Shown: piece by piece, positions 1-64,000 of the stretch | Numbering within the stretch: position 1 is the stretch's first letter | Layout of the letters: each line of letters opens with the position of its first letter | Assembly: GCF_014653175.1 (NCBI RefSeq) | Contig: NZ_BNAG01000003.1 | Coordinates: 744,001-808,000, forward strand | From: Roseivirga thermotolerans | GTDB taxonomy: Bacteria; Bacteroidota; Bacteroidia; Cytophagales; Cyclobacteriaceae | Length of the DNA stretch: 64,000 nucleotides | Direction of reading: 5' to 3' | The notes under the pieces: generated by a model | Told to the model about the DNA's origin: nothing | Database searches by the model: none | What the model saw: the letters and a program-made list of their open reading frames with translations, nothing else | Translations under genes and position numbers: made by a program

Positions 1-1
1 T

Positions 2-3000
2 GGAGATAACATAAAGTACTACCATCAGGGAAGAAGAAACGGGCTTCATAAAGACGATCGGGAGCAGGCCCGCCTTAAATGGGAAGAAGCACTGGCCAAC
101 AAGTCTTCCTATTTTAACCTGGAACGCCACAAAGACGCTTCTGGCAAGTACAAGTGGTTGAGTGTTAAGGCCAATCCAATATTAGATGAGAATCAGAACA
201 TTATCTCATGGATTGGTGTATCTACCAACGTGAATGCAGAAATGGAGGCCAAACGGCAGAATGAGAAACTGGTGTTCGATTTGAAGGAGCGCGTAAAGGA
301 GGCTAAGTGCCTCTATGGTATTTCTCATCTGGCCGAGTCGGGGCTGTCTTCCAAAGAAGACTTGTTGCGCCAGGCCGTTCAGCTTATTCCACCAGCTTTT
401 CAGTATCCGGAGTGTACGCAGGCACAAATTATTTTTGATGATAATAAATTCAATAGCGGAAAATTCACCTACAAAAACAGGTATAGCTCTCCGTTGCGAA
501 TGGATGGTGTTGTAGTAGGAGAGGTAGCCGTGGCCATTGCTAAAAGAAATTCAGAAGGAGAAGAAATTAACTTTTTGCCTGAGGAGGTTTCTCTTATGGA
601 TGCCATTTCCGAAAACCTGGGGCTTATTTTAAAACACAAACGAGCCGTTCGCTTGGTGGCCGAAAGCGAGCAAAGATTCCGGGTATTGTTGGAAAACGCC
701 ACAATAGGTATAGCACTGCTCAAGGACTATCGCTTTGTAGACTGCAATAAGCGAATGAGTCAAATATTCAATATGCCCATTTCTGAGCTCAACAATAAAG
801 CCATGTGGGAACTGTCTCCTTCGCACCAGCCGGGAGGGAGAACCTCTGAAGAAGCCACCAAATATCATGTGGGCCAACTAGAGGTAAGGAAGGATGAGAA
901 CTTTATTTGGTATTACAAAGACGGCCAGGGCAATACCATAATTGCCAATATTCATCTCAATAAAATTGAACTGAAAGATGGAGAGTATGTAATGGCCTTC
1001 TTACGCGATATTACCCAGGAGTATCAGGCAGTGAAAGCTCTGGAAGAGTCGGAAAACAAGTATCGAAGTATCTTCGAAAACATTCAGGAGGGCTATATTC
1101 TTGTCGATACCAACGGAGAAATTCTTGAGCTAAACCCGGAGGGTGCCCGTATTTTGGGTAGACCATCGCAAAAGCAATTGCTCGGTAAAAACATTAATAA
1201 TTTTATACCCCATTCCAGCAATCTTTTTGAGGTCTCCGACCTAAACAAAACCCGGCATAATATTGAGGTGCTTTTCAACACCGAGAGCGGTGAGAAACGC
1301 TGGCTCAATTTTAACGTGCAAACAGTTTTTAAGAATGGTGCTCCGTATTTGTTTGAGTCTACCTTTAGCGATGTAACTGAGCAGCACAAGTTCAATGAAT
1401 TTTTGAGCTTTACCGTAAAACTGTACGAAGCCTACCAGAAAAGCCTTGAAGAACTCATTCAGCGTGGAGTGGAATATGCAGTAGAACTACTCGACTCTAA
1501 CTGCGGATTCTATCATTTTGTAGATGAAGACGAGGGTAAAATTAAGTTTGTGCAGTGGAGTCAGGAGGGTGTTTCTGCTTCCAACACAAAGAAGAGAATC
1601 CCCGATTATGAGATAGAAGAAGCGGGCATTTGGAAAGACTGTATAGACAAACGCAAGCCTGTAATTCATAGTCAGGAAGAACAAATTGGCGATAAGGGAA
1701 TACCGGAAGGTCACCCTCAACTAAATCGCGACCTTGAGATACCTATAATAGATGGCAACAAAGTGGTGGCTATTTTAGGTGTTGGTAACAAAGTAGCTGA
1801 GTACAGTACCAGAGACATTGAACTGCTCACCAACTATGCCAACTTGCTACATTCGCTGGTTAAAAAGAAAGAACTGGAAATAGAATACCTCAACACACTC
1901 GAAACCTTTGAAGAGTCGCAAAATGTAGGCCGAATTGGTACCTGGCGATACGACATGCAGTTTGAAGAAACCTGGTGGTCCGATGTCATGTTCGAACTGT
2001 ACGGCCTTAAAAGAAAAGACGGAGTACCTGTGCAGGAGTGGCTGGAATATACCCACCCGGATGACCGCGAAATGCAGGTGGCTAAGTTTGCAGAGTCGCT
2101 CAAGACGGGCAAATACGAATGTGAATACCGCATTGTACTCAAGTCGGGCGAAGTACGATATCTCTTTGCCAAGAGCCGGGTAGAGTACGATGCCAATGGA
2201 GAACCTAAAAGACACATTGGTATTGCGCAAGATGTTACGGCCATTAAAAAGGCGCTATTGCTTATTCAGGAACAGTCCCAGCAGTTTCAAAACATAGTTT
2301 CTTCATTGCCGGGCATCGTTTATCGCCTCAAGTTTCCTTCAAGCCAAATAGAGTTTATCTCCGAATATCTACATAAGCTGCTGGGCTACTCGGTAAATGA
2401 AATTGAAGAAATTGGTCATGAGAAGTTCTTAAAGCAGGTCATTTATAAAGAAGATTTTGAGAGCAGCATTCAGTTTCTCAAAAACGTGCTCAAAGAAGAA
2501 AATGAGTATTCATATACTTTCCGCATGATGACCAAAGACGGAAAGATAATTTGGGTGAGTAACACCGGCAAATTGGTGTATAAAGAAGGCAGCGAGTATG
2601 TTTTGGAAGGCTTTATTCACGATATTACGGATAGGGTTCGTTCGGAAGAGCGAATTCTCAATGCCGTAATGGAAGCTTCGGACCAAGAACGATCAAGAAT
2701 TTCTAAAGAAATTCACGATAGCCTTCAGCAAACCCTTACCATTGCCTCTCTAAATTTGGAGTTTGTGCGTATGGAAAAGGCCAAGTTGAGCGATAAAGTG
2801 AAGAACAAGTTCGATATAGGGTACAACTACCTGAAAAAGTCGCTCAACGATTCGCGGGCTATTGCTCACAGTCTGATGCCAAAGGCCATAGAAGATTTTG
2901 GCTTTGTTTCGGTAGTAAAAGATACCATCAGCGATTTGAACCAATCCAGCCAGGTAGAGTTTGAGTTTCTGACCAACATGGAAGGTATCAGGCTTAAAGT

Positions 3001-3310
3001 ACCTATAGATACCAGCTTGTATAAGATAGTACAAGAAGCCACCAATAACATACTCAAGCACTCAGAGGCCAGGTATGTAACCATACAATACATGAAGCTG
3101 GGCGATGTAGTGCAATTGACTATTGAAGATGACGGTAAAGGATTCGATGCCAGTAAGTTGAGTCAAAGTAAAGGTGGTTTTGGGCTAGCCAATATGAAAA
3201 ATAGAGTATCGTCCTTTGGGGCCGAAATTTATATAGATTCCCATGTAGGACACGGTACAACCATTATGATAGAATTTCCATTCACTAAAGACATACTGTA
3301 TTATGAGTAA
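2..3310 (+). CDS. Multi-PAS/GAF sensor histidine kinase, NarX-like (5' end outside window)
   Basis: The frame is open from base 2, so the gene starts left of the window; the first in-window TTG (158) lies inside a PAS fold (HKDDRE before it) and is not a real start. In the 1102 visible residues I see a PAS tail (1-60), a GAF-like stretch (95-205), PAS domains near 221 and 349, a GAF domain near 465-630, PAS domains near 640 and 757, a HisKA_3 dimerisation domain with the phosphoacceptor in SKEIHDSLQQ (His905) and a HATPase near 1001-1098 with GKGFD and GGFGLANM. No membrane segment is visible, so a cytoplasmic sensor is inferred. It overlaps the next gene, a NarL-type regulator, by 8 bases, which is the usual partner of HisKA_3 kinases. 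The signal is unknown. Confidence 0.93.
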   Translation, partial: GDNIKYYHQGRRNGLHKDDREQARLKWEEALANKSSYFNLERHKDASGKYKWLSVKANPILDENQNIISWIGVSTNVNAEMEAKRQNEKLVFDLKERVKEAKCLYGISHLAESGLSSKEDLLRQAVQLIPPAFQYPECTQAQIIFDDNKFNSGKFTYKNRYSSPLRMDGVVVGEVAVAIAKRNSEGEEINFLPEEVSLMDAISENLGLILKHKRAVRLVAESEQRFRVLLENATIGIALLKDYRFVDCNKRMSQIFNMPISELNNKAMWELSPSHQPGGRTSEEATKYHVGQLEVRKDENFIWYYKDGQGNTIIANIHLNKIELKDGEYVMAFLRDITQEYQAVKALEESENKYRSIFENIQEGYILVDTNGEILELNPEGARILGRPSQKQLLGKNINNFIPHSSNLFEVSDLNKTRHNIEVLFNTESGEKRWLNFNVQTVFKNGAPYLFESTFSDVTEQHKFNEFLSFTVKLYEAYQKSLEELIQRGVEYAVELLDSNCGFYHFVDEDEGKIKFVQWSQEGVSASNTKKRIPDYEIEEAGIWKDCIDKRKPVIHSQEEQIGDKGIPEGHPQLNRDLEIPIIDGNKVVAILGVGNKVAEYSTRDIELLTNYANLLHSLVKKKELEIEYLNTLETFEESQNVGRIGTWRYDMQFEETWWSDVMFELYGLKRKDGVPVQEWLEYTHPDDREMQVAKFAESLKTGKYECEYRIVLKSGEVRYLFAKSRVEYDANGEPKRHIGIAQDVTAIKKALLLIQEQSQQFQNIVSSLPGIVYRLKFPSSQIEFISEYLHKLLGYSVNEIEEIGHEKFLKQVIYKEDFESSIQFLKNVLKEENEYSYTFRMMTKDGKIIWVSNTGKLVYKEGSEYVLEGFIHDITDRVRSEERILNAVMEASDQERSRISKEIHDSLQQTLTIASLNLEFVRMEKAKLSDKVKNKFDIGYNYLKKSLNDSRAIAHSLMPKAIEDFGFVSVVKDTISDLNQSSQVEFEFLTNMEGIRLKVPIDTSLYKIVQEATNNILKHSEARYVTIQYMKLGDVVQLTIEDDGKGFDASKLSQSKGGFGLANMKNRVSSFGAEIYIDSHVGHGTTIMIEFPFTKDILYYE

Positions 3311-3962
3311 GATTAGACTTTTCTTGGTAGATGATCATAAAATGATCAGAGATGCACTGGAAGCCTACATTTCTGAAGACGATAGGTTTGAGGTGGTAAA
3401 CCATGCCAATCATGGAGAAGAAGCGCTCCAGAGAATCAAGGAAAATCCTGACTTTGATATTCTGCTAACCGATATTGTAATGCCACAGGTGGATGGTATT
3501 CAGTTGGTGAAGCGGCTCAAAGAAATGACTTATCAGTTCAAGATTATAGCTCTCACTATGTTGAGTGAAACTCAGCACATTAAGAAAATGCTTAACTATG
3601 GAGTGAATGGATATGTACTGAAAACCGCCAACCAATCGGAAATTATTCAGGCCATTCTCGATGTTCACGAAGGCAAGAGCTACTATAGTCCGCAGGTAAC
3701 CAATACCATTATGGACTATCTGCGAGGAGAAAAAACATCATCGCAAAAAGTAGTGGTAGATGTGCCCCTTACCCGAAGAGAAAAAGAGGTCTTGCATCTT
3801 ATAGTAAAAGAATACTCCAATCAGGAAATTGCCGATGAGCTTTTTATTTCCATAAGAACAGTAGAAGCCCATAAACGAAACCTATTGGAAAAGACTGGGC
3901 ATAAGAATATGGCCGGATTGGCCATTTGGGCAGTGGAAAAGCGTCTTTTCTCGGATATTTAG
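3303..3962 (+). CDS. LuxR/NarL-family response regulator
   Basis: 219 residues, the usual length. Receiver domain 1-120 with acidic pocket VDDH and phosphoacceptor Asp57 in LLTDIVMPQVDG, conserved Thr near 85 and Lys in YVLKT. The C-terminal LuxR helix-turn-helix (about 152-212) contains LTRREKEVLHLI and SNQEIADELFISIRTVEAHK. The start overlaps the kinase upstream by 8 bases, so translational coupling and a cognate pair are inferred. It is expected to be phosphorylated by that kinase and to bind DNA as a dimer; the targets are unknown. The nearest downstream gene, at 4164, lies beyond a terminator. Confidence 0.95.
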   Translation: MSKIRLFLVDDHKMIRDALEAYISEDDRFEVVNHANHGEEALQRIKENPDFDILLTDIVMPQVDGIQLVKRLKEMTYQFKIIALTMLSETQHIKKMLNYGVNGYVLKTANQSEIIQAILDVHEGKSYYSPQVTNTIMDYLRGEKTSSQKVVVDVPLTRREKEVLHLIVKEYSNQEIADELFISIRTVEAHKRNLLEKTGHKNMAGLAIWAVEKRLFSDI

Positions 3963-4041
3963 GTTCTAAGGGAATTGCCTAGATTTTGTAGGTGATCTTA
4001 CAAAGCCCTACTAAGTGAAATTTTTACAACAATCCATTACA

Positions 4042-4070
4042 GAAAACACCACCCCATAGTGGTGTTTTTC
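4042..4070 (+). terminator. Rho-independent terminator after the kinase/regulator pair
   Basis: GAAAACACCAC, a 6-base loop, then GTGGTGTTTTTC. The stem is continuous through the A/T pairs and ends in T5; it lies 80 bases after the regulator stop. Confidence 0.85.
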
Positions 4071-4163
4071 TGGTTTTTTACAAGCCTTGTTTCACTCACA
4101 TATTAGCCATGGCAGATGGTGACCTTAGTGTTGAAAGAATAACACAATTGAAATCCAAAAGCC

Positions 4164-4625
4164 ATGAAAAAGTTAATGTGTATTGCAGTCTTGCTACTCG
4201 GTTGTAGCACTGCATTTTCCCAAACGTACTATTATAAGCACCAGGGGAAAAAAGACTTCAGTTTTCAAGTAGCCCCCACAGTTGCCACTTATGGCGACAA
4301 TCCTCTTTACGGATTTTCACTCGGAGTGAACTTCAAAGAGGTATTCAACTTCAGCTATTTCCACACCAGAGATTACAAGTCTAAAGAAGGTTCTTACATG
4401 GACACCCGATGGGCAGGACTTTACACGGCCATTATGTTGCCGGTAAACGACTGTTTTCAGGTGGGCCCCACCTTTAGAATGGCCGCGCTCGATGCCCAGT
4501 TCGAGAAACCTTACTTCGGAGTTGAGGGCAGGGTAAACCTGGCCTGGAACACCAAGCTCGGGTTCGAATACGGCAAGAGCAATGAACGCGCAATGAGTGT
4601 AAAATTAATCTGGAACATTTACTAA
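4164..4625 (+). CDS. Small secreted beta-rich (outer-membrane-barrel-like) protein
   Basis: 153 residues. The N-terminus is a signal peptide (MKK, then hydrophobic stretch LMCIAVLLLGCSTAFS, cleavage near SQT). The mature part alternates aromatic and polar residues (VAPTVATYG, LYGFSLGVNF, FNFSYFHTRDY, WAGLYTAIMLPV) and ends in an aromatic strand (SVKLIWNIY), as expected of a small beta-barrel inserted in the outer membrane. I do not recognise a named family. The protein at 8514-8984 has the same size, signal type and final VKL/GYK-type strand, and both lie next to two-component genes, so they may be distant paralogues. The start codon follows a plain AT-rich leader without a Shine-Dalgarno sequence. 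Confidence 0.75.
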   Translation: MKKLMCIAVLLLGCSTAFSQTYYYKHQGKKDFSFQVAPTVATYGDNPLYGFSLGVNFKEVFNFSYFHTRDYKSKEGSYMDTRWAGLYTAIMLPVNDCFQVGPTFRMAALDAQFEKPYFGVEGRVNLAWNTKLGFEYGKSNERAMSVKLIWNIY

Positions 4626-4626
4626 A

Positions 4627-4632
4627 AGGAGG
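4627..4632 (+). promoter_or_regulatory. Strong Shine-Dalgarno sequence
   Basis: AGGAGG five bases before the ATG at 4638. Such a full match is unusual here, since most genes in the window have no visible Shine-Dalgarno sequence; it fixes the start of the degenerate kinase gene. Confidence 0.7.
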
Positions 4633-4637
4633 GAGTC

Positions 4638-5393
4638 ATGAACGCTGTACAAAAAAATCAATCAGAAGAAACTAAGCATATAGAATTTGGTAACAATACC
4701 TCTAAGGTGCTTACCAACATGTCGGCCGAGTTTAAGTCTCCGCTCAATGCTATAGAAATGACGGCTCAGATGATGGAAGAAATCATGGAGCACAAAAGCG
4801 AAGACCTGCTCAAGCTGTTTTCAAAATACATTAACCGAATTGTTAATGAGTCTAAAAAAGCGGCTGGACTGGTAGAAGATACCTTGCTTTTAATGGAGCT
4901 CAGCAATGCGGAGCCTAAAGTAGACATTACCTCCTATGGTTCAGACGATATTTTCAAAGAGCTTACTATTTCGTTCGAAAACTACTATCCGTTTAAGAAA
5001 TTCGATTTTGTAGGCATTCAGCAGCATGTTGAGGTGCGTATAGACAACGAGTCTTTCATGAAAGGTCTGAAAAGACTGGTGAGTCTGGCTCTGGAATTTA
5101 AGGGAAGCGAAATGCCCAAGCTGGGTATTAACCCCAATGAGCATGAGGTAGAGCTTACTTTTGAGGTGCCCGGACTTAAAATTGCCGAGCAAGACCTGGA
5201 AAACATATTTGAGCCTTTTTCAAAGCTCTCTGAAGAATACCTCATCGAAGGTTTGCCTTTGAGATTGGGCTTAGTGAAGCGTTTGCTGGCCAATAGCCAG
5301 GCACAACTCACAGCTTCGATTCATGAAGATGGACATGCCGTGTTTCATGTAACCATGACTCGTGCTAACACAAGCCTAAAAGTAGTTTCATGA
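4638..5393 (+). CDS. Degenerate histidine-kinase-like protein (no phosphoacceptor His)
   Basis: 251 residues. Residues 20-95 match a HisKA helical hairpin (LTNMSAEFKSPLNAIEMTAQMM), but the position of the phosphorylated His in the consensus NMSHELRTPL is Ala30. Residues about 120-245 resemble a HATPase_c fold and keep the F-box-like IFEPFSKL, yet the Asn-containing N box is replaced by LKRLVSLALEFKG and the GTGLGL ATP-lid motif by EGLPLRLGL. The protein therefore looks unable to autophosphorylate and perhaps to bind ATP. It has no sensor domain or membrane segment. It starts 13 bases after the barrel-like gene and overlaps the next gene by 4 bases (ATGA), so the three form an operon. Possible roles, all inferred: phosphatase, adaptor or dimerisation partner of the neighbouring kinases. 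Confidence 0.8.
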   Translation: MNAVQKNQSEETKHIEFGNNTSKVLTNMSAEFKSPLNAIEMTAQMMEEIMEHKSEDLLKLFSKYINRIVNESKKAAGLVEDTLLLMELSNAEPKVDITSYGSDDIFKELTISFENYYPFKKFDFVGIQQHVEVRIDNESFMKGLKRLVSLALEFKGSEMPKLGINPNEHEVELTFEVPGLKIAEQDLENIFEPFSKLSEEYLIEGLPLRLGLVKRLLANSQAQLTASIHEDGHAVFHVTMTRANTSLKVVS

Positions 5394-5974
5394 AAAAGCT
5401 AGTGTTTGCACTGCTTTTGGGCCTGCTGGTACAAGATTGCTCCGAGCTTTATGAAAATCCGGAGCAGGTGTACCTTATAGAAGAAGGCCGACACGATAGT
5501 AAGGTGGTCGCAGGGTTTGTTGGCGATAAGCTCAGAACCTTAAAGTCTTCAACCTTGCGTTTTACGGCAAGATTTGACGAATCGGCCCGTTATAACCTGG
5601 GCAACAAAAACCAGGAAGATATTAACAAGCTGTTTGGGTTTGCCGATGCTAATAGTATGCACCATGACAACAGCATACGGTTTGGTTGGCGATACAGTGC
5701 CCAGAAAGATCAGGTTGAAATATTTGCGTATGCCTATCAAAATGGTCAGATGAATTTTGAATATATAACAGATCTGCAGATAGGAGCCAACGCATTGTTT
5801 CAGATTAACCTAACCGATGAATCGTATGAGTTGGCAGTAAATGGAGACCATACAGTTACTATGGAACGAAAAGTGAAAGATAAGTTGGGCGTTTACTACC
5901 TGTTGTTTCCATACTTTGGAGGCAATGAAACGGCCCCACATGACATACGGATTTACATTAACGAAAGAGTTTAA
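5390..5974 (+). CDS. Secreted or lipid-anchored protein of unknown function
   Basis: 194 residues. The N-terminus MKKLVFALLLGLLVQDCSEL is a signal sequence with a cysteine placed like a lipobox, but Asp at -1 is atypical, so lipidation is uncertain. The rest is beta-rich (STLRFTARFDES, NSIRFGWRYS, QVEIFAYAYQNG, YELAVNGD, HDIRIYINE) and could form a jelly-roll or lectin-like sandwich; I do not recognise the family. The ATG overlaps the stop of the degenerate kinase by 4 bases, so the two are very likely translated together. A strong terminator follows. Confidence 0.75.
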   Translation: MKKLVFALLLGLLVQDCSELYENPEQVYLIEEGRHDSKVVAGFVGDKLRTLKSSTLRFTARFDESARYNLGNKNQEDINKLFGFADANSMHHDNSIRFGWRYSAQKDQVEIFAYAYQNGQMNFEYITDLQIGANALFQINLTDESYELAVNGDHTVTMERKVKDKLGVYYLLFPYFGGNETAPHDIRIYINERV

Positions 5975-6014
5975 AGATACAATACCAATTTGGCTTTTGG
6001 GTGTTGTTCAATTG

Positions 6015-6048
6015 GAGGTGCCGAGCAGAAAATGGCACCTCTTTTTTT
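6015..6048 (+). terminator. Rho-independent terminator
   Basis: GAGGTGCC, 11-base loop, GGCACCTC, then T7. It closes the 4164-5974 operon and sits between convergent genes. Confidence 0.9.
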
Positions 6049-6066
6049 GTCTTTAAAAGAGTGAGT

Positions 6067-6483
6067 CTAAGGAAGTACCGACTTGTTGTACCAAAACTCT
6101 TTAATAGAACCCACCATATCCATAAACATGCTAAAATCGCTGGGCTTTACCAGATAAGAGTTTGCATAGAGCTTGTAACAGAGCTCCACATCTTCTCTAA
6201 AGTCGGAGGTAGACATTACTATAATGGGTACTCCTCTTAACTTTTCGTCTTTTTTTACCAGTCTGAGTACCTCTTTTCCGCTCTTTTTGGGGAGGTTTAG
6301 ATCGAGAAAAATAAGGCTCGGAAACTCACTTTCCGGCTGGTTTTCGGCTAACTCAAATAAGTAATCTATCGCTTCTTGTCCATCTGTTTTTACAATGATA
6401 TCCGTGTCGATCTGCGTTTGTTCGAAAGCAATTTTCAGCAATTCTACATCGGCCGGATTATCTTCTATTAACAGCGTTTTCAA
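6067..6483 (-). CDS. Single-domain response regulator (CheY/Rcp1-like)
   Basis: 138 residues consisting of one receiver domain: LLIEDNPADVELL at the acidic pocket, phosphoacceptor Asp61 in LIFLDLNLPKKSG, Ser/Thr switch in IVMSTSD and Lys in YLVKPSD. There is no output domain. The IEDNPAD...DLNLPKKSGKEVL pattern is that of Rcp1-type regulators that pair with phytochrome-like kinases. Its ATG overlaps the end of the upstream PAS kinase gene by 4 bases, so the two form one transcription unit. It probably acts as a phosphotransfer intermediate or by protein interaction. Confidence 0.93.
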   Translation of the reverse strand: MKTLLIEDNPADVELLKIAFEQTQIDTDIIVKTDGQEAIDYLFELAENQPESEFPSLIFLDLNLPKKSGKEVLRLVKKDEKLRGVPIIVMSTSDFREDVELCYKLYANSYLVKPSDFSMFMDMVGSIKEFWYNKSVLP

Positions 6484-8342
6484 TAGCTTAATGTTAGTTT
6501 TTTTGAAATAGCCACCCGGAAGGTCGTTCCCTCATCCACTACCGACTCCACATCAATGACTCCGTTGTGCTGATCTGCAATTTTCTTGCACATGGCAAGG
6601 CCTATTCCGGTGCCTTCATATTCTTCCCTACTACTCAGGCGCTTGAAGATCTCAAATACATATTGGTGATATTCTTTGTCAATTCCAATTCCGTTATCAG
6701 AAAAAGACAGGTAGTGAAAGTCATTATTCTGGGTGTATTCTACTCTTATTTGGGGCCTAATACCTTGCCTTCTAAACTTTATGGCATTGTTAATTAGATT
6801 TTGGAAAAGTACGTTGATGCGCGTTTCGTTGGCAATTATTTGAGGTAGCTCCGAACATTCTACAGACGCATTGGTGGTTTTTATGAGGTTGTGCAAATCG
6901 GCCTTCACCTGATGAAATACCTTTTGAAGGTTCACCCTTTCGAACGTGAGTTTTTGATTTTCTAACTGACTAAAATGCAGGAGGTCTTTGATAAGATTTT
7001 TTAGTCGGTTGGCACTTTTTTCTATGTATTCGGTATACAGTTCGGTATCGTCATGAATATTGGCATCTTTGAGTGTAGCCTTGAGCAACTGAATAAAGCT
7101 GATAATAGTGCGTAGTGGTTCTTGAAGGTCGTGGGCTGTTACGTAGGCAAACTGACGCAATTCCTGCACTTTGTTGTTAAGCTCATCATTGATTTTTTGC
7201 AGTTTCTGCTCAGACTCCATTTCTGCAGTAATGTCCATAATGGCTCCATTGAGTGATATGGCCTTTCCTTTCTTATTGAAGCGAGGTTCTCCATAGCTCT
7301 TTATGTGTCTCCAGCCTGTTTCTGTTTTCACTCTATACTGGTGCTGGCAAGACTGCTTGTCTTCCAAAGCCTTCTGAACAATCATGTTAAAATGATCGAG
7401 GTCTTCCGGATGAACTCGTTCCTGAACATCCTTTAGGGTTGGTTTTTTGTTTCTTGGTAAACCCAGAAGTTCGTAAGCGTTGTTTGAGAGCTTTAAATCC
7501 AGGTCTTTGATTTGCAAAATCCAGCCGCCTGTTTTCGAGAGTTTTTCTGTTTTTTCAAGCAGCAGGTTTTTAGCCAATAACTCTTTTTCGATTTCCTTTT
7601 CCTGAGGGATTGGGCGCCCCTCCGGAATAAGCAGCACAACCTTACCGCCCTGCTTTATGGGGCGCAAGGAAAAATCGATGGTTTCAACACCCTTGTTGCC
7701 CAAAATATCTGTATAAAAACGAACAAATTCGCCTTGAGAAGCTCTGTCAATAGCATCAATGATTTGTGAGCGTATTTCGTCATTCCAGGCCCACCAGGGT
7801 GCATCATAGAACTTCTTGCCTACAATTTCATCTCTTTTGTAGCCCACAAAGTCCAGAGCACTTTGGTTTGCTTCTATAAGTGTACCGTCAAGCTCCATTA
7901 GCCCCATAAGCTGAAACATATTGTGAAATACCTCGTGGAAAACCAGCTCCTGCTTGGCCATGGCTTCCTCTTTCTTCTTTTTTTCGGTAATGTCCAGTAT
8001 GTAAGTTCTTATGTAGCCCGAATCTACCCGGTTTTCCAGTAGCTCTACGGTTAGCTCTGCCCAAATAACTTCTCCTGTTTTGCGAATGTATCTTTTCTCC
8101 AGTCTGTAGCTTTCTATTTCACCGGCTTTTAGCTTCTCAAAAACCTCCAGGTTTTTATTCACATCGTCCGGGTGTGTAAACTCCGAAAAGGTCATGCTTG
8201 TCAGTTCTTCTGCCGAATAACCCATCATTTGGCAGAACTTGGAATTTACAAATACAGGTATGCCCTCGTAGGATGTGACCGCAATGGCAAAAACAGATTT
8301 GGAGAAGAGTTCTTCGTAAAGCTTGAAGATGGATTTAGGCAT
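6480..8342 (-). CDS. PAS-domain sensor histidine kinase
   Basis: 620 residues. Three PAS regions (about 8-120, 135-235 and 272-375, the last of PAS_3 type, each with DITEKK- or MDITAEME-like linkers), then HisKA with His404 in AYVTAHDLQEPLRTI and HATPase_c about 500-612 with NLINNAIKF, DNGIGI, VFEIFKRL and GTGIGLAM. The AHDLQEPLR form is that of phytochrome-like kinases. No membrane segment is visible, so it is probably a cytoplasmic sensor; the ligand is unknown. It is translationally coupled to the single-domain regulator downstream. Confidence 0.94.
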   Translation of the reverse strand: MPKSIFKLYEELFSKSVFAIAVTSYEGIPVFVNSKFCQMMGYSAEELTSMTFSEFTHPDDVNKNLEVFEKLKAGEIESYRLEKRYIRKTGEVIWAELTVELLENRVDSGYIRTYILDITEKKKKEEAMAKQELVFHEVFHNMFQLMGLMELDGTLIEANQSALDFVGYKRDEIVGKKFYDAPWWAWNDEIRSQIIDAIDRASQGEFVRFYTDILGNKGVETIDFSLRPIKQGGKVVLLIPEGRPIPQEKEIEKELLAKNLLLEKTEKLSKTGGWILQIKDLDLKLSNNAYELLGLPRNKKPTLKDVQERVHPEDLDHFNMIVQKALEDKQSCQHQYRVKTETGWRHIKSYGEPRFNKKGKAISLNGAIMDITAEMESEQKLQKINDELNNKVQELRQFAYVTAHDLQEPLRTIISFIQLLKATLKDANIHDDTELYTEYIEKSANRLKNLIKDLLHFSQLENQKLTFERVNLQKVFHQVKADLHNLIKTTNASVECSELPQIIANETRINVLFQNLINNAIKFRRQGIRPQIRVEYTQNNDFHYLSFSDNGIGIDKEYHQYVFEIFKRLSSREEYEGTGIGLAMCKKIADQHNGVIDVESVVDEGTTFRVAISKKLTLSY

Positions 8343-8513
8343 AAAGATTTAAGAAAGACTAATCTGCAAAATTAAGCTTAATATTTAATTTTAAGGTCAT
8401 TTCAAGGGGCTAACCTCTTGCGTAAAACACCTAAATGTTAAGCATCGGGCATTGCGTAGAAAATGGGGTAGGCATTTGGCGAATTTAGAGGTAAGAATTG
8501 AACCACATCAGCC

Positions 8514-8984
8514 ATGAAAGCCAAATTCATTGTTCTAGCAAGCCTGCTCATGTTGAGCTTTGGGGCACAAGCCCAGAGCTTTTACCGGCAAAACAAACCT
8601 CAGAAAGATCGGTTTTCAGTTTCACTCAAGAATATAACCACCAGATCTGTAAATGGTTGGAATACCGGCCCCTCCGTATCGCTTAATTTGGGACAGCGCT
8701 TTTCCATGGGCTATGTATATCTTACAGCTATAGGGAGTGCCGAGCGAGAGGCGAATACATTTTCCGGTTTGCAGTTTAACTATTCAGTGTTCGATGGCTC
8801 GCGATTCGATGTAGGTGTGGGGCTTAGAACAGGAGTACACAACCAATATTTTATTTCTGTTTTACCCTCCATTCAAATGACCTATGATGTCTCCACCAAG
8901 GTGGCCGCTGAACTTGGTTATGCCCACTCCGATGGTTTTCCCTTCTTTCAAATGGGTATAGGCTATAAAATCTTTAGAAAGTAA
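8514..8984 (+). CDS. Small secreted beta-rich (outer-membrane-barrel-like) protein
   Basis: 156 residues, start ATG with signal peptide MKAKFIVLASLLMLSFGAQAQ. The mature part contains amphipathic strand patterns (GPSVSLNLGQRFSMGYVYL, FDVGVGLRTGVHNQYFISV, VAAELGYAHS) and ends in a strand FFQMGIGYKIF typical of outer-membrane barrels. I know no family name for it. It is divergent from the PAS kinase. It resembles the protein at 4164-4625 in size, signal peptide and layout. Confidence 0.75.
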   Translation: MKAKFIVLASLLMLSFGAQAQSFYRQNKPQKDRFSVSLKNITTRSVNGWNTGPSVSLNLGQRFSMGYVYLTAIGSAEREANTFSGLQFNYSVFDGSRFDVGVGLRTGVHNQYFISVLPSIQMTYDVSTKVAAELGYAHSDGFPFFQMGIGYKIFRK

Positions 8985-9220
8985 ATTATAGCTGCTGAAT
9001 CAAGTATGTTTTAGCATCGTAAGCTTTTACAGCAAAGCTCCATAGTACTTCTTTAGTAAGTGCTTTAACTATCGTTTTAATATAGAGAAACACTCCCCCA
9101 TAGATATAATTATTCAATGGATATGGGTGTTAAAAACTCGATAATTTCCCAGGCGGTAGGTGTATTTATGCCTGATAAGTACAAAGGTAAATGAGTACTT
9201 CCTAGTTTAGGCGTATGGAA

Positions 9221-9973
9221 ATGGATTATCGCAAGCGACTTATTGAAGTACATCAGGAGTATCAGGAGAGGGAGTATGGTCTGATTAGAAAATCATTGAA
9301 TCAAAGCTTGTTCCAAGAGAGTGTAAGGGCAGAATTTTTCTTTATTAATGAACAGGAAGCCTTATATCAATATAGCGTGGAAGGCAATATAGCGGCTGCT
9401 AAGCAACACTTTTATACCTGTGGCCGATGCGATGAATATATGATTAAGGCCTATGATTATCAGCTATTAAGTGCAGGCATTAGGCATATTGGCTACGCCC
9501 TACTGAGCGATTGCAAGCCAATGATAGAGCGGTATGCATTGCTTAGTGATGGTGCTTTTGAGGTACAAAAAAGAAAAGGCCACCCGGTGTATTGTGTGCA
9601 ACTGGCTTTGCTCAATAAGCTCGATGAATTGGAGAAGCAAGTGGCTCTTTTAAAAGAAAAAGCCTCCAAAAAGACCAATAAATGGCTACTTCCGGATGTA
9701 GGCTTTTTTGAAGGCCTGTTGGCTGCTGATGAAGAGCAGATGGTAGAAAGCCTTGTGCAGCTTCTCAAACCCAGGCTGCACAATAAGTACAATGCTTTCT
9801 TTGTGTGGCAAAAAGACATACTCTCTTTCCCAGCGGTTACTTATACTAAGCTGGCGGCCTTAAAAGGGTTCGACCTGGCCATTGAGCATGATTTGGTGCC
9901 TAAAGACTTAATCAAGGTTAATCCTAACCCGGTGTACACAGATCCCTATCATTTTCTCAAAGAAAACGGATGA
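9221..9973 (+). CDS. Immunity-like protein (possibly Imm49 type), tandem copy 1
   Basis: About 250 residues, no signal peptide, soluble. I chose the ATG at 9221 because the second copy begins with the same MDYRKRLIEVHQ; an ATG two codons earlier (9215) is possible. The C-terminal segment TYTKLAALKGFDLAIEHDLVP...NPVYTDPYHFLKE resembles the end of Imm49-type immunity proteins of polymorphic toxin systems. That is recollection of the family pattern, not a search result. Residues from about 75 onward are nearly identical to copy 2, while residues 13-50 diverge. No toxin gene is present in the window. Confidence 0.7.
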   Translation: MDYRKRLIEVHQEYQEREYGLIRKSLNQSLFQESVRAEFFFINEQEALYQYSVEGNIAAAKQHFYTCGRCDEYMIKAYDYQLLSAGIRHIGYALLSDCKPMIERYALLSDGAFEVQKRKGHPVYCVQLALLNKLDELEKQVALLKEKASKKTNKWLLPDVGFFEGLLAADEEQMVESLVQLLKPRLHNKYNAFFVWQKDILSFPAVTYTKLAALKGFDLAIEHDLVPKDLIKVNPNPVYTDPYHFLKENG

Positions 9974-10037
9974 AAGTTGTTTCCGAAGTGGATAAACATA
10001 AAAATGAATTGGTGCTTCTTAATTTAGGGGGATAAAA

Positions 10038-10790
10038 ATGGATTATCGTAAACGACTTATTGAAGTGCATCAAAAGTTCTATGAAGAGGAGAAAACTCTG
10101 ATTGAAAGGTCTTTAGACCAAAGCTTATTACAAAACCATGTCAGGGTTGAATTCTTTTATTTAAATGAAGATGAAGCATTGTATCAATATAGCGTGGAAG
10201 GCAATATAGAAGTTGCCAAGCAGCACTTTTATACCTGTGGCCGGTGCGATGAATATATGATTAAGACCTATGGTTATCAACGACTAAGTGCAGGGATTAG
10301 GCACATTGGCTATGCCCTACTGAGCGATTGCAAGCCAATGATAGAGCGGTATGCATTGCTTAGTGATAGTGCCTTTGAGGTAAAAAAAAGAAAAGGCCAC
10401 CCGGTGTATTGTGTGCAACTGGCTTTGCTCAATAAGCTCGATGAGTTGGAGAAGCAAGTGGCTCTTTTAAAAGAAAAAGCCTCCAAAAAGACCAATAAAT
10501 GGCTGCTTCCGGATGTAGGCTTTTTTGAAGGCCTGCTGGCTGCTGATGAAGAGCAGATGGTAGAAAGCCTTGTGCAGCTTCTCAAACCCAGGCTGCACAA
10601 TAAGTACAATGCCTTTTTCATTTTACAAAAAGACATACTCTCTTTCCCAGCGGTTACCTATACTAAGCTGGCGGCCTTAAAAGGGTATGACCTGGCCATT
10701 GAGCATGATCTGGTGCCTAAAGACTTAATCAAGGTTAATCCTAACCCGGTGTATACCGATCCCTATCATTTTCTCAAAGAAAACGGATGA
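10038..10790 (+). CDS. Immunity-like protein (possibly Imm49 type), tandem copy 2
   Basis: 250 residues, starting MDYRKRLIEVHQ right after a GGGG-containing leader. It is a tandem duplicate of the gene ending at 9973; the similarity runs about 10 bases past both stop codons (TGAAAGTTGTTTC). Differences concentrate in residues 13-50 and in one short patch (FFVWQ in copy 1, FFILQ here), and the rest is almost unchanged with mainly silent differences. Cys-containing HFYTCGRCDEYM and the repeated KPMIERYALLSD are shared. Function is inferred only from the Imm49-like tail. Confidence 0.7.
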   Translation: MDYRKRLIEVHQKFYEEEKTLIERSLDQSLLQNHVRVEFFYLNEDEALYQYSVEGNIEVAKQHFYTCGRCDEYMIKTYGYQRLSAGIRHIGYALLSDCKPMIERYALLSDSAFEVKKRKGHPVYCVQLALLNKLDELEKQVALLKEKASKKTNKWLLPDVGFFEGLLAADEEQMVESLVQLLKPRLHNKYNAFFILQKDILSFPAVTYTKLAALKGYDLAIEHDLVPKDLIKVNPNPVYTDPYHFLKENG

Positions 10791-10891
10791 AAGTTGTTTC
10801 TAGTTAAATAACTGGTAGAAGAGGTTGTGAGGATTCTTTTGTGGTAGAAACATTAGGATTACATCCATGAAACCGTACATGAGTAACCCCC

Positions 10892-10923
10892 AAAAAAAAA
10901 CCCCTCTGAACTGGAGGGGTTTT
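10892..10923 (-). terminator. Terminator downstream of tRNA-Arg
   Basis: Read on the minus strand: ACCCCTC, short loop, GAGGGG, then a run of nine T. It starts about 11 bases after the tRNA 3' end. The plus strand also has TTTTGTTT after the stem, so it may act in both directions. Confidence 0.85.
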
Positions 10924-10933
10924 GTTTGGTCTG

Positions 10934-11007
10934 TGATCCGCCCAGGACTCGAACCTGGAACCTACTGCTTAGAAGGCAGTTGCTCTATCCAGTTGAGCTA
11001 GCAGACC
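10934..11007 (-). tRNA. tRNA-Arg (anticodon TCT)
   Basis: Minus-strand cloverleaf: acceptor GGTCTGC pairing GCGGATC with G-U pairs, D arm AGCTCAACTGGATAGAGC, anticodon arm ACTGC CTTCTAA GCAGT (anticodon TCT), T arm CCAGG TTCGAGT CCTGG, discriminator A. CCA is not encoded. Confidence 0.95.
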
Positions 11008-11031
11008 AACGGGCTTTTGCAAAAGCGAGTG

Positions 11032-11063
11032 CAAATATATGGAAAAGCATTTTTTTAAGGCAA
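11032..11063 (-). promoter_or_regulatory. Probable promoter of tRNA-Arg
   Basis: On the minus strand TATATTTG (11039-11032) lies 25 bases upstream of the tRNA and matches the Bacteroidetes -7 box TAnnTTTG. A TTG at 11063-11061 is 21 bases further upstream, slightly long for the -33 box. Confidence 0.55.
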
Positions 11064-11163
11064 TCAAAACCTTAAAAAATGTCCGTAAAAAATGTGTCTA
11101 TCATGCCGGGTTAGGGTCATTGGCAGTATTCGGGTAACTTAAATGATTCAACCAAAATAAGTT

Positions 11164-13071
11164 ATGAGAAACACAGTCGCTTTTGCTCTGTCTATTTTTT
11201 TATTTATTCCTGCCATTCTATCTGCTCAAACACTCAATCGGGTAGATTCAGTCAAGGTCGACCAGGCCAACATTTGGGGAGTACTGGCCGAGGCCAACGA
11301 ACACATGGGTTTGACTGTTTCACGCGGCAACATTATCTATTTCCAATACATCAATGAGGCCATGCAGCGAGTGGGAGACCCGGTAGCGGTGATTTCAGAG
11401 AACGATGGTTTACCCAAAATAGTCGATCATAAAACCGTGTTTTGGAAAGGAGCCTACTATGTAAGTTTTTCATCGGCCGGAGACAAACAGCTCTATCTTG
11501 TGAAGCTCAATGCCCAGGGACAACGGGTTGGCGATATTGTTACGGTGTGGGATCAGGATACGCGCCCATCGAATGAGCCGGGCAAACCAACTAACGACAT
11601 GATTCTTATTACCACTCCTGATGTGCTTTATGTGGGACATTTTCAACCAGCCAATCAGCATTATATTCATGGCTTTGATGCCGACATCAACCGGGTTTCT
11701 GATCCGTTTTTAACCGATGGTTCGTTGCCCCACAATAATGTAGGAGGTGGACTGTATGTAAATGAGAAAATACACTTGTTTACCGGGAGTATGTTTGGAG
11801 GAGAGTCTGACCTGATAGTAACGGAGTGGGACAAAGATTTTCAACCGGCTGCACAGGAGCCCCGAACGCTCATTGATAGTGAAAATGGAAACGCCAACTG
11901 GTTTGCGACAGGGGTTGCTCATGACGAACAAACCGGATATTGGTATGTTGGATACCAGCATCTGTATGAGGGAGAAGTGCTAGATGAAGAGCATGTGGAT
12001 TTGGCTGTTTTCGATCGCTGTTTCAATCTAATTTATCGCGAACATGTAACGGCTCAGAGGAATTTCAGACCTCACTTACTCATTAAGGGGAACTATCTGT
12101 ATATGACTTACGATCAGGCTGGTGGTGGTGTATTTATGCATAAGTATGATTTGCTGGAAGAAGGATTTGGCTCTACTGAATGTGGCGATGATGGAAAAGG
12201 AGGAGGTCAGAATGACGTTCCCATTCAACTAGACAATAACAGTTTTGCCGAAAGTGCCGAAGAAGGAACCGCAGTAGGGAAATTCTTTATTGAGGGGGCT
12301 ACTGAAGATATCACCTACACTCTGGTTGCCGGAGAAGGTGATACTCACAACAGTATGTTTTCTATTTCGGCCGATGAACTGTTAACGGCTGCTGTGTTCA
12401 ACTATGAAGACCTGCATGAACTCAGCATTCGAGTAAAGGCCACAGCAGGAGATCAGTCAGCCGAGAAGCAGTTTGATATCATTGTAGAAAACGTGATAGA
12501 GCATTCTCTTTCCATAACCGGCACGCTGGCCTTTGCCTCCACAGAGGTAGGAGAGAGTTCTTCGCTAAGTATAACGCTCACACACACCGGAGAAGATGAT
12601 GGCCTTGAAATTAGTAATATCACTGTTCCCGATGGATTTTCTGTAAACAAAACCTCTGCTACGCTAAATGTAGAAGAAGAAGTGACAATTGAGGTTACAT
12701 TCTCGCCAACGGAAGCTAAAACGTATAGCGGCAATCTTGAAATCACCTCATCGGCCGGTAGTCAACAGCTGGCAGTGTCGGGTACCGGAGAAATGGTGCT
12801 GGGGCTAGAGACTGAGCCTGAATGGGCCCGTACCCTTGAATTGTATCCTCAACCGGCAACAGAGATGGTAAATTTAAAATTAGGAGCCAACAATGGAGCA
12901 TACATTCAAGAGGTGCGTTTGCTTAATGCGCTGGGTGAGCCCCTAGTTCAACAAGCGATCAATAATCAAAAGGCAACAAGCCTTAATATGGCTGAGCAGC
13001 CTTCAGGGGTTTATGTGGTTTGGATAAGTACTAATCTGGGACTCATCAAAAAGCGATTGTTGAAGCAATAA
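11164..13071 (+). CDS. Secreted T9SS cargo protein with cadherin-like and ASH-type domains
   Basis: 635 residues. Signal peptide MRNTVAFALSIFLFIPAILSAQ. Residues 30-340 form repeated strands with a sialidase- or propeller-like feel (GAYYVSFSSAGDKQLYLVKL, IHLFTGSMFGGESDLIVTEW). A cadherin-like segment about 355-447 (SFAESAEEGTAVGKFF...FNYEDLHELSIRVKA) is followed by an ASPM/SPD2/Hydin-like domain about 455-545 (LTHTGEDDGLEISNITVPDGFSV...VTFSPTEAKTYSGNLEITSS). Residues 555-635 are a type A sorting domain (LELYPQPATEMVNLKL...PSGVYVVWISTNLGLIKKRLLKQ). It is expected to cross the outer membrane by the type IX system and stay on the surface or be released. The substrate is unknown. Confidence 0.88.
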   Translation: MRNTVAFALSIFLFIPAILSAQTLNRVDSVKVDQANIWGVLAEANEHMGLTVSRGNIIYFQYINEAMQRVGDPVAVISENDGLPKIVDHKTVFWKGAYYVSFSSAGDKQLYLVKLNAQGQRVGDIVTVWDQDTRPSNEPGKPTNDMILITTPDVLYVGHFQPANQHYIHGFDADINRVSDPFLTDGSLPHNNVGGGLYVNEKIHLFTGSMFGGESDLIVTEWDKDFQPAAQEPRTLIDSENGNANWFATGVAHDEQTGYWYVGYQHLYEGEVLDEEHVDLAVFDRCFNLIYREHVTAQRNFRPHLLIKGNYLYMTYDQAGGGVFMHKYDLLEEGFGSTECGDDGKGGGQNDVPIQLDNNSFAESAEEGTAVGKFFIEGATEDITYTLVAGEGDTHNSMFSISADELLTAAVFNYEDLHELSIRVKATAGDQSAEKQFDIIVENVIEHSLSITGTLAFASTEVGESSSLSITLTHTGEDDGLEISNITVPDGFSVNKTSATLNVEEEVTIEVTFSPTEAKTYSGNLEITSSAGSQQLAVSGTGEMVLGLETEPEWARTLELYPQPATEMVNLKLGANNGAYIQEVRLLNALGEPLVQQAINNQKATSLNMAEQPSGVYVVWISTNLGLIKKRLLKQ

Positions 13072-13111
13072 AAATCGTCATTTCCTGTATCTTCAAGCTT
13101 ATATTCTTAGC

Positions 13112-14194
13112 ATGAAGACAGACGTATCTACAGAAAACCTAAAGAAGGGAGCTTATTGGACCATTATTCTAGTTGGGGCAGTTTTCTCGCTAATTTACTT
13201 TAGGTCTTTTCTGGAGCCAATTGTGCTGGCTTTGCTGGTGTGGTATCTCATACGCACCACCCGCAAGTACATTGCCAAGCTAACCATTGGTGGTCGGTCG
13301 CTTCCGCAGTGGTTGCAGCGGGTTGTGGCCTTTTTGCTTACCGTATCGTTTATCTACGGAGTTTATCAGATCATATCGGTCAATATTTCGCTCATCACGG
13401 CCAATTCCGATAGCTACGATAAGAACCTTAGGCTATTTCTGGCGCAAATGAGAGAGTTTACCGGGCGATACGATTTCATTCCCAATATAGAAGACGCTAT
13501 TCAGAGTATTGATTATCAGTCCATCCTAAGTAAAATATTTAACTCATTGAGTGTTGCTCTGGGTAATTTTGCTTTGGTTATAGTGTATGTTGTCTTCTTC
13601 CTTATTGAAGAAAATTATCTCGATCAGAAGCTGAAAAATATGTTTCGAAAGGAGGGGAGCCGAGAAAATGTGGCTGTCATTTTCGATCGAATCAGTAATT
13701 CTATCAACAAATACTTTACCGTTAAAACCGAGGTAAGCTTACTCACAGGTACCATTAGCTATTTGTTGCTATTGGCACTTGGGGTAGACTTTCCGGTGCT
13801 TTGGGCCTTTATTATTTTTGTGTTGAATTTTATACCCTACCTGGGGTCTCTGGTAGCTACCTTGCTGCCGGCCATCTTCTCTATTTTTCAGTTTGCTTCG
13901 TTTTGGCCCTTCCTTTATGTCTTTCTCATAATTGAGGCAGTCCAGATTTTTGTAGGCAACTATGTGGAGCCGAAACTCATGGGGCGCACGCTCAACCTGA
14001 GTCCGTTGGTGGTGCTTATTGCTCTTTCCTTTTGGGGCAGCATCTGGGGTATATTAGGTATGATTTTGTCCGTACCCGTAATCTCCGTAATCGTCATTGT
14101 TTCGGCTCAGTTCAAATCCACCAGAGGCCTGGCTGTGCTCCTCAGTGAGAACGGGAATCTCAGTAACATAGAGCAACCTGACGATGAGGTGTAG
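13112..14194 (+). CDS. AI-2E family transporter (PerM/YdiK-like)
   Basis: 360 residues with about eight hydrophobic segments. The two-part pattern of the family is clear: N-terminal membrane hairpins (FSLIYFRSFLEPIVLALLVWYLI), a soluble middle region (110-165), and C-terminal helices with FIIFVLNFIPYLGSLVATLLPAIF, PKLMGRTLNLSPLVVLIALSFWGSIWGILGMILSVPV. Members export AI-2 or act in Na+/H+ exchange; which applies here cannot be told. It overlaps the aldo/keto reductase start by 11 bases. Confidence 0.9.
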   Translation: MKTDVSTENLKKGAYWTIILVGAVFSLIYFRSFLEPIVLALLVWYLIRTTRKYIAKLTIGGRSLPQWLQRVVAFLLTVSFIYGVYQIISVNISLITANSDSYDKNLRLFLAQMREFTGRYDFIPNIEDAIQSIDYQSILSKIFNSLSVALGNFALVIVYVVFFLIEENYLDQKLKNMFRKEGSRENVAVIFDRISNSINKYFTVKTEVSLLTGTISYLLLLALGVDFPVLWAFIIFVLNFIPYLGSLVATLLPAIFSIFQFASFWPFLYVFLIIEAVQIFVGNYVEPKLMGRTLNLSPLVVLIALSFWGSIWGILGMILSVPVISVIVIVSAQFKSTRGLAVLLSENGNLSNIEQPDDEV

Positions 14195-15080
14195 GCCATT
14201 GCCCCGGGCTGGATTTTCGATCTCTGAAATTGGCTTTGGCTGCATGTCGCTTGGTCGCGATAACCACGAAAACTACCGGCTCATTCAGTCAGCTTTCGAA
14301 GCAGGAATCAATTATTTCGATACGGCCGATGTATATCAAAACGGTTGGAGCGAGGAGTCTCTTGGAGTGGCTGTTAAGACCTTTAGAAAAGAGATAAGAA
14401 TTGCCACCAAGGTTGGTAACGTGGCTGATCCCGGTGGTAAGAGCTTTAATTGGTGTCCTTCGAAAAGTCATATTCTAAGTTCGGTAGATAAGAGTTTAAA
14501 AAGGTTGAAGACCGACTACATTGATCTCTATCAGCTTCATGGGGGAACGCTTAACGACAACTGGGATGAGATAGTAGAAACCTTTGACTTGCTAAAGCAG
14601 AAGGGTAAGATACTCCACTATGGTATTTCATCCATTCGTCCCAACGTGGTGCGTAAAATTGCAGGACAACCCGGTTGGGTTTCAAACATGCTTCAGTATA
14701 GTTTACTCGATCGAAGACCTGAGGAAGAACTGCTGAATTTGCTGCATGAAAAGGAAGTAGGAGTGTTGGTAAGGGGAGCTTTGGCAAAGGGTTTTCTGCT
14801 TAATAATAAATCAAGTGGTTATTTAAATTATAGTTCACAAGATGTTGATTTACTGAAAAATAAATTGGAGTTATTCTCAATTGAGAAAAGCCTGAGGCTG
14901 CGATTGGTTTTAGGCTGGGTTTTAAATCACAAAGCAGTTACCAGTGTGGTAGTTGGTATACGCAATTCGCTTCAGTTAACACAATTGCTGGAGGCAATGA
15001 GTCTACCAATGCCGGAAGAAAAGGTATATCAAAAATTGAGCGAAGTATTGCCTGCAAACTGTTACACAGACCACCGTTAA
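14184..15080 (+). CDS. Aldo/keto reductase
   Basis: 298 residues with a TIM-barrel AKR pattern: ISEIGFGCMSLG, catalytic Asp and Tyr in YFDTADVYQNGWSEESLG, Lys in IRIATKVG and His in DYIDLYQLHGG, plus the NADPH-site end KAVTSVVVGIRNSLQL. The start ATG overlaps the transporter gene by 11 bases, which is the first ATG that includes the GFSISEIGFG strand. NADPH-dependent reduction of an aldehyde or ketone is the family role; the substrate is unknown. Confidence 0.92.
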   Translation: MRCRPLPRAGFSISEIGFGCMSLGRDNHENYRLIQSAFEAGINYFDTADVYQNGWSEESLGVAVKTFRKEIRIATKVGNVADPGGKSFNWCPSKSHILSSVDKSLKRLKTDYIDLYQLHGGTLNDNWDEIVETFDLLKQKGKILHYGISSIRPNVVRKIAGQPGWVSNMLQYSLLDRRPEEELLNLLHEKEVGVLVRGALAKGFLLNNKSSGYLNYSSQDVDLLKNKLELFSIEKSLRLRLVLGWVLNHKAVTSVVVGIRNSLQLTQLLEAMSLPMPEEKVYQKLSEVLPANCYTDHR

Positions 15081-15477
15081 TCGAGTCGAAGGTTTTTAGC
15101 TATCTATGATAAAGAGTGATTGACATCGTGTGGTTTTCATAGATTTTTCCATCACCGATTATTAGGGAAATGGCTGTTGCTCCATATCCAAATTATTCAA
15201 TATTCTTATGTTGGTTTATGCAGGGCTTAAGTCCAATAGTATGGAGGTAAGCCAAGCCTGCATGTTAACTTTTAAACAGGTGTTCTCGAAGTGCAAATGG
15301 GTGCAAAGCGACCGAGCTTAAGACCGTTGATTTAGACAAGTGATTCAGTAAAATCACCAACACTATTCTACCGTTTTCAAATGGCAGATGGAATAGGCCG
15401 CGATTGAGTTCTGGCAAAAAATGTCTCGGAATTTTTCACTAATTCGTCTGGTTCTTGTCATACTAGTTTTAACTTCA
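15081..15477. other. Gene-free spacer
   Basis: I see no gene, hairpin terminator or repeat copy in this stretch. A reading frame that extends the next gene upstream to 15421 is open and would add a hydrophobic 19-residue segment. Confidence 0.5.
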
Positions 15478-16176
15478 ATGTTCATGAGTATTACATCTAT
15501 TCCTCCATCCGTTTTTGCTTTTCTTCAAAAGTTAGACGCCAACAATAATCGCGATTGGTTCAATGCGCATAAGGCCCAGTACCAGCAGGCGCAACTACAT
15601 GTTGTAAGCTTTGTGGATGAGTTATTGAACCGACTAAAAGAGACCGACCAGATTACTACTGTATCTGGCAAGAAGAGTCTGATGCGCATTTATAGAGACG
15701 TTCGATTCTCTAATGACAAGAGACCCTATGACCCCAGGTTTGCAGGGAGTTTCTCTCGCATTAAGCCGCAGCTTAGGGGAGGTTACTTTTTCCGCTTTAA
15801 ACCCAACGAAACGGTAGTGGGGGGAGGCTTTTATCAGCCCAATTCGGAAGATCTGAAGTTAATTAGAGCTCAGATTGCTCAAGACGATACGCCACTCAGG
15901 GAGGTTATTGAGGGGGAGGTATTTAAGGAAACCTTTGGTGAGTTAATGGGAGAGAAGGTGAAAACGGCTCCTAAAGGTTATGCCAAAGACCATCCATCGA
16001 TAGACTTACTCAGGCACAAGTCTATGTATGCTTTTCGGTCTTTCTCTGACGAAGAAGTTCATGCTGACGATTTTCTCGAAAAGGCCCTGGCAGTTTTTCT
16101 GGCTATTCGTCCTTTCTTCGATGTGATGACAGAGTATTTAACGACTGATTTGAACGGCATTTCATTAATTGATTAA
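15478..16176 (+). CDS. DUF2461 family protein, copy 1
   Basis: About 232 residues from ATG 15478. Family hallmarks: FLQKLDANNNRDWFNAHKAQY near the start, IYRDVRFSNDKRPYDPRFAGSF, GGYFFRFKPNETVVGGGFYQP, and the C-terminal RHKSMYAFRSFSDEEVHADDFLEKALAVFLAIRPFFDVM. The frame is open back to an ATG at 15421, which would add a hydrophobic segment SLIRLVLVILVLTSM. Since the family normally begins just before the PPSVFAFL helix, I chose the internal start. The biochemical role of the family is unknown to me. It is adjacent to a paralogue. Confidence 0.85.
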   Translation: MFMSITSIPPSVFAFLQKLDANNNRDWFNAHKAQYQQAQLHVVSFVDELLNRLKETDQITTVSGKKSLMRIYRDVRFSNDKRPYDPRFAGSFSRIKPQLRGGYFFRFKPNETVVGGGFYQPNSEDLKLIRAQIAQDDTPLREVIEGEVFKETFGELMGEKVKTAPKGYAKDHPSIDLLRHKSMYAFRSFSDEEVHADDFLEKALAVFLAIRPFFDVMTEYLTTDLNGISLID

Positions 16177-16211
16177 AGGGGACTAAACCAAAGTTTGCTG
16201 CTAACTGTTGG

Positions 16212-16871
16212 ATGCACATGTCGAAGCAATTGATTTTTGAATTTCTGGAAGACCTCTCGGTCAATAATTCTAAGGAGTGGATGGATAAGCACAGGAACCG
16301 CTACGAAGAAGCTAAGAATGTGCTTGTCGAACTATTTGACCCCATACTTGAGCGCATTCGTTTGTTCGATCCCAGAGTTGTACAGCCCAACGCCCGTAGG
16401 GCACTAAACAGAATCAACAACAACCTGATGTTTCATCCGGACAGGCCTACCTACAAAGACCATTTCGGAGTGGGCTTTGGCTACGGTAAGGGGTTGGCCG
16501 ACTTTTATGTACACTTGGGAGTAGACGAACTGCTTATAGCCGGAGGGCTTTGGCATCCGCCTTCATATAAGCTTAAGCTTTTGAGGCAGGAAATTGACTA
16601 TGAAGGCGAAAAACTGGCCATCACACTTAAGGAGCAGCTGTATCCGAAGGGTTTTAGGCTGTACCACGAAGACAAACTCAAATCCAGCCCAAAAGGCTAT
16701 TCCAACGATCATCCACATATAGAGCTGCTGAAAATGAAGAGTCTGGCAGTTTTTAAACCATTGAGTAGGGGAGATTTTTATTCTGAGGATTTTTCGGAAT
16801 TGGTTTTTGACAGCTACAAGGCTATTGTGCCTTTTCTTGATTTTATAAACACGGCAATTGCCGAACCGTAA
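16212..16871 (+). CDS. DUF2461 family protein, copy 2 (divergent paralogue)
   Basis: 219 residues. It keeps the family frame: FEFLEDLSVNNSKEWMDKHRNRYEEAK, INNNLMFHPDRPTYKDHFGVGFGYG, DFYVHLGVDELLIAGGLWHPP, KSLAVFKPLSRGDFYSEDFSELVFDSYKAIVPFLDFI. The catalytic-looking IYRDVRFSNDKRPY block of copy 1 is changed here to INNNLMFHPDRPTY. The start could also be the ATG two codons later (16218). It lies 35 bases after copy 1, so co-transcription is likely. Function unknown. Confidence 0.85.
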   Translation: MHMSKQLIFEFLEDLSVNNSKEWMDKHRNRYEEAKNVLVELFDPILERIRLFDPRVVQPNARRALNRINNNLMFHPDRPTYKDHFGVGFGYGKGLADFYVHLGVDELLIAGGLWHPPSYKLKLLRQEIDYEGEKLAITLKEQLYPKGFRLYHEDKLKSSPKGYSNDHPHIELLKMKSLAVFKPLSRGDFYSEDFSELVFDSYKAIVPFLDFINTAIAEP

Positions 16872-16875
16872 GTGT

Positions 16876-16905
16876 TTTGAATCCGTACATTAAAGCCTAT
16901 TTTTA
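16876..16905 (+). promoter_or_regulatory. Probable Bacteroidetes-type promoter
   Basis: TTTG (16876-16879), 18 bases, then TATTTTTA (one mismatch to TAnnTTTG), 18 bases before the ATG at 16923. Confidence 0.45.
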
Positions 16906-16922
16906 ACAGTAAATTCACAGGT

Positions 16923-17336
16923 ATGAAAAAGATTATAGTTTCCCTATTAATGCTAGTAGCAGTTATTGGCTTGAAGGCTCAGGAAGCGGCTGTTACTACC
17001 GGTCCAATGATTGAGTTTGAGGAGAAGGTATACAACTTTGGAAGCGTGGTTGAGGGCGATTCCGTCACGCACACATTTAAGTTTAAAAACATTGGAACAG
17101 AACCCTTAAAAATTCTCTCGGCCAGAGGTTCTTGCGGCTGCACAGTGCCTAAGTATACCAAAGAGGCCATTGCCCCCGGAGCCAGTGGAGAAGTGTATGT
17201 GAAATTCGACACCAGGGCTAAAATGGGGTCGCAAAACAAAACCGTTACTCTTGTAACCAATGCTGCGAATCATAAGCAGGTTATTTTGAGTATTCGAGGA
17301 ACCGTAACGGCTCGCACGTCTGACGGAAAAGATTGA
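16923..17336 (+). CDS. Secreted DUF1573 domain protein
   Basis: 137 residues. Signal peptide MKKIIVSLLMLVAVIGLKAQ, then a single DUF1573 immunoglobulin-like fold related to ASH domains: FEEKVYNFGSVVEGDSVTHTFKFKNIGTEPLKIL, the signature SARGSCGCTVPKYTKEAIAPG and VYVKFDTRAKMGSQNKTVTLVTNA. This is a standard Bacteroidetes periplasmic or surface protein with no known enzymatic role. It is monocistronic: a promoter-like element precedes it and a terminator follows 22 bases after the stop. Confidence 0.92.
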   Translation: MKKIIVSLLMLVAVIGLKAQEAAVTTGPMIEFEEKVYNFGSVVEGDSVTHTFKFKNIGTEPLKILSARGSCGCTVPKYTKEAIAPGASGEVYVKFDTRAKMGSQNKTVTLVTNAANHKQVILSIRGTVTARTSDGKD

Positions 17337-17358
17337 AAATGAGAAAGATGTAAGAAAG

Positions 17359-17381
17359 ACCAGCCGGAGGCTGGTTTTTTT
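17359..17381 (+). terminator. Rho-independent terminator
   Basis: ACCAGCC, loop GGA, GGCTGGT, then T6. It ends the DUF1573 transcript before tRNA-Pro. Confidence 0.9.
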
Positions 17382-17417
17382 ATGGTCAAAAGGTTCAAAT
17401 TTTCATGATTCTAAATA

Positions 17418-17446
17418 TTGCAAAACAAAAAAAGCATCTATATTTG
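17418..17446 (+). promoter_or_regulatory. Promoter of tRNA-Pro
   Basis: TTG (17418-17420), 18 bases, TATATTTG (17439-17446), a full match to the Bacteroidetes -7 box, 17 bases before the tRNA. Confidence 0.7.
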
Positions 17447-17463
17447 CACTCCCATTAGGGAAA

Positions 17464-17538
17464 CGGGGTGTAGCGTAGCCCGGTTATCGCGCCTGCTTTG
17501 GGAGCAGGAGGTCGCAGGTTCGAATCCTGCCACCCCGA
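17464..17538 (+). tRNA. tRNA-Pro (anticodon TGG)
   Basis: Acceptor CGGGGTG/CACCCCG, D arm GCGTAGCCCGGTTATCGC, anticodon arm CCTGC TTTGGGA GCAGG (TGG), T arm GCAGG TTCGAAT CCTGC, discriminator A. CCA is not encoded. Confidence 0.96.
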
Positions 17539-17604
17539 CAAAAAGCCAACCAAACCGGTTGGTTTTTTTATTGAAATATGGTCTGAATAATTGTTTGCAA
17601 CCTA

Positions 17605-17633
17605 TTGAATTATCAGTTGATCGTTTATATTTG
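17605..17633 (+). promoter_or_regulatory. Promoter of tRNA-Ser
   Basis: TTG (17605-17607), 18 bases, TATATTTG (17626-17633), with the same spacing and -7 box as the tRNA-Pro promoter. Confidence 0.7.
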
Positions 17634-17659
17634 CAAACCTTTAGCAAGACAACGACTAC

Positions 17660-17751
<92 letters not shown>

Positions 17752-17752
17752 C

Positions 17753-17784
17753 AAAAAAAGGCTTCCAATCGGAAGCCTTTTTTT
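17753..17784 (+). terminator. Terminator after tRNA-Ser
   Basis: A7, GGCTTCC, loop AATC, GGAAGCC, T7. The symmetric A and T tracts allow bidirectional use, also ending the permease transcript arriving from the right. Confidence 0.92.
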
Positions 17785-17824
17785 GTTTCTGCAGTGAGAC
17801 GCCAGGCGCCCTATATGCATGGCA

Positions 17825-20311
17825 TTACTCATACCTTAGCGCCTTCACCGGATTTTGCTGTGCAGCTTTTAAAGAGTGAAACGCCACGGTGAGGAAAGCA
17901 ATAAGCAGGGCTAAAGTGCCGGCTATGGCAGCGGCTCCAACAATCACTGTCTGCAAATCCATGGTATATTGAAACACCTGTAGCCAGTTTTCAATAAGCC
18001 AGTAGGCGGCAGGGGTGGCAATTATAAAACCTACTATTACCAAAAGCATTATATCTTTGAAAATAAGATATACCAATTGAGGTATAGATGCCCCAAGCAC
18101 TTTTCTAACCCCAATTTCCTTTATTCGGGTGGCCGTGGTATAGCTGGAAAGCCCCAAAAGTCCCAGGCAGCTAATGAGTATGCAAATGTATGAAAGCGAA
18201 GCAGTGAGCTGGCTTTGACGTTTGTCCGATCGGTATAGATTCTCTGCCTGCGTGTCGAGCAGACCATATTCAAACGGATGACTAGGATCTAGTTCGGCAT
18301 ATTTGTCTTCCAGATAGTCCAGGGTTTGTTGCAAACTGCCATCTTTGGCATGTACCACTACCGAAGGGCTAAATTGTGCAATAGCACCGGCTCCGAAACG
18401 CTCATAGCGAAGAATAATGGTTGGTTCTACCTTCATGTGAAGGGAGAAAGCATTAAAGTCTTTGACAACACCAATAATTCGGCTTGGATTGGCCTGTTGC
18501 CCGGCATTCTGAACACGCTTTCCAATGGCCTCTTCTGCATTGGCCCAACCCTGATACTGCACCATGGATTCGTTGACCAATACGCCTTGCGTTAAATCGG
18601 TAGGAATGTTTTCGTCATAATCGCGGCCGGCTACCAGTTCCATTTCCATGGCGTTTATAAAGTTTTCACCCACAAACATCACGTTATAGGTGTCAGTTTT
18701 TAGTGTGGTATCGGCTTCTTCAACCATCATCACCTGCCGGCCACCACCAATTAGCCTATTACCTACAGAGTTGGCATTGCTGGCGCTTAAACCGGTAGTG
18801 GTGGTTACATCAATAATGTTCGGGTTTTCCTTCAGTTCATTCTGAATCACATCCAGTCTGCGTACCAGGGAGGTGTCGCGTGTAGGAATAATAATCACGT
18901 TGTCTTTGTTGAATCCCAGGTCCTTATTTCTCATATAACTGATTTGGTTGCTCATGAGTAAAGTGGCAATCACCACACCGATGGAAACAAAAAACTGGAA
19001 GGCTACTAGTACTTTTCTTAAGAACACACTTCCTGGGCCCGATTTTACAGAGCCTTTCATGGCTGTAATAACAGAAATTGACGATAGATAGAAGGCCGGG
19101 TAGAGGCCGGAAAGTACCCCGAGCAAAATGGTAATGCCCAACGAGCCAAACAACAGAAGAGGGTTTTCTCCCCAGTTGAGGCTAAGGTTTTTGTCGAGTA
19201 CAGAGTTGAGATTTGTACCCATTAACAACAGATACACAAGACCTATGGCCAGAATCAGTGCACAAAATGTAATGAGTATAGACTCACTCAAAAATTGCGA
19301 AACCAGTTTGCCTTTTGAAGAACCCATTACTTTTTTAATACCCACCTCTTTCGATCGTTTGGTGGCTCTGGCCGTTGCCAAATTCATATAATTGATACTT
19401 GCCAGCAGGAGCACAAACAAACCTATAGCTATAAAAGCCTGTGTGTAAGCTTTGTTGCCTGTGGCAAGATCATACTGCACCTTTGAGTTGAAGTGTACTT
19501 CGTTGAGTGGTACTAGCCTGGGTTCAAAGCTGGCTTCTCTAAGCGATGGTGCAAACTGGCGAATGGGTGCCATGTACTTATCGAAGAGCTGTGGAAACCG
19601 GTTGTAAATATTGCTTACCTCATAATTCTTGGGCAGAAGCACATACGAGTAGGTGCTCACATTCCACAATTGCCCTGTGCGCTGTTGTGCATTTAGTGGA
19701 GGTTGGCCAGAGGTAATGGTAGTATAAGAAATGAGTCCATTAAAACGCAAGTGCACATTGTCAGGCAAATCCTTGATAATGCCCTTTACAGTAAAGGTGT
19801 TTAAATCAGTTTTAACCAGTTCATTGAGCGGGTTTTTATCGCCAAAAAGCCGCTTGGCAGTGCTCTCTGTCAATACAAGGCTACGAGGCTCTACAAGAGC
19901 TGTTTCGGGGTCGCCTTGTATGAATTCGTGAGTGAACAAACGGAACATGGCCGAGTCGGCAAAGTACATGTCGTCTACATAAAAGCTGTTGTCATTGATT
20001 CTGAAGAGAATTTGCCCTGCACTTTGAACCCGGGTAAAAGCCTGGATTTCAGGAAACTCCATCTTCATGGTTTCGGCCAAAGCCTGAGAGGTTAAGGCAA
20101 ATTCATCGTTTTTTGGCGGAATGTAGAATTTGGATTCTATTCGGTAAACCTGATCCCATTTTTCATGATGCTTATCAAAAGTCAGGTCGCTCTGCACATA
20201 TAGCAGAATAATAATACTTACGGCCAGCCCCAGGGCTAGCCCAAAAATGTTTAGGAATGCATAGAACTTGTTGTTCAGCAATACCCGAAAAGCGTAGGCA
20301 AGATTTTTCAT
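17825..20311 (-). CDS. ABC transporter permease, MacB/FtsX type
   Basis: About 828 residues from ATG 20311 (MKNLAYAFRVLLNNKFYAFLNIFGLALGLAVSI). The frame extends to 20395 but the added 28 residues do not resemble the family. Topology is the duplicated eight-helix layout: TM near 20-40, a MacB-type periplasmic domain (about 45-250), three TMs (SINYMNLATARATKRSKEVGIKKVMGSSK marks the FtsX domain), then a second copy with TMs, a periplasmic domain and the final FtsX core SYTTATRIKEIGVRKVLGASIPQLVYLIFKDIM. Such permeases couple an ATPase to mechanical transmission, often for lipoprotein or peptide export. No ATPase gene is adjacent, so its partner lies elsewhere. Confidence 0.93.
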   Translation of the reverse strand: MKNLAYAFRVLLNNKFYAFLNIFGLALGLAVSIIILLYVQSDLTFDKHHEKWDQVYRIESKFYIPPKNDEFALTSQALAETMKMEFPEIQAFTRVQSAGQILFRINDNSFYVDDMYFADSAMFRLFTHEFIQGDPETALVEPRSLVLTESTAKRLFGDKNPLNELVKTDLNTFTVKGIIKDLPDNVHLRFNGLISYTTITSGQPPLNAQQRTGQLWNVSTYSYVLLPKNYEVSNIYNRFPQLFDKYMAPIRQFAPSLREASFEPRLVPLNEVHFNSKVQYDLATGNKAYTQAFIAIGLFVLLLASINYMNLATARATKRSKEVGIKKVMGSSKGKLVSQFLSESILITFCALILAIGLVYLLLMGTNLNSVLDKNLSLNWGENPLLLFGSLGITILLGVLSGLYPAFYLSSISVITAMKGSVKSGPGSVFLRKVLVAFQFFVSIGVVIATLLMSNQISYMRNKDLGFNKDNVIIIPTRDTSLVRRLDVIQNELKENPNIIDVTTTTGLSASNANSVGNRLIGGGRQVMMVEEADTTLKTDTYNVMFVGENFINAMEMELVAGRDYDENIPTDLTQGVLVNESMVQYQGWANAEEAIGKRVQNAGQQANPSRIIGVVKDFNAFSLHMKVEPTIILRYERFGAGAIAQFSPSVVVHAKDGSLQQTLDYLEDKYAELDPSHPFEYGLLDTQAENLYRSDKRQSQLTASLSYICILISCLGLLGLSSYTTATRIKEIGVRKVLGASIPQLVYLIFKDIMLLVIVGFIIATPAAYWLIENWLQVFQYTMDLQTVIVGAAAIAGTLALLIAFLTVAFHSLKAAQQNPVKALRYE

Positions 20312-20725
20312 AGTTGTTGAATTGAGTATGACCAAATGAATCTTTGCAGAAGACGATAAGGACTCCCGCTTTGTTCGTAGCAAAGGAGACCTCACAAACC
20401 TCTTACGTATTCAATATTCTACAAAAAGGGTTTTCGAAGCGCTTAAAAATGAGGAGTGATTCAATATTCCGGCTGTACGGCAAATGAATCTATTGATAGT
20501 TGATGCTCAGCCAGGTATGGTCGGCATTCGGGTGGAGTGTGAATTTGGAATTTGTACCCACTAAGGGAAGATAAACTACTGCCATGCAGGTCGCTGAGAT
20601 GAATTATATTAACCAGATTAATAATTGAATAATAAGGTTGAGAGTTCATCTCGAACACCCATGGTTATGTGAGTCAAAACGTTTATCGGAGAGCCCTCTA
20701 TATGGGGTTAATGGAAAGGAGGGGG
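20312..20725. other. Gene-free spacer
   Basis: Contains a 65-codon minus-strand frame (20461-20658) with no family features, which I do not call. I see no strong terminator with a T tract. Confidence 0.45.
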
Positions 20726-21937
20726 CTACCTCCTTTTTCCTTTTCTAAATGGCTTTCTGCCCCCCCTTTGATTGCCTCTCGACTTGGGGTTGTATTCAGG
20801 GCCGGGTCCCACATGCTCAGGCGGTTGTATTTTTCTTACCTCCATTTCCATCATTTGCTCTATTCGGGCAAACTTATACATGTCGTCTTCATTGATAAAC
20901 GTAACGGCTTCACCTTCTGAGGCTGCCCGTGCGGTTCTTCCAATACGGTGAATGTAATCTTCCGGGTCGTTGGGGGCATCGTAGTTAATCACCATATCGA
21001 TGTTGTCTATATCGATGCCTCTTGAAATTACATCGGTGGCCACCAGCATTTGCAGTTTGCGATTCTTAAACTGCCGGAGAATGTCTTCACGCTCCTTTTG
21101 CTCCAAATCACTCGAAATCTCTTTGGCGTCCAGCCCTTCTTTTCGCAGGGCTTTGGTGATCTCGCGCACTTTCAGTTTTGTAGACGCAAATATGATAAGG
21201 CTAGGTACATCGTTGTATCTGAGCAAATGCTTTATGGTCTCTATTTTTTGACTGTCGTGAGCCAATACAGCAACTTGTGTAACTCGCTCTGCCGGTTTAG
21301 AAATAGAAATATTTACCTCCTTAGGGTCGGTAAGAATCTCTTTGGCCAGGCTTCTTATTTTGGGTGGCATGGTGGCCGAAAAGAGCAGGTTCTGGCGTTT
21401 TTTGGGGAGAAAGGAAATTATTTTCTTGATGTCATCAAGAAAACCCATGTCCAACATTCTGTCAGCTTCATCCAATACCAGGTTTTGTACCTGCTTCACA
21501 TTTGCATAGCCAAGGTTGAGGTGCGATATAAGCTTGCCCGGGGTGCCCACAACTATGTGAGCCCCTTGCGATAAGGCACGTTTTTCTTGTGTAAAAGAGT
21601 CTCCATCGCCTCCGCCATAAATGGCTATGGAGCTCACCCCAGTAAAGTAGCTAAGCCCCTGTAACTGCTGATCGATCTGGATGGCCAGTTCGCGGGTTGG
21701 ACAGATGATTATAGAGTTGATATGATCATCTTCAATTTTTTGAGCACATATTTTGTGCATAAGAGGTAACAAAAAAGCGGCAGTTTTGCCCGTTCCGGTT
21801 TGTGCACAGCCAATAAGGTCTTTTCCTTCGATTATAGAAGGAATGGCTATTTCCTGAATGGGGGTAGCTTTTTCAAAGCCTATGGCATCTAAGCCGGCTA
21901 GTACATCTTCATGTAAGTTGAGTTCTGCAAAGGTCAA
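20726..21937 (-). CDS. DEAD-box ATP-dependent RNA helicase (RhlE-like)
   Basis: 403 residues with all helicase motifs in order: Q motif GFEKATPIQEIAIP, motif I AQTGTGKTAAF, PTRELAIQ, VGTPGKL, motif II LDEADRM, motif III FSATM, motif IV LIIFASTK, DVISRGIDID and motif VI HRIGRTARA. The C-terminus is a short basic tail (KSRGNQRGGRKPFRKGKRR), as in RhlE-type helicases that bind RNA non-specifically. Role by family: remodelling of rRNA or mRNA, often cold-related. It is a single-gene unit. Confidence 0.95.
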   Translation of the reverse strand: MTFAELNLHEDVLAGLDAIGFEKATPIQEIAIPSIIEGKDLIGCAQTGTGKTAAFLLPLMHKICAQKIEDDHINSIIICPTRELAIQIDQQLQGLSYFTGVSSIAIYGGGDGDSFTQEKRALSQGAHIVVGTPGKLISHLNLGYANVKQVQNLVLDEADRMLDMGFLDDIKKIISFLPKKRQNLLFSATMPPKIRSLAKEILTDPKEVNISISKPAERVTQVAVLAHDSQKIETIKHLLRYNDVPSLIIFASTKLKVREITKALRKEGLDAKEISSDLEQKEREDILRQFKNRKLQMLVATDVISRGIDIDNIDMVINYDAPNDPEDYIHRIGRTARAASEGEAVTFINEDDMYKFARIEQMMEMEVRKIQPPEHVGPGPEYNPKSRGNQRGGRKPFRKGKRR

Positions 21938-22031
21938 AGCGTGAACTATATTCGTGAAAGATTCGTATCGCTTGGTGTAAAGCGACTATACTTATTATAT
22001 GCTGTAAATCTACACAAATGAATTATATAAA

Positions 22032-22259
22032 ATGAAGAAGTCTGTTTTTAAAACGAATATCAACTGTGGAGGCTGTGTGGCAACCGTTGGTCCCTACCTG
22101 GAAAAGGCCAGGAGTATTAGCCATTGGGAGGTAGACACCAATGCCAGAGATAAATGGCTAACCGTAAAGGGAGAGGCTATAGACAAGCTAGAGATTATTC
22201 GCCTGGTAAAGGAAGCAGGCTTTGAAATAAAGGAAAAGAAGGGGTTGTTTGGATTCTAA
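22032..22259 (+). CDS. Small heavy-metal-associated (HMA) domain protein
   Basis: 75 residues, a single ferredoxin-like HMA fold with the metal site NCGGC (residues 11-15), slightly different from the usual M-x-CxxC. Strands FKTNINCGGCVATV, ISHWEVDTNARDKWLTVKGE and the helix IRLVKEAGFEIKEKKG fit a CopZ-like chaperone. The Trp-rich strand instead of the usual Val-x-Val is common in Bacteroidetes members. Binding of Cu(I) or another thiophilic metal is inferred; no P-type ATPase is adjacent. Confidence 0.8.
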   Translation: MKKSVFKTNINCGGCVATVGPYLEKARSISHWEVDTNARDKWLTVKGEAIDKLEIIRLVKEAGFEIKEKKGLFGF

Positions 22260-22276
22260 TGGTCGGAGAGCAATGA

Positions 22277-23728
22277 TTAGCGCTTCTTCCAGAAGTGTGG
22301 AGAAAGCAGCATAAGTACGGTAAACAGCTCCAGACGACCGAGAAGCATCAGGGCAGCAAGTAACCACTTACCAGCCATGGGCATGCCTGAAAAATTATCG
22401 ACAGGCCCTACATCGCCAATTCCCGGACCCACATTGCCTAACGAAGTAGCCACAGCTCCAAAAGCCGTATCGAAGTCTACATTCATAGAGGAAAGGAGGG
22501 TTACACCAACAAGAAACACGAGGATATATATCATAATGAAGGCCAGTACATTATACACTATGTTTTGTTCTATGGCTTTACCGCTAATGCGTACGGGCAT
22601 CACGGCCGAAGGGTGTAGTTGTCTTTTGAGTTCCAGGAATGAGTTTTTGAAAAGAACTACATGTCTGATTACCTTCACACCACCGGCTGTAGAGCCTGCG
22701 GAACCTCCTACAAAAAGGAGTATAAAGAACAAAACAGACAGGAAAGGAGCCCATTGTGTGTAGTCGGCCGAAACAAAGCCGGTCGTTGTGATGAGTGAAA
22801 CAACCTGGAACAAAGCGTCTCTAAACGATCTTTCTATGCCATGGTCGGTAACTACAAGTAGTGTCAGTGTCACAATCACGGTGATGGCCAAGGTAAAGAG
22901 CAGATACACTACAAACTCCTCGTTTTTAATGATCTTGGTGAAGTTTCTTTTCAAACCAAAATAGGTGAGGGTAAAACTGGTACCGGCCAGAAACATAAAA
23001 ACTATGATAATGTACTGAATGGCAGCAGGCTGCCCCTGAAGACTGGCATTCATGGTTGAAAAACCACCGGTTGCCATAGTGGTGAGGCTGTGGTTTATGG
23101 CATCGTAGGCTCCCATGCCGGCCAGGTATAGCAATATGGCTTCGGTAAGGGTAAGGCCCACATAGATGTACCACAAACGTTTGGCTGTTTCTTGAATACG
23201 AGGCTGTAGTTTGTCTGGTGTAATGCCCGGTGCTTCGGCAACAAAAAGCTGCATGCCTCCAATACCAAGGAAGGGTAGTATGGCAAGAGCCAACACAATG
23301 ATTCCCATACCTCCAATCCATTGAGTAAGACTCCGCCAAAAGAGTATGCCTCTCGGCACTGCTTCTATATCATTTAAAATGGACGCCCCGGTGGTGGTAA
23401 AACCCGAAATGGTTTCGAAAAAGGCATCGGTGAGCGATGGAATGGCTCCGCTAATCAGATAGGGTAGTGCACCAAAAAAAGACATAACTATCCAGCCGGA
23501 GGTCACAATAAGGTATCCGTCTTTTTTCTTTAGGTCTTTGTTTTTATTGTTTCGGGCCAGGTGCTTAAGTAAAAAACCACAGGCAAGCGTAATGGCACTC
23601 GATATAGCCAGAGATACGGAGTCCGTTTCCCAGTAATAAATACTAACCGGCAAACACAGGGCCATGAAACCTCCATTAATAATGAGGAGTATACCCAATA
23701 TTCTGCTGATGACCTTGTAGTTAAACAT
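22277..23728 (-). CDS. trkH: Trk potassium uptake channel subunit TrkH
   Basis: 483 residues, polytopic, with the fourfold M1-P-M2 repeats of Trk/Ktr proteins. Filter-type loops: ISGFTTTGASIL (first), TTMATGGFSTMN (second), LITTTGFVSADY (third) and ATSLGNVGPGIGDVG (fourth). It lies 15 bases downstream of trkA on the same strand, so the two form an operon. The pore is gated by the TrkA ring and takes up K+ across the inner membrane. Confidence 0.95.
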   Translation of the reverse strand: MFNYKVISRILGILLIINGGFMALCLPVSIYYWETDSVSLAISSAITLACGFLLKHLARNNKNKDLKKKDGYLIVTSGWIVMSFFGALPYLISGAIPSLTDAFFETISGFTTTGASILNDIEAVPRGILFWRSLTQWIGGMGIIVLALAILPFLGIGGMQLFVAEAPGITPDKLQPRIQETAKRLWYIYVGLTLTEAILLYLAGMGAYDAINHSLTTMATGGFSTMNASLQGQPAAIQYIIIVFMFLAGTSFTLTYFGLKRNFTKIIKNEEFVVYLLFTLAITVIVTLTLLVVTDHGIERSFRDALFQVVSLITTTGFVSADYTQWAPFLSVLFFILLFVGGSAGSTAGGVKVIRHVVLFKNSFLELKRQLHPSAVMPVRISGKAIEQNIVYNVLAFIMIYILVFLVGVTLLSSMNVDFDTAFGAVATSLGNVGPGIGDVGPVDNFSGMPMAGKWLLAALMLLGRLELFTVLMLLSPHFWKKR

Positions 23729-23743
23729 GGTGGCTACAAGTTA

Positions 23744-25084
23744 TCAAATAAAGTAAGATTCCACTTTCTTGATACATTCCGGTTTAGAGAGTACTACCAC
23801 ACGATCTTTGGCCTGAAACCTGAAATTACCAGGAGTAGTAAGGCCTTTGCCATCTCTGATTACCCCACCAATAATGGCCGATTTAGGGAACTGCAAGTTG
23901 CGAAGCTGGTGCTCGGTTATTTTGGAGTTCTCCTGCACTTCGAACTCAAGAATTTCGGCATCTACTCCATGAATACTGGTGATAGACACAATTTCACCCT
24001 GCCGAACATGGCGGAAAATAAAGTTGGCTGCAATGAGTTTCTTGTTGATCATGGTGTCTACTCCAATGCTCTGCGAAAGGTGTATGTAGTCCATGTTTTC
24101 AACCATAGCTATGGTTTTCTTTACACCCATTTTCTTGGCCACCAAGCAGGAAATAATATTGGTTTCAGAGTCACCGGTTACGGCAATAAAAGCATCCATT
24201 TCATTAATGCTCTCTTCTTCCAAAAGCTCCACATTTCTACCGTCACCGTTTATTACCATGGCATCGGGTAGTTGATCGGCCAGTTCAAAGCATTTCTGGG
24301 CATCGCGTTCAATGAGCTTTACGTTGTATCGGGAGCTCAGAATTTTAGCCGCATGAAACCCAACACGCGAACCTCCAAGAATCATCATGCTTTTTACCCC
24401 TTCTTTTTTCTTGCCGGCCAGGAATAAGAGTTTCTCAACACATTCGGGTTGTGTTACAAAGTAAGCATGGTCATTTTCTAAAAACTTGGTGTCGCCATAA
24501 GGTATTATGGTTTCATTGTTGCGCAATATGGCCACGGTCATAAAAGCCTGGTCGGGGTTAATCTTAGCTACCTCTACCATGCTTTTGCCAATGAGTGGGC
24601 TTTTCGATTCAATGTTCACCCCAATAAGCTGCAACAGCCCTTTTTCAAAATCGAAGCTATCGGTAATAGCCACTTCTTTCAATAGGCGCTTGATCTCTTT
24701 GGCGGCTAGTGATTCTGGCGAAATGATATCGTCAATACCTAAATGCTTAAGGTTGAGCTTATCTTTCTTGTAGAGAAATTCGGTGTTGGAAATTCTGGCA
24801 ATGGTACGTTTGGCGCCCAGGTGTTTGGCTATAATGGCCGTGGTAATGTTAATTTCTTCTGAAGAGGTTACGGCAATGAGCAAATCGGCCTCGCTCACTC
24901 CGGCTTCTTCTAATACGCTGTACGATGTGGCCGTCCCCTTAATGGTAGCCGAGTCGACCTGATTGGCAGCCATTTTCAGTTTGTCGGCAGCCTGGTCGAT
25001 CAACACAATGTCTTGACCTTCCTGGCTAAGTAACTTCGCCAAATGAAACCCCACATTTCCAACTCCCGCTATAATTACCCTCAT
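23744..25084 (-). CDS. trkA: Trk system regulatory subunit TrkA
   Basis: 446 residues with two RCK_N/RCK_C units. The first Rossmann motif is IAGVGNVGFHLAKLL with acidic residue in VLIDQA; the second is ILGGSRVGFHAAKIL with LIERD. Each is followed by a TrkA_C domain (LIGVNIESKSPLIGKS and EFEVQENSKITEHQL). It binds NAD(H)/ATP and gates TrkH, whose gene follows immediately. Confidence 0.96.
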   Translation of the reverse strand: MRVIIAGVGNVGFHLAKLLSQEGQDIVLIDQAADKLKMAANQVDSATIKGTATSYSVLEEAGVSEADLLIAVTSSEEINITTAIIAKHLGAKRTIARISNTEFLYKKDKLNLKHLGIDDIISPESLAAKEIKRLLKEVAITDSFDFEKGLLQLIGVNIESKSPLIGKSMVEVAKINPDQAFMTVAILRNNETIIPYGDTKFLENDHAYFVTQPECVEKLLFLAGKKKEGVKSMMILGGSRVGFHAAKILSSRYNVKLIERDAQKCFELADQLPDAMVINGDGRNVELLEEESINEMDAFIAVTGDSETNIISCLVAKKMGVKKTIAMVENMDYIHLSQSIGVDTMINKKLIAANFIFRHVRQGEIVSITSIHGVDAEILEFEVQENSKITEHQLRNLQFPKSAIIGGVIRDGKGLTTPGNFRFQAKDRVVVLSKPECIKKVESYFI

Positions 25085-25165
25085 CTTCTCAACGTTTGGA
25101 TGTCGCCAATTTAGTTAAAATCATGAACCAGCTATACACAAAATTGTTGTTTACTCTGAAAACGA

Positions 25166-26335
25166 TTACCTGTCTTTAGCATCTGAAGGCCAGCCCGACC
25201 TTATATGTAAGTCGCGTTGCGGGAATGGAATTTCAACCCCGTGTTCCTTGAACTTCTCAAAAATTTCGAAGTAAAGTTGGCTAATGAGCACCTTTGGTCG
25301 GTTAATATATGTGCTTGTCCAGATCATCAGATCAAAGTTTAACGAACTATCGGCATACTCCAAAAAGAGCACATCGGGCGCGGGTTTTTTTAACACATCA
25401 GGGTGGCCGGCAGCTACATCGAGCAATATTTTTTTAATCTTGGCAGGGTCTTCGTTGTAGGAGACACCCACCGGAACATGAAACCGAATGCTCCTGTCGT
25501 TGTGACTCCAATTAATGACCCGCTGATTGATAAACTCTGAGTTGGGTACAATTACCGAAATGTTGTCGTTGGTGTTTACTGTGGTGGCTCTCGAAGAAAC
25601 TTTTACCACATCGCCTGCTACATTGCCAACCTCAATTCGGTCGCCTACTTTTATGGGTCGCTCAAACAGAATGATGAGTCCGGAAATAAAGTTGTTGGCA
25701 ATATTCTGTAATCCGAAACCAATACCCACACCCAAGGCTCCCGCCAGCACGTTGAGCGAGCCAAGCGAAATTCCACTGGTTTGAATTATAATGAATCCGC
25801 CTACAATTATGGCCAGGTATTGGGCAATGGTACCAATACTTTGACTCACACCAATATCATTACTGTATTTGGACATTATTTGGTGAACGAATACAATCTT
25901 GAGCTTTTTGGTGACGAAAATGAGCAGGAAGAAAAGAAACGATATGCGCAGTATATCAAAGAGCTTTACCTTTTTTTCCTCTTCACCAAACAGTGGCACG
26001 TTCAGGTCAGAATTGCTGCTTATACCAATGCTTGACAGCAGCACCGTAACCCCAATGATTAGGATGGTGTATTTGGTGGTATTGCCAATAGAAAGAATGG
26101 TTTTTCGGTCATCTATATATCGGTTGAGTACCCGGTTGATGAGTAGGGCGCGGCATATATTGCCAAAAAGGTTGAGAATGATGAGAAAGAGAATGGGGAC
26201 AATTACGTGTGTAATTGTAAGCTCTTCTCCAACAAACGAAAACGACTGATCTAGAAAAGGAACGTGTTTATTGATGAACTGAACCAGTCGGTTAAGTGCC
26301 GAAACCGACTCTTCGGTAGCGCTAGCTTGCATCAT
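25166..26335 (-). CDS. MscS-family mechanosensitive ion channel
   Basis: 389 residues. Four or so N-terminal TM helices, then the pore helix GSLNVLAGALGVGIGFGLQNIANNFISGLIILFERPIKVGDRIEV, the beta domain (VAGDVVKVSSRATTVNTNDNISVIVPNSEFINQRVINWSHND) and the C-terminal alpha/beta domain ending in IPFPQRDLHIRS. It is longer than E. coli MscS by about 100 residues, at the N-terminus. Role: release of solutes at hypo-osmotic shock, fitting its place beside the Trk K+ uptake genes. Confidence 0.95.
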   Translation of the reverse strand: MMQASATEESVSALNRLVQFINKHVPFLDQSFSFVGEELTITHVIVPILFLIILNLFGNICRALLINRVLNRYIDDRKTILSIGNTTKYTILIIGVTVLLSSIGISSNSDLNVPLFGEEEKKVKLFDILRISFLFFLLIFVTKKLKIVFVHQIMSKYSNDIGVSQSIGTIAQYLAIIVGGFIIIQTSGISLGSLNVLAGALGVGIGFGLQNIANNFISGLIILFERPIKVGDRIEVGNVAGDVVKVSSRATTVNTNDNISVIVPNSEFINQRVINWSHNDRSIRFHVPVGVSYNEDPAKIKKILLDVAAGHPDVLKKPAPDVLFLEYADSSLNFDLMIWTSTYINRPKVLISQLYFEIFEKFKEHGVEIPFPQRDLHIRSGWPSDAKDR

Positions 26336-26361
26336 GCCTGAATATAGATAAAATTCATTGG

Positions 26362-27570
26362 TTATTGGGGAAGTAAAAGAGAAGAATCACCATAGCTTAA
26401 GAAACGGTAGTTGGAAGAAAGAGCATGGTCATATACTGCTTTCCAGTCTTCACCAATAAATGCCCAAACCAGTAGCATAAGTGTACTTCCGGGTTGATGA
26501 AAGTTGGTAATTAGTCCATCGCAAACGCGAAACTCATAGCCGGGAATAATGAATATCTCTGTCTTACCGCTTATAATTTCTACAGAGTTGGAGGTCATCC
26601 AATCAAGCATATATTCGAATACTATTTTTCGGTCGGGAAGGCTTTCTTCATGCTCATAGGGCTCCAGTTTACCAATGGAGAATTCAGTGACTCCCTTCAT
26701 TAGGCGCACGCCATACCAGTAGAGACTTTCCAGGGTTCTCATGGAGGTTGTACCAACGGCAATTACTTTTTTAGCCGTTACCAACGCTTTTATGGCTTCT
26801 TTGCTTACCTCTACCTGCTCCGAATGCATGGGGTGCTCTCGGGCATCGGAGGTTTTAATGGGCTGAAAGGTGCCGGCACTCACGTGTAGGGTCAGGTAGT
26901 TGAGTGTGGTGCCCTGTTTTTCAAGTTTCTGTAAAACCTCATCGGTAAAATGTAATCCGGCAGTGGGGGCGGCTACTGCTCCCTCATGCTTGGAATATAC
27001 CGTCTGATAACGGTCTTTATCTTCCGGTTCATCTTCTCTGTTGAGATAAGGAGGCAACGGTACTTTGCCGCAAAGCTCTACTACTTCAGCAAAGGAGAGG
27101 TTTGGGTCTGACCAGCTAAAAGCGATTTGTTTCGACTCCCTGTTTACAATGCTTGCTTCTATTGTAAAAGGCTGACCATGATGTACCAATTGGCGCCTGA
27201 GCGTGGTTCCCTCTTTCCACTTTTTAAAGTTACCCACCATGCACTCCCATACTACAGTTTCTGTGGTTTCCATCATCAGACTGATGATGTGGGTTGGGCT
27301 AATGGGGTTGAGAAGAAAAATCTCAATCTGTGCACCAGTATCTTTAGAAAAGAAGAGTCTGGCCGGAATTACCTTGGTATTGTTGAAAAATAGAGAGGTG
27401 CTGGGGTCTAACAGTTCAGGAAGTTCCTTGAATTGCCGGTCTTCGATGGTTCCGCCATTGTAAACGAGTAGCTTAGACTCATCCCTTTTGGCCAGCGGGT
27501 ATTTGGCAATCTTTTCAGGGGCTAAGTCGTAGTTGATTTTTTTTAGGTCTGGTGCTTCCGGTATTCTCAT
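26362..27570 (-). CDS. queA: S-adenosylmethionine:tRNA ribosyltransferase-isomerase (QueA)
   Basis: About 402 residues from ATG 27570; the frame extends 7 codons to 27591. Family motifs: YDLAPEKIAKYPLAKRDESKLLVY, STSLFFNNTKVIPARLF, GKVPLPPYL, RYQTVYSKHEGAVAAPTAGLHFTDEVL, LTLHVSAGTFQPI, HSEQVEVS, AVGTTSMRTLES and GLITNFHQPGSTLMLLV. It transfers the ribosyl group of SAM to preQ1 in tRNA, the penultimate step to queuosine. It is about 45 residues longer than the E. coli protein, through loops in the first half. Confidence 0.96.
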   Translation of the reverse strand: MRIPEAPDLKKINYDLAPEKIAKYPLAKRDESKLLVYNGGTIEDRQFKELPELLDPSTSLFFNNTKVIPARLFFSKDTGAQIEIFLLNPISPTHIISLMMETTETVVWECMVGNFKKWKEGTTLRRQLVHHGQPFTIEASIVNRESKQIAFSWSDPNLSFAEVVELCGKVPLPPYLNREDEPEDKDRYQTVYSKHEGAVAAPTAGLHFTDEVLQKLEKQGTTLNYLTLHVSAGTFQPIKTSDAREHPMHSEQVEVSKEAIKALVTAKKVIAVGTTSMRTLESLYWYGVRLMKGVTEFSIGKLEPYEHEESLPDRKIVFEYMLDWMTSNSVEIISGKTEIFIIPGYEFRVCDGLITNFHQPGSTLMLLVWAFIGEDWKAVYDHALSSNYRFLSYGDSSLLLPQ

Positions 27571-27809
27571 TGCGCACGCAAGATAATTCATGAAAATTTA
27601 TTGTTTACTGTAACCTTTTAAAATGCCCCTGAGAGGCTCAAAACGCACAAAAGTGTTCACTTGGTTGACCGATTTCGAACATAGAAAATGGCATTGTAAA
27701 ACTCGAGCTTATGTAACTGCCTGATTTACAGTGTTTAATAAAAATTGGCATACCAATTGGAAACGAATGGGCAGGTCAAAAACAAGGTCAATTTAATAGG
27801 TCAAATTAT

Positions 27810-27823
27810 CCGCCTTCGGGCGG
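27810..27823 (+). other. Compact hairpin in a 5' leader
   Basis: CCGCC, loop TTCG, GGCGG, 21 bases before the ATG at 27845. There is no T tract, so it is not a terminator; it may shape the mRNA leader of the next gene. Confidence 0.4.
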
Positions 27824-27844
27824 AACTCAAAATATCAAACAACA

Positions 27845-28201
27845 ATGAAAAAGGTCAATAAAAGTAGAATTTCAGCCATTATGGCACTCTTGCTGGCGGT
27901 TACCATTATAGCTTCGGCCGGCACACCAATTTCCAACAATTTTCCTAACGAATCGGAGGCCGACTCACTGGCTTATGATGAGCATTACTTAGAGCAGATT
28001 GATGCCTATGTAGATCAGTACCTTATTGAACACATTGTGGAGTTCGAGGAGGTAAACTACGTGAAGGTTTATGATGCCAATCAACAATTGATTGTGGAGG
28101 GCATTAAAACAGAGTTGGGAGAAGAACAATTAAAGCTTTTGAGACAGGCCGATTTGCTTTCAGAACTGCAAGGCACGGCTTACTATCAAATAAATAATTA
28201 G
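27845..28201 (+). CDS. Small exported protein of unknown function
   Basis: 118 residues. A basic start MKKVNKSR and the hydrophobic stretch ISAIMALLLAVTIIASAGTPIS form a signal peptide or N-terminal anchor. The mature part is acidic and helical with one strand pattern (VNYVKVYDANQQLIVEG). I do not recognise a family. It is divergent from queA by 274 bases and is followed by its own terminator, so it is monocistronic. Confidence 0.7.
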   Translation: MKKVNKSRISAIMALLLAVTIIASAGTPISNNFPNESEADSLAYDEHYLEQIDAYVDQYLIEHIVEFEEVNYVKVYDANQQLIVEGIKTELGEEQLKLLRQADLLSELQGTAYYQINN

Positions 28202-28227
28202 TTAGTAGTTTTAGTTTAAGGTTGATT

Positions 28228-28258
28228 AAGGCGATTTCGGACGGAGATCGCCTTTTCG
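28228..28258 (+). terminator. Rho-independent terminator
   Basis: AAGGCGAT, 11-base loop, ATCGCCTT, then TT. It separates the small exported protein from the convergent pxpC gene. Confidence 0.75.
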
Positions 28259-28261
28259 CAT

Positions 28262-29152
28262 TTACAGATCTGGTAAACCTACCAACATAAATTTCACCTC
28301 ATCTCCTGCCTTCATCTGTCCCACAATAGACAAGTCTTCTTCTATAACATTGGCAAGTCTAGGGTACCCTCCGGTTGTTTGGGCATCGGCAGTGAGTATT
28401 ATAGGCTGGCCCGACTTGGTGATTTGTACCGTGCCGGGCACTATTCCTGACGATATTTCCTCTCTCAGGGTTGAATAGTTTTCCAGCGTTCCGTTTAGCC
28501 GATAGCCCATTCGGTTGGAGTCGGGACTAACCGTAAAAACAGACTCGAAAAATGACTGAATCTGTTCAATGCCAAATTGTTCGAATTCGGGGCCTGTAAC
28601 CACGCGTAATACATAGCATGAAGAGAAGACCGGCCTGAGGTGTTCAGGATATATGCGCTGAGGAATAAAGTTGGGGGTGGATACTTCGATACACTGCAGA
28701 GCTTTCAGTGGCTTTGGAATACCCTCTACTGAGCTCAGATTAGAAACGGCACTATGGCTGTTCAGCCAAAGCTCTGTTTGCCATTGACCTCTCACGGCCA
28801 GATAGGTTCTACATCCTAATCTTGACTGGTGAAGTATGAGGTGGTCGTTGTTTTTTATGTCTATAGTTTCGTAGCGTCTTATACTTTTGCCATTCAATTC
28901 AGCTGCCATATCGGCTCCGGTCAAAGCAATTTGCCCAGTTCCTTCAAATCGTATTTCAGGGCCGATTTGTGTGATTTCAAGTGTGGGGTAGTGGTGTGGG
29001 TTACCTACCAGTTCGTTGGCTATCTTATGAGATTCTTTGTCCATGGCCCCGCTAAATGGGATGCCGGCATCTTGAAAGCCTATGCGGCCCAGATCCTGAA
29101 TGGAGGTATAAAGCCCGGGTTTTTCCATATGTATTTTCAAGCACTCAGGCAT
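28262..29152 (-). CDS. pxpC: 5-oxoprolinase subunit PxpC (biotin-dependent carboxyltransferase-like, KipA family)
   Basis: About 296 residues from ATG 29152 (MPECLKIHMEKPGLYTSIQDLGR), which overlaps the pxpB stop by 8 bases; the longer frame to 29197 adds a segment foreign to the family. Motifs: SIQDLGRIGFQDAGIPFSGAMDKES, ALTGADM, GCRTYLAVRG, SNRMGYRLNG and SSGIVPGTVQITKSGQPIILTADAQTTGGYPRLANVI. With PxpA and PxpB it forms the ATP-dependent enzyme that opens 5-oxoproline to glutamate. Confidence 0.95.
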   Translation of the reverse strand: MPECLKIHMEKPGLYTSIQDLGRIGFQDAGIPFSGAMDKESHKIANELVGNPHHYPTLEITQIGPEIRFEGTGQIALTGADMAAELNGKSIRRYETIDIKNNDHLILHQSRLGCRTYLAVRGQWQTELWLNSHSAVSNLSSVEGIPKPLKALQCIEVSTPNFIPQRIYPEHLRPVFSSCYVLRVVTGPEFEQFGIEQIQSFFESVFTVSPDSNRMGYRLNGTLENYSTLREEISSGIVPGTVQITKSGQPIILTADAQTTGGYPRLANVIEEDLSIVGQMKAGDEVKFMLVGLPDL

Positions 29153-29852
29153 ACTCAATTTCGGTCTCATAAATTCCCGTATCAACTTTAATGGCAATCA
29201 GTTTAAACTCATCCGGGCTAATGGGCCTGAATTGAACCTCGTCACCTGCAAATACCAAATTAGGTTGTGGTCTTGCCGGGTCGAACATGTTGAGTGGAGT
29301 TCTTCCGATAATTTGCCAGCCTCCGGGAGCAGTTACCGGGTAAATACCGGTTTGTAAGCCGGCCAGCCCGACAGATCCTTTGGCCACTGATTTTCTGGGT
29401 GTTTTTTTTCGGGGGCAGTGGAGTGCATCGGGCAATGTGCCCAAATAGCTGAACCCGGCTACAAAGCCAAGCATAAATACCCGGAAAGTAGTTTGGGAGT
29501 GCAGCTCAATGATTTTCTCCGAACTGAGGCCTGTGTGCTTAGCAACCTCCTCCATATCGGGTGCGAAGCTGGGCGAGTAGCACACCGGAATGGTAATTTT
29601 CCTTGACTCGGTTTCCGCTAAATCATCGGTATGCTCGCAGAGTGTCTTTACGTGTTCAGTGGCTTGGGCAATGGTGAATTTGGTTCGGTCGAACCCGACA
29701 GTCAGGCTGCAATAGGCTGGTGTCAGGAAGGTAAACTCACCACTACTTTTTAATTTTCTGTAAAAACGAACTATTCGTTCATTCACCACCGGGTCTATGG
29801 TGTTTTCAAGGCTAACCAAAAGGGCACTTTCTCCGAAGGGTCTGATTTTCAT
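29145..29852 (-). CDS. pxpB: 5-oxoprolinase subunit PxpB (KipI family)
   Basis: 235 residues. FGESALLVSLEN at the start, VCYSPSFAPDMEEVAKHTGLSSEKII, FRVFMLGFVAGFSYLGTLPDALHCPRKKTPRKSVAKGSVGLAGLQTGIYPVTAPGGWQIIGRTPL and FDPARPQPNLVFAGDEVQF are all family signatures. Its ATG directly abuts the stop codon of pxpA, and its end overlaps pxpC, giving a tight three-gene operon. Confidence 0.96.
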   Translation of the reverse strand: MKIRPFGESALLVSLENTIDPVVNERIVRFYRKLKSSGEFTFLTPAYCSLTVGFDRTKFTIAQATEHVKTLCEHTDDLAETESRKITIPVCYSPSFAPDMEEVAKHTGLSSEKIIELHSQTTFRVFMLGFVAGFSYLGTLPDALHCPRKKTPRKSVAKGSVGLAGLQTGIYPVTAPGGWQIIGRTPLNMFDPARPQPNLVFAGDEVQFRPISPDEFKLIAIKVDTGIYETEIEYA

Positions 29853-30608
29853 CTAAAAGTGCATTTTGTTAATACCGTTTTCCTTTAAAATGTGTGTGAT
29901 GTGTTTGAGTATATCAACAGCCTTAGGGTTGTCTCCATGAATACAGAAACTCTGGGCTTCAATGCTAACTTCCTGACCGTTTAAGGTGCGTGCTTTTCGA
30001 TACAGGGCAATGGATAGTATCTGGTCTGCGGCTTTGTAGGTATCGGTCAATACAGCATTTTCAAGGTTTCGAGATCTTAATTCACCGTTGAGCTCGTACT
30101 GTCTGTCGGCAAAGGCTTCGGCAACAAAAACCAGATCTTCCTCCTGAGCAATATCTTTTATATGACTACCGGCCAATCCCATTATTTTAAGGTTTCTGTC
30201 TATGCTCTTAATGGCTTGTATAACCCACCGGGCAGTTTCTTTGTTTCTGGCCATCTGGTTGTAGAGGGCTCCGTGCGGTTTTACATAGGCCAAAGAGTGT
30301 CCTTTGCTCTCTACAAGGCCTTTGAGGGCAGCCACCTGAAATTTGATTGAAGCGGATAGCTCTTCTTTAGGCATGGGAATCACTCTTCTGCCAAAACCCT
30401 GAAGGTCCGGGTAGCCCGGATGTGCCCCTATTTGCACACCGTGGGCAATGGCCAGATCTATGGTTTTTTCAATGTGGTAGGGGTCTCCTGCATGAGCTCC
30501 GCAGGCAATATTGCACGAGGTAATGTATGGGAAAATGGCTGCATCGTTTCCAACGATGTAGTTGCCAAAACTTTCTCCCATATCACAGTTGATATCGACC
30601 GATGTCAT
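29853..30608 (-). CDS. pxpA: 5-oxoprolinase subunit PxpA (LamB/YcsF family)
   Basis: 251 residues. DINCDMGESFGNYIVGNDAAIFPYITSCNIACGAHAGDP, HGVQIGAHPGYPDLQGFGRR, YVKPHGALYNQM, VFVAEAFADRQYE and FCIHGDNPKAVDI match the metal-binding YcsF fold. It is the first gene of the pxpABC operon. On the minus strand TAAATTTG (30620-30613) lies just before the ATG and matches a -7 box, but no good -33 box is seen, so I do not call a promoter. Confidence 0.96.
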   Translation of the reverse strand: MTSVDINCDMGESFGNYIVGNDAAIFPYITSCNIACGAHAGDPYHIEKTIDLAIAHGVQIGAHPGYPDLQGFGRRVIPMPKEELSASIKFQVAALKGLVESKGHSLAYVKPHGALYNQMARNKETARWVIQAIKSIDRNLKIMGLAGSHIKDIAQEEDLVFVAEAFADRQYELNGELRSRNLENAVLTDTYKAADQILSIALYRKARTLNGQEVSIEAQSFCIHGDNPKAVDILKHITHILKENGINKMHF

Positions 30609-30754
30609 AGCCCAAATTTATATCAAGATAAAGGGAGTTAGGCATAAAGTCTAACCCGAGCAGGGAAAAGAGGGTAATGCCGTCTCAATGAGGAGCTTTA
30701 AAAACGGTGCCTAGCAGGGACGGTCAGTAGTAAGATTCTGTTTGTGTGGCCTGT

Positions 30755-31168
30755 TTAGGGTTGATCGAAAGGTCCGCTTAGGGGAGTTACATGGCAGCAG
30801 TCGTGACCTACCAGAAAGTCGGTTTCCAAAATGATTGTGTTATTCTTCACTCCAAAAAATCGTACTACGGTTCCCTTGCGCTTTATTTCGGAAATGGCAG
30901 CATCCGTAATTACCAGGTATTGGCCTTCATGCAATGGCAGTTGATTACTGCCATGCAGGTAAATGTTTCCGTTGTCTAAGTTCTTTACATAATAATCGTC
31001 CAATAGTATTGGCTGGTTATTGGTTTTTGGGCTATAGGTATAGTGCCGAAACTCTTCGGTGCAAAGCAAGTTGACCGGGCAATCGTCAAAACTTGCAGGG
31101 TTGTCAACTTCGCAAGCTACCAGCGTTGCAAAGGCAATTATATATATACTGTAAAAGAGCTTTTTCAT
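30755..31168 (-). CDS. Lipoprotein of unknown function
   Basis: About 137 residues from ATG 31168. Start MKKLFYSIYIIAFATLVACEVDNP gives a lipobox VAC followed by acidic residues, which in Bacteroidetes favours surface export. A longer frame to 31252 overlaps the upstream gene and adds nothing family-like. The mature part has two Cys pairs (CPVNLLC and HDCCH) and a beta-rich middle (YLVITDAAISEIKRKGTVVRFFGVKNN). Family not recognised. It sits 50 bases after the SDR gene. Confidence 0.75.
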   Translation of the reverse strand: MKKLFYSIYIIAFATLVACEVDNPASFDDCPVNLLCTEEFRHYTYSPKTNNQPILLDDYYVKNLDNGNIYLHGSNQLPLHEGQYLVITDAAISEIKRKGTVVRFFGVKNNTIILETDFLVGHDCCHVTPLSGPFDQP

Positions 31169-31218
31169 AGAAATGCCATTTAACCTACTAGACAAGGTTT
31201 GGCACTTCAAAGTTGGAA

Positions 31219-32211
31219 TCACTTGCGGATGTACCCGTGTTTTTCGAACCAAATAAAGGCTCTGTCTATGGCATCTCTCATGCTCAGTTCCGGACTATAA
31301 TCTAACTCCACTTTGGCTTTGGAACCATCGAGAGGCTGGCCTCCTGCCAATACGGCAATTGCTGTGGAGCTTAGTTTTGGTGCTTCTCCGCGAAACAGGG
31401 CGTAGCGCGTTTCTTGTAGTCTGGCAATTAACCTGGCCATGGAGAGGGGTATGGTTTTTTTCAAAGGAGGCACATTGGCTCTTTCGCAGATGGCTTCTAC
31501 CAGGCTATCCATATCGGTATTTTCTCCGGTGATTAGATAGCGTTCACCCACTCTTCCTTTCTCTAAGGCATAAAGCAATCCTCTTCCGGCATCGCGAGCG
31601 GCTACTACGTTCCGTTTGCCCCTGATGTAGGCTTTCAGGTTTTGGTTAGCGATTTCTACAATTAGCCGTCCGGTAGTGGGTGCAAAGTCATATTCTCCAA
31701 AGGTCATGGATGGAATACCAATAACCAGAGGTAGGCCATCTTTGGCCGCATCGCGAGCCATATCGTCCATTAGCCATCTTACCTGCACATAGGGTGCTGC
31801 TGCTTCGGGAATTTTATCGAAAGATTCTTCTTCATTGGCCAGGCCATCTATTACTTTGGGTAGAACGGCCGCCCCTCCTACATACAAAGCCCTTTTCACT
31901 TTGGCCATTTCAATGGCATCGAGAAAGAACTTCATTTGCAACCGTGCCGTTTTAAGCTCCTGTGCCAATGGTTTTGGAGTGGTAGGGTAGTAGGCCGCGC
32001 AGTTCACAACCGCATCGAGCCCCTCAAAGGCTTTTATTAAACTACCTCTGTCGTTAAGATCGGCCACCCTCGATTCGAACCTCAGATCGATTACCTTGTT
32101 CAGGTCGGTGTTTTGCCGGTGGATAAGCACTAATTCATATTGCCTGATTTGTGCTTCAATGGCCACGTGGTGACCTAACATGCCGGTGCCTCCGAGAATA
32201 CCTATTTTCAT
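31219..32211 (-). CDS. NAD(P)-dependent extended SDR (epimerase/dehydratase-like)
   Basis: 330 residues. Rossmann motif GILGGTGMLGHHV at the N-terminus, AVVNCAAYYP and RALYVGGAAVLP strands, and Tyr/Lys in the region EAAAPYVQVRWLMDDMA, where the usual YxxxK is not exact. The C-terminal part GLLYALEKGRVGERYLITGENTDMDSLVEAI is typical of dihydroflavonol-reductase-like SDRs. The substrate is unknown. The altered YxxxK makes catalysis by the standard route uncertain. Confidence 0.85.
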   Translation of the reverse strand: MKIGILGGTGMLGHHVAIEAQIRQYELVLIHRQNTDLNKVIDLRFESRVADLNDRGSLIKAFEGLDAVVNCAAYYPTTPKPLAQELKTARLQMKFFLDAIEMAKVKRALYVGGAAVLPKVIDGLANEEESFDKIPEAAAPYVQVRWLMDDMARDAAKDGLPLVIGIPSMTFGEYDFAPTTGRLIVEIANQNLKAYIRGKRNVVAARDAGRGLLYALEKGRVGERYLITGENTDMDSLVEAICERANVPPLKKTIPLSMARLIARLQETRYALFRGEAPKLSSTAIAVLAGGQPLDGSKAKVELDYSPELSMRDAIDRAFIWFEKHGYIRK

Positions 32212-32261
32212 AAGGAAGATGGTTACTAATTGCTCAACAAGCCAAACAGGCTTTGGTTCAA

Positions 32262-32636
32262 TTAGTCTTCGTCATCCTCCTCCTCATCTGCATCGTCATA
32301 AGGGTCATCGTCTTCGTCATCCATATCGTCCAGGTCTTCGTTATGCTTTTCGGCATATTCTACACGGATGTCGTCTTTGAGGTTGCCATCTTCATCGTAG
32401 TCGTCATCATCTTCAATGATTTGCTGAGCTTCCTCAATGGTCATTCGAACGAGGTAATACTTTTCTTCGGTTTCAAAAGGCAGGGCAGAAACTCTTTTGC
32501 CTTCTTTGTTGGTGAAGTAAATCAGATTGTCTTCAAAACCTTCAGGATATTCGAGCTTGATTTGCTCTTGAATATCTTTATCCAACTTCTCAAAATCTTT
32601 AATTACGCGGGGTTTTGATGGACTGGGTGAACTCAT
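32262..32636 (-). CDS. Small protein with long acidic tail (Bacteroidetes 'DNA primase'-labelled family)
   Basis: 124 residues. The first two thirds (RVIKDFEKLDKDIQEQIKLEYPEGFEDNLIYFTNKEGKRVSALPFETEEKYYLVRMT) match a conserved small Bacteroidetes protein family that databases often label DNA primase by error; no primase motif is present. The last 45 residues are almost all Asp and Glu. Such tails occur in nucleic-acid mimics and in proteins that bind basic partners; a specific role is not known to me. Confidence 0.8.
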   Translation of the reverse strand: MSSPSPSKPRVIKDFEKLDKDIQEQIKLEYPEGFEDNLIYFTNKEGKRVSALPFETEEKYYLVRMTIEEAQQIIEDDDDYDEDGNLKDDIRVEYAEKHNEDLDDMDDEDDDPYDDADEEEDDED

Positions 32637-32716
32637 AGTTTAATGCAAATTTTGAGGCAATTTCAATCTTCTTCTGAAAAAGTCAATAACTGGGTAATAA
32701 ATTAATGTGATTTTTT

Positions 32717-33262
32717 TCAGTATCCTGCTCCCAATAAGTCTATATCTGTCTGTAAACCATTGAATTGACTTGGGTAAATCATGATGTAAGGATCCCAAAA
32801 GGGGTTTTGTTCAGGGGTTTCGGAGGTGGAGTTGTAAATTCGATTTTCTATGGTTCGGCAATTGAGCTGATGGTAGAAGCCTGGTACTCCTGTTTGAAAC
32901 AGGCAGAGTGGAAACTCTCCCTGGTCAATTCGTTCGAAGGCTGCTCTCACCAGTAGGGCGCCAAGACCTTGTCCTCTATATTCAGTATTTACACACACAG
33001 CACCAAGGCCGAGAACAACAAGCTGTGAGTTGTTCACCCCAATTTTTCGGGGAAAGGACTCGGCATAACCAATAAGCTGTTGATTGTGCCAGATAAAATG
33101 ACAGGTTTTGTCCGGGTTGCGAGCCATAAAGTCTTGAATTCGGCTTTCGGAGGTGTATGTGCCGGGTTTTGTTGTTGGCCAGGTAGCATCGGTAAGCTCA
33201 TTGGCTTTTGCCATGTGCTCTTTAATAACCTGTGTGATGTGTTGAGAAACTACCTGAAACAT
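32717..33262 (-). CDS. GNAT-family N-acetyltransferase
   Basis: 181 residues. Acetyl-CoA binding motif A in LGLGAVCVNTEYRGQGLGALLVRAAFERI (Q/RxxGxG/A form RGQGLG), preceded by HFIWHNQQLIGYAES and followed by LCLFQTGVPGFYHQLNCRTIE. The ATG overlaps the ddl stop by one base (TAATG), so the two are translationally linked. The substrate is unknown. Confidence 0.9.
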   Translation of the reverse strand: MFQVVSQHITQVIKEHMAKANELTDATWPTTKPGTYTSESRIQDFMARNPDKTCHFIWHNQQLIGYAESFPRKIGVNNSQLVVLGLGAVCVNTEYRGQGLGALLVRAAFERIDQGEFPLCLFQTGVPGFYHQLNCRTIENRIYNSTSETPEQNPFWDPYIMIYPSQFNGLQTDIDLLGAGY

Positions 33263-34332
33263 TATTTTACCTCTCTTGCCATTACATTTAAAGCCGCGTC
33301 TTTTTCGTGTTTGTTCAAGGCTAGTTCAATAAGCAGATCCAGCAATTCGGCATAACCTATACCCGTAGCCTCCCACATTTTCGGGTACATACTAATATTG
33401 GTAAAGCCGGGTAGCGTGTTAATTTCATTGATAAGTATTTCGCCCGCACTGGTCACAAAAAAGTCTACCCGGGCCAGACCATGACAGCCCATTACCTGAT
33501 AAGCTTTTACGGCTGTTTCCCTGACAATTTCTATTTGTTCATCGGTTATAGACGCAGGTATTTGTGTACTTGAGGCATTGGAGTCTACATATTTCGATTC
33601 AAAATCATAAAACTCCGTGTTGGTAATGATTTCTCCGGGCAGGGAGGCTTTGGGTTCTTCGTTGCCCAAAACAGAGCATTCCACCTCTTTGCCCACAATT
33701 TGTTGCTCTATTAATACTTTGTGGTCGTAGGAGAGCGCAACCTTCAATTTTTCCTTGTATTCTGTGGCTGAATTAATTTTGAATACGCCCACAGAAGAAC
33801 CCAGATTAGCGGGCTTTATAAAAACAGGAAGACCCAACTCGGCCTCTACGGTCTCAAAAGTTGGGATATGTTGGGGGCTAGCCATAAGATATGGGGCCAC
33901 GTGTATGCCGGCATCTCTGAGCAACCGTTTGGTTACATCCTTGTCCATACATGCAGCTGCATCGAGTACATCGCACCCCACAAAGGCAAGGTCTACCATT
34001 TTAAAAAGCCCCTGTATTGTTCCGTCTTCACCAAACAAGCCGTGGAGTACCGGAAAGGCCACGTCAAGAGTAGTAATAAGCTCTCCATTTTCTACAGCTA
34101 TGAGTCGGGCTTTGGGAGACCCGGGCACCAGAACCACCTCTCTGCCCGCTTGCTTATCGTCTATTTCTGTTTCTTGAATTAAATACCAATGCCCTGAAGT
34201 ATCGATTTTTATAATGAAAAGAGAGTATTGGCTTCTATCTAAATGTTTAAGAATGCTTTTGGCTGAGAGTATTGATATTTCGTGTTCGGTAGATTTACCG
34301 CCAAAAACGATAGCTAAGTTATGTGTAGGCAT
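33262..34332 (-). CDS. ddl: D-alanine--D-alanine ligase
   Basis: 356 residues, ATP-grasp fold. AIVFGGKSTEHEISILSAKSI, AFPVLHGLFGEDGTIQGLF, GLPVFIKPANLGSSVGV, EQQIVGKEVECSVLGN and the metal-site end LARVDFFVTSAGEILINEINTLPGFTNISMYPKMWEATGI are all present. It makes the D-Ala-D-Ala dipeptide for peptidoglycan in the cytoplasm. It is followed at once by the GNAT gene. Confidence 0.97.
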   Translation of the reverse strand: MPTHNLAIVFGGKSTEHEISILSAKSILKHLDRSQYSLFIIKIDTSGHWYLIQETEIDDKQAGREVVLVPGSPKARLIAVENGELITTLDVAFPVLHGLFGEDGTIQGLFKMVDLAFVGCDVLDAAACMDKDVTKRLLRDAGIHVAPYLMASPQHIPTFETVEAELGLPVFIKPANLGSSVGVFKINSATEYKEKLKVALSYDHKVLIEQQIVGKEVECSVLGNEEPKASLPGEIITNTEFYDFESKYVDSNASSTQIPASITDEQIEIVRETAVKAYQVMGCHGLARVDFFVTSAGEILINEINTLPGFTNISMYPKMWEATGIGYAELLDLLIELALNKHEKDAALNVMAREVK

Positions 34333-34583
34333 GGATTTAAAATAAAAATTTGATTAAGCGAATCCGAATGACCTTTGATATCACAAGTTGCTACTACAGA
34401 AGGCCTTGATCAATTATTTTAAGGTCTATTACCCCTTAATAACCGTCTGCTTGCTTTCTCGCACCTTATGCTCAGTGGTCTGTTTCCGAATCGGCATTCA
34501 AGTAAGGTAAGAACGCACAAATTTCACATGCTTATAAAGGATTAATTAAAAAGTTCTTTTCAAATTTGTTTTGATTTTCTGGC
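34333..34583. other. Divergent spacer between ddl and the oxygenase gene
   Basis: 250 bases, A/T rich. I see no clear promoter match, hairpin or small gene in it. Confidence 0.4.
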
Positions 34584-35225
34584 TTGCTCAACAGGTTGCA
34601 AAACGTACAAGATGATCAGTGGGTTGACTGGGTTGATTCACTGGCAGACAACGACTATGTTGTTATAGATGATTTTCTGGATGACTCCCTGTATAGGGCG
34701 GTGCGTTCGTTCTTTCTTAAAAAGCTGGGGCACGATGAGTTTGACCCGGCCGGAATTGGAGCTTTGGCCGATCACCACCTGGATAAAAGCCGGAGGGGAG
34801 ACCATGTATACTGGCTCGATTCGAGTGTGGATTTGGAGCTGACTGATGTGTTCGTAGTGATCAGAGAGTTGATCGATAAGCTTAACCGGTACTGCTACCT
34901 TGGTATTGCTGATTTTGAATCCCATCTGGCCTATTACCCGAAAGGCACTTTTTATGAGAAGCATGTAGACCAGTTTAAGGGTCGGAATAATCGGCTCATC
35001 TCAATGATTATTTACCTGAATGAAGGCTGGAAGCCCGGTGATGGAGGAGAACTGAAGTTGTATCTGGGGAATGAAGAAAAGCTGATTGAGCCATTGGCCA
35101 AACGTATAGTATTGTTCAAAAGTGATGTGCTTCCGCATGAAGTAATGACCACGCATGTTGGCCGATACAGTCTTACCGGTTGGCTTCTTAAGAATCCGGC
35201 AGATTTGGGTTTCCTCTTAGGTTAA
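34584..35225 (+). CDS. 2-oxoglutarate/Fe(II) dioxygenase (prolyl-4-hydroxylase-like)
   Basis: 213 residues. The frame has a stop at 34572-34574 and its first ATG lies far inside the conserved core, so a TTG at 34584 is the likely start. The double-stranded beta-helix metal site is HxD (YEKHVDQF) and distal His (LPHEV), with the 2-oxoglutarate-binding Arg in GRYSLTGW. SMIIYLNEGWKPGDGGELKLYL is the P4Hc core strand. Small members of this family hydroxylate proteins such as ribosomal protein or translation factors, but the target here is unknown. Confidence 0.9.
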   Translation: MLNRLQNVQDDQWVDWVDSLADNDYVVIDDFLDDSLYRAVRSFFLKKLGHDEFDPAGIGALADHHLDKSRRGDHVYWLDSSVDLELTDVFVVIRELIDKLNRYCYLGIADFESHLAYYPKGTFYEKHVDQFKGRNNRLISMIIYLNEGWKPGDGGELKLYLGNEEKLIEPLAKRIVLFKSDVLPHEVMTTHVGRYSLTGWLLKNPADLGFLLG

Positions 35226-35420
35226 TCTCCTTTTTCACTCTGAGTTTAGCAAAGGGCCTTATCGGTACAAGACCGGCAGAGAGGTTCCGGCCTCGTTTAC
35301 TAAGATAGGTGGGGGAGACTATATTTAGTGGCGATGGTGCCTTCAGCATGGTTCTCTGAAAGTATCGGTGGGGTGCTAGTTTCAGGAAAACGGATTTATT
35401 CAGAATTACTATCTTCCGAA

Positions 35421-36707
35421 ATGAAGTCTAGATTCTGGAACTACATTTTTTGGCTCATTATTGCTGCTGCTTTTATAGGCCCAGGAACGGTAACAACTGC
35501 AGCTTCTGCCGGAGCAGGCCATGGATTACAGTTGCTCTGGGCTCTTCTTTTTTCTACCCTTGCCTGCATGGTGGTACAAGAGGCTGCGGCTCGCGTAGCC
35601 ATTGTGTCCGGTAGGAGCCTCGGGCAAGCTATATTGGCCAGATATTCCAATGTTACTTTCGTATGGTTTATTGGTATCTCCATTTTTTTGGGGTGTTTGG
35701 CCTATGAGGCCGGCAATATGCTGGGAGCCATATCAGGGTTGGCATTGCTCAATCTGGCCATACCGCAGTGGGTATTTACTTCCATCATAGCGGTGAGCTC
35801 TTTTCTGCTTCTTTATTTTGAAAAAACCCGTTTAGTGCCTCAGCTGCTGGGCGCTATGGTAGCCATTATGGGTATTGGGCTTTTTTATGCAGCTCTTAGC
35901 GTACCTGCCGATTGGTCCGGGCTGGCCTTCGGTCTTTTTGCGCCACAACTTCCGGAGGGTTCTACTTTGCTTGTGTTGGGGTTAATTGGCACTACCATAG
36001 TACCATATAATATTTTTCTGGGCTCCGGTTTGGCCGAAGGTAAAGAGTTACGTTCGGTAAGGTCAGGACTTGTTTTTTCCATTGCCTTGGGAGGTTTGGT
36101 CTCTATGGCTGTGTTGGTGGTAGGGACGAGTATTTCCGGAGATTTTAGCTTTGAAAGGCTGTATGAACAGCTGGTGGCTCAGCACGGCCAAATTATGGGT
36201 TATGTTTTTGCCTTCGGTCTTTTTGGTGCTGGTTTTACCTCTACCATTACTGCTGCACTAGCCGGGGCTCTAACCATAAAGAGTGTGCACAAGGCCGGAG
36301 CAGGTTGGACAGAAAAGACAGGGAAGTTTAAAGCCTTGTGGGCTACTATCATTGTGGTTGGTTTTGCTTTTGGAGTTTCCGGGGTTAAACCTATACCGGT
36401 GATTATTGCCGCTCAGGCGGCTAACGGTCTCATTTTACCGGTACTAACGTTTGCCTTATGCGTGCTTTGCAATGGTAAAACTATGGGGAGCTATACGAAC
36501 AGTTTCTGGCTCAACACGGCTATGTTTATAACCCTATTTGTCACTTCAATAATTGGGCTGATCAATGTATTCAAGGCCTTTCATACCATGTTCCAGGAGA
36601 GTTTTAGCTTTTCTGGAATTAACCAATGGATCATTATTGGTCTGTCTGCCGCGGTATTGCTGTTCACCTACTTTCAGGTAAGGAAGGAAAGAAAGCTTAA
36701 CATTTAG
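35421..36707 (+). CDS. Nramp-like transporter lacking canonical metal-binding residues
   Basis: About 428 residues from ATG 35421 (MKSRFWNYIFWLIIAAAFIGPG); an open frame runs back to a GTG at 35328. About eleven TM segments follow the LeuT-like Nramp pattern. In TM1 the canonical DPGN metal site is replaced by GPGT (GPGTVTTAASAGA), and in TM6 the MPH motif is replaced by VPY (IGTTIVPYNIFLGSGLAEG). The family label is secure, but transport of Mn2+ or Fe2+ by the standard site is doubtful. The gene is monocistronic, 195 bases after the oxygenase gene. Confidence 0.88.
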   Translation: MKSRFWNYIFWLIIAAAFIGPGTVTTAASAGAGHGLQLLWALLFSTLACMVVQEAAARVAIVSGRSLGQAILARYSNVTFVWFIGISIFLGCLAYEAGNMLGAISGLALLNLAIPQWVFTSIIAVSSFLLLYFEKTRLVPQLLGAMVAIMGIGLFYAALSVPADWSGLAFGLFAPQLPEGSTLLVLGLIGTTIVPYNIFLGSGLAEGKELRSVRSGLVFSIALGGLVSMAVLVVGTSISGDFSFERLYEQLVAQHGQIMGYVFAFGLFGAGFTSTITAALAGALTIKSVHKAGAGWTEKTGKFKALWATIIVVGFAFGVSGVKPIPVIIAAQAANGLILPVLTFALCVLCNGKTMGSYTNSFWLNTAMFITLFVTSIIGLINVFKAFHTMFQESFSFSGINQWIIIGLSAAVLLFTYFQVRKERKLNI

Positions 36708-36767
36708 TTGACGTTAAAATTAAAGACAAAACTGGCGCGGCTGGGAAGGAGCCAGTAAATTTGGCGT

Positions 36768-37670
36768 ATGCAAAATAAATTCTGGCTTTTTGGCCTTTTG
36801 GTATTCATTCTATCTGCTTGTGGAGGAGATAGCTCAGACCCGACTCCAACCCCCGATCCGGAACCGGAAGTCATCGATTTTAGCAGTTGCCTGACCAATG
36901 TTTCTGATCAAACTCTGGAGGTGGTAACATGGAACGTAGAAAATTTCCCTACACTGGCCACTACGGTAGATATGGTGGAAATGATTATTGAGCAGTTTGA
37001 TGCCGATATTATTGCCCTGCAGGAAATCAGATCGGTTGCAGATTTCAATAATCTGGTAGCGGAAATGACTGGTTGGTCAGGTCATGTAGAACATGTAAGC
37101 GGAAGCTCACAACGGTTGGCCTTTTTGTATAAAGACAGCGAAATAACCGTGATTGACCAACCAAGAAATCTCTACCCTGAAGACACAGAAGATTATGATA
37201 ATGCCTTTACTTCCGTAAGAAGACCTCTTTATGTAAAGGTTGAACATAGCAGTGGCATGCAGGTAGACCTAATCAATGTCCACTTGAAGTGCTGCAGTGG
37301 TTCGGAAGATCGTAGAAGAAGAGCCTCGGTACTCATTAAGGAATACATTGATGAAAACCTGCCCAATAATAATGTAATCTTTTTGGGTGATTTTAACGAT
37401 GAAATTGTGGATCAGCAAGACAATGTTTTTCAGAACTTTATAGATGATGCAGACAACTATTTGTTTGCTACCATGTCCATAGCCAATGGGCCTTCCAGCC
37501 ACTGGTCTTATCCGTCCTGGCCCAGTCAAATCGATCAGATTTTAATTTCCAATGAGCTTTTTGATAATGAAATACTTACTCAAACCATTCGGCTAGACGA
37601 GTGTTATGCCGATTATGAGAACAAGGTGTCTGACCATAGACCAGTGTTGATTAAGCTGTCGACCAATTAA
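36768..37670 (+). CDS. Endonuclease/exonuclease/phosphatase-family lipoprotein
   Basis: 300 residues. Lipobox LSACGGDSSD with a Pro-rich linker (DPTPTPDPEPE) predicts a surface-tethered lipoprotein. The EEP fold motifs are VVTWNVENFP (Asn), DIIALQEI (Glu), INVHLKC (His), IFLGDFNDE (Asp/Asn) and VSDHRPVLI (Asp-His catalytic pair). Could be a nuclease or phosphodiesterase/sphingomyelinase-like enzyme; the substrate is not evident. A -7-like TAAATTTG lies 5 bases before the ATG, but no -33 box is visible. Confidence 0.9.
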   Translation: MQNKFWLFGLLVFILSACGGDSSDPTPTPDPEPEVIDFSSCLTNVSDQTLEVVTWNVENFPTLATTVDMVEMIIEQFDADIIALQEIRSVADFNNLVAEMTGWSGHVEHVSGSSQRLAFLYKDSEITVIDQPRNLYPEDTEDYDNAFTSVRRPLYVKVEHSSGMQVDLINVHLKCCSGSEDRRRRASVLIKEYIDENLPNNNVIFLGDFNDEIVDQQDNVFQNFIDDADNYLFATMSIANGPSSHWSYPSWPSQIDQILISNELFDNEILTQTIRLDECYADYENKVSDHRPVLIKLSTN

Positions 37671-37693
37671 ACTTTTTATAGATAATAGTGTAG

Positions 37694-37729
37694 CAGGCCT
37701 GGAGTAGTTTCTCCAGGCCTGTTTTGTTT
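37694..37729 (+). terminator. Rho-independent terminator
   Basis: CAGGCCTGGAG, loop TAGTTT, CTCCAGGCCTG, then TTTTGTTT. Confidence 0.92.
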
Positions 37730-37830
37730 ATGCCTGTTTGTATTTGTTTTATCCACCTCTTGGTGAAGTATTTCAAATCTGGCACAGGAATTGGTAAATG
37801 AGTTTTCGTCAAAAACTCAAAATATCAATC

Positions 37831-38553
37831 ATGAAAAAAAGTTTTCTATTTCTAATGCTCCTGTTGCTTGCAACAGGCCTTGCAAAAGCCCAACAATTTG
37901 TAGAACCTTTTGCCGATTTTTGGAGCGAAAAAGAGTGTTATCTGGTGACCACCAATGGAGATACTCTGCTGGGTACCATGAGAAGCATGACTAATGAACG
38001 GGGTTATATAACCCGGTTGAGCATGCAAGATAGCCAGGGGGTTATCCACAAATTCAGAGCAGCACAAGTACAACGTTTTGCTGTAAAGCCCGGAGCACTT
38101 GCTAAGCTTTCTACCATCAATGAGAAAGGAACTTCCGTTCGGCACATTGCTAAAACAGATTATAACGATATCCTGGATCGGGATTGGATTATCTTCGATC
38201 AGCAGTCTATGCCCAGAACTAAACAGCGTGTGGCTTTGCTCCAATTGCTTAACCCCGAAACGGATGAACACATCAAGGTATATGATCACATGAACGGATC
38301 TAAGTCTATGCCAATAAGGATTTTGGGTATTCCTATTGTGGGAGGAGAGGAGAGAACTTATTGGGTAGTTAAAGACGATGCCGACCCGGTGATAGTGAGG
38401 AAAGCGCGATTTAAGAAAGCCTTTAAAGAGTTGTTTGCCGATGAACCGATGTTGGTCGCTTCAGCTAAACGCAAACCTAAGTTCAAAGACTTCGCTCAGT
38501 ATATAAGCTTCTACAACCAGTTAAAATCTGGTGAGCTCAGTGCTAAAAAATAG
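37831..38553 (+). CDS. Exported protein of unknown function
   Basis: About 240 residues from ATG 37831, which opens a clean signal peptide MKKSFLFLMLLLLATGLAKAQ; the frame extends 11 codons upstream to 37798. The mature part starts with strands (ECYLVTTNGDTLLGTMRSM, GVIHKFRAAQVQRFAVKPG) that resemble small surface proteins of unknown role in Bacteroidetes. The C-terminus is basic (KRKPKFKDFAQY). No named family recognised. A composite hairpin follows and probably ends the transcript. Confidence 0.78.
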   Translation: MKKSFLFLMLLLLATGLAKAQQFVEPFADFWSEKECYLVTTNGDTLLGTMRSMTNERGYITRLSMQDSQGVIHKFRAAQVQRFAVKPGALAKLSTINEKGTSVRHIAKTDYNDILDRDWIIFDQQSMPRTKQRVALLQLLNPETDEHIKVYDHMNGSKSMPIRILGIPIVGGEERTYWVVKDDADPVIVRKARFKKAFKELFADEPMLVASAKRKPKFKDFAQYISFYNQLKSGELSAKK

Positions 38554-38706
38554 AGGATACGTTGTCTCAAAAGCTACGGTTCTCGTCATTCCCAGCTTGA
38601 CTGGGAATCCCTATCAGTCTTTGGAGTCATTATAAGGAGATTTCCTCCCGGTTTATCGGGTACGGAGTCGGGAATGACGGTTAGCTTTTGAGACAGCCTC
38701 TTTTTT
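38553..38706. repeat. Composite nested palindrome, TCTCAAAAG type with a CGTCA element inside
   Basis: Outer arms TGTCTCAAAAGCTA (38563-38576) and TAGCTTTTGAGACA (38682-38695), framed by GAGG and CCTC and T6. Inside is a CGTCATTCCC (38584-38593) ... GGGAATGACG (38670-38679) element. It separates convergent genes and probably terminates transcription in both directions. Confidence 0.85.
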
Positions 38707-39556
38707 ATCTCATTATATCCTCAAAAACCTTCTTTACATATTCGGTAATGAAGGAGAGGTATTCGAAATTGACCGTTTCATAGGTGTCGGTAGAGCGATG
38801 ATAGTGCGGGGTGGTGTCTCCATTTTTGTACTCTTCTGTAATACCGGTTGCCGCAAAACCTAGCTGTCTGAATGACCTGTGGTCTGTGGAGGTGACATCC
38901 GAAATTTGAATAGGAAAGGTATAGTTAAATTCTCCAGCCACCTTTGTATACTGATCCAAAATGTGTTCAGCCGGAACCTCAAGCTCAATACCTCTGTCTC
39001 CATCTTCGTCCCAGCCCAGTTGGTCGATGGTATGGACAGAAATTACATTCAGTTTTTCTTCGAGTAACTTTTTTGCATACGCCTTGCTGCCTATAAGTCC
39101 TCGCTCTTCTTCATCGAAGAAAACGATCTTAAGGTTGTAGTTTCTAGTTTCCAATGAAGCCACATGTTTGGCTACGGAATAGGCTAATGCTACTCCGGTA
39201 GCATTGTCATTAGCACCCGGTCAGTCCTTTACACTATCGTAATGAGCACCTATAACAATCCACCGATCGGTTTGGGATGTGGCGAAAATAGTACCAACCA
39301 CATTGTTTCCTGTAGGGCTGTAGTTATCAATTTCCGATTCATCACAGAATTCGCCAATCAGACCTTTCAAGTACTCGGCCGTAATTTTTCGCGATTCTTG
39401 TGTATACCTGTCTTTGAGCTGTACATTGGCCCTAATGGGTTTGTGGCCCGTAAGTCTGGCCAGCAATTCTTTCTGTTCGTTGAGTGCACTTTGTTGACCA
39501 AAAGAGGCCAGAGGAATAAGAACCAATAGTAATAAGCTGAGCGATGTTCTAATCAT
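38705..39556 (-). pseudogene. M28-family metallopeptidase interrupted by one in-frame TGA
   Basis: Two reading frames in the same phase, 39556-39224 and 39220-38705, are separated only by TGA at 39221-39223. Joined, they give 283 codons: signal peptide MIRTSLSLLLLVLIPLASFGQ, then IVIGAHYDSVKD-stop-PGANDNATGVALAYS, FFDEEERGLIGSKAYAKKL and TTPHYHRSTDTYETVNFEY. Zn ligands of the family (His in AHYD, Asp in GANDN, Glu-Glu in FDEEE, His in PHYHRSTD) are all kept. The premature stop sits inside the active-site loop, so the gene is probably inactive, unless the stop is a sequencing error or is read through. Confidence 0.85.
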
Positions 39557-39723
39557 GGTATAGGTTGTTTGTCTAAAGATATGGCTTCACAGGCAAGCCG
39601 TGAGTACAGACTGAAGATTTTTTGAGAATTCTATGGTGAACTGGTTTTGAAAAGTTCTTTGAGAGCATCTGTGTGTTTTTTGTCAGGTGAATACTCCATT
39701 CGTATCAAATTCTTAAAATTCTA

Positions 39724-39754
39724 TTTGCATTCAAAAATTCCTTTTCTAGTTTTG
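39724..39754 (+). promoter_or_regulatory. trp operon promoter
   Basis: TTTG (39724-39727), 19 bases, TAGTTTTG (39747-39754): a full match to the Bacteroidetes -33/-7 consensus. The expected transcription start is only a few bases before the leader peptide ATG at 39763. Confidence 0.75.
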
Positions 39755-39762
39755 GCACCATA

Positions 39763-39819
39763 ATGAAAAGAACAAACAGAAATAACGCTTGGTGGTGGCA
39801 CGTAACGGAACTCCGGTAA
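39763..39819 (+). CDS. trpL: trp operon leader peptide
   Basis: 18 codons: MKRTNRNNAWWWHVTELR, with three consecutive TGG codons at 39790-39798. It lies directly after the trp promoter and before an attenuator hairpin set ahead of trpE. Slow decoding of the Trp codons would stall the ribosome over the first arm of the pause hairpin. This gene is far below normal ORF-calling size. I infer it from its composition and place. Confidence 0.85.
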   Translation: MKRTNRNNAWWWHVTELR

Positions 39820-39879
39820 CGTGAACTAAGTGCTATTTCTAAAAAATAAAGAAAGCCCGCAGTTCATGCGGGCTTTTTT
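39799..39879 (+). promoter_or_regulatory. trp attenuator (alternative hairpins and terminator)
   Basis: Arm 1 CACGT (39799-39803) can pair arm 2 ACGTG (39819-39823). Arm 2 extended, CGTGAACT (39820-39827), can instead pair AGTTCATG (39861-39868) with one G-U. That blocks the terminator AAAGCCCGCA (39852-39861) / TGCGGGCTTT (39867-39876) with T6. The three pairings exclude one another, as needed for ribosome-mediated attenuation. Confidence 0.8.
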
Positions 39880-39889
39880 CGTTTACAGG

Positions 39890-40040
39890 CCTCAGAGTCC
39901 CTTGCCTGAGACTTTGAGGTTGAAACAGAATACCCCATCAGAGTTTCCCGAAGAGGACTCTGATGAGAAGCCCCTAAATCGCCTAAAGGGGACTTTTGGA
40001 GATGAGATTAAATGGCCGCACTCTCCCGATGCTCGGGAAG
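39890..40040 (+). repeat. Cluster of small hairpins between attenuator and trpE
   Basis: CATCAGAGT (39936-39944) pairs ACTCTGATG (39957-39965). CCTCAGAGTC pairs GACTTTGAGG with one mismatch (about 39890-39920). CCCCTAAATCGCCTAAAGGGG is a repeat-like palindrome common in Bacteroidetes spacers. The frame open across this region shows no protein-like features. Confidence 0.55.
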
Positions 40041-40066
40041 GGCTGAGGGTTAAATGACATAAGAGA

Positions 40067-41473
40067 ATGAACAAAATTAAACTCAATACTACCTACAAAA
40101 AGCTACTGGCCGATACGGTAACGCCAGTAAGCATTTACCTGAAGCTACGCGATAAATACCAGAATGCCATTCTGCTGGAAAGCTCTGACTATCATGGAGA
40201 TGATAACAGTTTCTCTTACATTTGCTGTGAACCTATTGCCAGGTTAATGGTAAAGGACTCTAAGTTCGAAATGAGCTTGCCCGGTCATTCAGAGCACGGT
40301 AAGGTTGAAGGCAATCAGGTGGCAGCTAAGCTCTCGGAATTTGCCGCTTCATTCGAGCCAGACTCCAGCGAATTTAAGTTTATTAACAACGGACTCTTTG
40401 GTTATATCGGATACGATGCGGTTCAGTATTTCGAACAGATTCCGGTGACCGAAGGAAAGACCGATGAATACGAAATTCCCGACTTGCTCTATCATGTCTA
40501 TCGCTATGTCATTGCCATAGACCATTTTAAAAATGAGCTTTACCTTTTCGAACATTCACCGGAAGGCACGGAGCCAAAAGGTATTCAGTCTATCGAGACT
40601 TTGGTGAACAATAAGAACTATCCGTCTTATGAGTTTGCTCCACAGTCAGAAGAAGTTTCTAATTATACTGATGAAGAATTCCTCTCGATTATAGACGAAG
40701 GCATGAAGCATTGTTTCCGTGGCGATGTGTTTCAAATTGTGCTTTCCAGAAGATTTCAGAGTCGGTTTAAGGGAGATGAGTTCAACGTGTATCGTGCGTT
40801 GAGGTCAGTGAATCCTTCACCATACTTATTCTATTTCGACTTTGGAAGCTTCAAAATCTTTGGTTCATCGCCAGAAGCTCAGTTGGTGATTAAAGACCGT
40901 AAGGCAACAATCCACCCAATTGCAGGGACTTTTAAACGTACTGGAAATGATGAGGCAGATGCTGAACTGGCCAAGAAGCTTCATGCCGATCCGAAAGAAA
41001 ATTCTGAGCACGTGATGCTAGTCGACTTGGCCAGAAATGACCTGAGCAGAGCTGGTTCAAATGTTCAGGTAGATACTTACAAAGAGATTCAATACTACTC
41101 GCACGTAATTCATCTGGTTTCCAAAGTAACGGGAACTTTGTCAGACGATATGCAATCGACCCAGATGGTGGCGGGTACTTTCCCTGCCGGAACCTTGAGT
41201 GGAGCGCCAAAAGTTCGGGCCATGCAGCTCATCAATACCAATGAAAAAACGAGGCGAGGCTATTATGGTGGGGCCATCGGTTTTATGGGCTTTAACGGAG
41301 ATTTCAATCACGCCATTATGATCCGTTCATTCCTGACCAAGAACAACACTTTGTTTTATCAGGCTGGTGCCGGAGTAGTAGCCAAATCGAATAGAGAATC
41401 AGAATTACAAGAAGTAAATAATAAACTGGCTGCCTTGAGAAAGGCCATTGAGCTGGCGAAAGAAATTCGCTAG
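40067..41473 (+). CDS. trpE: Anthranilate synthase component I
   Basis: 468 residues with the chorismate-utilising core: FSYICCEPIARLMV, GLFGYIGYDAVQYFE, GDVFQIVLSRRF, SPEAQLVIKDRKATIHPIAGTFKR, LVDLARNDLSRAG, VAGTFPAGTLSGAPKVRAMQLI and FYQAGAGVVAKSNRESELQEVNNK. The N-terminal site usually carrying the Trp-inhibition motif LLES is present as LLESSDYHGDDNSFSYI. It converts chorismate and glutamine to anthranilate with TrpG. First enzyme of the operon. Confidence 0.97.
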   Translation: MNKIKLNTTYKKLLADTVTPVSIYLKLRDKYQNAILLESSDYHGDDNSFSYICCEPIARLMVKDSKFEMSLPGHSEHGKVEGNQVAAKLSEFAASFEPDSSEFKFINNGLFGYIGYDAVQYFEQIPVTEGKTDEYEIPDLLYHVYRYVIAIDHFKNELYLFEHSPEGTEPKGIQSIETLVNNKNYPSYEFAPQSEEVSNYTDEEFLSIIDEGMKHCFRGDVFQIVLSRRFQSRFKGDEFNVYRALRSVNPSPYLFYFDFGSFKIFGSSPEAQLVIKDRKATIHPIAGTFKRTGNDEADAELAKKLHADPKENSEHVMLVDLARNDLSRAGSNVQVDTYKEIQYYSHVIHLVSKVTGTLSDDMQSTQMVAGTFPAGTLSGAPKVRAMQLINTNEKTRRGYYGGAIGFMGFNGDFNHAIMIRSFLTKNNTLFYQAGAGVVAKSNRESELQEVNNKLAALRKAIELAKEIR

Positions 41474-41475
41474 TT

Positions 41476-41579
41476 ATCAGTATATCAGAAATAAGTAAAA
41501 AGTAGACATGCGCACATTTAAAGAATTGGAAGCTTGGAGACAGGCAAAACCTTAAGCCCCTGATAACTGATATACTGAT
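41476..41579 (+). repeat. Inverted repeat bracketing a gene stub in the trpE-trpG spacer
   Basis: ATCAGTATATCAG (41476-41488) and its perfect reverse complement CTGATATACTGAT (41567-41579) flank the 15-codon stub at 41508-41555. Confidence 0.85.
41508..41555 (+). pseudogene. Stub of a four-helix-bundle (S23/IVS-type) protein gene
   Basis: Reads MRTFKELEAWRQAKP then TAA. The first 12 codons match the start of the intact gene at 42197 (MRTFKELEVWKQTRE); the remaining about 110 codons are gone. The stub sits between inverted repeats, so I read it as a decayed third copy of the passenger gene. Confidence 0.85.
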
Positions 41580-41601
41580 CCACTGATCACTTATAAAGAC
41601 A

Positions 41602-42171
41602 ATGAAAATACTCATACTAGATAACTACGATTCATTCACCTATAACCTGGTGCATTACCTGAGAGAGCTTGGGTATGGAGCGGAGATGGATGTTTTTCGC
41701 AACGATCAGATTGCTCTGGAAGCAGTCGATGAATACGATAAAATACTCTTGTCGCCTGGCCCGGGTATTCCGGAGGAAGCAGGCATTCTTCTGCCATTGA
41801 TCAAACAATATGGTAGTAAGAAAAGCATACTAGGCGTTTGTTTGGGGCATCAGGCAATTGCTGAGTCTTATGGTGCTAAGCTTTACAATATGCCACAAGT
41901 ATTGCATGGGGTGTCCAGCCAAGTGCGGGTGCTAGATAAACAAGACAGACTGTTCAAGGAGATTCCGGAGAGCTACACCATTTGCCATTACCATAGCTGG
42001 AATGTAGACAAAGCCAATTTAGGCCAGGAAATTAAGGTGACTGCCGAAGATGAATTCGGGGAAATCATGGCCATCAGTCATAAAGAATATGATGTGAAAG
42101 GCGTGCAGTTTCATCCGGAGTCTATTATGACGGAGTATGGGCATCAGTTGCTGCGCAACTGGATGGAGTAA
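41602..42171 (+). CDS. trpG: Anthranilate synthase component II (glutamine amidotransferase)
   Basis: 189 residues, class I glutamine amidotransferase: ILDNYDSFTYNLVHYL, LSPGPGIPEEAG, nucleophile Cys in LGVCLGHQAIAESYG and catalytic His-Glu in GVQFHPESIMTEYG. It supplies ammonia to TrpE. It ends with NWME, the usual terminus of TrpG, and is not fused to trpD. Confidence 0.97.
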   Translation: MKILILDNYDSFTYNLVHYLRELGYGAEMDVFRNDQIALEAVDEYDKILLSPGPGIPEEAGILLPLIKQYGSKKSILGVCLGHQAIAESYGAKLYNMPQVLHGVSSQVRVLDKQDRLFKEIPESYTICHYHSWNVDKANLGQEIKVTAEDEFGEIMAISHKEYDVKGVQFHPESIMTEYGHQLLRNWME

Positions 42172-42174
42172 GCA

Positions 42175-42595
42175 GTTATCAGTAAACAGTAGGCACATGA
42201 GAACATTTAAAGAGTTGGAGGTTTGGAAGCAAACTAGAGAATTAAGAAAGGAAATTGCTCAATTGGTGAAGAGGTTTCCAACGGATGAAAAATATAAACT
42301 AACCGATCAAATGATTAGGGCAGCTAGGTCAGTCACAGCAAACATTGCAGAAGGTTATGGACGGTTTCATTATCAGGAGAACATTCAATTCTGTAGAATT
42401 TCCAGAGGTTCCTTAACGGAGCTTCAAGATCATCTTACGGTTGCTGTCGATGAGGGGTATATTGATGAGAGTGAGGAGAAATTGTTTGACATCAGGATAG
42501 AGGAGTGCATTCGAATTCTCAATGGTTACATCAACTACCTGTTGAAATCCAAACTGACTAAACTCTAATTACTGATTAACTGATCTACTGATAAC
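42175..42595 (+). repeat. Inverted repeat bracketing the S23-type gene in the trpG-trpD spacer
   Basis: GTTATCAGTA (42175-42184) and TACTGATAAC (42586-42595), perfect 10-base inverted repeat; the right flank repeats ACTGAT-like words several times. Confidence 0.8.
42197..42568 (+). CDS. Four-helix-bundle protein (S23/IVS type), copy 1
   Basis: 123 residues from ATG 42197; the frame runs on to 42137 but that part is the trpG end in another frame. Hallmarks of the family are FKELEVWKQTRELRKEIAQLVKRFP, YKLTDQMIRAARSVTANIAEGYGRF, QFCRISRGSLTELQDHLTVAVDEGYI and IRILNGYINYLLK. The family is named for proteins encoded by insertions in bacterial 23S rRNA genes and is structurally related to the Avd accessory proteins of diversity-generating retroelements. 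Function is not established. Its place within trp genes suggests insertion as a passenger rather than a pathway role. Confidence 0.92.
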   Translation: MRTFKELEVWKQTRELRKEIAQLVKRFPTDEKYKLTDQMIRAARSVTANIAEGYGRFHYQENIQFCRISRGSLTELQDHLTVAVDEGYIDESEEKLFDIRIEECIRILNGYINYLLKSKLTKL

Positions 42596-42618
42596 CGATC
42601 ACTGTTCAACTAATAACA

Positions 42619-43608
42619 ATGAAAGAAATACTAAATCAACTCATAGAATACAAGTCGCTGGATAAGCAAACCGCTAAGGAGATACTCATCAATCTGGCGC
42701 AGGGTAAATACAACCAAAGTCAGGTAGCGGCATTCCTCACGGTTTACCTCATGCGAAGCATTACTGTAGAGGAACTTGAGGGTTTCCGCGATGCAATGCT
42801 CGATTTATGTGTTCCAATAGAAATTCCTGAATATGATGCCATAGACCTTTGCGGAACAGGTGGAGACGGAAAGAATACCTTCAATATTTCCACCTTGTCT
42901 TCCTTTATTGTAGCGGGAGCAGGGCAAAATGTGGCTAAGCATGGTAACAATGGAGTTTCATCGGTTTCGGGTTCGTCTAATCTAATGGCGTACTTTGGTT
43001 ATGAGTTCACTAACGACCTTGGCAAGTTGAGAAAGAGTCTGGATGAATGCGGGTTGTGTTTCTTACACGCGCCTTTGTTTCACCCAGCTATGAAGAATGT
43101 AGCACCCATCAGAAGAGATTTAGGGGTGAAAACCTTCTTCAATATGTTGGGGCCGATGGTAAATCCATCCTTCCCTAAAAAGCAGTTGGTAGGGGTGTTC
43201 AGCCTAGAGCTGGCCAGACTTTACGGTTACTTATATCAGAAAACCGACAAACACTTTGTGATTCTTCATGCAATGGATGGTTATGATGAAATCTCACTGA
43301 CCGGAGCATTCAAGAAGATCACCAACGACAAGGAAGAAATCGTAAATCCTGAAGAAATGGGGCTTCAAACCATACAACCCGAGGCTATTTTTGGTGGGGA
43401 AACCGTTGAAGAGTCGGCTAAAATATTTGAAAACATATTAAAAGGAGAGGGTACAAAACCACAGAATGAAGTGGTCATTGCCAACGCAGCTATGGCTATT
43501 CAGTGTGGAAAAGGAGTTACTACTGATGATGCACTAGGCATGGCTCGTGAATCGCTCGAAAGCGGAAAAGCATTGAAAACATTCAAGAAAATTTTAGAAA
43601 TCAGTTAA
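42619..43608 (+). CDS. trpD: Anthranilate phosphoribosyltransferase
   Basis: 329 residues. Motifs DLCGTGGDGKNTFNISTLSSFIVAGAGQNVAKHGNNGVSSVSGSSNLMAYFG, FLHAPLFHPAMKNVAPIRRDLGVKTFFNMLGPMVNPSFPKKQLVGVF and HAMDGYDEISLTGAF define the PRPP- and anthranilate-binding sites. Second step of tryptophan synthesis. Confidence 0.97.
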   Translation: MKEILNQLIEYKSLDKQTAKEILINLAQGKYNQSQVAAFLTVYLMRSITVEELEGFRDAMLDLCVPIEIPEYDAIDLCGTGGDGKNTFNISTLSSFIVAGAGQNVAKHGNNGVSSVSGSSNLMAYFGYEFTNDLGKLRKSLDECGLCFLHAPLFHPAMKNVAPIRRDLGVKTFFNMLGPMVNPSFPKKQLVGVFSLELARLYGYLYQKTDKHFVILHAMDGYDEISLTGAFKKITNDKEEIVNPEEMGLQTIQPEAIFGGETVEESAKIFENILKGEGTKPQNEVVIANAAMAIQCGKGVTTDDALGMARESLESGKALKTFKKILEIS

Positions 43609-43614
43609 TCAGAA

Positions 43615-43653
43615 AATAGAAAACGGGAGCTTGAAAACTGATTTCTGTTTTCT
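43615..43653 (+). repeat. Inverted repeat in the trpD-trpC spacer without a passenger gene
   Basis: CAGAAAA and TTTTCTG arms around a gggagcttga core; no reading frame inside. It resembles the bordering repeats of the passenger genes, in empty form. Confidence 0.5.
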
Positions 43654-43672
43654 GGTCACCCGATAACCAAAT

Positions 43673-44476
43673 ATGGATATACTACAAAAAATCATCGCGC
43701 ATAAGCACAAGGAAGTAGAGGAGAGAAGGTCGCTTTACACAGAGAAACTGTTGGAACAAAGCATCTACTTTGAGGGCAAACCAATATCACTGAAGAAGTA
43801 TTTGTTGCGAGAAGACAAGTCGGGCATTATTGCCGAGTTCAAGCGTCAGTCGCCCTCTAAAGGGGTGATTAACGCTCATGCTCCTGTAGAAAGAACAACC
43901 ATCGGCTATATGCAGGCTGGTGCTTCGGCATTATCGGTGTTGACCGACTCTGAGTTCTTTGGAGGAAGCAGCGAAGACCTGAGCACAGCCAGAAAATTCA
44001 ACTTTTGTCCGGTACTTAGGAAAGACTTTATCATTGATGAGTATCAGATTGTGGAGGCAAAATCTATCGGTGCCGATGCCATTTTGCTTATCGCATCGGC
44101 TTTAGAACCTAGAAGATTGAAGGAGTTGGCGGCATTCGCCAAGAGTTTTGGTTTAGAAGTGCTGATGGAAGTTCACAATCAGGAAGAATTGGAAAACAAC
44201 CTGAATGAACATCTGGATGTAGTGGGTGTGAATAACAGGAACCTGAAAACCTTCGAAGTATCCATTGATATTAGTAAGCAATTGGCCCCAATGATCCCGA
44301 ATGATTTCGTGAAAATCTCAGAAAGTGGCATTAGCGATCCTGCTACTATCATGGACTTAAGAACTCACGGTTTCCAAGGCTTCTTGATTGGGGAAACATT
44401 TATGAAAGCGGGAAGGCCGGAAAGAGCCGCAGCGGAATTCATCGATTCTCTAAATCGTAAATTGGTTAATGGTTAA
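43673..44476 (+). CDS. trpC: Indole-3-glycerol-phosphate synthase
   Basis: 267 residues, TIM barrel: IIAEFKRQSPSKG (Lys), SALSVLTDSEFFGGSSEDL, PVLRKDFIIDEYQI, ADAILLIASAL, EVLMEVHNQEEL, VGVNNRNLKTFEV, KISESGISDP and GFLIGETFMKAG. It converts CdRP to indole-3-glycerol phosphate. It is not fused to trpF. Confidence 0.97.
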   Translation: MDILQKIIAHKHKEVEERRSLYTEKLLEQSIYFEGKPISLKKYLLREDKSGIIAEFKRQSPSKGVINAHAPVERTTIGYMQAGASALSVLTDSEFFGGSSEDLSTARKFNFCPVLRKDFIIDEYQIVEAKSIGADAILLIASALEPRRLKELAAFAKSFGLEVLMEVHNQEELENNLNEHLDVVGVNNRNLKTFEVSIDISKQLAPMIPNDFVKISESGISDPATIMDLRTHGFQGFLIGETFMKAGRPERAAAEFIDSLNRKLVNG

Positions 44477-44479
44477 TAC

Positions 44480-44939
44480 GTTAATCGTTGAATAGGGGAA
44501 ATAGTAAATACACACAAAATGGATGTAAGAAGCTTTATGGATTTAGATTGCTGGAAGGTGGCTAGAGAGTTTAGAAATAGAATATCAATGTTAGCAAAGT
44601 CTTTTCCAGTGGAAGAAAAGTACGGTTTAACCAGCCAGATAAAACGGTCTTCACGCTCTGTGACGGCTAATATTGCAGAAGGGTATGGTAGATTTCATCA
44701 TCAAGAGAACATACAGTTCTGTAGAATGTCAAGAGGGTCATTGACTGAAACCCTTGATCATTTAACTGTGGCTTTAGATGAGAAATATATTTCTGAGGAT
44801 CAATTCTTTGACTTTAAAACAGAACTAGAGAGGTGTCTAAAGGTTCTAAACGGTTACATCAATTACCTCCGAAAGCTTAAGTCTAGCACAAAATGATGCC
44901 TAGTATTAAACGATTAACCAATAACTAATAACGATTAAC
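44480..44939 (+). repeat. Inverted repeat bracketing the S23-type gene in the trpC-trpF spacer
   Basis: GTTAATCGTT (44480-44489) on the left; its reverse complement AACGATTAAC occurs twice on the right (44909-44918 and 44930-44939). Confidence 0.85.
44519..44896 (+). CDS. Four-helix-bundle protein (S23/IVS type), copy 2
   Basis: 125 residues: MDLDCWKVAREFRNRISMLAKSFPVEEKYGLTSQIKRSSRSVTANIAEGYGRFHHQENIQFCRMSRGSLTETLDHLTVALDEKYI. It keeps the same conserved RSVTANIAEGYGRF core as copy 1 but is clearly diverged elsewhere, so it looks like an older or independent insertion rather than a fresh duplicate. The IR words on its flanks (GTTAATCGTT) also differ from those of copy 1. Confidence 0.92.
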   Translation: MDVRSFMDLDCWKVAREFRNRISMLAKSFPVEEKYGLTSQIKRSSRSVTANIAEGYGRFHHQENIQFCRMSRGSLTETLDHLTVALDEKYISEDQFFDFKTELERCLKVLNGYINYLRKLKSSTK

Positions 44940-44943
44940 CAAA

Positions 44944-45558
44944 ATGAAACTCAAAGTGTGCGGCATGAGAGAACCTCACAACATCCAACAGCTGTTGGAG
45001 TTGGAGCCTGATTTCATGGGTTTTATTTTCTTCGAGCGTTCCAAGCGATTTGCACCTGATCTGGATAAAGAACTGTTGCTAGGGTTTCCTGAAACCACAA
45101 AAAAAGTGGGTGTTTTCGTCAATGCACCAATTCAACAGGTAAAGGAAAAAGTTAGGCAGTACAAACTCGATTATGTTCAGTTGCATGGTGACGAGTCGGT
45201 TGAGTATGTGGGAGAGCTTTTCGCCATTGGTATCAAGGTAATTAAAGTGCTTTCAGTGGGTGAGGAGTTTGATTTCGACCAACTGAAACCATATAAGGGA
45301 TTGGTAGACTTCTTCCTTTTCGATACGAAAGGGAAAGAACGAGGAGGTAATGGTGTGGTATTCAATTGGGAGGTTTTAAATAACTATCCCTATGATGTGC
45401 CTTACTTGTTAAGTGGAGGAATCGATCTGGAAAATGTGAAAGATATAGCCGGCTTGAAAGTTCAACCTTATGCGATAGATGTGAACTCCAAGTTTGAGCT
45501 AAAGCCAGGTTTGAAGGATATAGAGCAAGTGAAAATGCTCAAGGAGATTTTAAAATAG
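44944..45558 (+). CDS. trpF: Phosphoribosylanthranilate isomerase
   Basis: 204 residues, TIM barrel: KVCGMREPHNIQQL (Cys catalytic), DFMGFIFFERSKRFA, VGVFVNAPIQ, LDYVQLHGDESVEY, FFLFDTKGKERGGNGVVFNW (Asp catalytic), YLLSGGIDLEN and AIDVNSKFELKPGLKD. It converts PRA to CdRP. Confidence 0.97.
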   Translation: MKLKVCGMREPHNIQQLLELEPDFMGFIFFERSKRFAPDLDKELLLGFPETTKKVGVFVNAPIQQVKEKVRQYKLDYVQLHGDESVEYVGELFAIGIKVIKVLSVGEEFDFDQLKPYKGLVDFFLFDTKGKERGGNGVVFNWEVLNNYPYDVPYLLSGGIDLENVKDIAGLKVQPYAIDVNSKFELKPGLKDIEQVKMLKEILK

Positions 45559-45560
45559 AA

Positions 45561-45636
45561 CGTCACTGCGAGGCACGAAGCAGTGTCCTCAAATGGATAA
45601 GGAAATTGCCACGGTCGTACCTCCCTCGCAGTGACG
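45561..45636. repeat. CGTCA/TGACG palindromic element (13-base arms)
   Basis: CGTCACTGCGAGG (45561-45573) and CCTCGCAGTGACG (45624-45636), perfect inverted repeat, between trpF and trpB. This sequence type recurs in many Bacteroidetes genomes to my knowledge. Confidence 0.9.
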
Positions 45637-45650
45637 TAATAAAATAGATT

Positions 45651-46832
45651 ATGAAAATAAAAGTAGACGAGCGAGGGTATTACGGCAATTTCGGAGGGGC
45701 ATACATCCCCGAAATGCTATACCCGAATGTGGAAGAGTTAAGAGATAACTACGAAGCCATCACTTCAGATCCGGACTTTAAGAAACAGTTCGATCAGTTA
45801 TTGAAAGACTATGTGGGCAGGCCAACTCCGCTTTATCTGGCGGAAAGGCTTTCTGAGCATTATGGTGCCAAAATATATCTCAAACGAGAGGACCTTTGCC
45901 ATACCGGTGCTCATAAAGTGAACAATACCATCGGGCAAATTCTACTCGCTCAGCGATTGGGCAAGAAGAAGATCATTGCCGAAACAGGAGCAGGACAACA
46001 TGGCGTGGCCACAGCCACGGTTTGTGCCCTGATGGGAGTTGAGTGCATCGTATATATGGGTGAGGTAGATATGGCGCGTCAAAAGCCAAATGTGGAGCGC
46101 ATGCGTATTCTGGGAGCGGAGGTTCGTCCTGCAACCAGCGGAAGCAAAACACTCAAAGATGCCACTAATGAAGCCATGCGTCATTGGATCAACAACCCAA
46201 CCGATACGCACTACATCATCGGTTCTGTAGTTGGGCCACACCCTTATCCAGAAATGGTTGCCAGATTTCAGTCGGTTATTAGTGCAGAAATCAGAACCCA
46301 GTTGAAGGAGAAAGAGGGCACTGAATTACCAAACTACGTAGTCGCTTGTGTAGGCGGTGGTAGCAATGCTGCAGGCGCTTTCTACAACTATTATGACGAA
46401 GAAGAGGTGGCCTTAGTAGCCGTTGAAGCAGCGGGTTTGGGTAATACCACTGGTAAAAGTGCTGCTACGACTACGCTGGGTAAGCCGGGCATTTTGCACG
46501 GAAGTAAAACGCTTCTCATGCAGACAGAAGATGGTCAGGTTGTTGAGCCTTATTCAATCTCTGCCGGTCTGGATTATCCGGGAATTGGTCCCGTGCATGC
46601 GCATCTTTTCGAAACGGGTAGAGGAACTTTCTACAGTGTAACCGATGAAGAAGCCATGAAAGCAGGTATTCAACTCAGCCGACTGGAGGGAATTATTCCA
46701 GCTATTGAATCGGCCCATGCCTTTGCAGCGTTGAATCAGATGTCATTGAAGCCTGATGATCTGGTAGTTATCAACCTGTCAGGAAGAGGAGACAAGGACC
46801 TGGAGACATATATTAAATGGGGGAAGTATTAA
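45651..46832 (+). CDS. trpB: Tryptophan synthase beta chain
   Basis: 393 residues, PLP enzyme: [45 protein letters not shown] (PLP Lys), [44 protein letters not shown] and [19 protein letters not shown]. It condenses indole and serine. It forms the alpha2-beta2 complex with TrpA, whose gene follows after a 265-base spacer with repeats. Confidence 0.98.
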
Positions 46833-46878
46833 ACGAGTACTAAGTATTGAGTACAGAGTACTGAGACAGCCTAGTGAA

Positions 46879-46970
46879 TTTATTTGGTTTTGTGAACACC
46901 ATTGGCTCCTTCTCTATTTGGAGAAGGCGGGGAATGAGGCCAAATAAAAAATATTCACAAAACAAATGAA
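46879..46970. repeat. Palindromic element in the trpB-trpA spacer
   Basis: Arms ATTTGGTTTTGTGAA and TTCACAAAACAAAT match with one mismatch; inner hairpin CCTTCTC-TATTTG-GAGAAGG. No gene inside. Confidence 0.7.
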
Positions 46971-47003
46971 TGAACTGAGTTAGAGAATAGACTAAATAAA
47001 GAA

Positions 47004-47067
47004 CGTCACCCTGAACTTGTTTCAGGGTCTGCAAATTAGAAGATGCTGAAACAAGTTCAGCATGACG
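47004..47067. repeat. CGTCA/TGACG palindromic element upstream of trpA
   Basis: CGTCACCCTGAACTTGTTTCAGGG on the left, ending in GTTCAGCATGACG on the right. A near copy lies at 49528-49611. The trpA frame extends into it from 47062, but the proper start lies after it. In the reverse frame it reads HAELVSA...TLKQVQGD, a peptide that recurs in spurious frames of many genomes. Confidence 0.9.
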
Positions 47068-47097
47068 AATCAAAAAGAGATAGTGAGCAAAGCAGAA

Positions 47098-47871
47098 ATG
47101 AATCGAATAGAAAAACTTTTTCAGACCAAGCCTAACCGCGTGCTGAATGTGTACTTCACGGCTGGTTACCCTAAGCTGGATGATACGGTGAGCATACTCA
47201 AGGCTCTGGAGGCATCTGGTGCTGACCTGATCGAAATAGGCATTCCGTTTTCCGATCCTGTAGCCGATGGACCAACCATTCAGGCCAGTAATGATGTAGC
47301 GCTGAACAATGGAATGACCCTAAAACTCCTGATGGAGCAACTGAAAGACGTTCGCCAGAAAGTGAGTGTACCGATTGTGCTGATGGGTTATATCAACCCG
47401 ATAGTGCAATATGGAATCGAGCGCTTTTGTGAAGACTGTGCCGCACGTGGAATAGATGGACTCATTTTACCTGACTTGCCCATGTTTGAGTATCTGGAAG
47501 TGTACAAACCTATCTTTGAAAAGAATGGCCTGCTGAACACCTTCCTCATCACTCCACAGACTTCAGAAGCCCGGATCAGAGAGATTGATAACAACACCAG
47601 CGGATTCATTTACATGGTTTCATCTGCCAGTACAACTGGGGCCAAAACAGGCATTTCAGAAGAACAGGAAGCTTATTTCAAACGAGTAAATAGCATGGGA
47701 TTGAAAAACCCGCGATTGATAGGCTTCGGCATTTCCAATAAAGAAACCTTCGACAAAGCCTGTAAAAATGCCAATGGAGCCATTATCGGTAGTGCGTTTA
47801 TTAAGGTGCTGGGGCAGGAAGGAGATATGGAAGCCAACATTAATGAATTCGTCAATGGAGTTATTCGTTAA
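47098..47871 (+). CDS. trpA: Tryptophan synthase alpha chain
   Basis: About 257 residues from ATG 47098 (MNRIEKLFQTKPNRVLNVYFTAGYP). The ATG at 47062 lies within a palindromic repeat and would add 12 unrelated residues. Motifs: LIEIGIPFSDPVADGPTIQASNDVAL (catalytic Glu), VLMGYINPIVQYG, GIDGLILPDLPMFEY (catalytic Asp), FLITPQTSEARI, SGFIYMVSSASTTGAKTGI and IGFGISNKETF. It releases indole from indole-3-glycerol phosphate. Confidence 0.97.
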   Translation: MNRIEKLFQTKPNRVLNVYFTAGYPKLDDTVSILKALEASGADLIEIGIPFSDPVADGPTIQASNDVALNNGMTLKLLMEQLKDVRQKVSVPIVLMGYINPIVQYGIERFCEDCAARGIDGLILPDLPMFEYLEVYKPIFEKNGLLNTFLITPQTSEARIREIDNNTSGFIYMVSSASTTGAKTGISEEQEAYFKRVNSMGLKNPRLIGFGISNKETFDKACKNANGAIIGSAFIKVLGQEGDMEANINEFVNGVIR

Positions 47872-48409
47872 TCGTTATTGGTTAATATCACTTCTAGTAT
47901 TGCCAGTTTTAGGTGCTTGTTCAGACTCTCAAATCATTGATTATGGTGAGTTCGAGATTGAGGTGCCTCTCGATTGGAAGACTGTATCAATACAAGGTAT
48001 TGATAGTGACGTAGGAGGGCTGATTACTTCTGAAGGTGATACTTTAATATATGACTTAGGTTGGTATACTTTTGATCCTGAAGAAGAAGACGTTGAATTT
48101 CAATATAACCTTGTGTATTTGGAGGGTCTGAAGGCTAATGAAGAAGTCGATATTGATTCCTTATACGAAAGAAGGATCGATATAAAGCATTCTTATGAAA
48201 CGGCAGAAATTGATTGCTTTAAAGCCAAATTAGTTATGCCATTAGATAGTCTTGGGCTTTTCACTGGAGTGTTCATTGATAGCTTGAGTGTTTCTGATGG
48301 AGGTGTAACCAAGTTTGGTTTTTATGGAACTGACTTGGATAAGAGGATTCAACAAGAGTTTATTTCAGCTATAAGAAGCATTTCTTTTAAAAATTTCTGT
48401 AAAAAGTAG
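47855..48409 (+). CDS. Small lipoprotein inserted between trpA and the DAHP synthase gene
   Basis: About 184 residues from ATG 47855, overlapping the end of trpA by 17 bases. Start MELFVNRYWLISLLVLPVLGAC has a good lipobox LGAC. The mature part is acidic and beta-rich (YGEFEIEVPLDWKTVSIQGIDSDVGGLITSEGDTLIYDLGWY). No family recognised. The DNA coding for its first residues is made of the words TTATTCGTTAATCGTTATTGG, whose inverted counterpart CCAATAACGAATAACC follows the stop codon, as at the S23 gene borders. I infer a second kind of passenger gene. Confidence 0.75.
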   Translation: MELFVNRYWLISLLVLPVLGACSDSQIIDYGEFEIEVPLDWKTVSIQGIDSDVGGLITSEGDTLIYDLGWYTFDPEEEDVEFQYNLVYLEGLKANEEVDIDSLYERRIDIKHSYETAEIDCFKAKLVMPLDSLGLFTGVFIDSLSVSDGGVTKFGFYGTDLDKRIQQEFISAIRSISFKNFCKK

Positions 48410-48446
48410 ACGATCAACGATCAGCCAATAACGAATAACCAAAATC

Positions 48447-49460
48447 ATGATTATACAATTCGAACAAGACATAAACGAGAGCCAGAAAGAAGCGATCATT
48501 AACCGCATCAAAGGCCTTAAATACAAGCCAACGGAAGTGAAAACCCAAAAGGGAACGTACCTGATTGGTATTGGCAAGAAGAATTTCGATATCCGATCCA
48601 TTGGTTCAATGGATGGAATTAAGGACATCCACATTGTTTCGGATGATTATAAACTCGTTTCGAAAAAATGGAAGGTCAATCATACGACCATTGATTTAGG
48701 TGGAGGAGTAAAGATTGAAGAAGGTGGTTTTCAGATTATGGCCGGACCTTGCTCCATTGAGGGCGAAGACCAGATCAGAAAAACCATTGCTCACCTCAAG
48801 GAAAATGGTATTTCCATCATGCGTGGAGGAGTCTACAAGCCAAGAAGTTCGCCCTACTCGTTCCGTGGTATGGGCATTGACGGCCTGAAACTATGGTATG
48901 AACTAGCCAAAGAAGCCGGAATCAAGATTGTGACTGAGGTAATGCAGGTTTCACAAATCGAGGAAATGGATCCTTATGTCGATATCTACCAGGTTGGAGC
49001 AAGGAATACCCAGAACTTCAACTTGTTGGATGAATTAGGCAAGAACACCGACAAGCCTGTGATGATCAAGCGAGGTATTTCAGGAACCATCGATGAGCTT
49101 TTGTATTCTGCCGAATATGTGTTCTCAGCAGGCAATGAGCGCCTTTTACTTTGCGAAAGAGGTATCAGGACCTACGAGAAAGCTACGCGAAATACAATGG
49201 ATTTGAATGCGATTGCTGTACTCAAGGAAAAAACCCATTTGCCTGTAATTGCCGATCCATCGCACGGAATCGGTATTCGTGATTTTGTGGAGCCAATCGC
49301 TTTAGCCAGCATTATGGCCGGAGCCGATGGAGTAATCTACGAAACCCATGAAAAACCAGAAGAAGCCTATTCAGACGGTCAACAGACCTTGAACTTCCCA
49401 GAGTCAGCCAAGCTGATTGATAGGATGAAAAAGACTTTTGCTTTGAGGGAGAGTTTTTGA
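48447..49460 (+). CDS. aroF: 3-deoxy-7-phosphoheptulonate synthase (DAHP synthase, type I beta with N-terminal ferredoxin-like domain)
   Basis: 337 residues. Residues 1-70 are the small regulatory domain of this class (MIIQFEQDINESQKEAIINRIKGL...TYLIGIGKK). The barrel has IMAGPCSIEGEDQI, MRGGVYKPRSSPYSFRGMGIDGL, VTEVMQVSQIEEMDPYVDIYQVGARNTQNF, PVMIKRG and IADPSHGIGIRDFV. It makes the first committed compound of the shikimate path from PEP and erythrose 4-phosphate. As the last gene of the trp cluster it supplies chorismate to TrpE under the same attenuator, and its N-terminal domain may bind an aromatic amino acid (inferred). Confidence 0.95.
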   Translation: MIIQFEQDINESQKEAIINRIKGLKYKPTEVKTQKGTYLIGIGKKNFDIRSIGSMDGIKDIHIVSDDYKLVSKKWKVNHTTIDLGGGVKIEEGGFQIMAGPCSIEGEDQIRKTIAHLKENGISIMRGGVYKPRSSPYSFRGMGIDGLKLWYELAKEAGIKIVTEVMQVSQIEEMDPYVDIYQVGARNTQNFNLLDELGKNTDKPVMIKRGISGTIDELLYSAEYVFSAGNERLLLCERGIRTYEKATRNTMDLNAIAVLKEKTHLPVIADPSHGIGIRDFVEPIALASIMAGADGVIYETHEKPEEAYSDGQQTLNFPESAKLIDRMKKTFALRESF

Positions 49461-49527
49461 AAACTGGTATTGAGCCTGCCTGCCGGTAGGCAGGTATTGC
49501 GTAGAGCGTATTGAGACTATTTCGGAA

Positions 49528-49611
49528 CGTCACCCTGAACCAGTTTGCCGACAGGCAGGCTTGTTTCAGGGTCTTTTTAATGGTAGATGCTGAAATAAAT
49601 TCAGCATGACG
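49528..49611. repeat. CGTCA/TGACG element carrying a nested 20-base insert
   Basis: Near copy of the element at 47004-47067, but between CCCTGAAC and TTGTTTCAGGG it has 20 extra bases (49541-49560) holding the TGCCGACAGGCAGG motif. Just upstream (49470-49490) is a related hairpin CCTGCC-tgccggta-GGCAGG. Confidence 0.85.
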
Positions 49612-49622
49612 AAGTAATACTT

Positions 49623-50162
49623 TTATAGCTCAATTCGAGCATTATGCTCTTTAATCAGCTCTAAATATTCGTCTGCCACAAACTCTTCAGGGGTGAAGCT
49701 CTGAACTCTTTTCTTGGACTGTTCTTGTCGGGTTATGCTTCGGGCAAAGCGCCTGATTCCATCAAGATCATTAAGAATTAGTCCTGGAACTTCAACGTTT
49801 TTACCGTCCCCTCCTTTAGCTACCATGGTAAAGTAAGAAGAGTTGCAATGCTTAGTCACTCCAGTTTGGATGTTTTCCGATTCAACCCGAACACCCACTA
49901 CCATAGAGGTGCGACCCGTGTAATTGATCGATGCCTTTAAGGTAACCAGTTCACCTACTTCAATGGGGTTTAGGAAATCTACCCGGTTCACAGAGGCAGT
50001 TACACAATAATGCTCTGAATGCTTAGAAGCACAGGCAAAAGCCACCTGGTCCATTAGATTGAGAATGTAGCCTCCGTGAATTTTACCACTGAAATTGGAG
50101 TGGGAGGGAAGCATTAATTGAGAAAGTGTGATTTGCGATTCGGAGATGGTTTTAAAAGACAT
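49623..50162 (-). CDS. Acyl-CoA thioesterase, hotdog fold
   Basis: About 179 residues from ATG 50162; the longer frame uses a TTG at 50174. Motifs of the YciA/BFIT-like group: MLPSHSNFSGKIHGGYILNLMDQVAFACASKHS (catalytic Asp in the hot-dog helix), VTASVNRVDFLNPIEVGELVTLKASINYTGRTSMVVGVRVES. It hydrolyses acyl-CoA; the chain length is unknown. It is monocistronic and faces the trp operon end. Confidence 0.9.
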   Translation of the reverse strand: MSFKTISESQITLSQLMLPSHSNFSGKIHGGYILNLMDQVAFACASKHSEHYCVTASVNRVDFLNPIEVGELVTLKASINYTGRTSMVVGVRVESENIQTGVTKHCNSSYFTMVAKGGDGKNVEVPGLILNDLDGIRRFARSITRQEQSKKRVQSFTPEEFVADEYLELIKEHNARIEL

Positions 50163-50617
50163 AGAATGGTTCAAAGTTTAATGTTTAACCTGAGTTTGAT
50201 GTAAGTAAGTAGTAAAATATCCCCTCTTAGGACGTCATTGCGGAATTTTTCTATGAAAACTTCACATACGCAAAGGAAAATATCCGCAATCTCATTTAGG
50301 CTCTGTTGAGATGCCGGATAAAACAGCCCTTTTTGAGAGTTTAAGGCCTGTTTTTCCGGCATGACGTTCTTTTCGTACATCGAACTCAGGTTAATGTTTA
50401 AAGATAATGAGTTTGTTCGTCTGACTACTAAGAATGGTCTGGCGACCGGATAATCTGCCTCACTTTCACTGCGGGGCGCAAAATAAACATAGTGGATTTT
50501 GCAACGCGGCAATCCGCAAGTTATTCGCTCCAGCCTTGTAAACAGGCAAATGGCCATATGACAAATTTGACGGTGTTAAAGTTTTCCCTTGCACCGGCTG
50601 TGCTGTAGACATAAGGT
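50163..50617. other. Spacer with a CGTCA...TGACG element and no supported gene
   Basis: A 128-codon minus-strand frame crosses this region (50171-50557) but has odd composition and runs through the repeat, so it is not called. CGTCA (50233-50237) and TGACG (50362-50366) bound a 134-base element, longer than the others. Inner bases CCTGTTTTTCCGGCA are also palindrome-rich. Confidence 0.5.
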
Positions 50618-51004
50618 TTAAACCTCATAAAGTTCCAGAGGTAAATCATCTGGGTCGGTAAAGAAAGTGAATCTTTTGCCTGTGTATTGATCGGTACGGA
50701 TTGGCTCGGTAATTACTGCTTTCAATTTTAAGCTATCAACAGCTTCTTCAATGTTCTCAACTTCAAATGCCAGGTGTCTGAGTCCTTGAGCCTCCGGTCT
50801 GGATGGTCTTGCCGGAGGGTTGGGAAAGGAGAATAATTCAATGATGTATTCACCGTTTAGGGCAAGGTCGAGTTTGTAAGATTGTCTTTCTTCACGATAG
50901 ACTTCTCTTATAATTTCCAGGCCTAGTATCTCGGTATAGAATTGCTTCGACTTTGAGTAGTTGCTGCAGATGATGGCTATATGATGGACTTTCTTAAGTT
51001 TCAA
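50618..51004 (-). CDS. VOC-family (glyoxalase-like) protein, YaeR-like
   Basis: 128 residues: two beta-alpha-beta-beta-beta modules with metal-type residues in KVHHIAIICSNYSKSKQFYTEILGLEI, YIIELFSFPNPPARPSRPEAQGLRHLAFEV and FFTDPDDLPLELYEV. The frame offers only a TTG start (51004), just before the first conserved strand. The role in the family is not fixed (often annotated as lactoylglutathione lyase-like). Confidence 0.9.
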   Translation of the reverse strand: MKLKKVHHIAIICSNYSKSKQFYTEILGLEIIREVYREERQSYKLDLALNGEYIIELFSFPNPPARPSRPEAQGLRHLAFEVENIEEAVDSLKLKAVITEPIRTDQYTGKRFTFFTDPDDLPLELYEV

Positions 51005-51176
51005 AACACGTAATATTTACACATTCAAAAGTAGTGAATCGAAAACATGTTGGTTGGGCTGTCTGGCTTTTTTATCCCGAGCTTAACCCATTGGCAGGAA
51101 GGCTAAACTTACCTGCCTGATTGTTCGAGGCTACAGAAAGAAAAGGATTGGTAGAACTCCAACATTGAACCAAAAC

Positions 51177-52562
51177 CTAGTTCGGTCTAAACCGAATTCT
51201 TAGAGTCACCTTAGAGCTTTCAGGAACTTCATTAACCCCAACTAATTTAGGCTGCCATTGAGGGCCTTCTTTGATGAGTCTTATGGCTTCCTCATCGCAA
51301 CCGTGGCCAAGACCTTTAAGGGTCTTAAAGTTACTCAGACTTCCATCGGCTTCTACGGTAAACTCCACTGTTACCACTCCCTTTATGTTTTGATTCCTGG
51401 CAGCTTGAGGGTATCGGATGTTTTCTTTAAGGTAGCGATTGAATTTAGGGTACCCTATTTCTGGTTGAGGGGCCTTAAACCTGATAGTAACCGGGGCCAC
51501 TTCATCACCTTCGCTCACGCCCGTGACGATAATCTCCCCTAATGCATTCACATCGGGCTGTAGTTTCACATTGAGAGAGTCTCTGTTTCCGGGCACAAGG
51601 CTGGTTGTAAGGTATCCTAAAAAGCGAAATTCTAACTCTGAAAGTCTGGGAATATTATTCAATTGAAACAGTCCATCGGTATTGGTTGTAGTGCCTCTCG
51701 TTGTTCCTTTAATCACCACTAGTACACCGGGTAGAGGAAGTTGATCTTCGGCATCCACGACTCTGCCTTTGAGGGTGGTTATATTGGCTGGATTATCTTC
51801 TGCAGGAGCTATAAACCCTTGTTTGGACCGGGCATCTTGGATAACAACACCAGTCACCCGACCCGATAGTTGTTGGGTGATTTGCTCCATTTCCTGAGTG
51901 GTTTCCAAACGACCAATTACTTTGTCCATAGGAATAATAAGCTGAGAGTCTACCGCACTAAATACCATTGACTCCAGAGCAAGTTGTTTAGAGGAAGCAT
52001 CGATGCGAGCAATTTCTGTTTGAGTTCTCTCCTGTTTAGGCTCGATATTCAGTTCCAGTTGGCCCTCTAATTTTTCATCGACCTCCGCTTTTGGGGAGTC
52101 AATAGTCTTCTTTTGTTGTATGGAGTTTGTCTCGGCTTTCGTATCCTGCTCAAGAACCGGCTCCCGAGCCTGGGGCTTGAGCAGTGTGTCTTCTTTTTCA
52201 GGAGACTGCAGTTCACTTAGGTCGCGTTTGGGCAGTGGCCTGTTTTCTCGCAGAATAAAAAGGCTGCCAACAATAACTACTAAAATGAGTGCCGCTGCAA
52301 GCCCTTTCCAGACAGTCCAGAAACCAGCAGGCCTATCTTCTTCAGCCAGGAGTTCATCCAATCTATTGTCCAACTCATTGAGATCGGCATCCAGCATTTC
52401 ATCGGTGAATTCATCTAGCCCTTCAAGCGCCTCATTATAAAGTGGATTTTCGACCATAAGCCGTTCCACTTCGTGTTGTTCTTCACGGGTTAGTTCACCA
52501 TTTCTGTAAGCTTTGATTAGCTCAGGCGTCAAATGTTCAATATGTCTGTTCTTCTTGCTCAC
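51177..52562 (-). CDS. Anti-sigma-like membrane protein with CarboxypepD_reg and TonB C-terminal domains
   Basis: 461 residues with GTG start inside the sigma gene end (overlap 26 bases). The N-terminal 80 residues (HLTPELIKAYRNGELTREEQHEVERLMVENPLYNEALEGLDE) look like a short anti-sigma helix bundle; TM at about 83-104 (WKGLAAALILVVIVGSLFIL). The periplasmic part has a low-complexity linker, a CarboxypepD_reg domain (TLKGRVVDAEDQLPLPGVLVVIKGTTRGTTTNTDGLFQL), the string NALGEIIVTGVSEGD, and a TonB_C domain (KFNRYLKENIRYPQAARNQNIKGVVTVEFTVEADGS). It probably ties a cell-envelope signal to the sigma factor. Confidence 0.85.
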   Translation of the reverse strand: MSKKNRHIEHLTPELIKAYRNGELTREEQHEVERLMVENPLYNEALEGLDEFTDEMLDADLNELDNRLDELLAEEDRPAGFWTVWKGLAAALILVVIVGSLFILRENRPLPKRDLSELQSPEKEDTLLKPQAREPVLEQDTKAETNSIQQKKTIDSPKAEVDEKLEGQLELNIEPKQERTQTEIARIDASSKQLALESMVFSAVDSQLIIPMDKVIGRLETTQEMEQITQQLSGRVTGVVIQDARSKQGFIAPAEDNPANITTLKGRVVDAEDQLPLPGVLVVIKGTTRGTTTNTDGLFQLNNIPRLSELEFRFLGYLTTSLVPGNRDSLNVKLQPDVNALGEIIVTGVSEGDEVAPVTIRFKAPQPEIGYPKFNRYLKENIRYPQAARNQNIKGVVTVEFTVEADGSLSNFKTLKGLGHGCDEEAIRLIKEGPQWQPKLVGVNEVPESSKVTLRIRFRPN

Positions 52563-53115
52563 GCAGCTTTTCTATACATATTTTCAAATTCCTTCTTCCA
52601 TTCTGAAGATAGCTCTTCACTTTCTTCAACTCAAAACCTGTGGCTTCACAGACTTCCTGATAGGTTTTCTTCTCCAGGTAGAAAAGCCTGATGCAGATAT
52701 TTTGTTCCTCATTTAGTCCTTCAATACAGGTTTCCATCTTGCCTAAATCTTCTTCGACCTCAGTTTCATCAGTATGATGCACAGGAAGTTGATATTCCAT
52801 AAGCTCGACTCCATTAATTTCCGGACTCTTCTTTCTTAGAAGCATTAGGCACTCATTGCGCGTAAGCACATATAGCCAGCTTTTAAAATTCTGAACTTCC
52901 TTCTCCTTCAGCTCCCTCATCAACTTTTCAAAAACCTGCATGGCCATGTCTTTGGCAGCCTCTCTATCCTTCAGGTAATTCATGCAAGTACCATAAACCA
53001 GTGGCATATATCGCTTGAAGAGAATCCCTAATACAGATTTTTCTCCAGTCGATTGATAAGATTCAATCAATTGAATGTCAGTTAGTTGTTCTGTATTTGA
53101 ATTCCCTCGGATCAA
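52537..53115 (-). CDS. ECF RNA polymerase sigma factor
   Basis: 192 residues. Sigma70 region 2 (LGILFKRYMPLVYGTCMNYLKDREAAKDMAMQVFEKLMREL, then FKSWLYVLTRNECLMLLRKK) and region 4 (CIEGLNEEQNICIRLFYLEKKTYQEVCEATGFELKKVKSYLQNGRRNLKICIEKLRE). A TTG at 53115 is the only start that keeps the first helix. Its gene overlaps the anti-sigma-like gene by 26 bases, so the pair is co-expressed and stoichiometry is probably coupled. Confidence 0.93.
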   Translation of the reverse strand: MIRGNSNTEQLTDIQLIESYQSTGEKSVLGILFKRYMPLVYGTCMNYLKDREAAKDMAMQVFEKLMRELKEKEVQNFKSWLYVLTRNECLMLLRKKSPEINGVELMEYQLPVHHTDETEVEEDLGKMETCIEGLNEEQNICIRLFYLEKKTYQEVCEATGFELKKVKSYLQNGRRNLKICIEKLREQEEQTY

Positions 53116-53206
53116 GCGTTGTAAAAGTTTTTTCAGGTCTGTTTATGGAATCGATCGAGTTCTGGCATCCTGTCTTTAAAGATTATAAAACTAAAATCGA
53201 TATACC

Positions 53207-55114
53207 ATGAAACAGGTCTTAATAATCATGATGACTTTATTGGTTGGATTCCATAAACCAGTAGAAGAAAAATTTTCAATCACCATTAGTGGTCAAGTAA
53301 CAGGAGCTGATGATGGGTTACCATTACCTCAGGTGACAGTGCTATTAAAGGGCACAAGGAACGGTGTTGCTACAGACTTAAATGGCAAGTACGAACTAGA
53401 AGTTCCTAATGAAAAGTCAGTCTTGGTTTTTTGCTATTTAGGTTATGTTTCTCAGGAAGTTCAGGTGGGTAAAAGGAAGGTTGTAAATATTCAAATGCAA
53501 CCAGATGCAACTGCCTTGGAACAAGTTGTGGTTACTGGTGTCGGGAGAAGACGCTTGTTTAATAGAAGAGCTAAGACTGAGGCTTCGCCAGCCAATGTTC
53601 AATATGATATGATTGAAGATGAGTTAGATCTGAAGGTGCTTGAACAAGATCATATTCAGTCTATATACATGCCAAATTACAAATCAAATACTGAGTCCTA
53701 TGCAGAAATAGAAGAAAACGGATTTAATTCACCTTTCAAGAATCCTTTCAGTACGTTCTCCATCGATGTAGATGCGGCTTCATATAGTAACGTGAGACGG
53801 TTCATCACTCAAGGACAATTGCCGCCAAAGGATGCTGTAAAAATTGAAGAAATGATCAATTACTTCGATTATACCTACAATCAGCCTACGGGTCAACATC
53901 CTTTTCATGTGCAGCACGAGGTGGGTAGAGCTCCGTGGAACCGAGATCACTATTTGGTTCATATCGGTATTCAGGGGCAAAAGATAGAAATGGACCAATT
54001 ACCGCCTTCTAATATTGTGTTCTTGCTCGATGTATCGGGCTCTATGGAAAGCAAAAACAAGCTGCCGTTGCTCAAAAAGTCGCTTAAGTTGTTGGTCCAT
54101 GAATTGAGACCAGAAGACCGGGTTTCCATTGTGGTGTATGCCGGAGCCGCTGGAGAGGTGCTGCCCTCTACTTCTGGAGCAAATAAGCGAGAGATTTTAA
54201 AAGCACTGGAAAACCTTCGGGCCGGTGGTTCGACAGCTGGTGGAGCCGGTATTCACCTGGCTTATACGATTGCCCAAGAGAATTTCATTAAAGGCGGTAA
54301 TAATAGAATCATCCTGGCCACAGATGGAGATTTTAATGTCGGGGCTTCAAGCGATAAAGCCATGGAAGACCTAATCGAAGAGAAGAGAAAGAGTGGTGTA
54401 TTTCTTACTGTTCTAGGTTTTGGAATGGGCAATTATCAGGATTCTAAAATGGAGATTTTGGCCGATAAGGGGAACGGCAACCATGCCTACATCGATAATA
54501 TTCTAGAAGCCAAGAAGGTATTGGTCAATGAGTTTGGTGGAACATTGTTCACCATTGCTAAGGATGTGAAACTACAGGTTGAATTCAATCCTGGAACTGT
54601 GCAGGCCTATCGACTAATTGGCTATGAAAACAGACTTTTGGCCGATGAAGACTTCAATAACGATAAAAAGGATGCAGGCGAATTAGGTGCTGGTCATACT
54701 GTTACAGCTCTTTATGAAGTAATTCCGGTTGGGGTTAAAAGCAGTTTTAAACCTATTGATGATCTGAAGTATCAGCCCAATCACAAGCCGGAAGTAGCAA
54801 TTAACACCACAGACTTAATGACAGTAAAGTTACGCTATAAACAACCCGATGAAGATCGCTCTGTTTATTTAGATACGGTTATTCCAAACGAGGTGAAACC
54901 TATTCGAGGTATGAGCCATAATTTCAATTGGTCTGCCGCAGTGGCATCATTCGGAATGCTGCTTCGCGAATCCGATTATCTCAATGGCTACACCTATCAT
55001 GAGGCTTTGGAGTTGGCCAGACTTAGTAAAGGCTACGATGAAAATGGCTATAGAGCAGAAATGATTCGGTTAATGGAAGCGGCCGAACTCATGAAGCGTT
55101 CGGAAGAAGAGTAG
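53207..55114 (+). CDS. Exported vWA-domain protein with CarboxypepD_reg domain
   Basis: 635 residues. Short N-terminal hydrophobic segment (MKQVLIIMMTLLVGFH) suggests export. A CarboxypepD_reg domain (about 25-110: ITISGQVTGADDGLPLPQVTVLLKGTRNGVATDLNGKYELEV) is followed by the SusC-like string TALEQVVVTGVGRRR. The vWA domain (about 265-430) has the MIDAS motif DVSGSMES and ATDGDFNVG; the C-terminal 200 residues resemble the DUF3520-like part of YfbK-type vWA proteins. It is divergent from the sigma/anti-sigma pair by 92 bases and shares two domain motifs with the anti-sigma-like protein, so it may be a target of that sigma factor. Confidence 0.88.
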   Translation: MKQVLIIMMTLLVGFHKPVEEKFSITISGQVTGADDGLPLPQVTVLLKGTRNGVATDLNGKYELEVPNEKSVLVFCYLGYVSQEVQVGKRKVVNIQMQPDATALEQVVVTGVGRRRLFNRRAKTEASPANVQYDMIEDELDLKVLEQDHIQSIYMPNYKSNTESYAEIEENGFNSPFKNPFSTFSIDVDAASYSNVRRFITQGQLPPKDAVKIEEMINYFDYTYNQPTGQHPFHVQHEVGRAPWNRDHYLVHIGIQGQKIEMDQLPPSNIVFLLDVSGSMESKNKLPLLKKSLKLLVHELRPEDRVSIVVYAGAAGEVLPSTSGANKREILKALENLRAGGSTAGGAGIHLAYTIAQENFIKGGNNRIILATDGDFNVGASSDKAMEDLIEEKRKSGVFLTVLGFGMGNYQDSKMEILADKGNGNHAYIDNILEAKKVLVNEFGGTLFTIAKDVKLQVEFNPGTVQAYRLIGYENRLLADEDFNNDKKDAGELGAGHTVTALYEVIPVGVKSSFKPIDDLKYQPNHKPEVAINTTDLMTVKLRYKQPDEDRSVYLDTVIPNEVKPIRGMSHNFNWSAAVASFGMLLRESDYLNGYTYHEALELARLSKGYDENGYRAEMIRLMEAAELMKRSEEE

Positions 55115-55124
55115 CATATTCATA

Positions 55125-55231
55125 AAAAAGAGGCTATCTCAAAAGCTTTAAAACCCGTCATCTGGGCTTGTCTACCGGCAGGTAGGCAAGCTCAGGGTGA
55201 CGTTCACCTGGCTCTTGAGGTAGCCTCTTTT
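55125..55231. repeat. Composite nested palindrome, second copy of the TCTCAAAAG type
   Basis: Outer arms AAAAGAGGCTATCTCAAAAGC (left) and its near complement ending TAGCCTCTTTT (right, two mismatches) enclose CGTCA (55156-55160) ... TGACG (55198-55202) with an inner hairpin GCTTG-CTACC-GGCA-GGTAG-CAAGC. It sits between convergent genes and has T4 on each end, so it likely terminates both. Confidence 0.85.
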
Positions 55232-55252
55232 ATCATCAGGCTTGCTTGGTGC

Positions 55253-56872
<1,620 letters not shown>

Positions 56873-56982
56873 CTATCAATTTCAGGCCGCAAAGGTAGGG
56901 CTTTTAAAGCCGCGCAAAAAGGAAAGCACAAATAGTTTGAACTATGTGGCTGATAATTAATAAGAAAGATGTGTTGGTTAGA

Positions 56983-57672
56983 TTATAGGTTAAAAAACCA
57001 ATTGAGGCTTAACCAATAGCTATGCCGGGTTGGGGCTATGAGAATGGACTGGTTGCGGTAGTCCAGGCCTACTTCTACCTTATGAGTATTGCTCATAAAA
57101 TACCCTAAAAAGGGCCCAAAGCGATATTCGGTGAGTGGTGCGTTGCCTCGTTGCCAGGTTTGAATGAGTTCATTGTTCACTTTAACATAAAACTCACCGG
57201 GATCCGCTTTCTCTCCGTCTAGCGGAAACTCCATGCTCATGCGGTAGCGAAGCCTAAACACAGCGGGCTCTTCCGGGGCAAAGGTTTGATCGCTTACCAA
57301 CCGATGGCCCAGATTAAAGTTGCGCAGCCGGCTAATAAACGAGAACTGTTGAATGATTCGGTGGATGCGTTCTCCCTGACGAAGACGAAGCAGGTAGCCG
57401 AGATTGATTTTTTCAGATAAACCTACTTTTCGTGAACCAATCAGAGTGAAATCGGTAAGCAAATGTTCATGCATTCGTATGGGATCGGTATGAACAAACC
57501 CGGCCCGAAACTGCTCGCGGGTTTCTACCTTCAGGTTAAGAGCATACAGCTCGTTGATACTTCTATTGAGATTAATGGCCGGCAAAATACCGCTCTGAAA
57601 GCTATTTTGTGCGCAAAGTGTGGTGCCAAATAAAAGGCCGGCCAGCAAACCAATGTACTGCCTAATACTCAA
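56983..57672 (-). CDS. DUF2490 outer-membrane-barrel-like protein
   Basis: 229 residues, TTG start at 57672 that overlaps the preceding gene by 11 bases. Signal peptide SIRQYIGLLAGLLFGTTLCAQ, then strands typical of DUF2490 (NLGHRLVSDQTFAPEEPAVFRLRYRMSMEFPL, RFGPFLGYFMSNTHKVEVGLDYR, HSYWLSLNWFFN). Small barrel with unknown role, part of a two-gene unit. Confidence 0.85.
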   Translation of the reverse strand: MSIRQYIGLLAGLLFGTTLCAQNSFQSGILPAINLNRSINELYALNLKVETREQFRAGFVHTDPIRMHEHLLTDFTLIGSRKVGLSEKINLGYLLRLRQGERIHRIIQQFSFISRLRNFNLGHRLVSDQTFAPEEPAVFRLRYRMSMEFPLDGEKADPGEFYVKVNNELIQTWQRGNAPLTEYRFGPFLGYFMSNTHKVEVGLDYRNQSILIAPTRHSYWLSLNWFFNL

Positions 57673-58237
57673 GGTGCTCGCTGTTTCGGGTGATAATCTG
57701 GTTTAGCGACAATAGCTCTCCCTGAGCTGAAAAAGTGAACTTCCATAGCTTAGGAAGCTTACCTTTCTTTCCTTTAACTACAATTTCAAAGGCATGTGGG
57801 ACACTTAGCAAAGGCATTTTTTTCTGAATCAGAGTGGCAAGGGAGGTGCTTTGATATTGTACCTGTACTTTTCTGATTTTATAGCGACCAAACTGACGTT
57901 CGAATTCCTCCAGAATACGATTTCGGGTGGCCTTGTTCAATTCTTCCATGCGTATAGTTACTTCAATGTCTTGCAGGCTTCCATCTTCAGAAAACTCAAC
58001 ACTAAACCAACGTTTGTCATGTTTGAACTTAGCCTCTAGAGAAGTGCTGCTTAGTCCTTCCTCAAAATACCATTGTGCTTTTTCAACCCCTCCGGTTGTC
58101 AGGTATGTAAGGGCTTGCGGTGGAACTTCTTCCGGTTTAATACGCGATTCTATTTCCAGTTTTTGAGCATAGAGCAGAGTAGGTAGGGCTAGTCCTACAA
58201 TCGCCAGATTGAGTCTTAATAAGTTCTTACAAAGCAT
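57662..58237 (-). CDS. Exported protein with PepSY-like modules
   Basis: About 191 residues from ATG 58237. Signal peptide MLCKNLLRLNLAIVGLALPTLLYAQ. The rest contains two beta-alpha repeats of PepSY-like/BLIP-like type: LTTGGVEKAQWYFEEGLSSTSLEAKFKHDKRWFSVEFSEDGSLQDIEVTIRMEEL, and the second FTFSAQGELLSLNQI. It ends inside the start of the DUF2490 gene. Periplasmic binding or inhibitor role is only a guess. Confidence 0.8.
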   Translation of the reverse strand: MLCKNLLRLNLAIVGLALPTLLYAQKLEIESRIKPEEVPPQALTYLTTGGVEKAQWYFEEGLSSTSLEAKFKHDKRWFSVEFSEDGSLQDIEVTIRMEELNKATRNRILEEFERQFGRYKIRKVQVQYQSTSLATLIQKKMPLLSVPHAFEIVVKGKKGKLPKLWKFTFSAQGELLSLNQIITRNSEHLEY

Positions 58238-58311
58238 ATGCAAAAGTATCGGGCTCCGCTAGCATATACACTCAAGGAAGTCATTTTGTTTATTCGCCCT
58301 TGGCTCACAGG

Positions 58312-58896
58312 CTAGCTACCCTTAATCAACGATTGTACCCAATCGTTAGGGATCATGTCTATGGTAAGATTAATACGGTCTTCGGTACTGTTGTTTATCA
58401 CGCGGTGTGGGTCGGTTAGTCTCATATACCAACATTCACCCGGTTTCATAGGTACAATTTCGTTATTGAGATAAAATTCTACACCTGGCGCGTTAATAAT
58501 AGGGATGGTGAGCCGAATGACCGATTTCGGGATTTCCAGACCCAGAGTGGGGTCGGTATGTTCCTTAACAATGTTACCGGCTGCCAAACGAAGCACACGC
58601 ACTAAGGTAACTTTGGTGTGTTGCTTAAACATATCGACCACTTCGGTCAGGTAAGGCGAAGATTTCAACTCTTGGGTGTCTAGCCAATCGGTCCACGAAC
58701 CATCGGCATAATCTTCGGTAGATGGAGGTGTAGGTAAACTGGGGTCCACAAAATGGGCTGGCGAGCGAAGCGGTATCACATTGTAGTAAATGAAGTTATT
58801 CATTGGCATTTGATACACCTCATCGATAATACGCTGCACATCAAATTGAAAGGGAAGTTTTACTCTGTCGCCAATAGACTGTGTGTGGTTGCTCAT
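58312..58896 (-). CDS. Aspartyl/asparaginyl beta-hydroxylase-like protein
   Basis: 194 residues with the Asp/Arg hydroxylase core: VKEHTDPTLGLEIPKSVIRLTIPIINAPGVEFYLNNEIVPMKPGECWYMRLTDPHRVINNSTEDRINLTIDM. The Fe(II) ligands are HxD in EHTDP and His in PHRV, and the 2OG-binding Arg in EDRINLTID. No signal peptide, so it acts in the cytoplasm. The target peptide or metabolite is unknown. Confidence 0.9.
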   Translation of the reverse strand: MSNHTQSIGDRVKLPFQFDVQRIIDEVYQMPMNNFIYYNVIPLRSPAHFVDPSLPTPPSTEDYADGSWTDWLDTQELKSSPYLTEVVDMFKQHTKVTLVRVLRLAAGNIVKEHTDPTLGLEIPKSVIRLTIPIINAPGVEFYLNNEIVPMKPGECWYMRLTDPHRVINNSTEDRINLTIDMIPNDWVQSLIKGS

Positions 58897-59030
58897 TTTA
58901 AGACTCCTTATTGTTACATGCTAAGTTAAGGGCATTGCATCTAATATGCCATAGCCAATTGCCGATTACCCTCAAATTAAAATAGGCTAGTAACTAGAGC
59001 GGTTGGGTGCCTTTTTGCAAAGCAAAGAAG

Positions 59031-59092
59031 GAGACCATCCCAGGGGCAGCCATTACGCGGTTTTAGCGCACTGTGCTCTTGCGGATGGTCTC
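59031..59092 (-). other. Inverted repeat below the acyltransferase gene
   Basis: GAGACCATCC (59031-59040) and GGATGGTCTC (59083-59092), a 10-base stem with a 42-base loop, 12 bases after the acyltransferase stop. There is no good T tract, so terminator function is unsure. Confidence 0.45.
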
Positions 59093-59104
59093 TTTAATTG
59101 GGAA

Positions 59105-60154
59105 TTATTTATCGAGCTTTTTTAATCCGAACAACGGCCGAATAAAACTTACACGCTTAATGGGCCACTCATAAAGAGCATAGCAAGCCACAAAAGTAAG
59201 TACTACCACAGCTACAAACTCCAACCATACCGGCCAAGCCAAAGGAAAAATGAGGTAGGAGAAAAAGTATAGAGCTGCCATATGAATGATATAGATTGGA
59301 TAGGCAGCGGCACTGAGATAACTGAGTAATCGGCTCGGGCGGTTGAGGTATTTGTGGGCAAAACCAAATGCTGTAAGTATCCAGGCCACAGACTCGATAG
59401 CCATGAGTTCATTTGGACCCACCAACTCGTAATGGAGCAACCGAACAGCGTAGAGTATTAAAGCCACGGTGAACAGTACCCAGCGCCATTTTAGAGTGTT
59501 TTGCCAGAACCTGCAGCCGCTGTATACACAGAGAAAGCCCAGTATGAAAGCCACCATACCCAGAAAGAAACCGTGCCAGGTAAGGGCATACATTTCGAAA
59601 GGCGAAGGTTGAACAAGCAGAGCTTCTGCTTCAAAAAGCAAGGCTATTATTAAAAATCCTGCCGGGCTGCTAAAGAGTTTCCTTATAGTGTTGGCAAATG
59701 AGGTTTCAGGCCTGTTTTTGAGCCAATAAAAGAGCGGAATAAAAAGCAGAACATAAGCAAAAATATTACCCAGAAACCACAAGTGGGCCGGAGAGGGTCT
59801 GTATGAAAAAGGCAGGCCGTAATGCTTAAATAGAATGGCCACGTGTATAGGTACAATGACCAGAGCACCAAACCCGTAAGGCATAAGAATTCGTGTAGCC
59901 CTTTCACCCAGTAGCTGTTTCCAGTTGCGTTTTTGCAGGGCAAAAAATACGCCCATTCCGGAAACAAAAAAGAGAAGCGGAATACGCCAAACGTTCAACA
60001 TGCCCATAGGAATCCAAAGGTTTGGAATGGGTTCGTCATTAGCTATAAAGCCGATTAGCGAACCCCAGGGCTGAAAACCAATGGCAATATGATATATCAG
60101 CAGCATGGCAATGGCAATTACCCTAAGCCAATCTATGTCGTACCTTCTTTCCAT
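59105..60154 (-). CDS. Acyltransferase 3 family membrane protein
   Basis: 349 residues with ten or so TM helices. Family start MERRYDIDWLRVIAIAMLLIYHIAIGF with the catalytic His-type motif (IYH), then FFVSGMGVFFALQKRN, RILMPYGFGALVIVP and HLWFLGNIFAYVLLFIPLFYWL. It resembles OpgC/OafB-like O-acyltransferases that modify glycans; the substrate is unknown. It is encoded 14 bases after the ankyrin lipoprotein. Confidence 0.9.
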   Translation of the reverse strand: MERRYDIDWLRVIAIAMLLIYHIAIGFQPWGSLIGFIANDEPIPNLWIPMGMLNVWRIPLLFFVSGMGVFFALQKRNWKQLLGERATRILMPYGFGALVIVPIHVAILFKHYGLPFSYRPSPAHLWFLGNIFAYVLLFIPLFYWLKNRPETSFANTIRKLFSSPAGFLIIALLFEAEALLVQPSPFEMYALTWHGFFLGMVAFILGFLCVYSGCRFWQNTLKWRWVLFTVALILYAVRLLHYELVGPNELMAIESVAWILTAFGFAHKYLNRPSRLLSYLSAAAYPIYIIHMAALYFFSYLIFPLAWPVWLEFVAVVVLTFVACYALYEWPIKRVSFIRPLFGLKKLDK

Positions 60155-60168
60155 CTATCGAGCCGATT

Positions 60169-60747
60169 TTATTGTAAAAGTTTGGCAATTTCTGGACGGG
60201 CAGCTTCTATTCGCTTTAGGTCTAATGTAAGCCCCATGGGTTTTAACTGACCCCCAATTAGTTCATACATTGGCTTTAACTCCGAGAATGGTGCTTGTAC
60301 AGACTCCAGGGCAGTAGCCCCAAATGCATTTTTTATGGTCTTATCTGCTCCGGCTTCCAGGAGTAGCTTTACCTGTTCTATACGACCAAAAAAAGCGGCT
60401 GTAAGCAATGCGGTAGATCCTTCCTTGTTTTTAATGTTCAGGTCGGCTTTGGCTTCAATAAGGAGTTTTGCAATATCGTCATGTCCAAATACTGCGGCTA
60501 GAATAAGAGGAGTAGACCCGCCAAAAGGGTCTTTAGCATTCAGGTTGGTACCGGCCGCAATATGCTGTTTTACCACATCGGCTTGTCCTGAGATTACGGT
60601 ATCGTGTATGCTTTGAGTAGGAGCTTTTGTTGAGGCGGCATCACCTTCCTGAGTTTGATTGTTTGCCTGGCCGGAACAACCCATGCCTAGTAGAAGCAGG
60701 GCTAGAAAAAAGGCTGTGGGTTGTAGAATTAAGAGTGTTCTTTTCAT
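60169..60747 (-). CDS. Ankyrin-repeat lipoprotein
   Basis: About 192 residues from ATG 60747 (MKRTLLILQPTAFFLALLLLGMGCSGQ) with lipobox LGMGC; ATGs at 60774 and a longer frame to 60852 are possible but add unlikely sequences. Four ankyrin-type repeats (SIHDTVISGQADVVKQHIAAGTNLNAKD, STPLILAAVFGHDDIAKLLIEAKADLNIKN, STALLTAAFFGRIEQVKLLLEAGADKTIKN, and a last half) follow an acidic linker. It lies in the same unit as the acyltransferase and is divergent from the AraC-TPR regulator, 244 bases apart. It could be a sensor-facing partner of that regulator, which is inference. Confidence 0.85.
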   Translation of the reverse strand: MKRTLLILQPTAFFLALLLLGMGCSGQANNQTQEGDAASTKAPTQSIHDTVISGQADVVKQHIAAGTNLNAKDPFGGSTPLILAAVFGHDDIAKLLIEAKADLNIKNKEGSTALLTAAFFGRIEQVKLLLEAGADKTIKNAFGATALESVQAPFSELKPMYELIGGQLKPMGLTLDLKRIEAARPEIAKLLQ

Positions 60748-60990
60748 ACGTTTTAGATTCGTTTGTTTCTTCATTGTTTTTGATGACACAAAGTTGAAAA
60801 GAACAATTGCCGGGCAGTTAGCAGTAATCAGGCCAATACTATTAAGTTTCAATCATAGACTAAAACTATGATGCAACCCTATAAATTATGACGCATAACT
60901 TTCGATTTGGGCTTGTGAAGCTGGTTTTTTCGGGTTTGTTACTCTGCCATTTATTTTCCTCCTTTGTACAATATTAGGCCTTACTTTTTC

Positions 60991-63051
60991 ATGCAAGAAT
61001 TGCCCCCTTTCGAACGAAATTTTCTGGACAAACTCAGGGAGGTTATACAACAGCAAATGGCCCACGAGCAATTTGGTGTTTCAGAACTGGCCGAAGAGGT
61101 AGGTATGAGCCGTTCTAACCTGCTGAGAAGGGTAAAGAAAATTACCGGGCAGTCGGTGAGCCAGTTTATTCGCGAGGTTAGGCTGGAGAAAGCCATGGAA
61201 CTACTTAAAACCGGGGCACTGAATGTTTCGGAAGTTTCTGAACAGGTAGGGTTTGCCAGTGCTTCTTATTTCGTGAAGTGCTTTAGAGAACAGTATGGAT
61301 ACCCCCCGGGAGAGGTGAGCAAACGTATGGAAACTGTCGCTCATGAGGTTCCACCCGCGCCAGCTTCCGGCATAAGGGCCCCACTTTTAATTGTAGCCGG
61401 TATTTTCATACTACTGCTTGTCGTGTTTTTGCTAAGTAGGCCCGACCGCGAAAATGAGATTTTAGAGGAAAAGTCTATTGCTGTGTTGCCATTCATTAAC
61501 GATAGCAGCGATTCTTCCAATGTTTACCTCATCAACGGTCTCATGGAGTCTACGCTCATTAATTTGCAGAAAATTGCCGATCTGAGGGTAATTAGCCGAA
61601 CCTCTACTGAGAAGTACAGAAATTCGACTAAAACCATTCCTGAAATGGCTAAGGAGCTCAATGTGAAATATTTTGTGGAGGGCAGCGGACAAAAAATTGG
61701 CGACCGGATACTGCTGAATATTCAGCTAATTGAAGCTGCCACCGACAAGCACCTTTGGGCGCGGCAGTATGAACGCAACACTAGCGATATTTTTAAACTA
61801 CAGCAAGAGATTGCACAAAACATTGCCGGAGAGGTGCAGGCCATTATTACCCCCAAAGAACAGGCACAAATTGAGAAAATACCTACCGATAACCTGGAGG
61901 CTTATGACCAGTTTTTAAAAGGAAGGGACTTGTTGGTGATAGGCGATGATGAGAAGACCATGAGGTCATTGCCATACTTTAAAAAAGCGACCGAGCTAGA
62001 CCCCGGATTTGCTCATGCCTATGCTGCTTTGACAGTGGCCTATTACTACCTCGATATTTTTCAGGCCGATAAGAAGTTTGCAAAAGAAATACACCAAAGT
62101 GCTGACAAAGCTATGCTGAATGACCCTAAGCTGCCGGAAAGCCTGATAGCCAAAGCGCTTACTTTTATGTATGACGAAGATTATAGCTCTGTGGCTCCTT
62201 ACCTGGAAAAGGCACTTGAATATAACCCCAATTCTACCGATGTAATTAACTTGCTTTCAGATCTTTATGCTAACTATACTCCCAATACCGCCAAGTATCT
62301 GGAATATGCCCTAAGAGGAGAACAGTTGGCTGCAACGTCTACCGATTCCATGACCCGAAGTTTCTTGTATTTGCATCTTTCCAATGCGCTAATTCAAACA
62401 GGCTTTGTGGAAGAAGCTTTGTACTATGTGAATAAATCCATTGACTATGAGAAGGATAATGGGTTTTCTAACTTATTGAAAGCCTTTGTGTTATATGCCA
62501 AGGAAAAGGATATGAATCGGTTGAAAGATCGGCTGATAGTGGAGTGGAAGAAGGACTCTAGCCGGCTGGATATTTTGCAGGAGGTAGGGAAGGTATGCTA
62601 CTTTATGCGCGACTACGAAGAGGCTTACTACTATTATTCTATTTTTCTGGATATGCGTGAGCAAATGAAACTTGACATTTACCGATATGAGCATGGAAAG
62701 ATAGCTGTAGTACTGGAGGCCATGGGTAAGAATAAGGAGGCTGAAGCCCTGAATAAAGATTTTCTGGACTATATGCAGCAAGATCAGTCCATTTATAAGG
62801 AATTAAGTTTGGCGGTTTATTACGCTCACCAGGGAGACATACAAAAGGCATTAAAACAGTTAAGGTTATTCTCGGAGAAAGAGAATTTCCAATATTGGCT
62901 TATACTCTTTGATGACGATCCTCAAATGGATGCTTTGAACGATGTGCCTGAGGCCCGAAAGCTGTGGTCAATTATTGAAGATAGGTTCTGGAAGCAACAC
63001 CAAAACATACGGTCGCGGCTTAGCGACCAGGGTTTGCTCATTACCGACTAA
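60991..63051 (+). CDS. Membrane-anchored AraC-type regulator with TolB-like and TPR domains
   Basis: 686 residues from ATG 60991 (MQELPPFERNFLDKL); a TTG at 60964 gives 9 more. The N-terminal AraC HTH (about 20-125: SELAEEVGMSRSNLLRRVKKITGQSVSQFIREVRLEKAMELLKTG...VGFASASYFVKCFREQYGYPP) is followed by one TM (about 131-148), a TolB-like/FlgO-like N-terminal domain (SIAVLPFINDSSDSSNVYLINGLMESTLINLQKIADLRVISRTSTEKYR, about 160-285) and TPR-like repeats to the end. DNA binding inside and sensing outside in one chain fits the Bacteroidetes AraC-TPR type. The target is likely local. Confidence 0.88.
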   Translation: MQELPPFERNFLDKLREVIQQQMAHEQFGVSELAEEVGMSRSNLLRRVKKITGQSVSQFIREVRLEKAMELLKTGALNVSEVSEQVGFASASYFVKCFREQYGYPPGEVSKRMETVAHEVPPAPASGIRAPLLIVAGIFILLLVVFLLSRPDRENEILEEKSIAVLPFINDSSDSSNVYLINGLMESTLINLQKIADLRVISRTSTEKYRNSTKTIPEMAKELNVKYFVEGSGQKIGDRILLNIQLIEAATDKHLWARQYERNTSDIFKLQQEIAQNIAGEVQAIITPKEQAQIEKIPTDNLEAYDQFLKGRDLLVIGDDEKTMRSLPYFKKATELDPGFAHAYAALTVAYYYLDIFQADKKFAKEIHQSADKAMLNDPKLPESLIAKALTFMYDEDYSSVAPYLEKALEYNPNSTDVINLLSDLYANYTPNTAKYLEYALRGEQLAATSTDSMTRSFLYLHLSNALIQTGFVEEALYYVNKSIDYEKDNGFSNLLKAFVLYAKEKDMNRLKDRLIVEWKKDSSRLDILQEVGKVCYFMRDYEEAYYYYSIFLDMREQMKLDIYRYEHGKIAVVLEAMGKNKEAEALNKDFLDYMQQDQSIYKELSLAVYYAHQGDIQKALKQLRLFSEKENFQYWLILFDDDPQMDALNDVPEARKLWSIIEDRFWKQHQNIRSRLSDQGLLITD

Positions 63052-63052
63052 C

Positions 63053-63460
63053 TTATTCGATGCGTTTAAAAACTACCAGATAATACAGCGGCTGCCCTTC
63101 TGTAGAAAAGGCTTTGGGATAACTGTCGCCCTGTAGGTTGTAGCACACCGTTAGGCTGTCGCTGGTTTGTTTATAGATGGCCTTGAAATGCTTTCCTTTA
63201 TTAGGGCCTTCCTGACCATATATATCCATTTTATGCTCATTAAAGTGAATTATGCCTTTGTCTATACTTTCTGCATGCATGGTATACAAGCTATCGGTTA
63301 CCACCAGTTTTTGATTGCTATTGGCTGCCAGAGGTAGCGGAGTGCCACCAAGGTTCTGACTGACGGGTTTCCATGTGCCATTGATTGGAGAATTCTCAGG
63401 AGCAGGCCTACAAGAAATAATAAACAGGGTAATGACTAAGTAGCTTAAAAAGTAACGCAT
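63053..63460 (-). CDS. Small lipoprotein, TIGR03067-like
   Basis: 135 residues. Lipobox ITLFIISCRPAPEN and a lipocalin-like beta pattern: INGTWKPVSQNLGGTPLPLAANSNQKLVVTDSLYTM, AIYKQTSDSLTVCYNLQGDSYPKAFSTEGQPLYYLVVFKRIE. The ending matches the TIGR03067 type as I remember it. The stop lies one base from the end of the regulator gene, so the two are convergent with no spacer. Confidence 0.78.
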   Translation of the reverse strand: MRYFLSYLVITLFIISCRPAPENSPINGTWKPVSQNLGGTPLPLAANSNQKLVVTDSLYTMHAESIDKGIIHFNEHKMDIYGQEGPNKGKHFKAIYKQTSDSLTVCYNLQGDSYPKAFSTEGQPLYYLVVFKRIE

Positions 63461-63555
63461 AGTTCACAGTATCAACACTGTGAATGTAAGCATTATGGGC
63501 GAGAGCTCTCAGGTTATTAACGCCTCTGCCCATTTTATACCACTAAATCGGAGGC

Positions 63556-63921
63556 TTAGCTTTCCGCCTTAGATCCGGGCAACCACCCCAAATGCGTATG
63601 CTTAAAGTGATCGGGGTATTTCAGCCCATAACCAAAAATACGATCAAGGCTTGCATGCCCAAATAGAATAATACCACTCAATTCTAGCCATGAGTTACTG
63701 AACAACCAGCCCAAGCAAAGCACCATAATAGCAAGTCCTTTATGGTGGAATAGGTTATATGTTAGCGCACCTGTTTTGGTGTTTAGGGCATATCCGATCA
63801 TGCCAATATCGGGAGTGAGAATGAGCACTAAATACCACCACCAGTCAAAATTGGTCAGGCTGAATAAATAGATGGAGAAGCCAAACATAGCTGCCTCTTC
63901 CAGTTTAATAATGTGCTTCAT
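63556..63921 (-). CDS. DUF4260 family membrane protein
   Basis: 121 residues with four TM segments (AAMFGFSIYLFSLTNFDWWWYLVLILTPDIGMIGYAL, LAIMVLCLGWLFS, LSGIILFGHASLDRIFGYGLKYPDHFKHTHLGWLP). The DIGMIGYALN and GHASLDRIFGYGLKYPD blocks define DUF4260. Function unknown. Confidence 0.88.
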   Translation of the reverse strand: MKHIIKLEEAAMFGFSIYLFSLTNFDWWWYLVLILTPDIGMIGYALNTKTGALTYNLFHHKGLAIMVLCLGWLFSNSWLELSGIILFGHASLDRIFGYGLKYPDHFKHTHLGWLPGSKAES

Positions 63922-63923
63922 AG

Positions 63924-64000
63924 TCAGTGGTTTAAGAGTTTCACAGCCCTGTCTGGGTAGTTAGAAATTATTCCATCAATTCCCAGGTCAATCAAAGCCC
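63924..64000 (-). CDS. C-terminal end of a probable glycerophosphodiester phosphodiesterase (cut by window edge)
   Basis: The last 24 codons read ALIDLGIDGIISNYPDRAVKLLNH and stop at 63924-63926. The LGIDGIISNYPD motif is the standard last strand and helix of GDPD barrels, which hydrolyse glycerophosphodiesters. It is too short for an independent judgement and runs off the window. It lies two bases from the DUF4260 start, so the two are probably in one operon. Confidence 0.7.
   Translation of the reverse strand, partial: ALIDLGIDGIISNYPDRAVKLLNH

Follow-up and report, generated by a model that had tools for sequence, protein, structure and literature searches.

Which kind of unit places small S23 genes between the genes of a tryptophan operon, and does it move as one piece? 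The question is raised by a 64,000-nucleotide stretch of DNA (the window) from a Roseivirga-like marine bacterium, in which S23 genes lie between trp genes and are framed by mirrored repeats. A first-pass annotation had placed two intact S23/IVS-type genes in the trpG-trpD (G-D) and trpC-trpF (C-F) spacers, and a stub of a third in the trpE-trpG (E-G) spacer. The open reading frames, the matches to PF05635 (S23/IVP) and our reading of the 48-nt stub agree with this placement, and inverted arms surround each of the three (Table 1). Bit scores of 119 and 116.4, against a curated cut-off of 33.8, assign both intact genes to the family. Their products are 60% identical and RSVTANIAEGYGRF is kept in both, in line with the proposal that they are diverged yet share this sequence. 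The ORF list starts gene a instead at an earlier in-frame ATG (42137), and the names trpD, trpC and trpF are those presumed from the families. The TAG stop of trpE (41471-41473) directly adjoins the first arm, and a second copy of AACGATTAACC lies near the start of trpF.

Table 1. Features of the trp operon in the window (positions are those of the whole stretch).
Feature	Position	Strand	Basis
trpE	40067..41473	+	ORF list, sequence
E-G cassette (decayed), 5′ arm, ATCAGTATATCAG	41476..41488	+	arm scoring
S23 stub, first 15 codons then stop	41508..41555	+	sequence, read by eye
E-G cassette, 3′ arm, CTGATATACTGAT	41567..41579	+	arm scoring
trpG (GATase, PF00117)	41602..42171	+	ORF list, Pfam match
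G-D cassette, 5′ arm	42175..42190	+	arm scoring
S23/IVP gene a, 123 aa, PF05635 E 1.4e-34	42197..42568	+	ORF list, Pfam match
G-D cassette, 3′ arm	42579..42595	+	arm scoring
trpD	42619..43608	+	ORF list
S23-free hairpin, trpD-trpC spacer, arms 43610-43622 and 43642-43654	43610..43654	+	p 0.003
trpC	43673..44476	+	ORF list
C-F cassette, 5′ arm, GTTAATCGTTGAATA	44480..44494	+	arm scoring
S23/IVP gene b, 125 aa, PF05635 E 8.6e-34	44519..44896	+	ORF list, Pfam match
C-F cassette, 3′ arm, TATTAAACGATTAAC	44904..44918	+	sequence, arm scoring
trpF	44944..45558	+	ORF list

The layout of the window cassettes is the one by which an rRNA intervening sequence (IVS) is recognised, an S23 ORF between terminal inverted repeats, and the copies lie between trp genes, not inside an rRNA gene. 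Eleven PF05635 matches were found in the same genome. Three further S23 copies are 27-34% identical to the first trp copy, and the near-identical multiple copies that mark a MITE or DNA transposon were not found in this genome.

The annotation had given each S23 gene an inverted repeat of its own. Real arms are present at all three sites: those of the E-G cassette are exact over 13 bp, and the score of each pair was reached by none of 2000 base shuffles (p 0.0005 each), which preserve base content and not dinucleotides. The arms are, however, not separate from one another. The E-G 5′ arm scored higher with the G-D 3′ arm (32) than either did with its own partner (26 and 22), showing that the E-G and G-D arms are one arm family, while the C-F arms cross-paired weakly with both (10-17). 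A hairpin with arms 45560-45573/45624-45637 also occurs in the S23-free trpF-trpB spacer (p 0.0005). That long hairpins are an abundant feature of this genome was considered and rejected, a score of 26 being reached in 12 of 149 co-directional spacers (2 after shuffling) over 400 kb of C3 and the window.

We then compared the trp spacers across the genus, where a TrpC match was obtained in 18 of 19 genomes. S23 genes were detected by tblastn, which is blind to stubs like that of the window. They were found in the E-G spacer of 6 of the 17 observable operons (trpE of G155 lies off its contig), in G-D of 2/18 and in C-F of 2/18, and at least one trp spacer was occupied in 9 of the 18 operons. 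S23 genes are therefore not at the same sites in all relatives, contrary to the vertical inheritance that had been named as the outcome against mobility. S23 is present, absent or replaced from spacer to spacer across the genus, in keeping with the suggestion of one-gene cassettes entering the same operon repeatedly with the trp frames intact. Some of this presence and absence could stem from differential loss or interspecies recombination. Another ORF, in the trpC-trpF spacer of G152, had no Pfam match.

In a tree of 78 S23 proteins, one trp clade (support 100/95) spans two spacers: it joins the G-D genes of the window genome (G000) and G163 with the E-G genes of G156, G057 and G151, and the G000 and G156 genes are sisters (99/90) despite their different spacers. 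The five remaining trp genes cluster with two outside rows (84/90). Another tree placed all ten trp S23 genes together, that of G148 within the first clade (80/91); the second trp clade is weak, which slightly reduces our confidence in the cassette reading. Alignment of the G000 G-D and G156 E-G cassettes covers the gene (77% nt identity) and the arms and stops before the flanking genes; this best cross-site pair is old. The decayed E-G stub aligns with the start of the cassette that is intact in G156 (MAG HF-Din09), the 3′ arm being compared by eye. Replacement is visible in three close relatives, G148, G057 and G151, whose trpE and trpG are 90-94% identical in DNA: the E-G S23 gene of G148 shares only 64-65% identity with its counterparts in G057 and G151, which are 89% identical to each other. 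The arms of G148 differ as well, and the arms begin immediately 3′ of the trpE stop. No target-site duplication was recognised in the Roseivirga spacer alignments, which offered no young empty site.

It had also been asked whether inverted flanks recur at S23 genes elsewhere, and they do at about half of them in several samples, rather than being unshared. By local alignment, arms were found at 37 of 75 S23 genes and at 16 of 451 neighbour genes (75 of 80 loci were used, L111 having no flank and four loci with ORFs below 110 aa being dropped); own flank pairs exceeded the 95th percentile of mismatched pairings in 24/75 and the 99th in 4. Local alignment replaced a duplex-energy test, which separated own from mismatched flanks weakly (13/79 in the best 5%). 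Arms occurred at 14/30 and 19/30 S23 loci, while shuffles gave 0/150 and 1/150, the family sample of 30 being the best-scoring loci, many at shared conserved sites and not independent. A further sample gave 20/37 (37 of 40 loci used). Compared with matched co-directional genes, the counts were 26/47 and 5/68; all five positive controls encode fewer than 200 aa and are probably inflated by S23 genes, given that a gene-blind scan (below) shows thresholds of this kind being passed by a second S23 gene of a locus. Pooled, matching arms were present at 80 of 160 S23 loci and in 1302 of 25440 mismatched flank pairs, in samples that overlap, with a few places represented by two loci; at roughly half of the S23 loci no arm match rose above threshold.

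The flanks are often periodic. Self-match of at least 0.5 was reached by 38 of 303 S23 flanks at lag 7 and by 33 at lag 8 (shuffled, 0 and 1), compared with 1 and 0 of 205 other spacers of the window genome. S23 genes were co-directional with both neighbours in 64/69 cases against 219/384 other triples, and less strongly in two more samples (21/29 and 15/22). One MAG has a pair of S23 loci with 85.8% identity, whose similarity is limited to the gene and the arms. A gene-blind scan for mirrored arms returned S23 in six of nine matches, three of them orthologues of one Balneola-type site and one the window C-F gene; the window G-D gene was missed. Of the other three, one gene directly adjoins S23 (L109), one lies about 1.5 kb away from an S23 gene (L110), and the third is an ORF that we take to be RAYT-like (L098). 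Similar words also form dispersed heptad arrays free of S23 in the same family, so the arms may be captured instead of carried. S23 genes commonly show this layout, both in Bacteroidota and in certain MAGs that bear the labels of other phyla. We did not trust such labels: L153 is labelled Salinarimonas, but its neighbour gene is similar to the one in Algoriphagus L128, so L153 may be mis-binned.

Two further sites qualify the idea of an undescribed mobile element. S23 lies between fadB and fadA in 20 of 20 genomes fetched, which were selected for having S23, and its descent there is largely vertical (Mantel r 0.89, p 2e-4), so many S23 copies do not move. Site groups cluster in the S23 tree (4 changes, minimum 2), and dN/dS was 0.02-0.21 in 10 of 13 S23 pairs, those with measurable dS, which indicates purifying selection in the measured pairs. 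The fadB-fadA arms change words between genomes yet tend to stay complementary: own partners scored a median of 31 against 16 (permutation p 5e-5), the own arm ranking first in 7/20. The fad copy of the window genome had an arm score of 8, below threshold.

The second site set is G176, a MAG labelled Cloacimonadota, in which an arm motif had 33 matches (17 forward, 16 reverse; reversed control 0). Five alignable copies carry S23 frames, and six more two-armed copies carry frames shortened or altered, as judged by eye; exact 8-9-bp direct repeats were recognised, again by eye, at 6 of the 15 copies that have two ends. ISL3 was tried as the mobiliser and rejected, PF01610, the sole transposase family looked for, being absent from this MAG. 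The claim of an undescribed mobile element is limited by the vertical fadB-fadA copies and by the transposon-like unit of G176; what is supported is the one-gene cassette bounded by inverted repeats, its presence, absence and replacement in trp, and the recurrence of such flanks elsewhere, and the cassettes are not always freely mobile.

We lean towards the reading that operon spacers widely harbour cassettes of the S23/IVS type, which are known from 23S rRNA, and that the trp operon holds two intact and one decayed. A typical cassette would comprise one S23 gene of about 120 aa, predicted to form a four-helix bundle, in sense orientation between inverted arms, often built of degenerate tandem words of 7-8 nt, and would occupy the whole spacer, starting at the stop codon of the upstream gene and reaching the start region of the downstream one. 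Arms and gene may be copied as a unit into other spacers of their own and related genomes; old copies would persist, sense insertions in spacers being presumably harmless and S23 perhaps useful to the element or the host. The mirrored arms seem to be maintained at the DNA level, possibly by hairpin templating, by conversion, or through recognition of the hairpin by the S23 bundle or an enzyme. The 23S rRNA IVS may be one special landing site. A bolder version is speculative and, we think, improbable: a widespread class of S23 elements whose ends are no fixed sequences and consist of locus-specific 7-8-nt words in mirror-image tandem arrays, where the S23 bundle or a partner would read the shape of the hairpin and not its sequence, keep the arms in concert in DNA and copy the cassette to spacers at stop codons, 23S IVSs being rare landings.

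The same anatomy could instead reflect an mRNA version of the rRNA IVS, in which base pairing of the arms within the transcript would let RNase III cut the stem, releasing the S23 mRNA and leaving the neighbouring cistrons as separate messages, so that the insertion is tolerated. The Coxiella IVS, an S23 ORF between terminal inverted repeats excised by RNase III in the account given by PMC4990558, is laid out alike, and both the mostly sense orientation and the tendency of the arms to covary at an orthologous site fit this account. Lenient alignments contained more G-U mismatches (348) than permutation predicts (287, SD 16). However, the ratio of G-U to A-C was 0.899 in own pairs and, equally, 0.897 in mismatched ones, and stricter alignments lacked the G-U excess over A-C expected from selection on RNA pairing (74 vs 88, 54 vs 58, 150 vs 186). 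The G-D cassette, the sole one folded, was no more stable than its shuffles (z -0.59). Selection on the arms at the RNA level left no clear signature in the mismatch ratios or in this single fold, and we regard the mRNA version as possible and rather unlikely. A resident host module, in which S23 and its arms would be inherited vertically and serve to regulate or insulate certain operons, the trp variation arising by loss and recombination, is likewise doubtful. The fadB-fadA site, the clustering by site, the low dN/dS and the pairing of arms with their own partner despite differing words all suit such a module; against it stands that one S23 clade occupies more than one trp spacer, and that the S23 genes found at a single spacer can be unlike even between close relatives.

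G176, with its arm-motif copies, shortened forms and direct repeats, speaks for S23 as the cargo of non-autonomous, MITE-like transposons mobilised by a transposase in trans. This is somewhat improbable as a general account given the missing PF01610, one family having been looked for, and the Roseivirga cassettes, where no ends or duplication of the G176 type were recognised; moreover, arm words vary by locus whereas the ends of a transposon family are fixed. That ordinary simple-repeat spacers flank small ORFs by chance is very improbable and disfavoured: dispersed S23-free heptad arrays do occur in the same family, but the S23 association was strong and repeated against several controls and recurred in the gene-blind scan, even with three matches from one orthologous site.

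If S23 cassettes are common in spacers, with arms rewritten yet tending to stay paired and the protein under selection, the role of S23 and the movement of IVSs become testable, and in culturable Roseivirga a single well-known operon would offer intact, replaced and decayed copies as a natural series. Solved four-helix structures of the S23 type give profile matches (2gsc, XCC0516, E 1.6e-15; 2rld, E 0.0026), and Avd is a relative of these proteins. Cyanobacteria have heptanucleotide short tandem repeats (STRR); S23 arms are likewise degenerate 7-8-nt tandem words, with related words dispersed in genomes, and differ in being mirror-imaged around an S23 gene. REP/RAYT systems combine dispersed palindromes with an associated protein, and one RAYT-like ORF did appear in the gene-blind scan, whereas the window cassettes encode S23 only. 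MITEs and internally deleted transposons resemble the G176 unit in terminal inverted repeats, direct repeats and shortened copies; unlike them, S23 units carry one conserved gene, and the Roseivirga type has no recognised fixed ends or duplication. The nearest relatives are the 23S rRNA IVSs of Coxiella, Leptospira and others, which, according to PMC4990558, carry one S23/IVP ORF within inverted repeats like the window cassettes, are sporadically distributed with mobility already proposed, and are called parasitic pieces of rRNA genes of unclear function and origin. The S23 cassettes described here differ in lying in spacers of protein-gene operons and in arms that are often locus-specific tandem-word arrays. 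An abstract on Coxiella places its IVS ORF in reductive evolution, whereas S23 here is under purifying selection in the measured pairs. As a general kind, an S23 ORF framed by inverted repeats is already described in PMC4990558, as the 23S rRNA IVS.

The profile scan, which covered trpG and the S23 genes, placed S23/IVP genes (PF05635) in the trpG-trpD (G-D) and trpC-trpF (C-F) spacers of the trp operon. Furthermore, reading of the sequence revealed that the trpE-trpG (E-G) spacer retains 48 nt of the start of an S23 gene together with its arms. We take the gene order to be E-G-D-C-F-B-A. Pairing between the inverted arms exceeded that of base shuffles at all three cassettes; the E-G and G-D arms share one family of words, and those of C-F belong to another. 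The genome carries 11 PF05635 matches, located by eye in intergenic spacers; three contain in-frame stops and two are fragments of one split gene. One of them precedes a gene that is presumably ftsZ. Palindromes of other types were found in the two following trp spacers, and the second kind, CACCCTGAACTTGTTTCAGG, recurs in other spacers.

Positions of the window in its contig and of trp-operon features within the window
Feature	Spacer	Position	Sequence
Window		G000:C3:744001-808000	
S23 gene	trpG-trpD	42197-42568	
S23 gene	trpC-trpF	44519-44896	
Palindrome	trpF-trpB	45558-45650	ACGTCACTGCGAGG
Palindrome	trpB-trpA	46832-47061	CACCCTGAACTTGTTTCAGG

A TrpC match was found in 18 of the 19 genomes sampled from the genus. 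By tblastn, which misses stubs, S23 occupied E-G, G-D or C-F in 9/18 of these operons, the occupied sites varying by species; spacers beyond the contig ends of G155 (cut before trpE) and G156 (ending inside trpB) were out of view. The E-G spacer is itself variable, since trpE and trpG abut or overlap in four relatives (G162, G157, G161, G160). All 18 genomes carry S23 somewhere (2 to 11 matches each), as do 128 of the 148 genomes sampled from the family. The C-F spacers of G156 (L061) and G152 (L073) hold a different ORF of about 120 aa with TTGAATG-type flanks where the window has S23; the G152 copy gave no Pfam match, and the ORF is possibly another cargo. The TrpF of G156 is only 50% identical to that of the window, against 92-98% for TrpE, G, D, C and B (partial), which suggests that its trpF was replaced along with the adjoining spacer.

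Comparison of the cassettes themselves points to movement between spacers and to exchange within them. A tree built from 78 S23 proteins on few columns places five trp S23 genes from E-G and G-D in one clade (clade A, support 100/95); the other five, from E-G and C-F, group with two outside rows (84/90). This second clade is weak because a second tree including the fad genes unites all ten trp genes and moves the G148 gene to clade A (80/91). In the 78-protein tree, the window G-D gene is sister to the E-G gene of G156 (99/90), and the alignment of these two cassettes spans gene and arms and stops short of the flanking genes. The event is not recent, because the genes are 77% identical. The E-G stub of the window aligns with the start of a cassette still whole in G156, and the 3′ arms agree by eye. 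The stretch common to two S23 loci of G166, a Bacteroidales MAG, is restricted to gene and arms (85.8% identity). Three close relatives, G057, G148 and G151, are 90-94% identical in the DNA of trpE and trpG; the E-G S23 of G148 is only 64-65% identical to the G057 and G151 copies, which are 89% identical to each other. The unlike segment begins directly after the trpE stop and reaches near the trpG start, and the arms differ too. A nearly identical trpD-trpC hairpin spacer is present in G148 (L069) and G151 (L070), G057 having another; because these two genomes share this spacer yet differ in their E-G cassettes, mosaic exchange is indicated.

Vertical inheritance accounts for most of the S23 record at the fadB-fadA spacer across 20 genomes selected for having S23. 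There, the identities of S23 and FadA were correlated (r 0.89, p 2e-4), and sites clustered in the tree (4 changes, minimum 2). The arm words differ among genomes, yet pairing with the own partner had a median of 31 against 16 with the partners of others (permutation p 5e-5), the own partner ranking first in 7 of 20; the window genome's own fad copy showed no arm pairing (score 8). S23 dN/dS was 0.02-0.21 in the 10 of 13 pairs with measurable dS. Copies of this type are long-lived residents with a protein under selection. An exception resembling a transposon is G176, a MAG labelled Cloacimonadota, where one arm motif gave 33 matches and its reversed pattern none. Five aligned copies have S23 frames and common ends, six more two-armed copies have frames that look shortened or altered by eye, and exact direct repeats of 8-9 bp lie, by eye, on both sides of 6 of 15 two-ended copies. 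An ISL3-type transposase, the only family searched there, was not found. S23 can therefore ride a classical-looking element.

Mirrored arms are a frequent property of S23 loci. They matched at 37/75 loci against 16/451 neighbour genes, at 26/47 against 5/68 matched operon genes, at 14/30 and 19/30 loci in two further samples (0 and 1 of 150 shuffles), and at 20/37 in a sample without its own control; the samples overlap in part. Pooled, 80/160 own pairs matched against 1302/25440 mismatched pairs. Under a stricter test the 75 loci fared less well, since words are shared among the arms of different loci: 24 own pairs scored above the 95th percentile of the mismatched ones and 4 above the 99th. 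A gene-blind scan that took in 79 named loci (query S23 omitted), the window and 400 kb of its genome returned nine small ORFs with strongly inverted flanks; six were S23, three of these at one orthologous site. Self-match of 0.5 was reached by 38/303 S23 flanks at lag 7 and 33/303 at lag 8 (shuffled, 0 and 1), against 1/205 and 0/205 other spacers of the own genome. S23 was co-directional with both neighbours at 64/69 loci (21/29 and 15/22 in two other samples). The upstream gene ended in TAG at 28/60 loci against 114/524 (p 9e-5), and the arm visibly begins inside the stop codon at several loci. At L153, on a contig labelled Salinarimonas and possibly mis-binned, the neighbour gene resembles that of the Algoriphagus locus L128.

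Heptad arrays (e.g. GAGAAGC-GAGAGAC) occurred in 8/8 genomes searched, the reversed pattern giving no match. Among 30 loci inspected for one such word (L318-L347), the array began within 10 nt of the upstream stop in 12, and 3 had S23 in view. Words related to those of the arms are thus also found as dispersed arrays, and the cassette arms may be recruited from the host's repeats. Small ORFs near arrays at L324, L335 and L338, between other palindromes, look like GIY-YIG nucleases by their motif.

In strict arm alignments, G-U was not in excess over A-C; in lenient ones it exceeded permutation expectation, with a G-U:A-C ratio equal to that of mismatched pairs. One cassette, when folded, gave an ordinary fold. 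Selection on RNA pairing of the arms thus has little support, and we therefore prefer upkeep at the DNA level, where hairpin templating, conversion or hairpin recognition could keep the arms mirrored.

Among the literature matches listed, as titles and abstract starts, none described S23 cassettes located in operon spacers. This is no proof of novelty, because the matches to some queries far outnumbered those listed and most subscription journals lay outside the search. The search did turn up a Coxiella paper on the intervening sequence (IVS) of 23S rRNA (PMC4990558), which presents an RNA stem cut by RNase III. The layout of the S23 cassettes recalls this IVS and invites the same model of an RNase III-cut stem.
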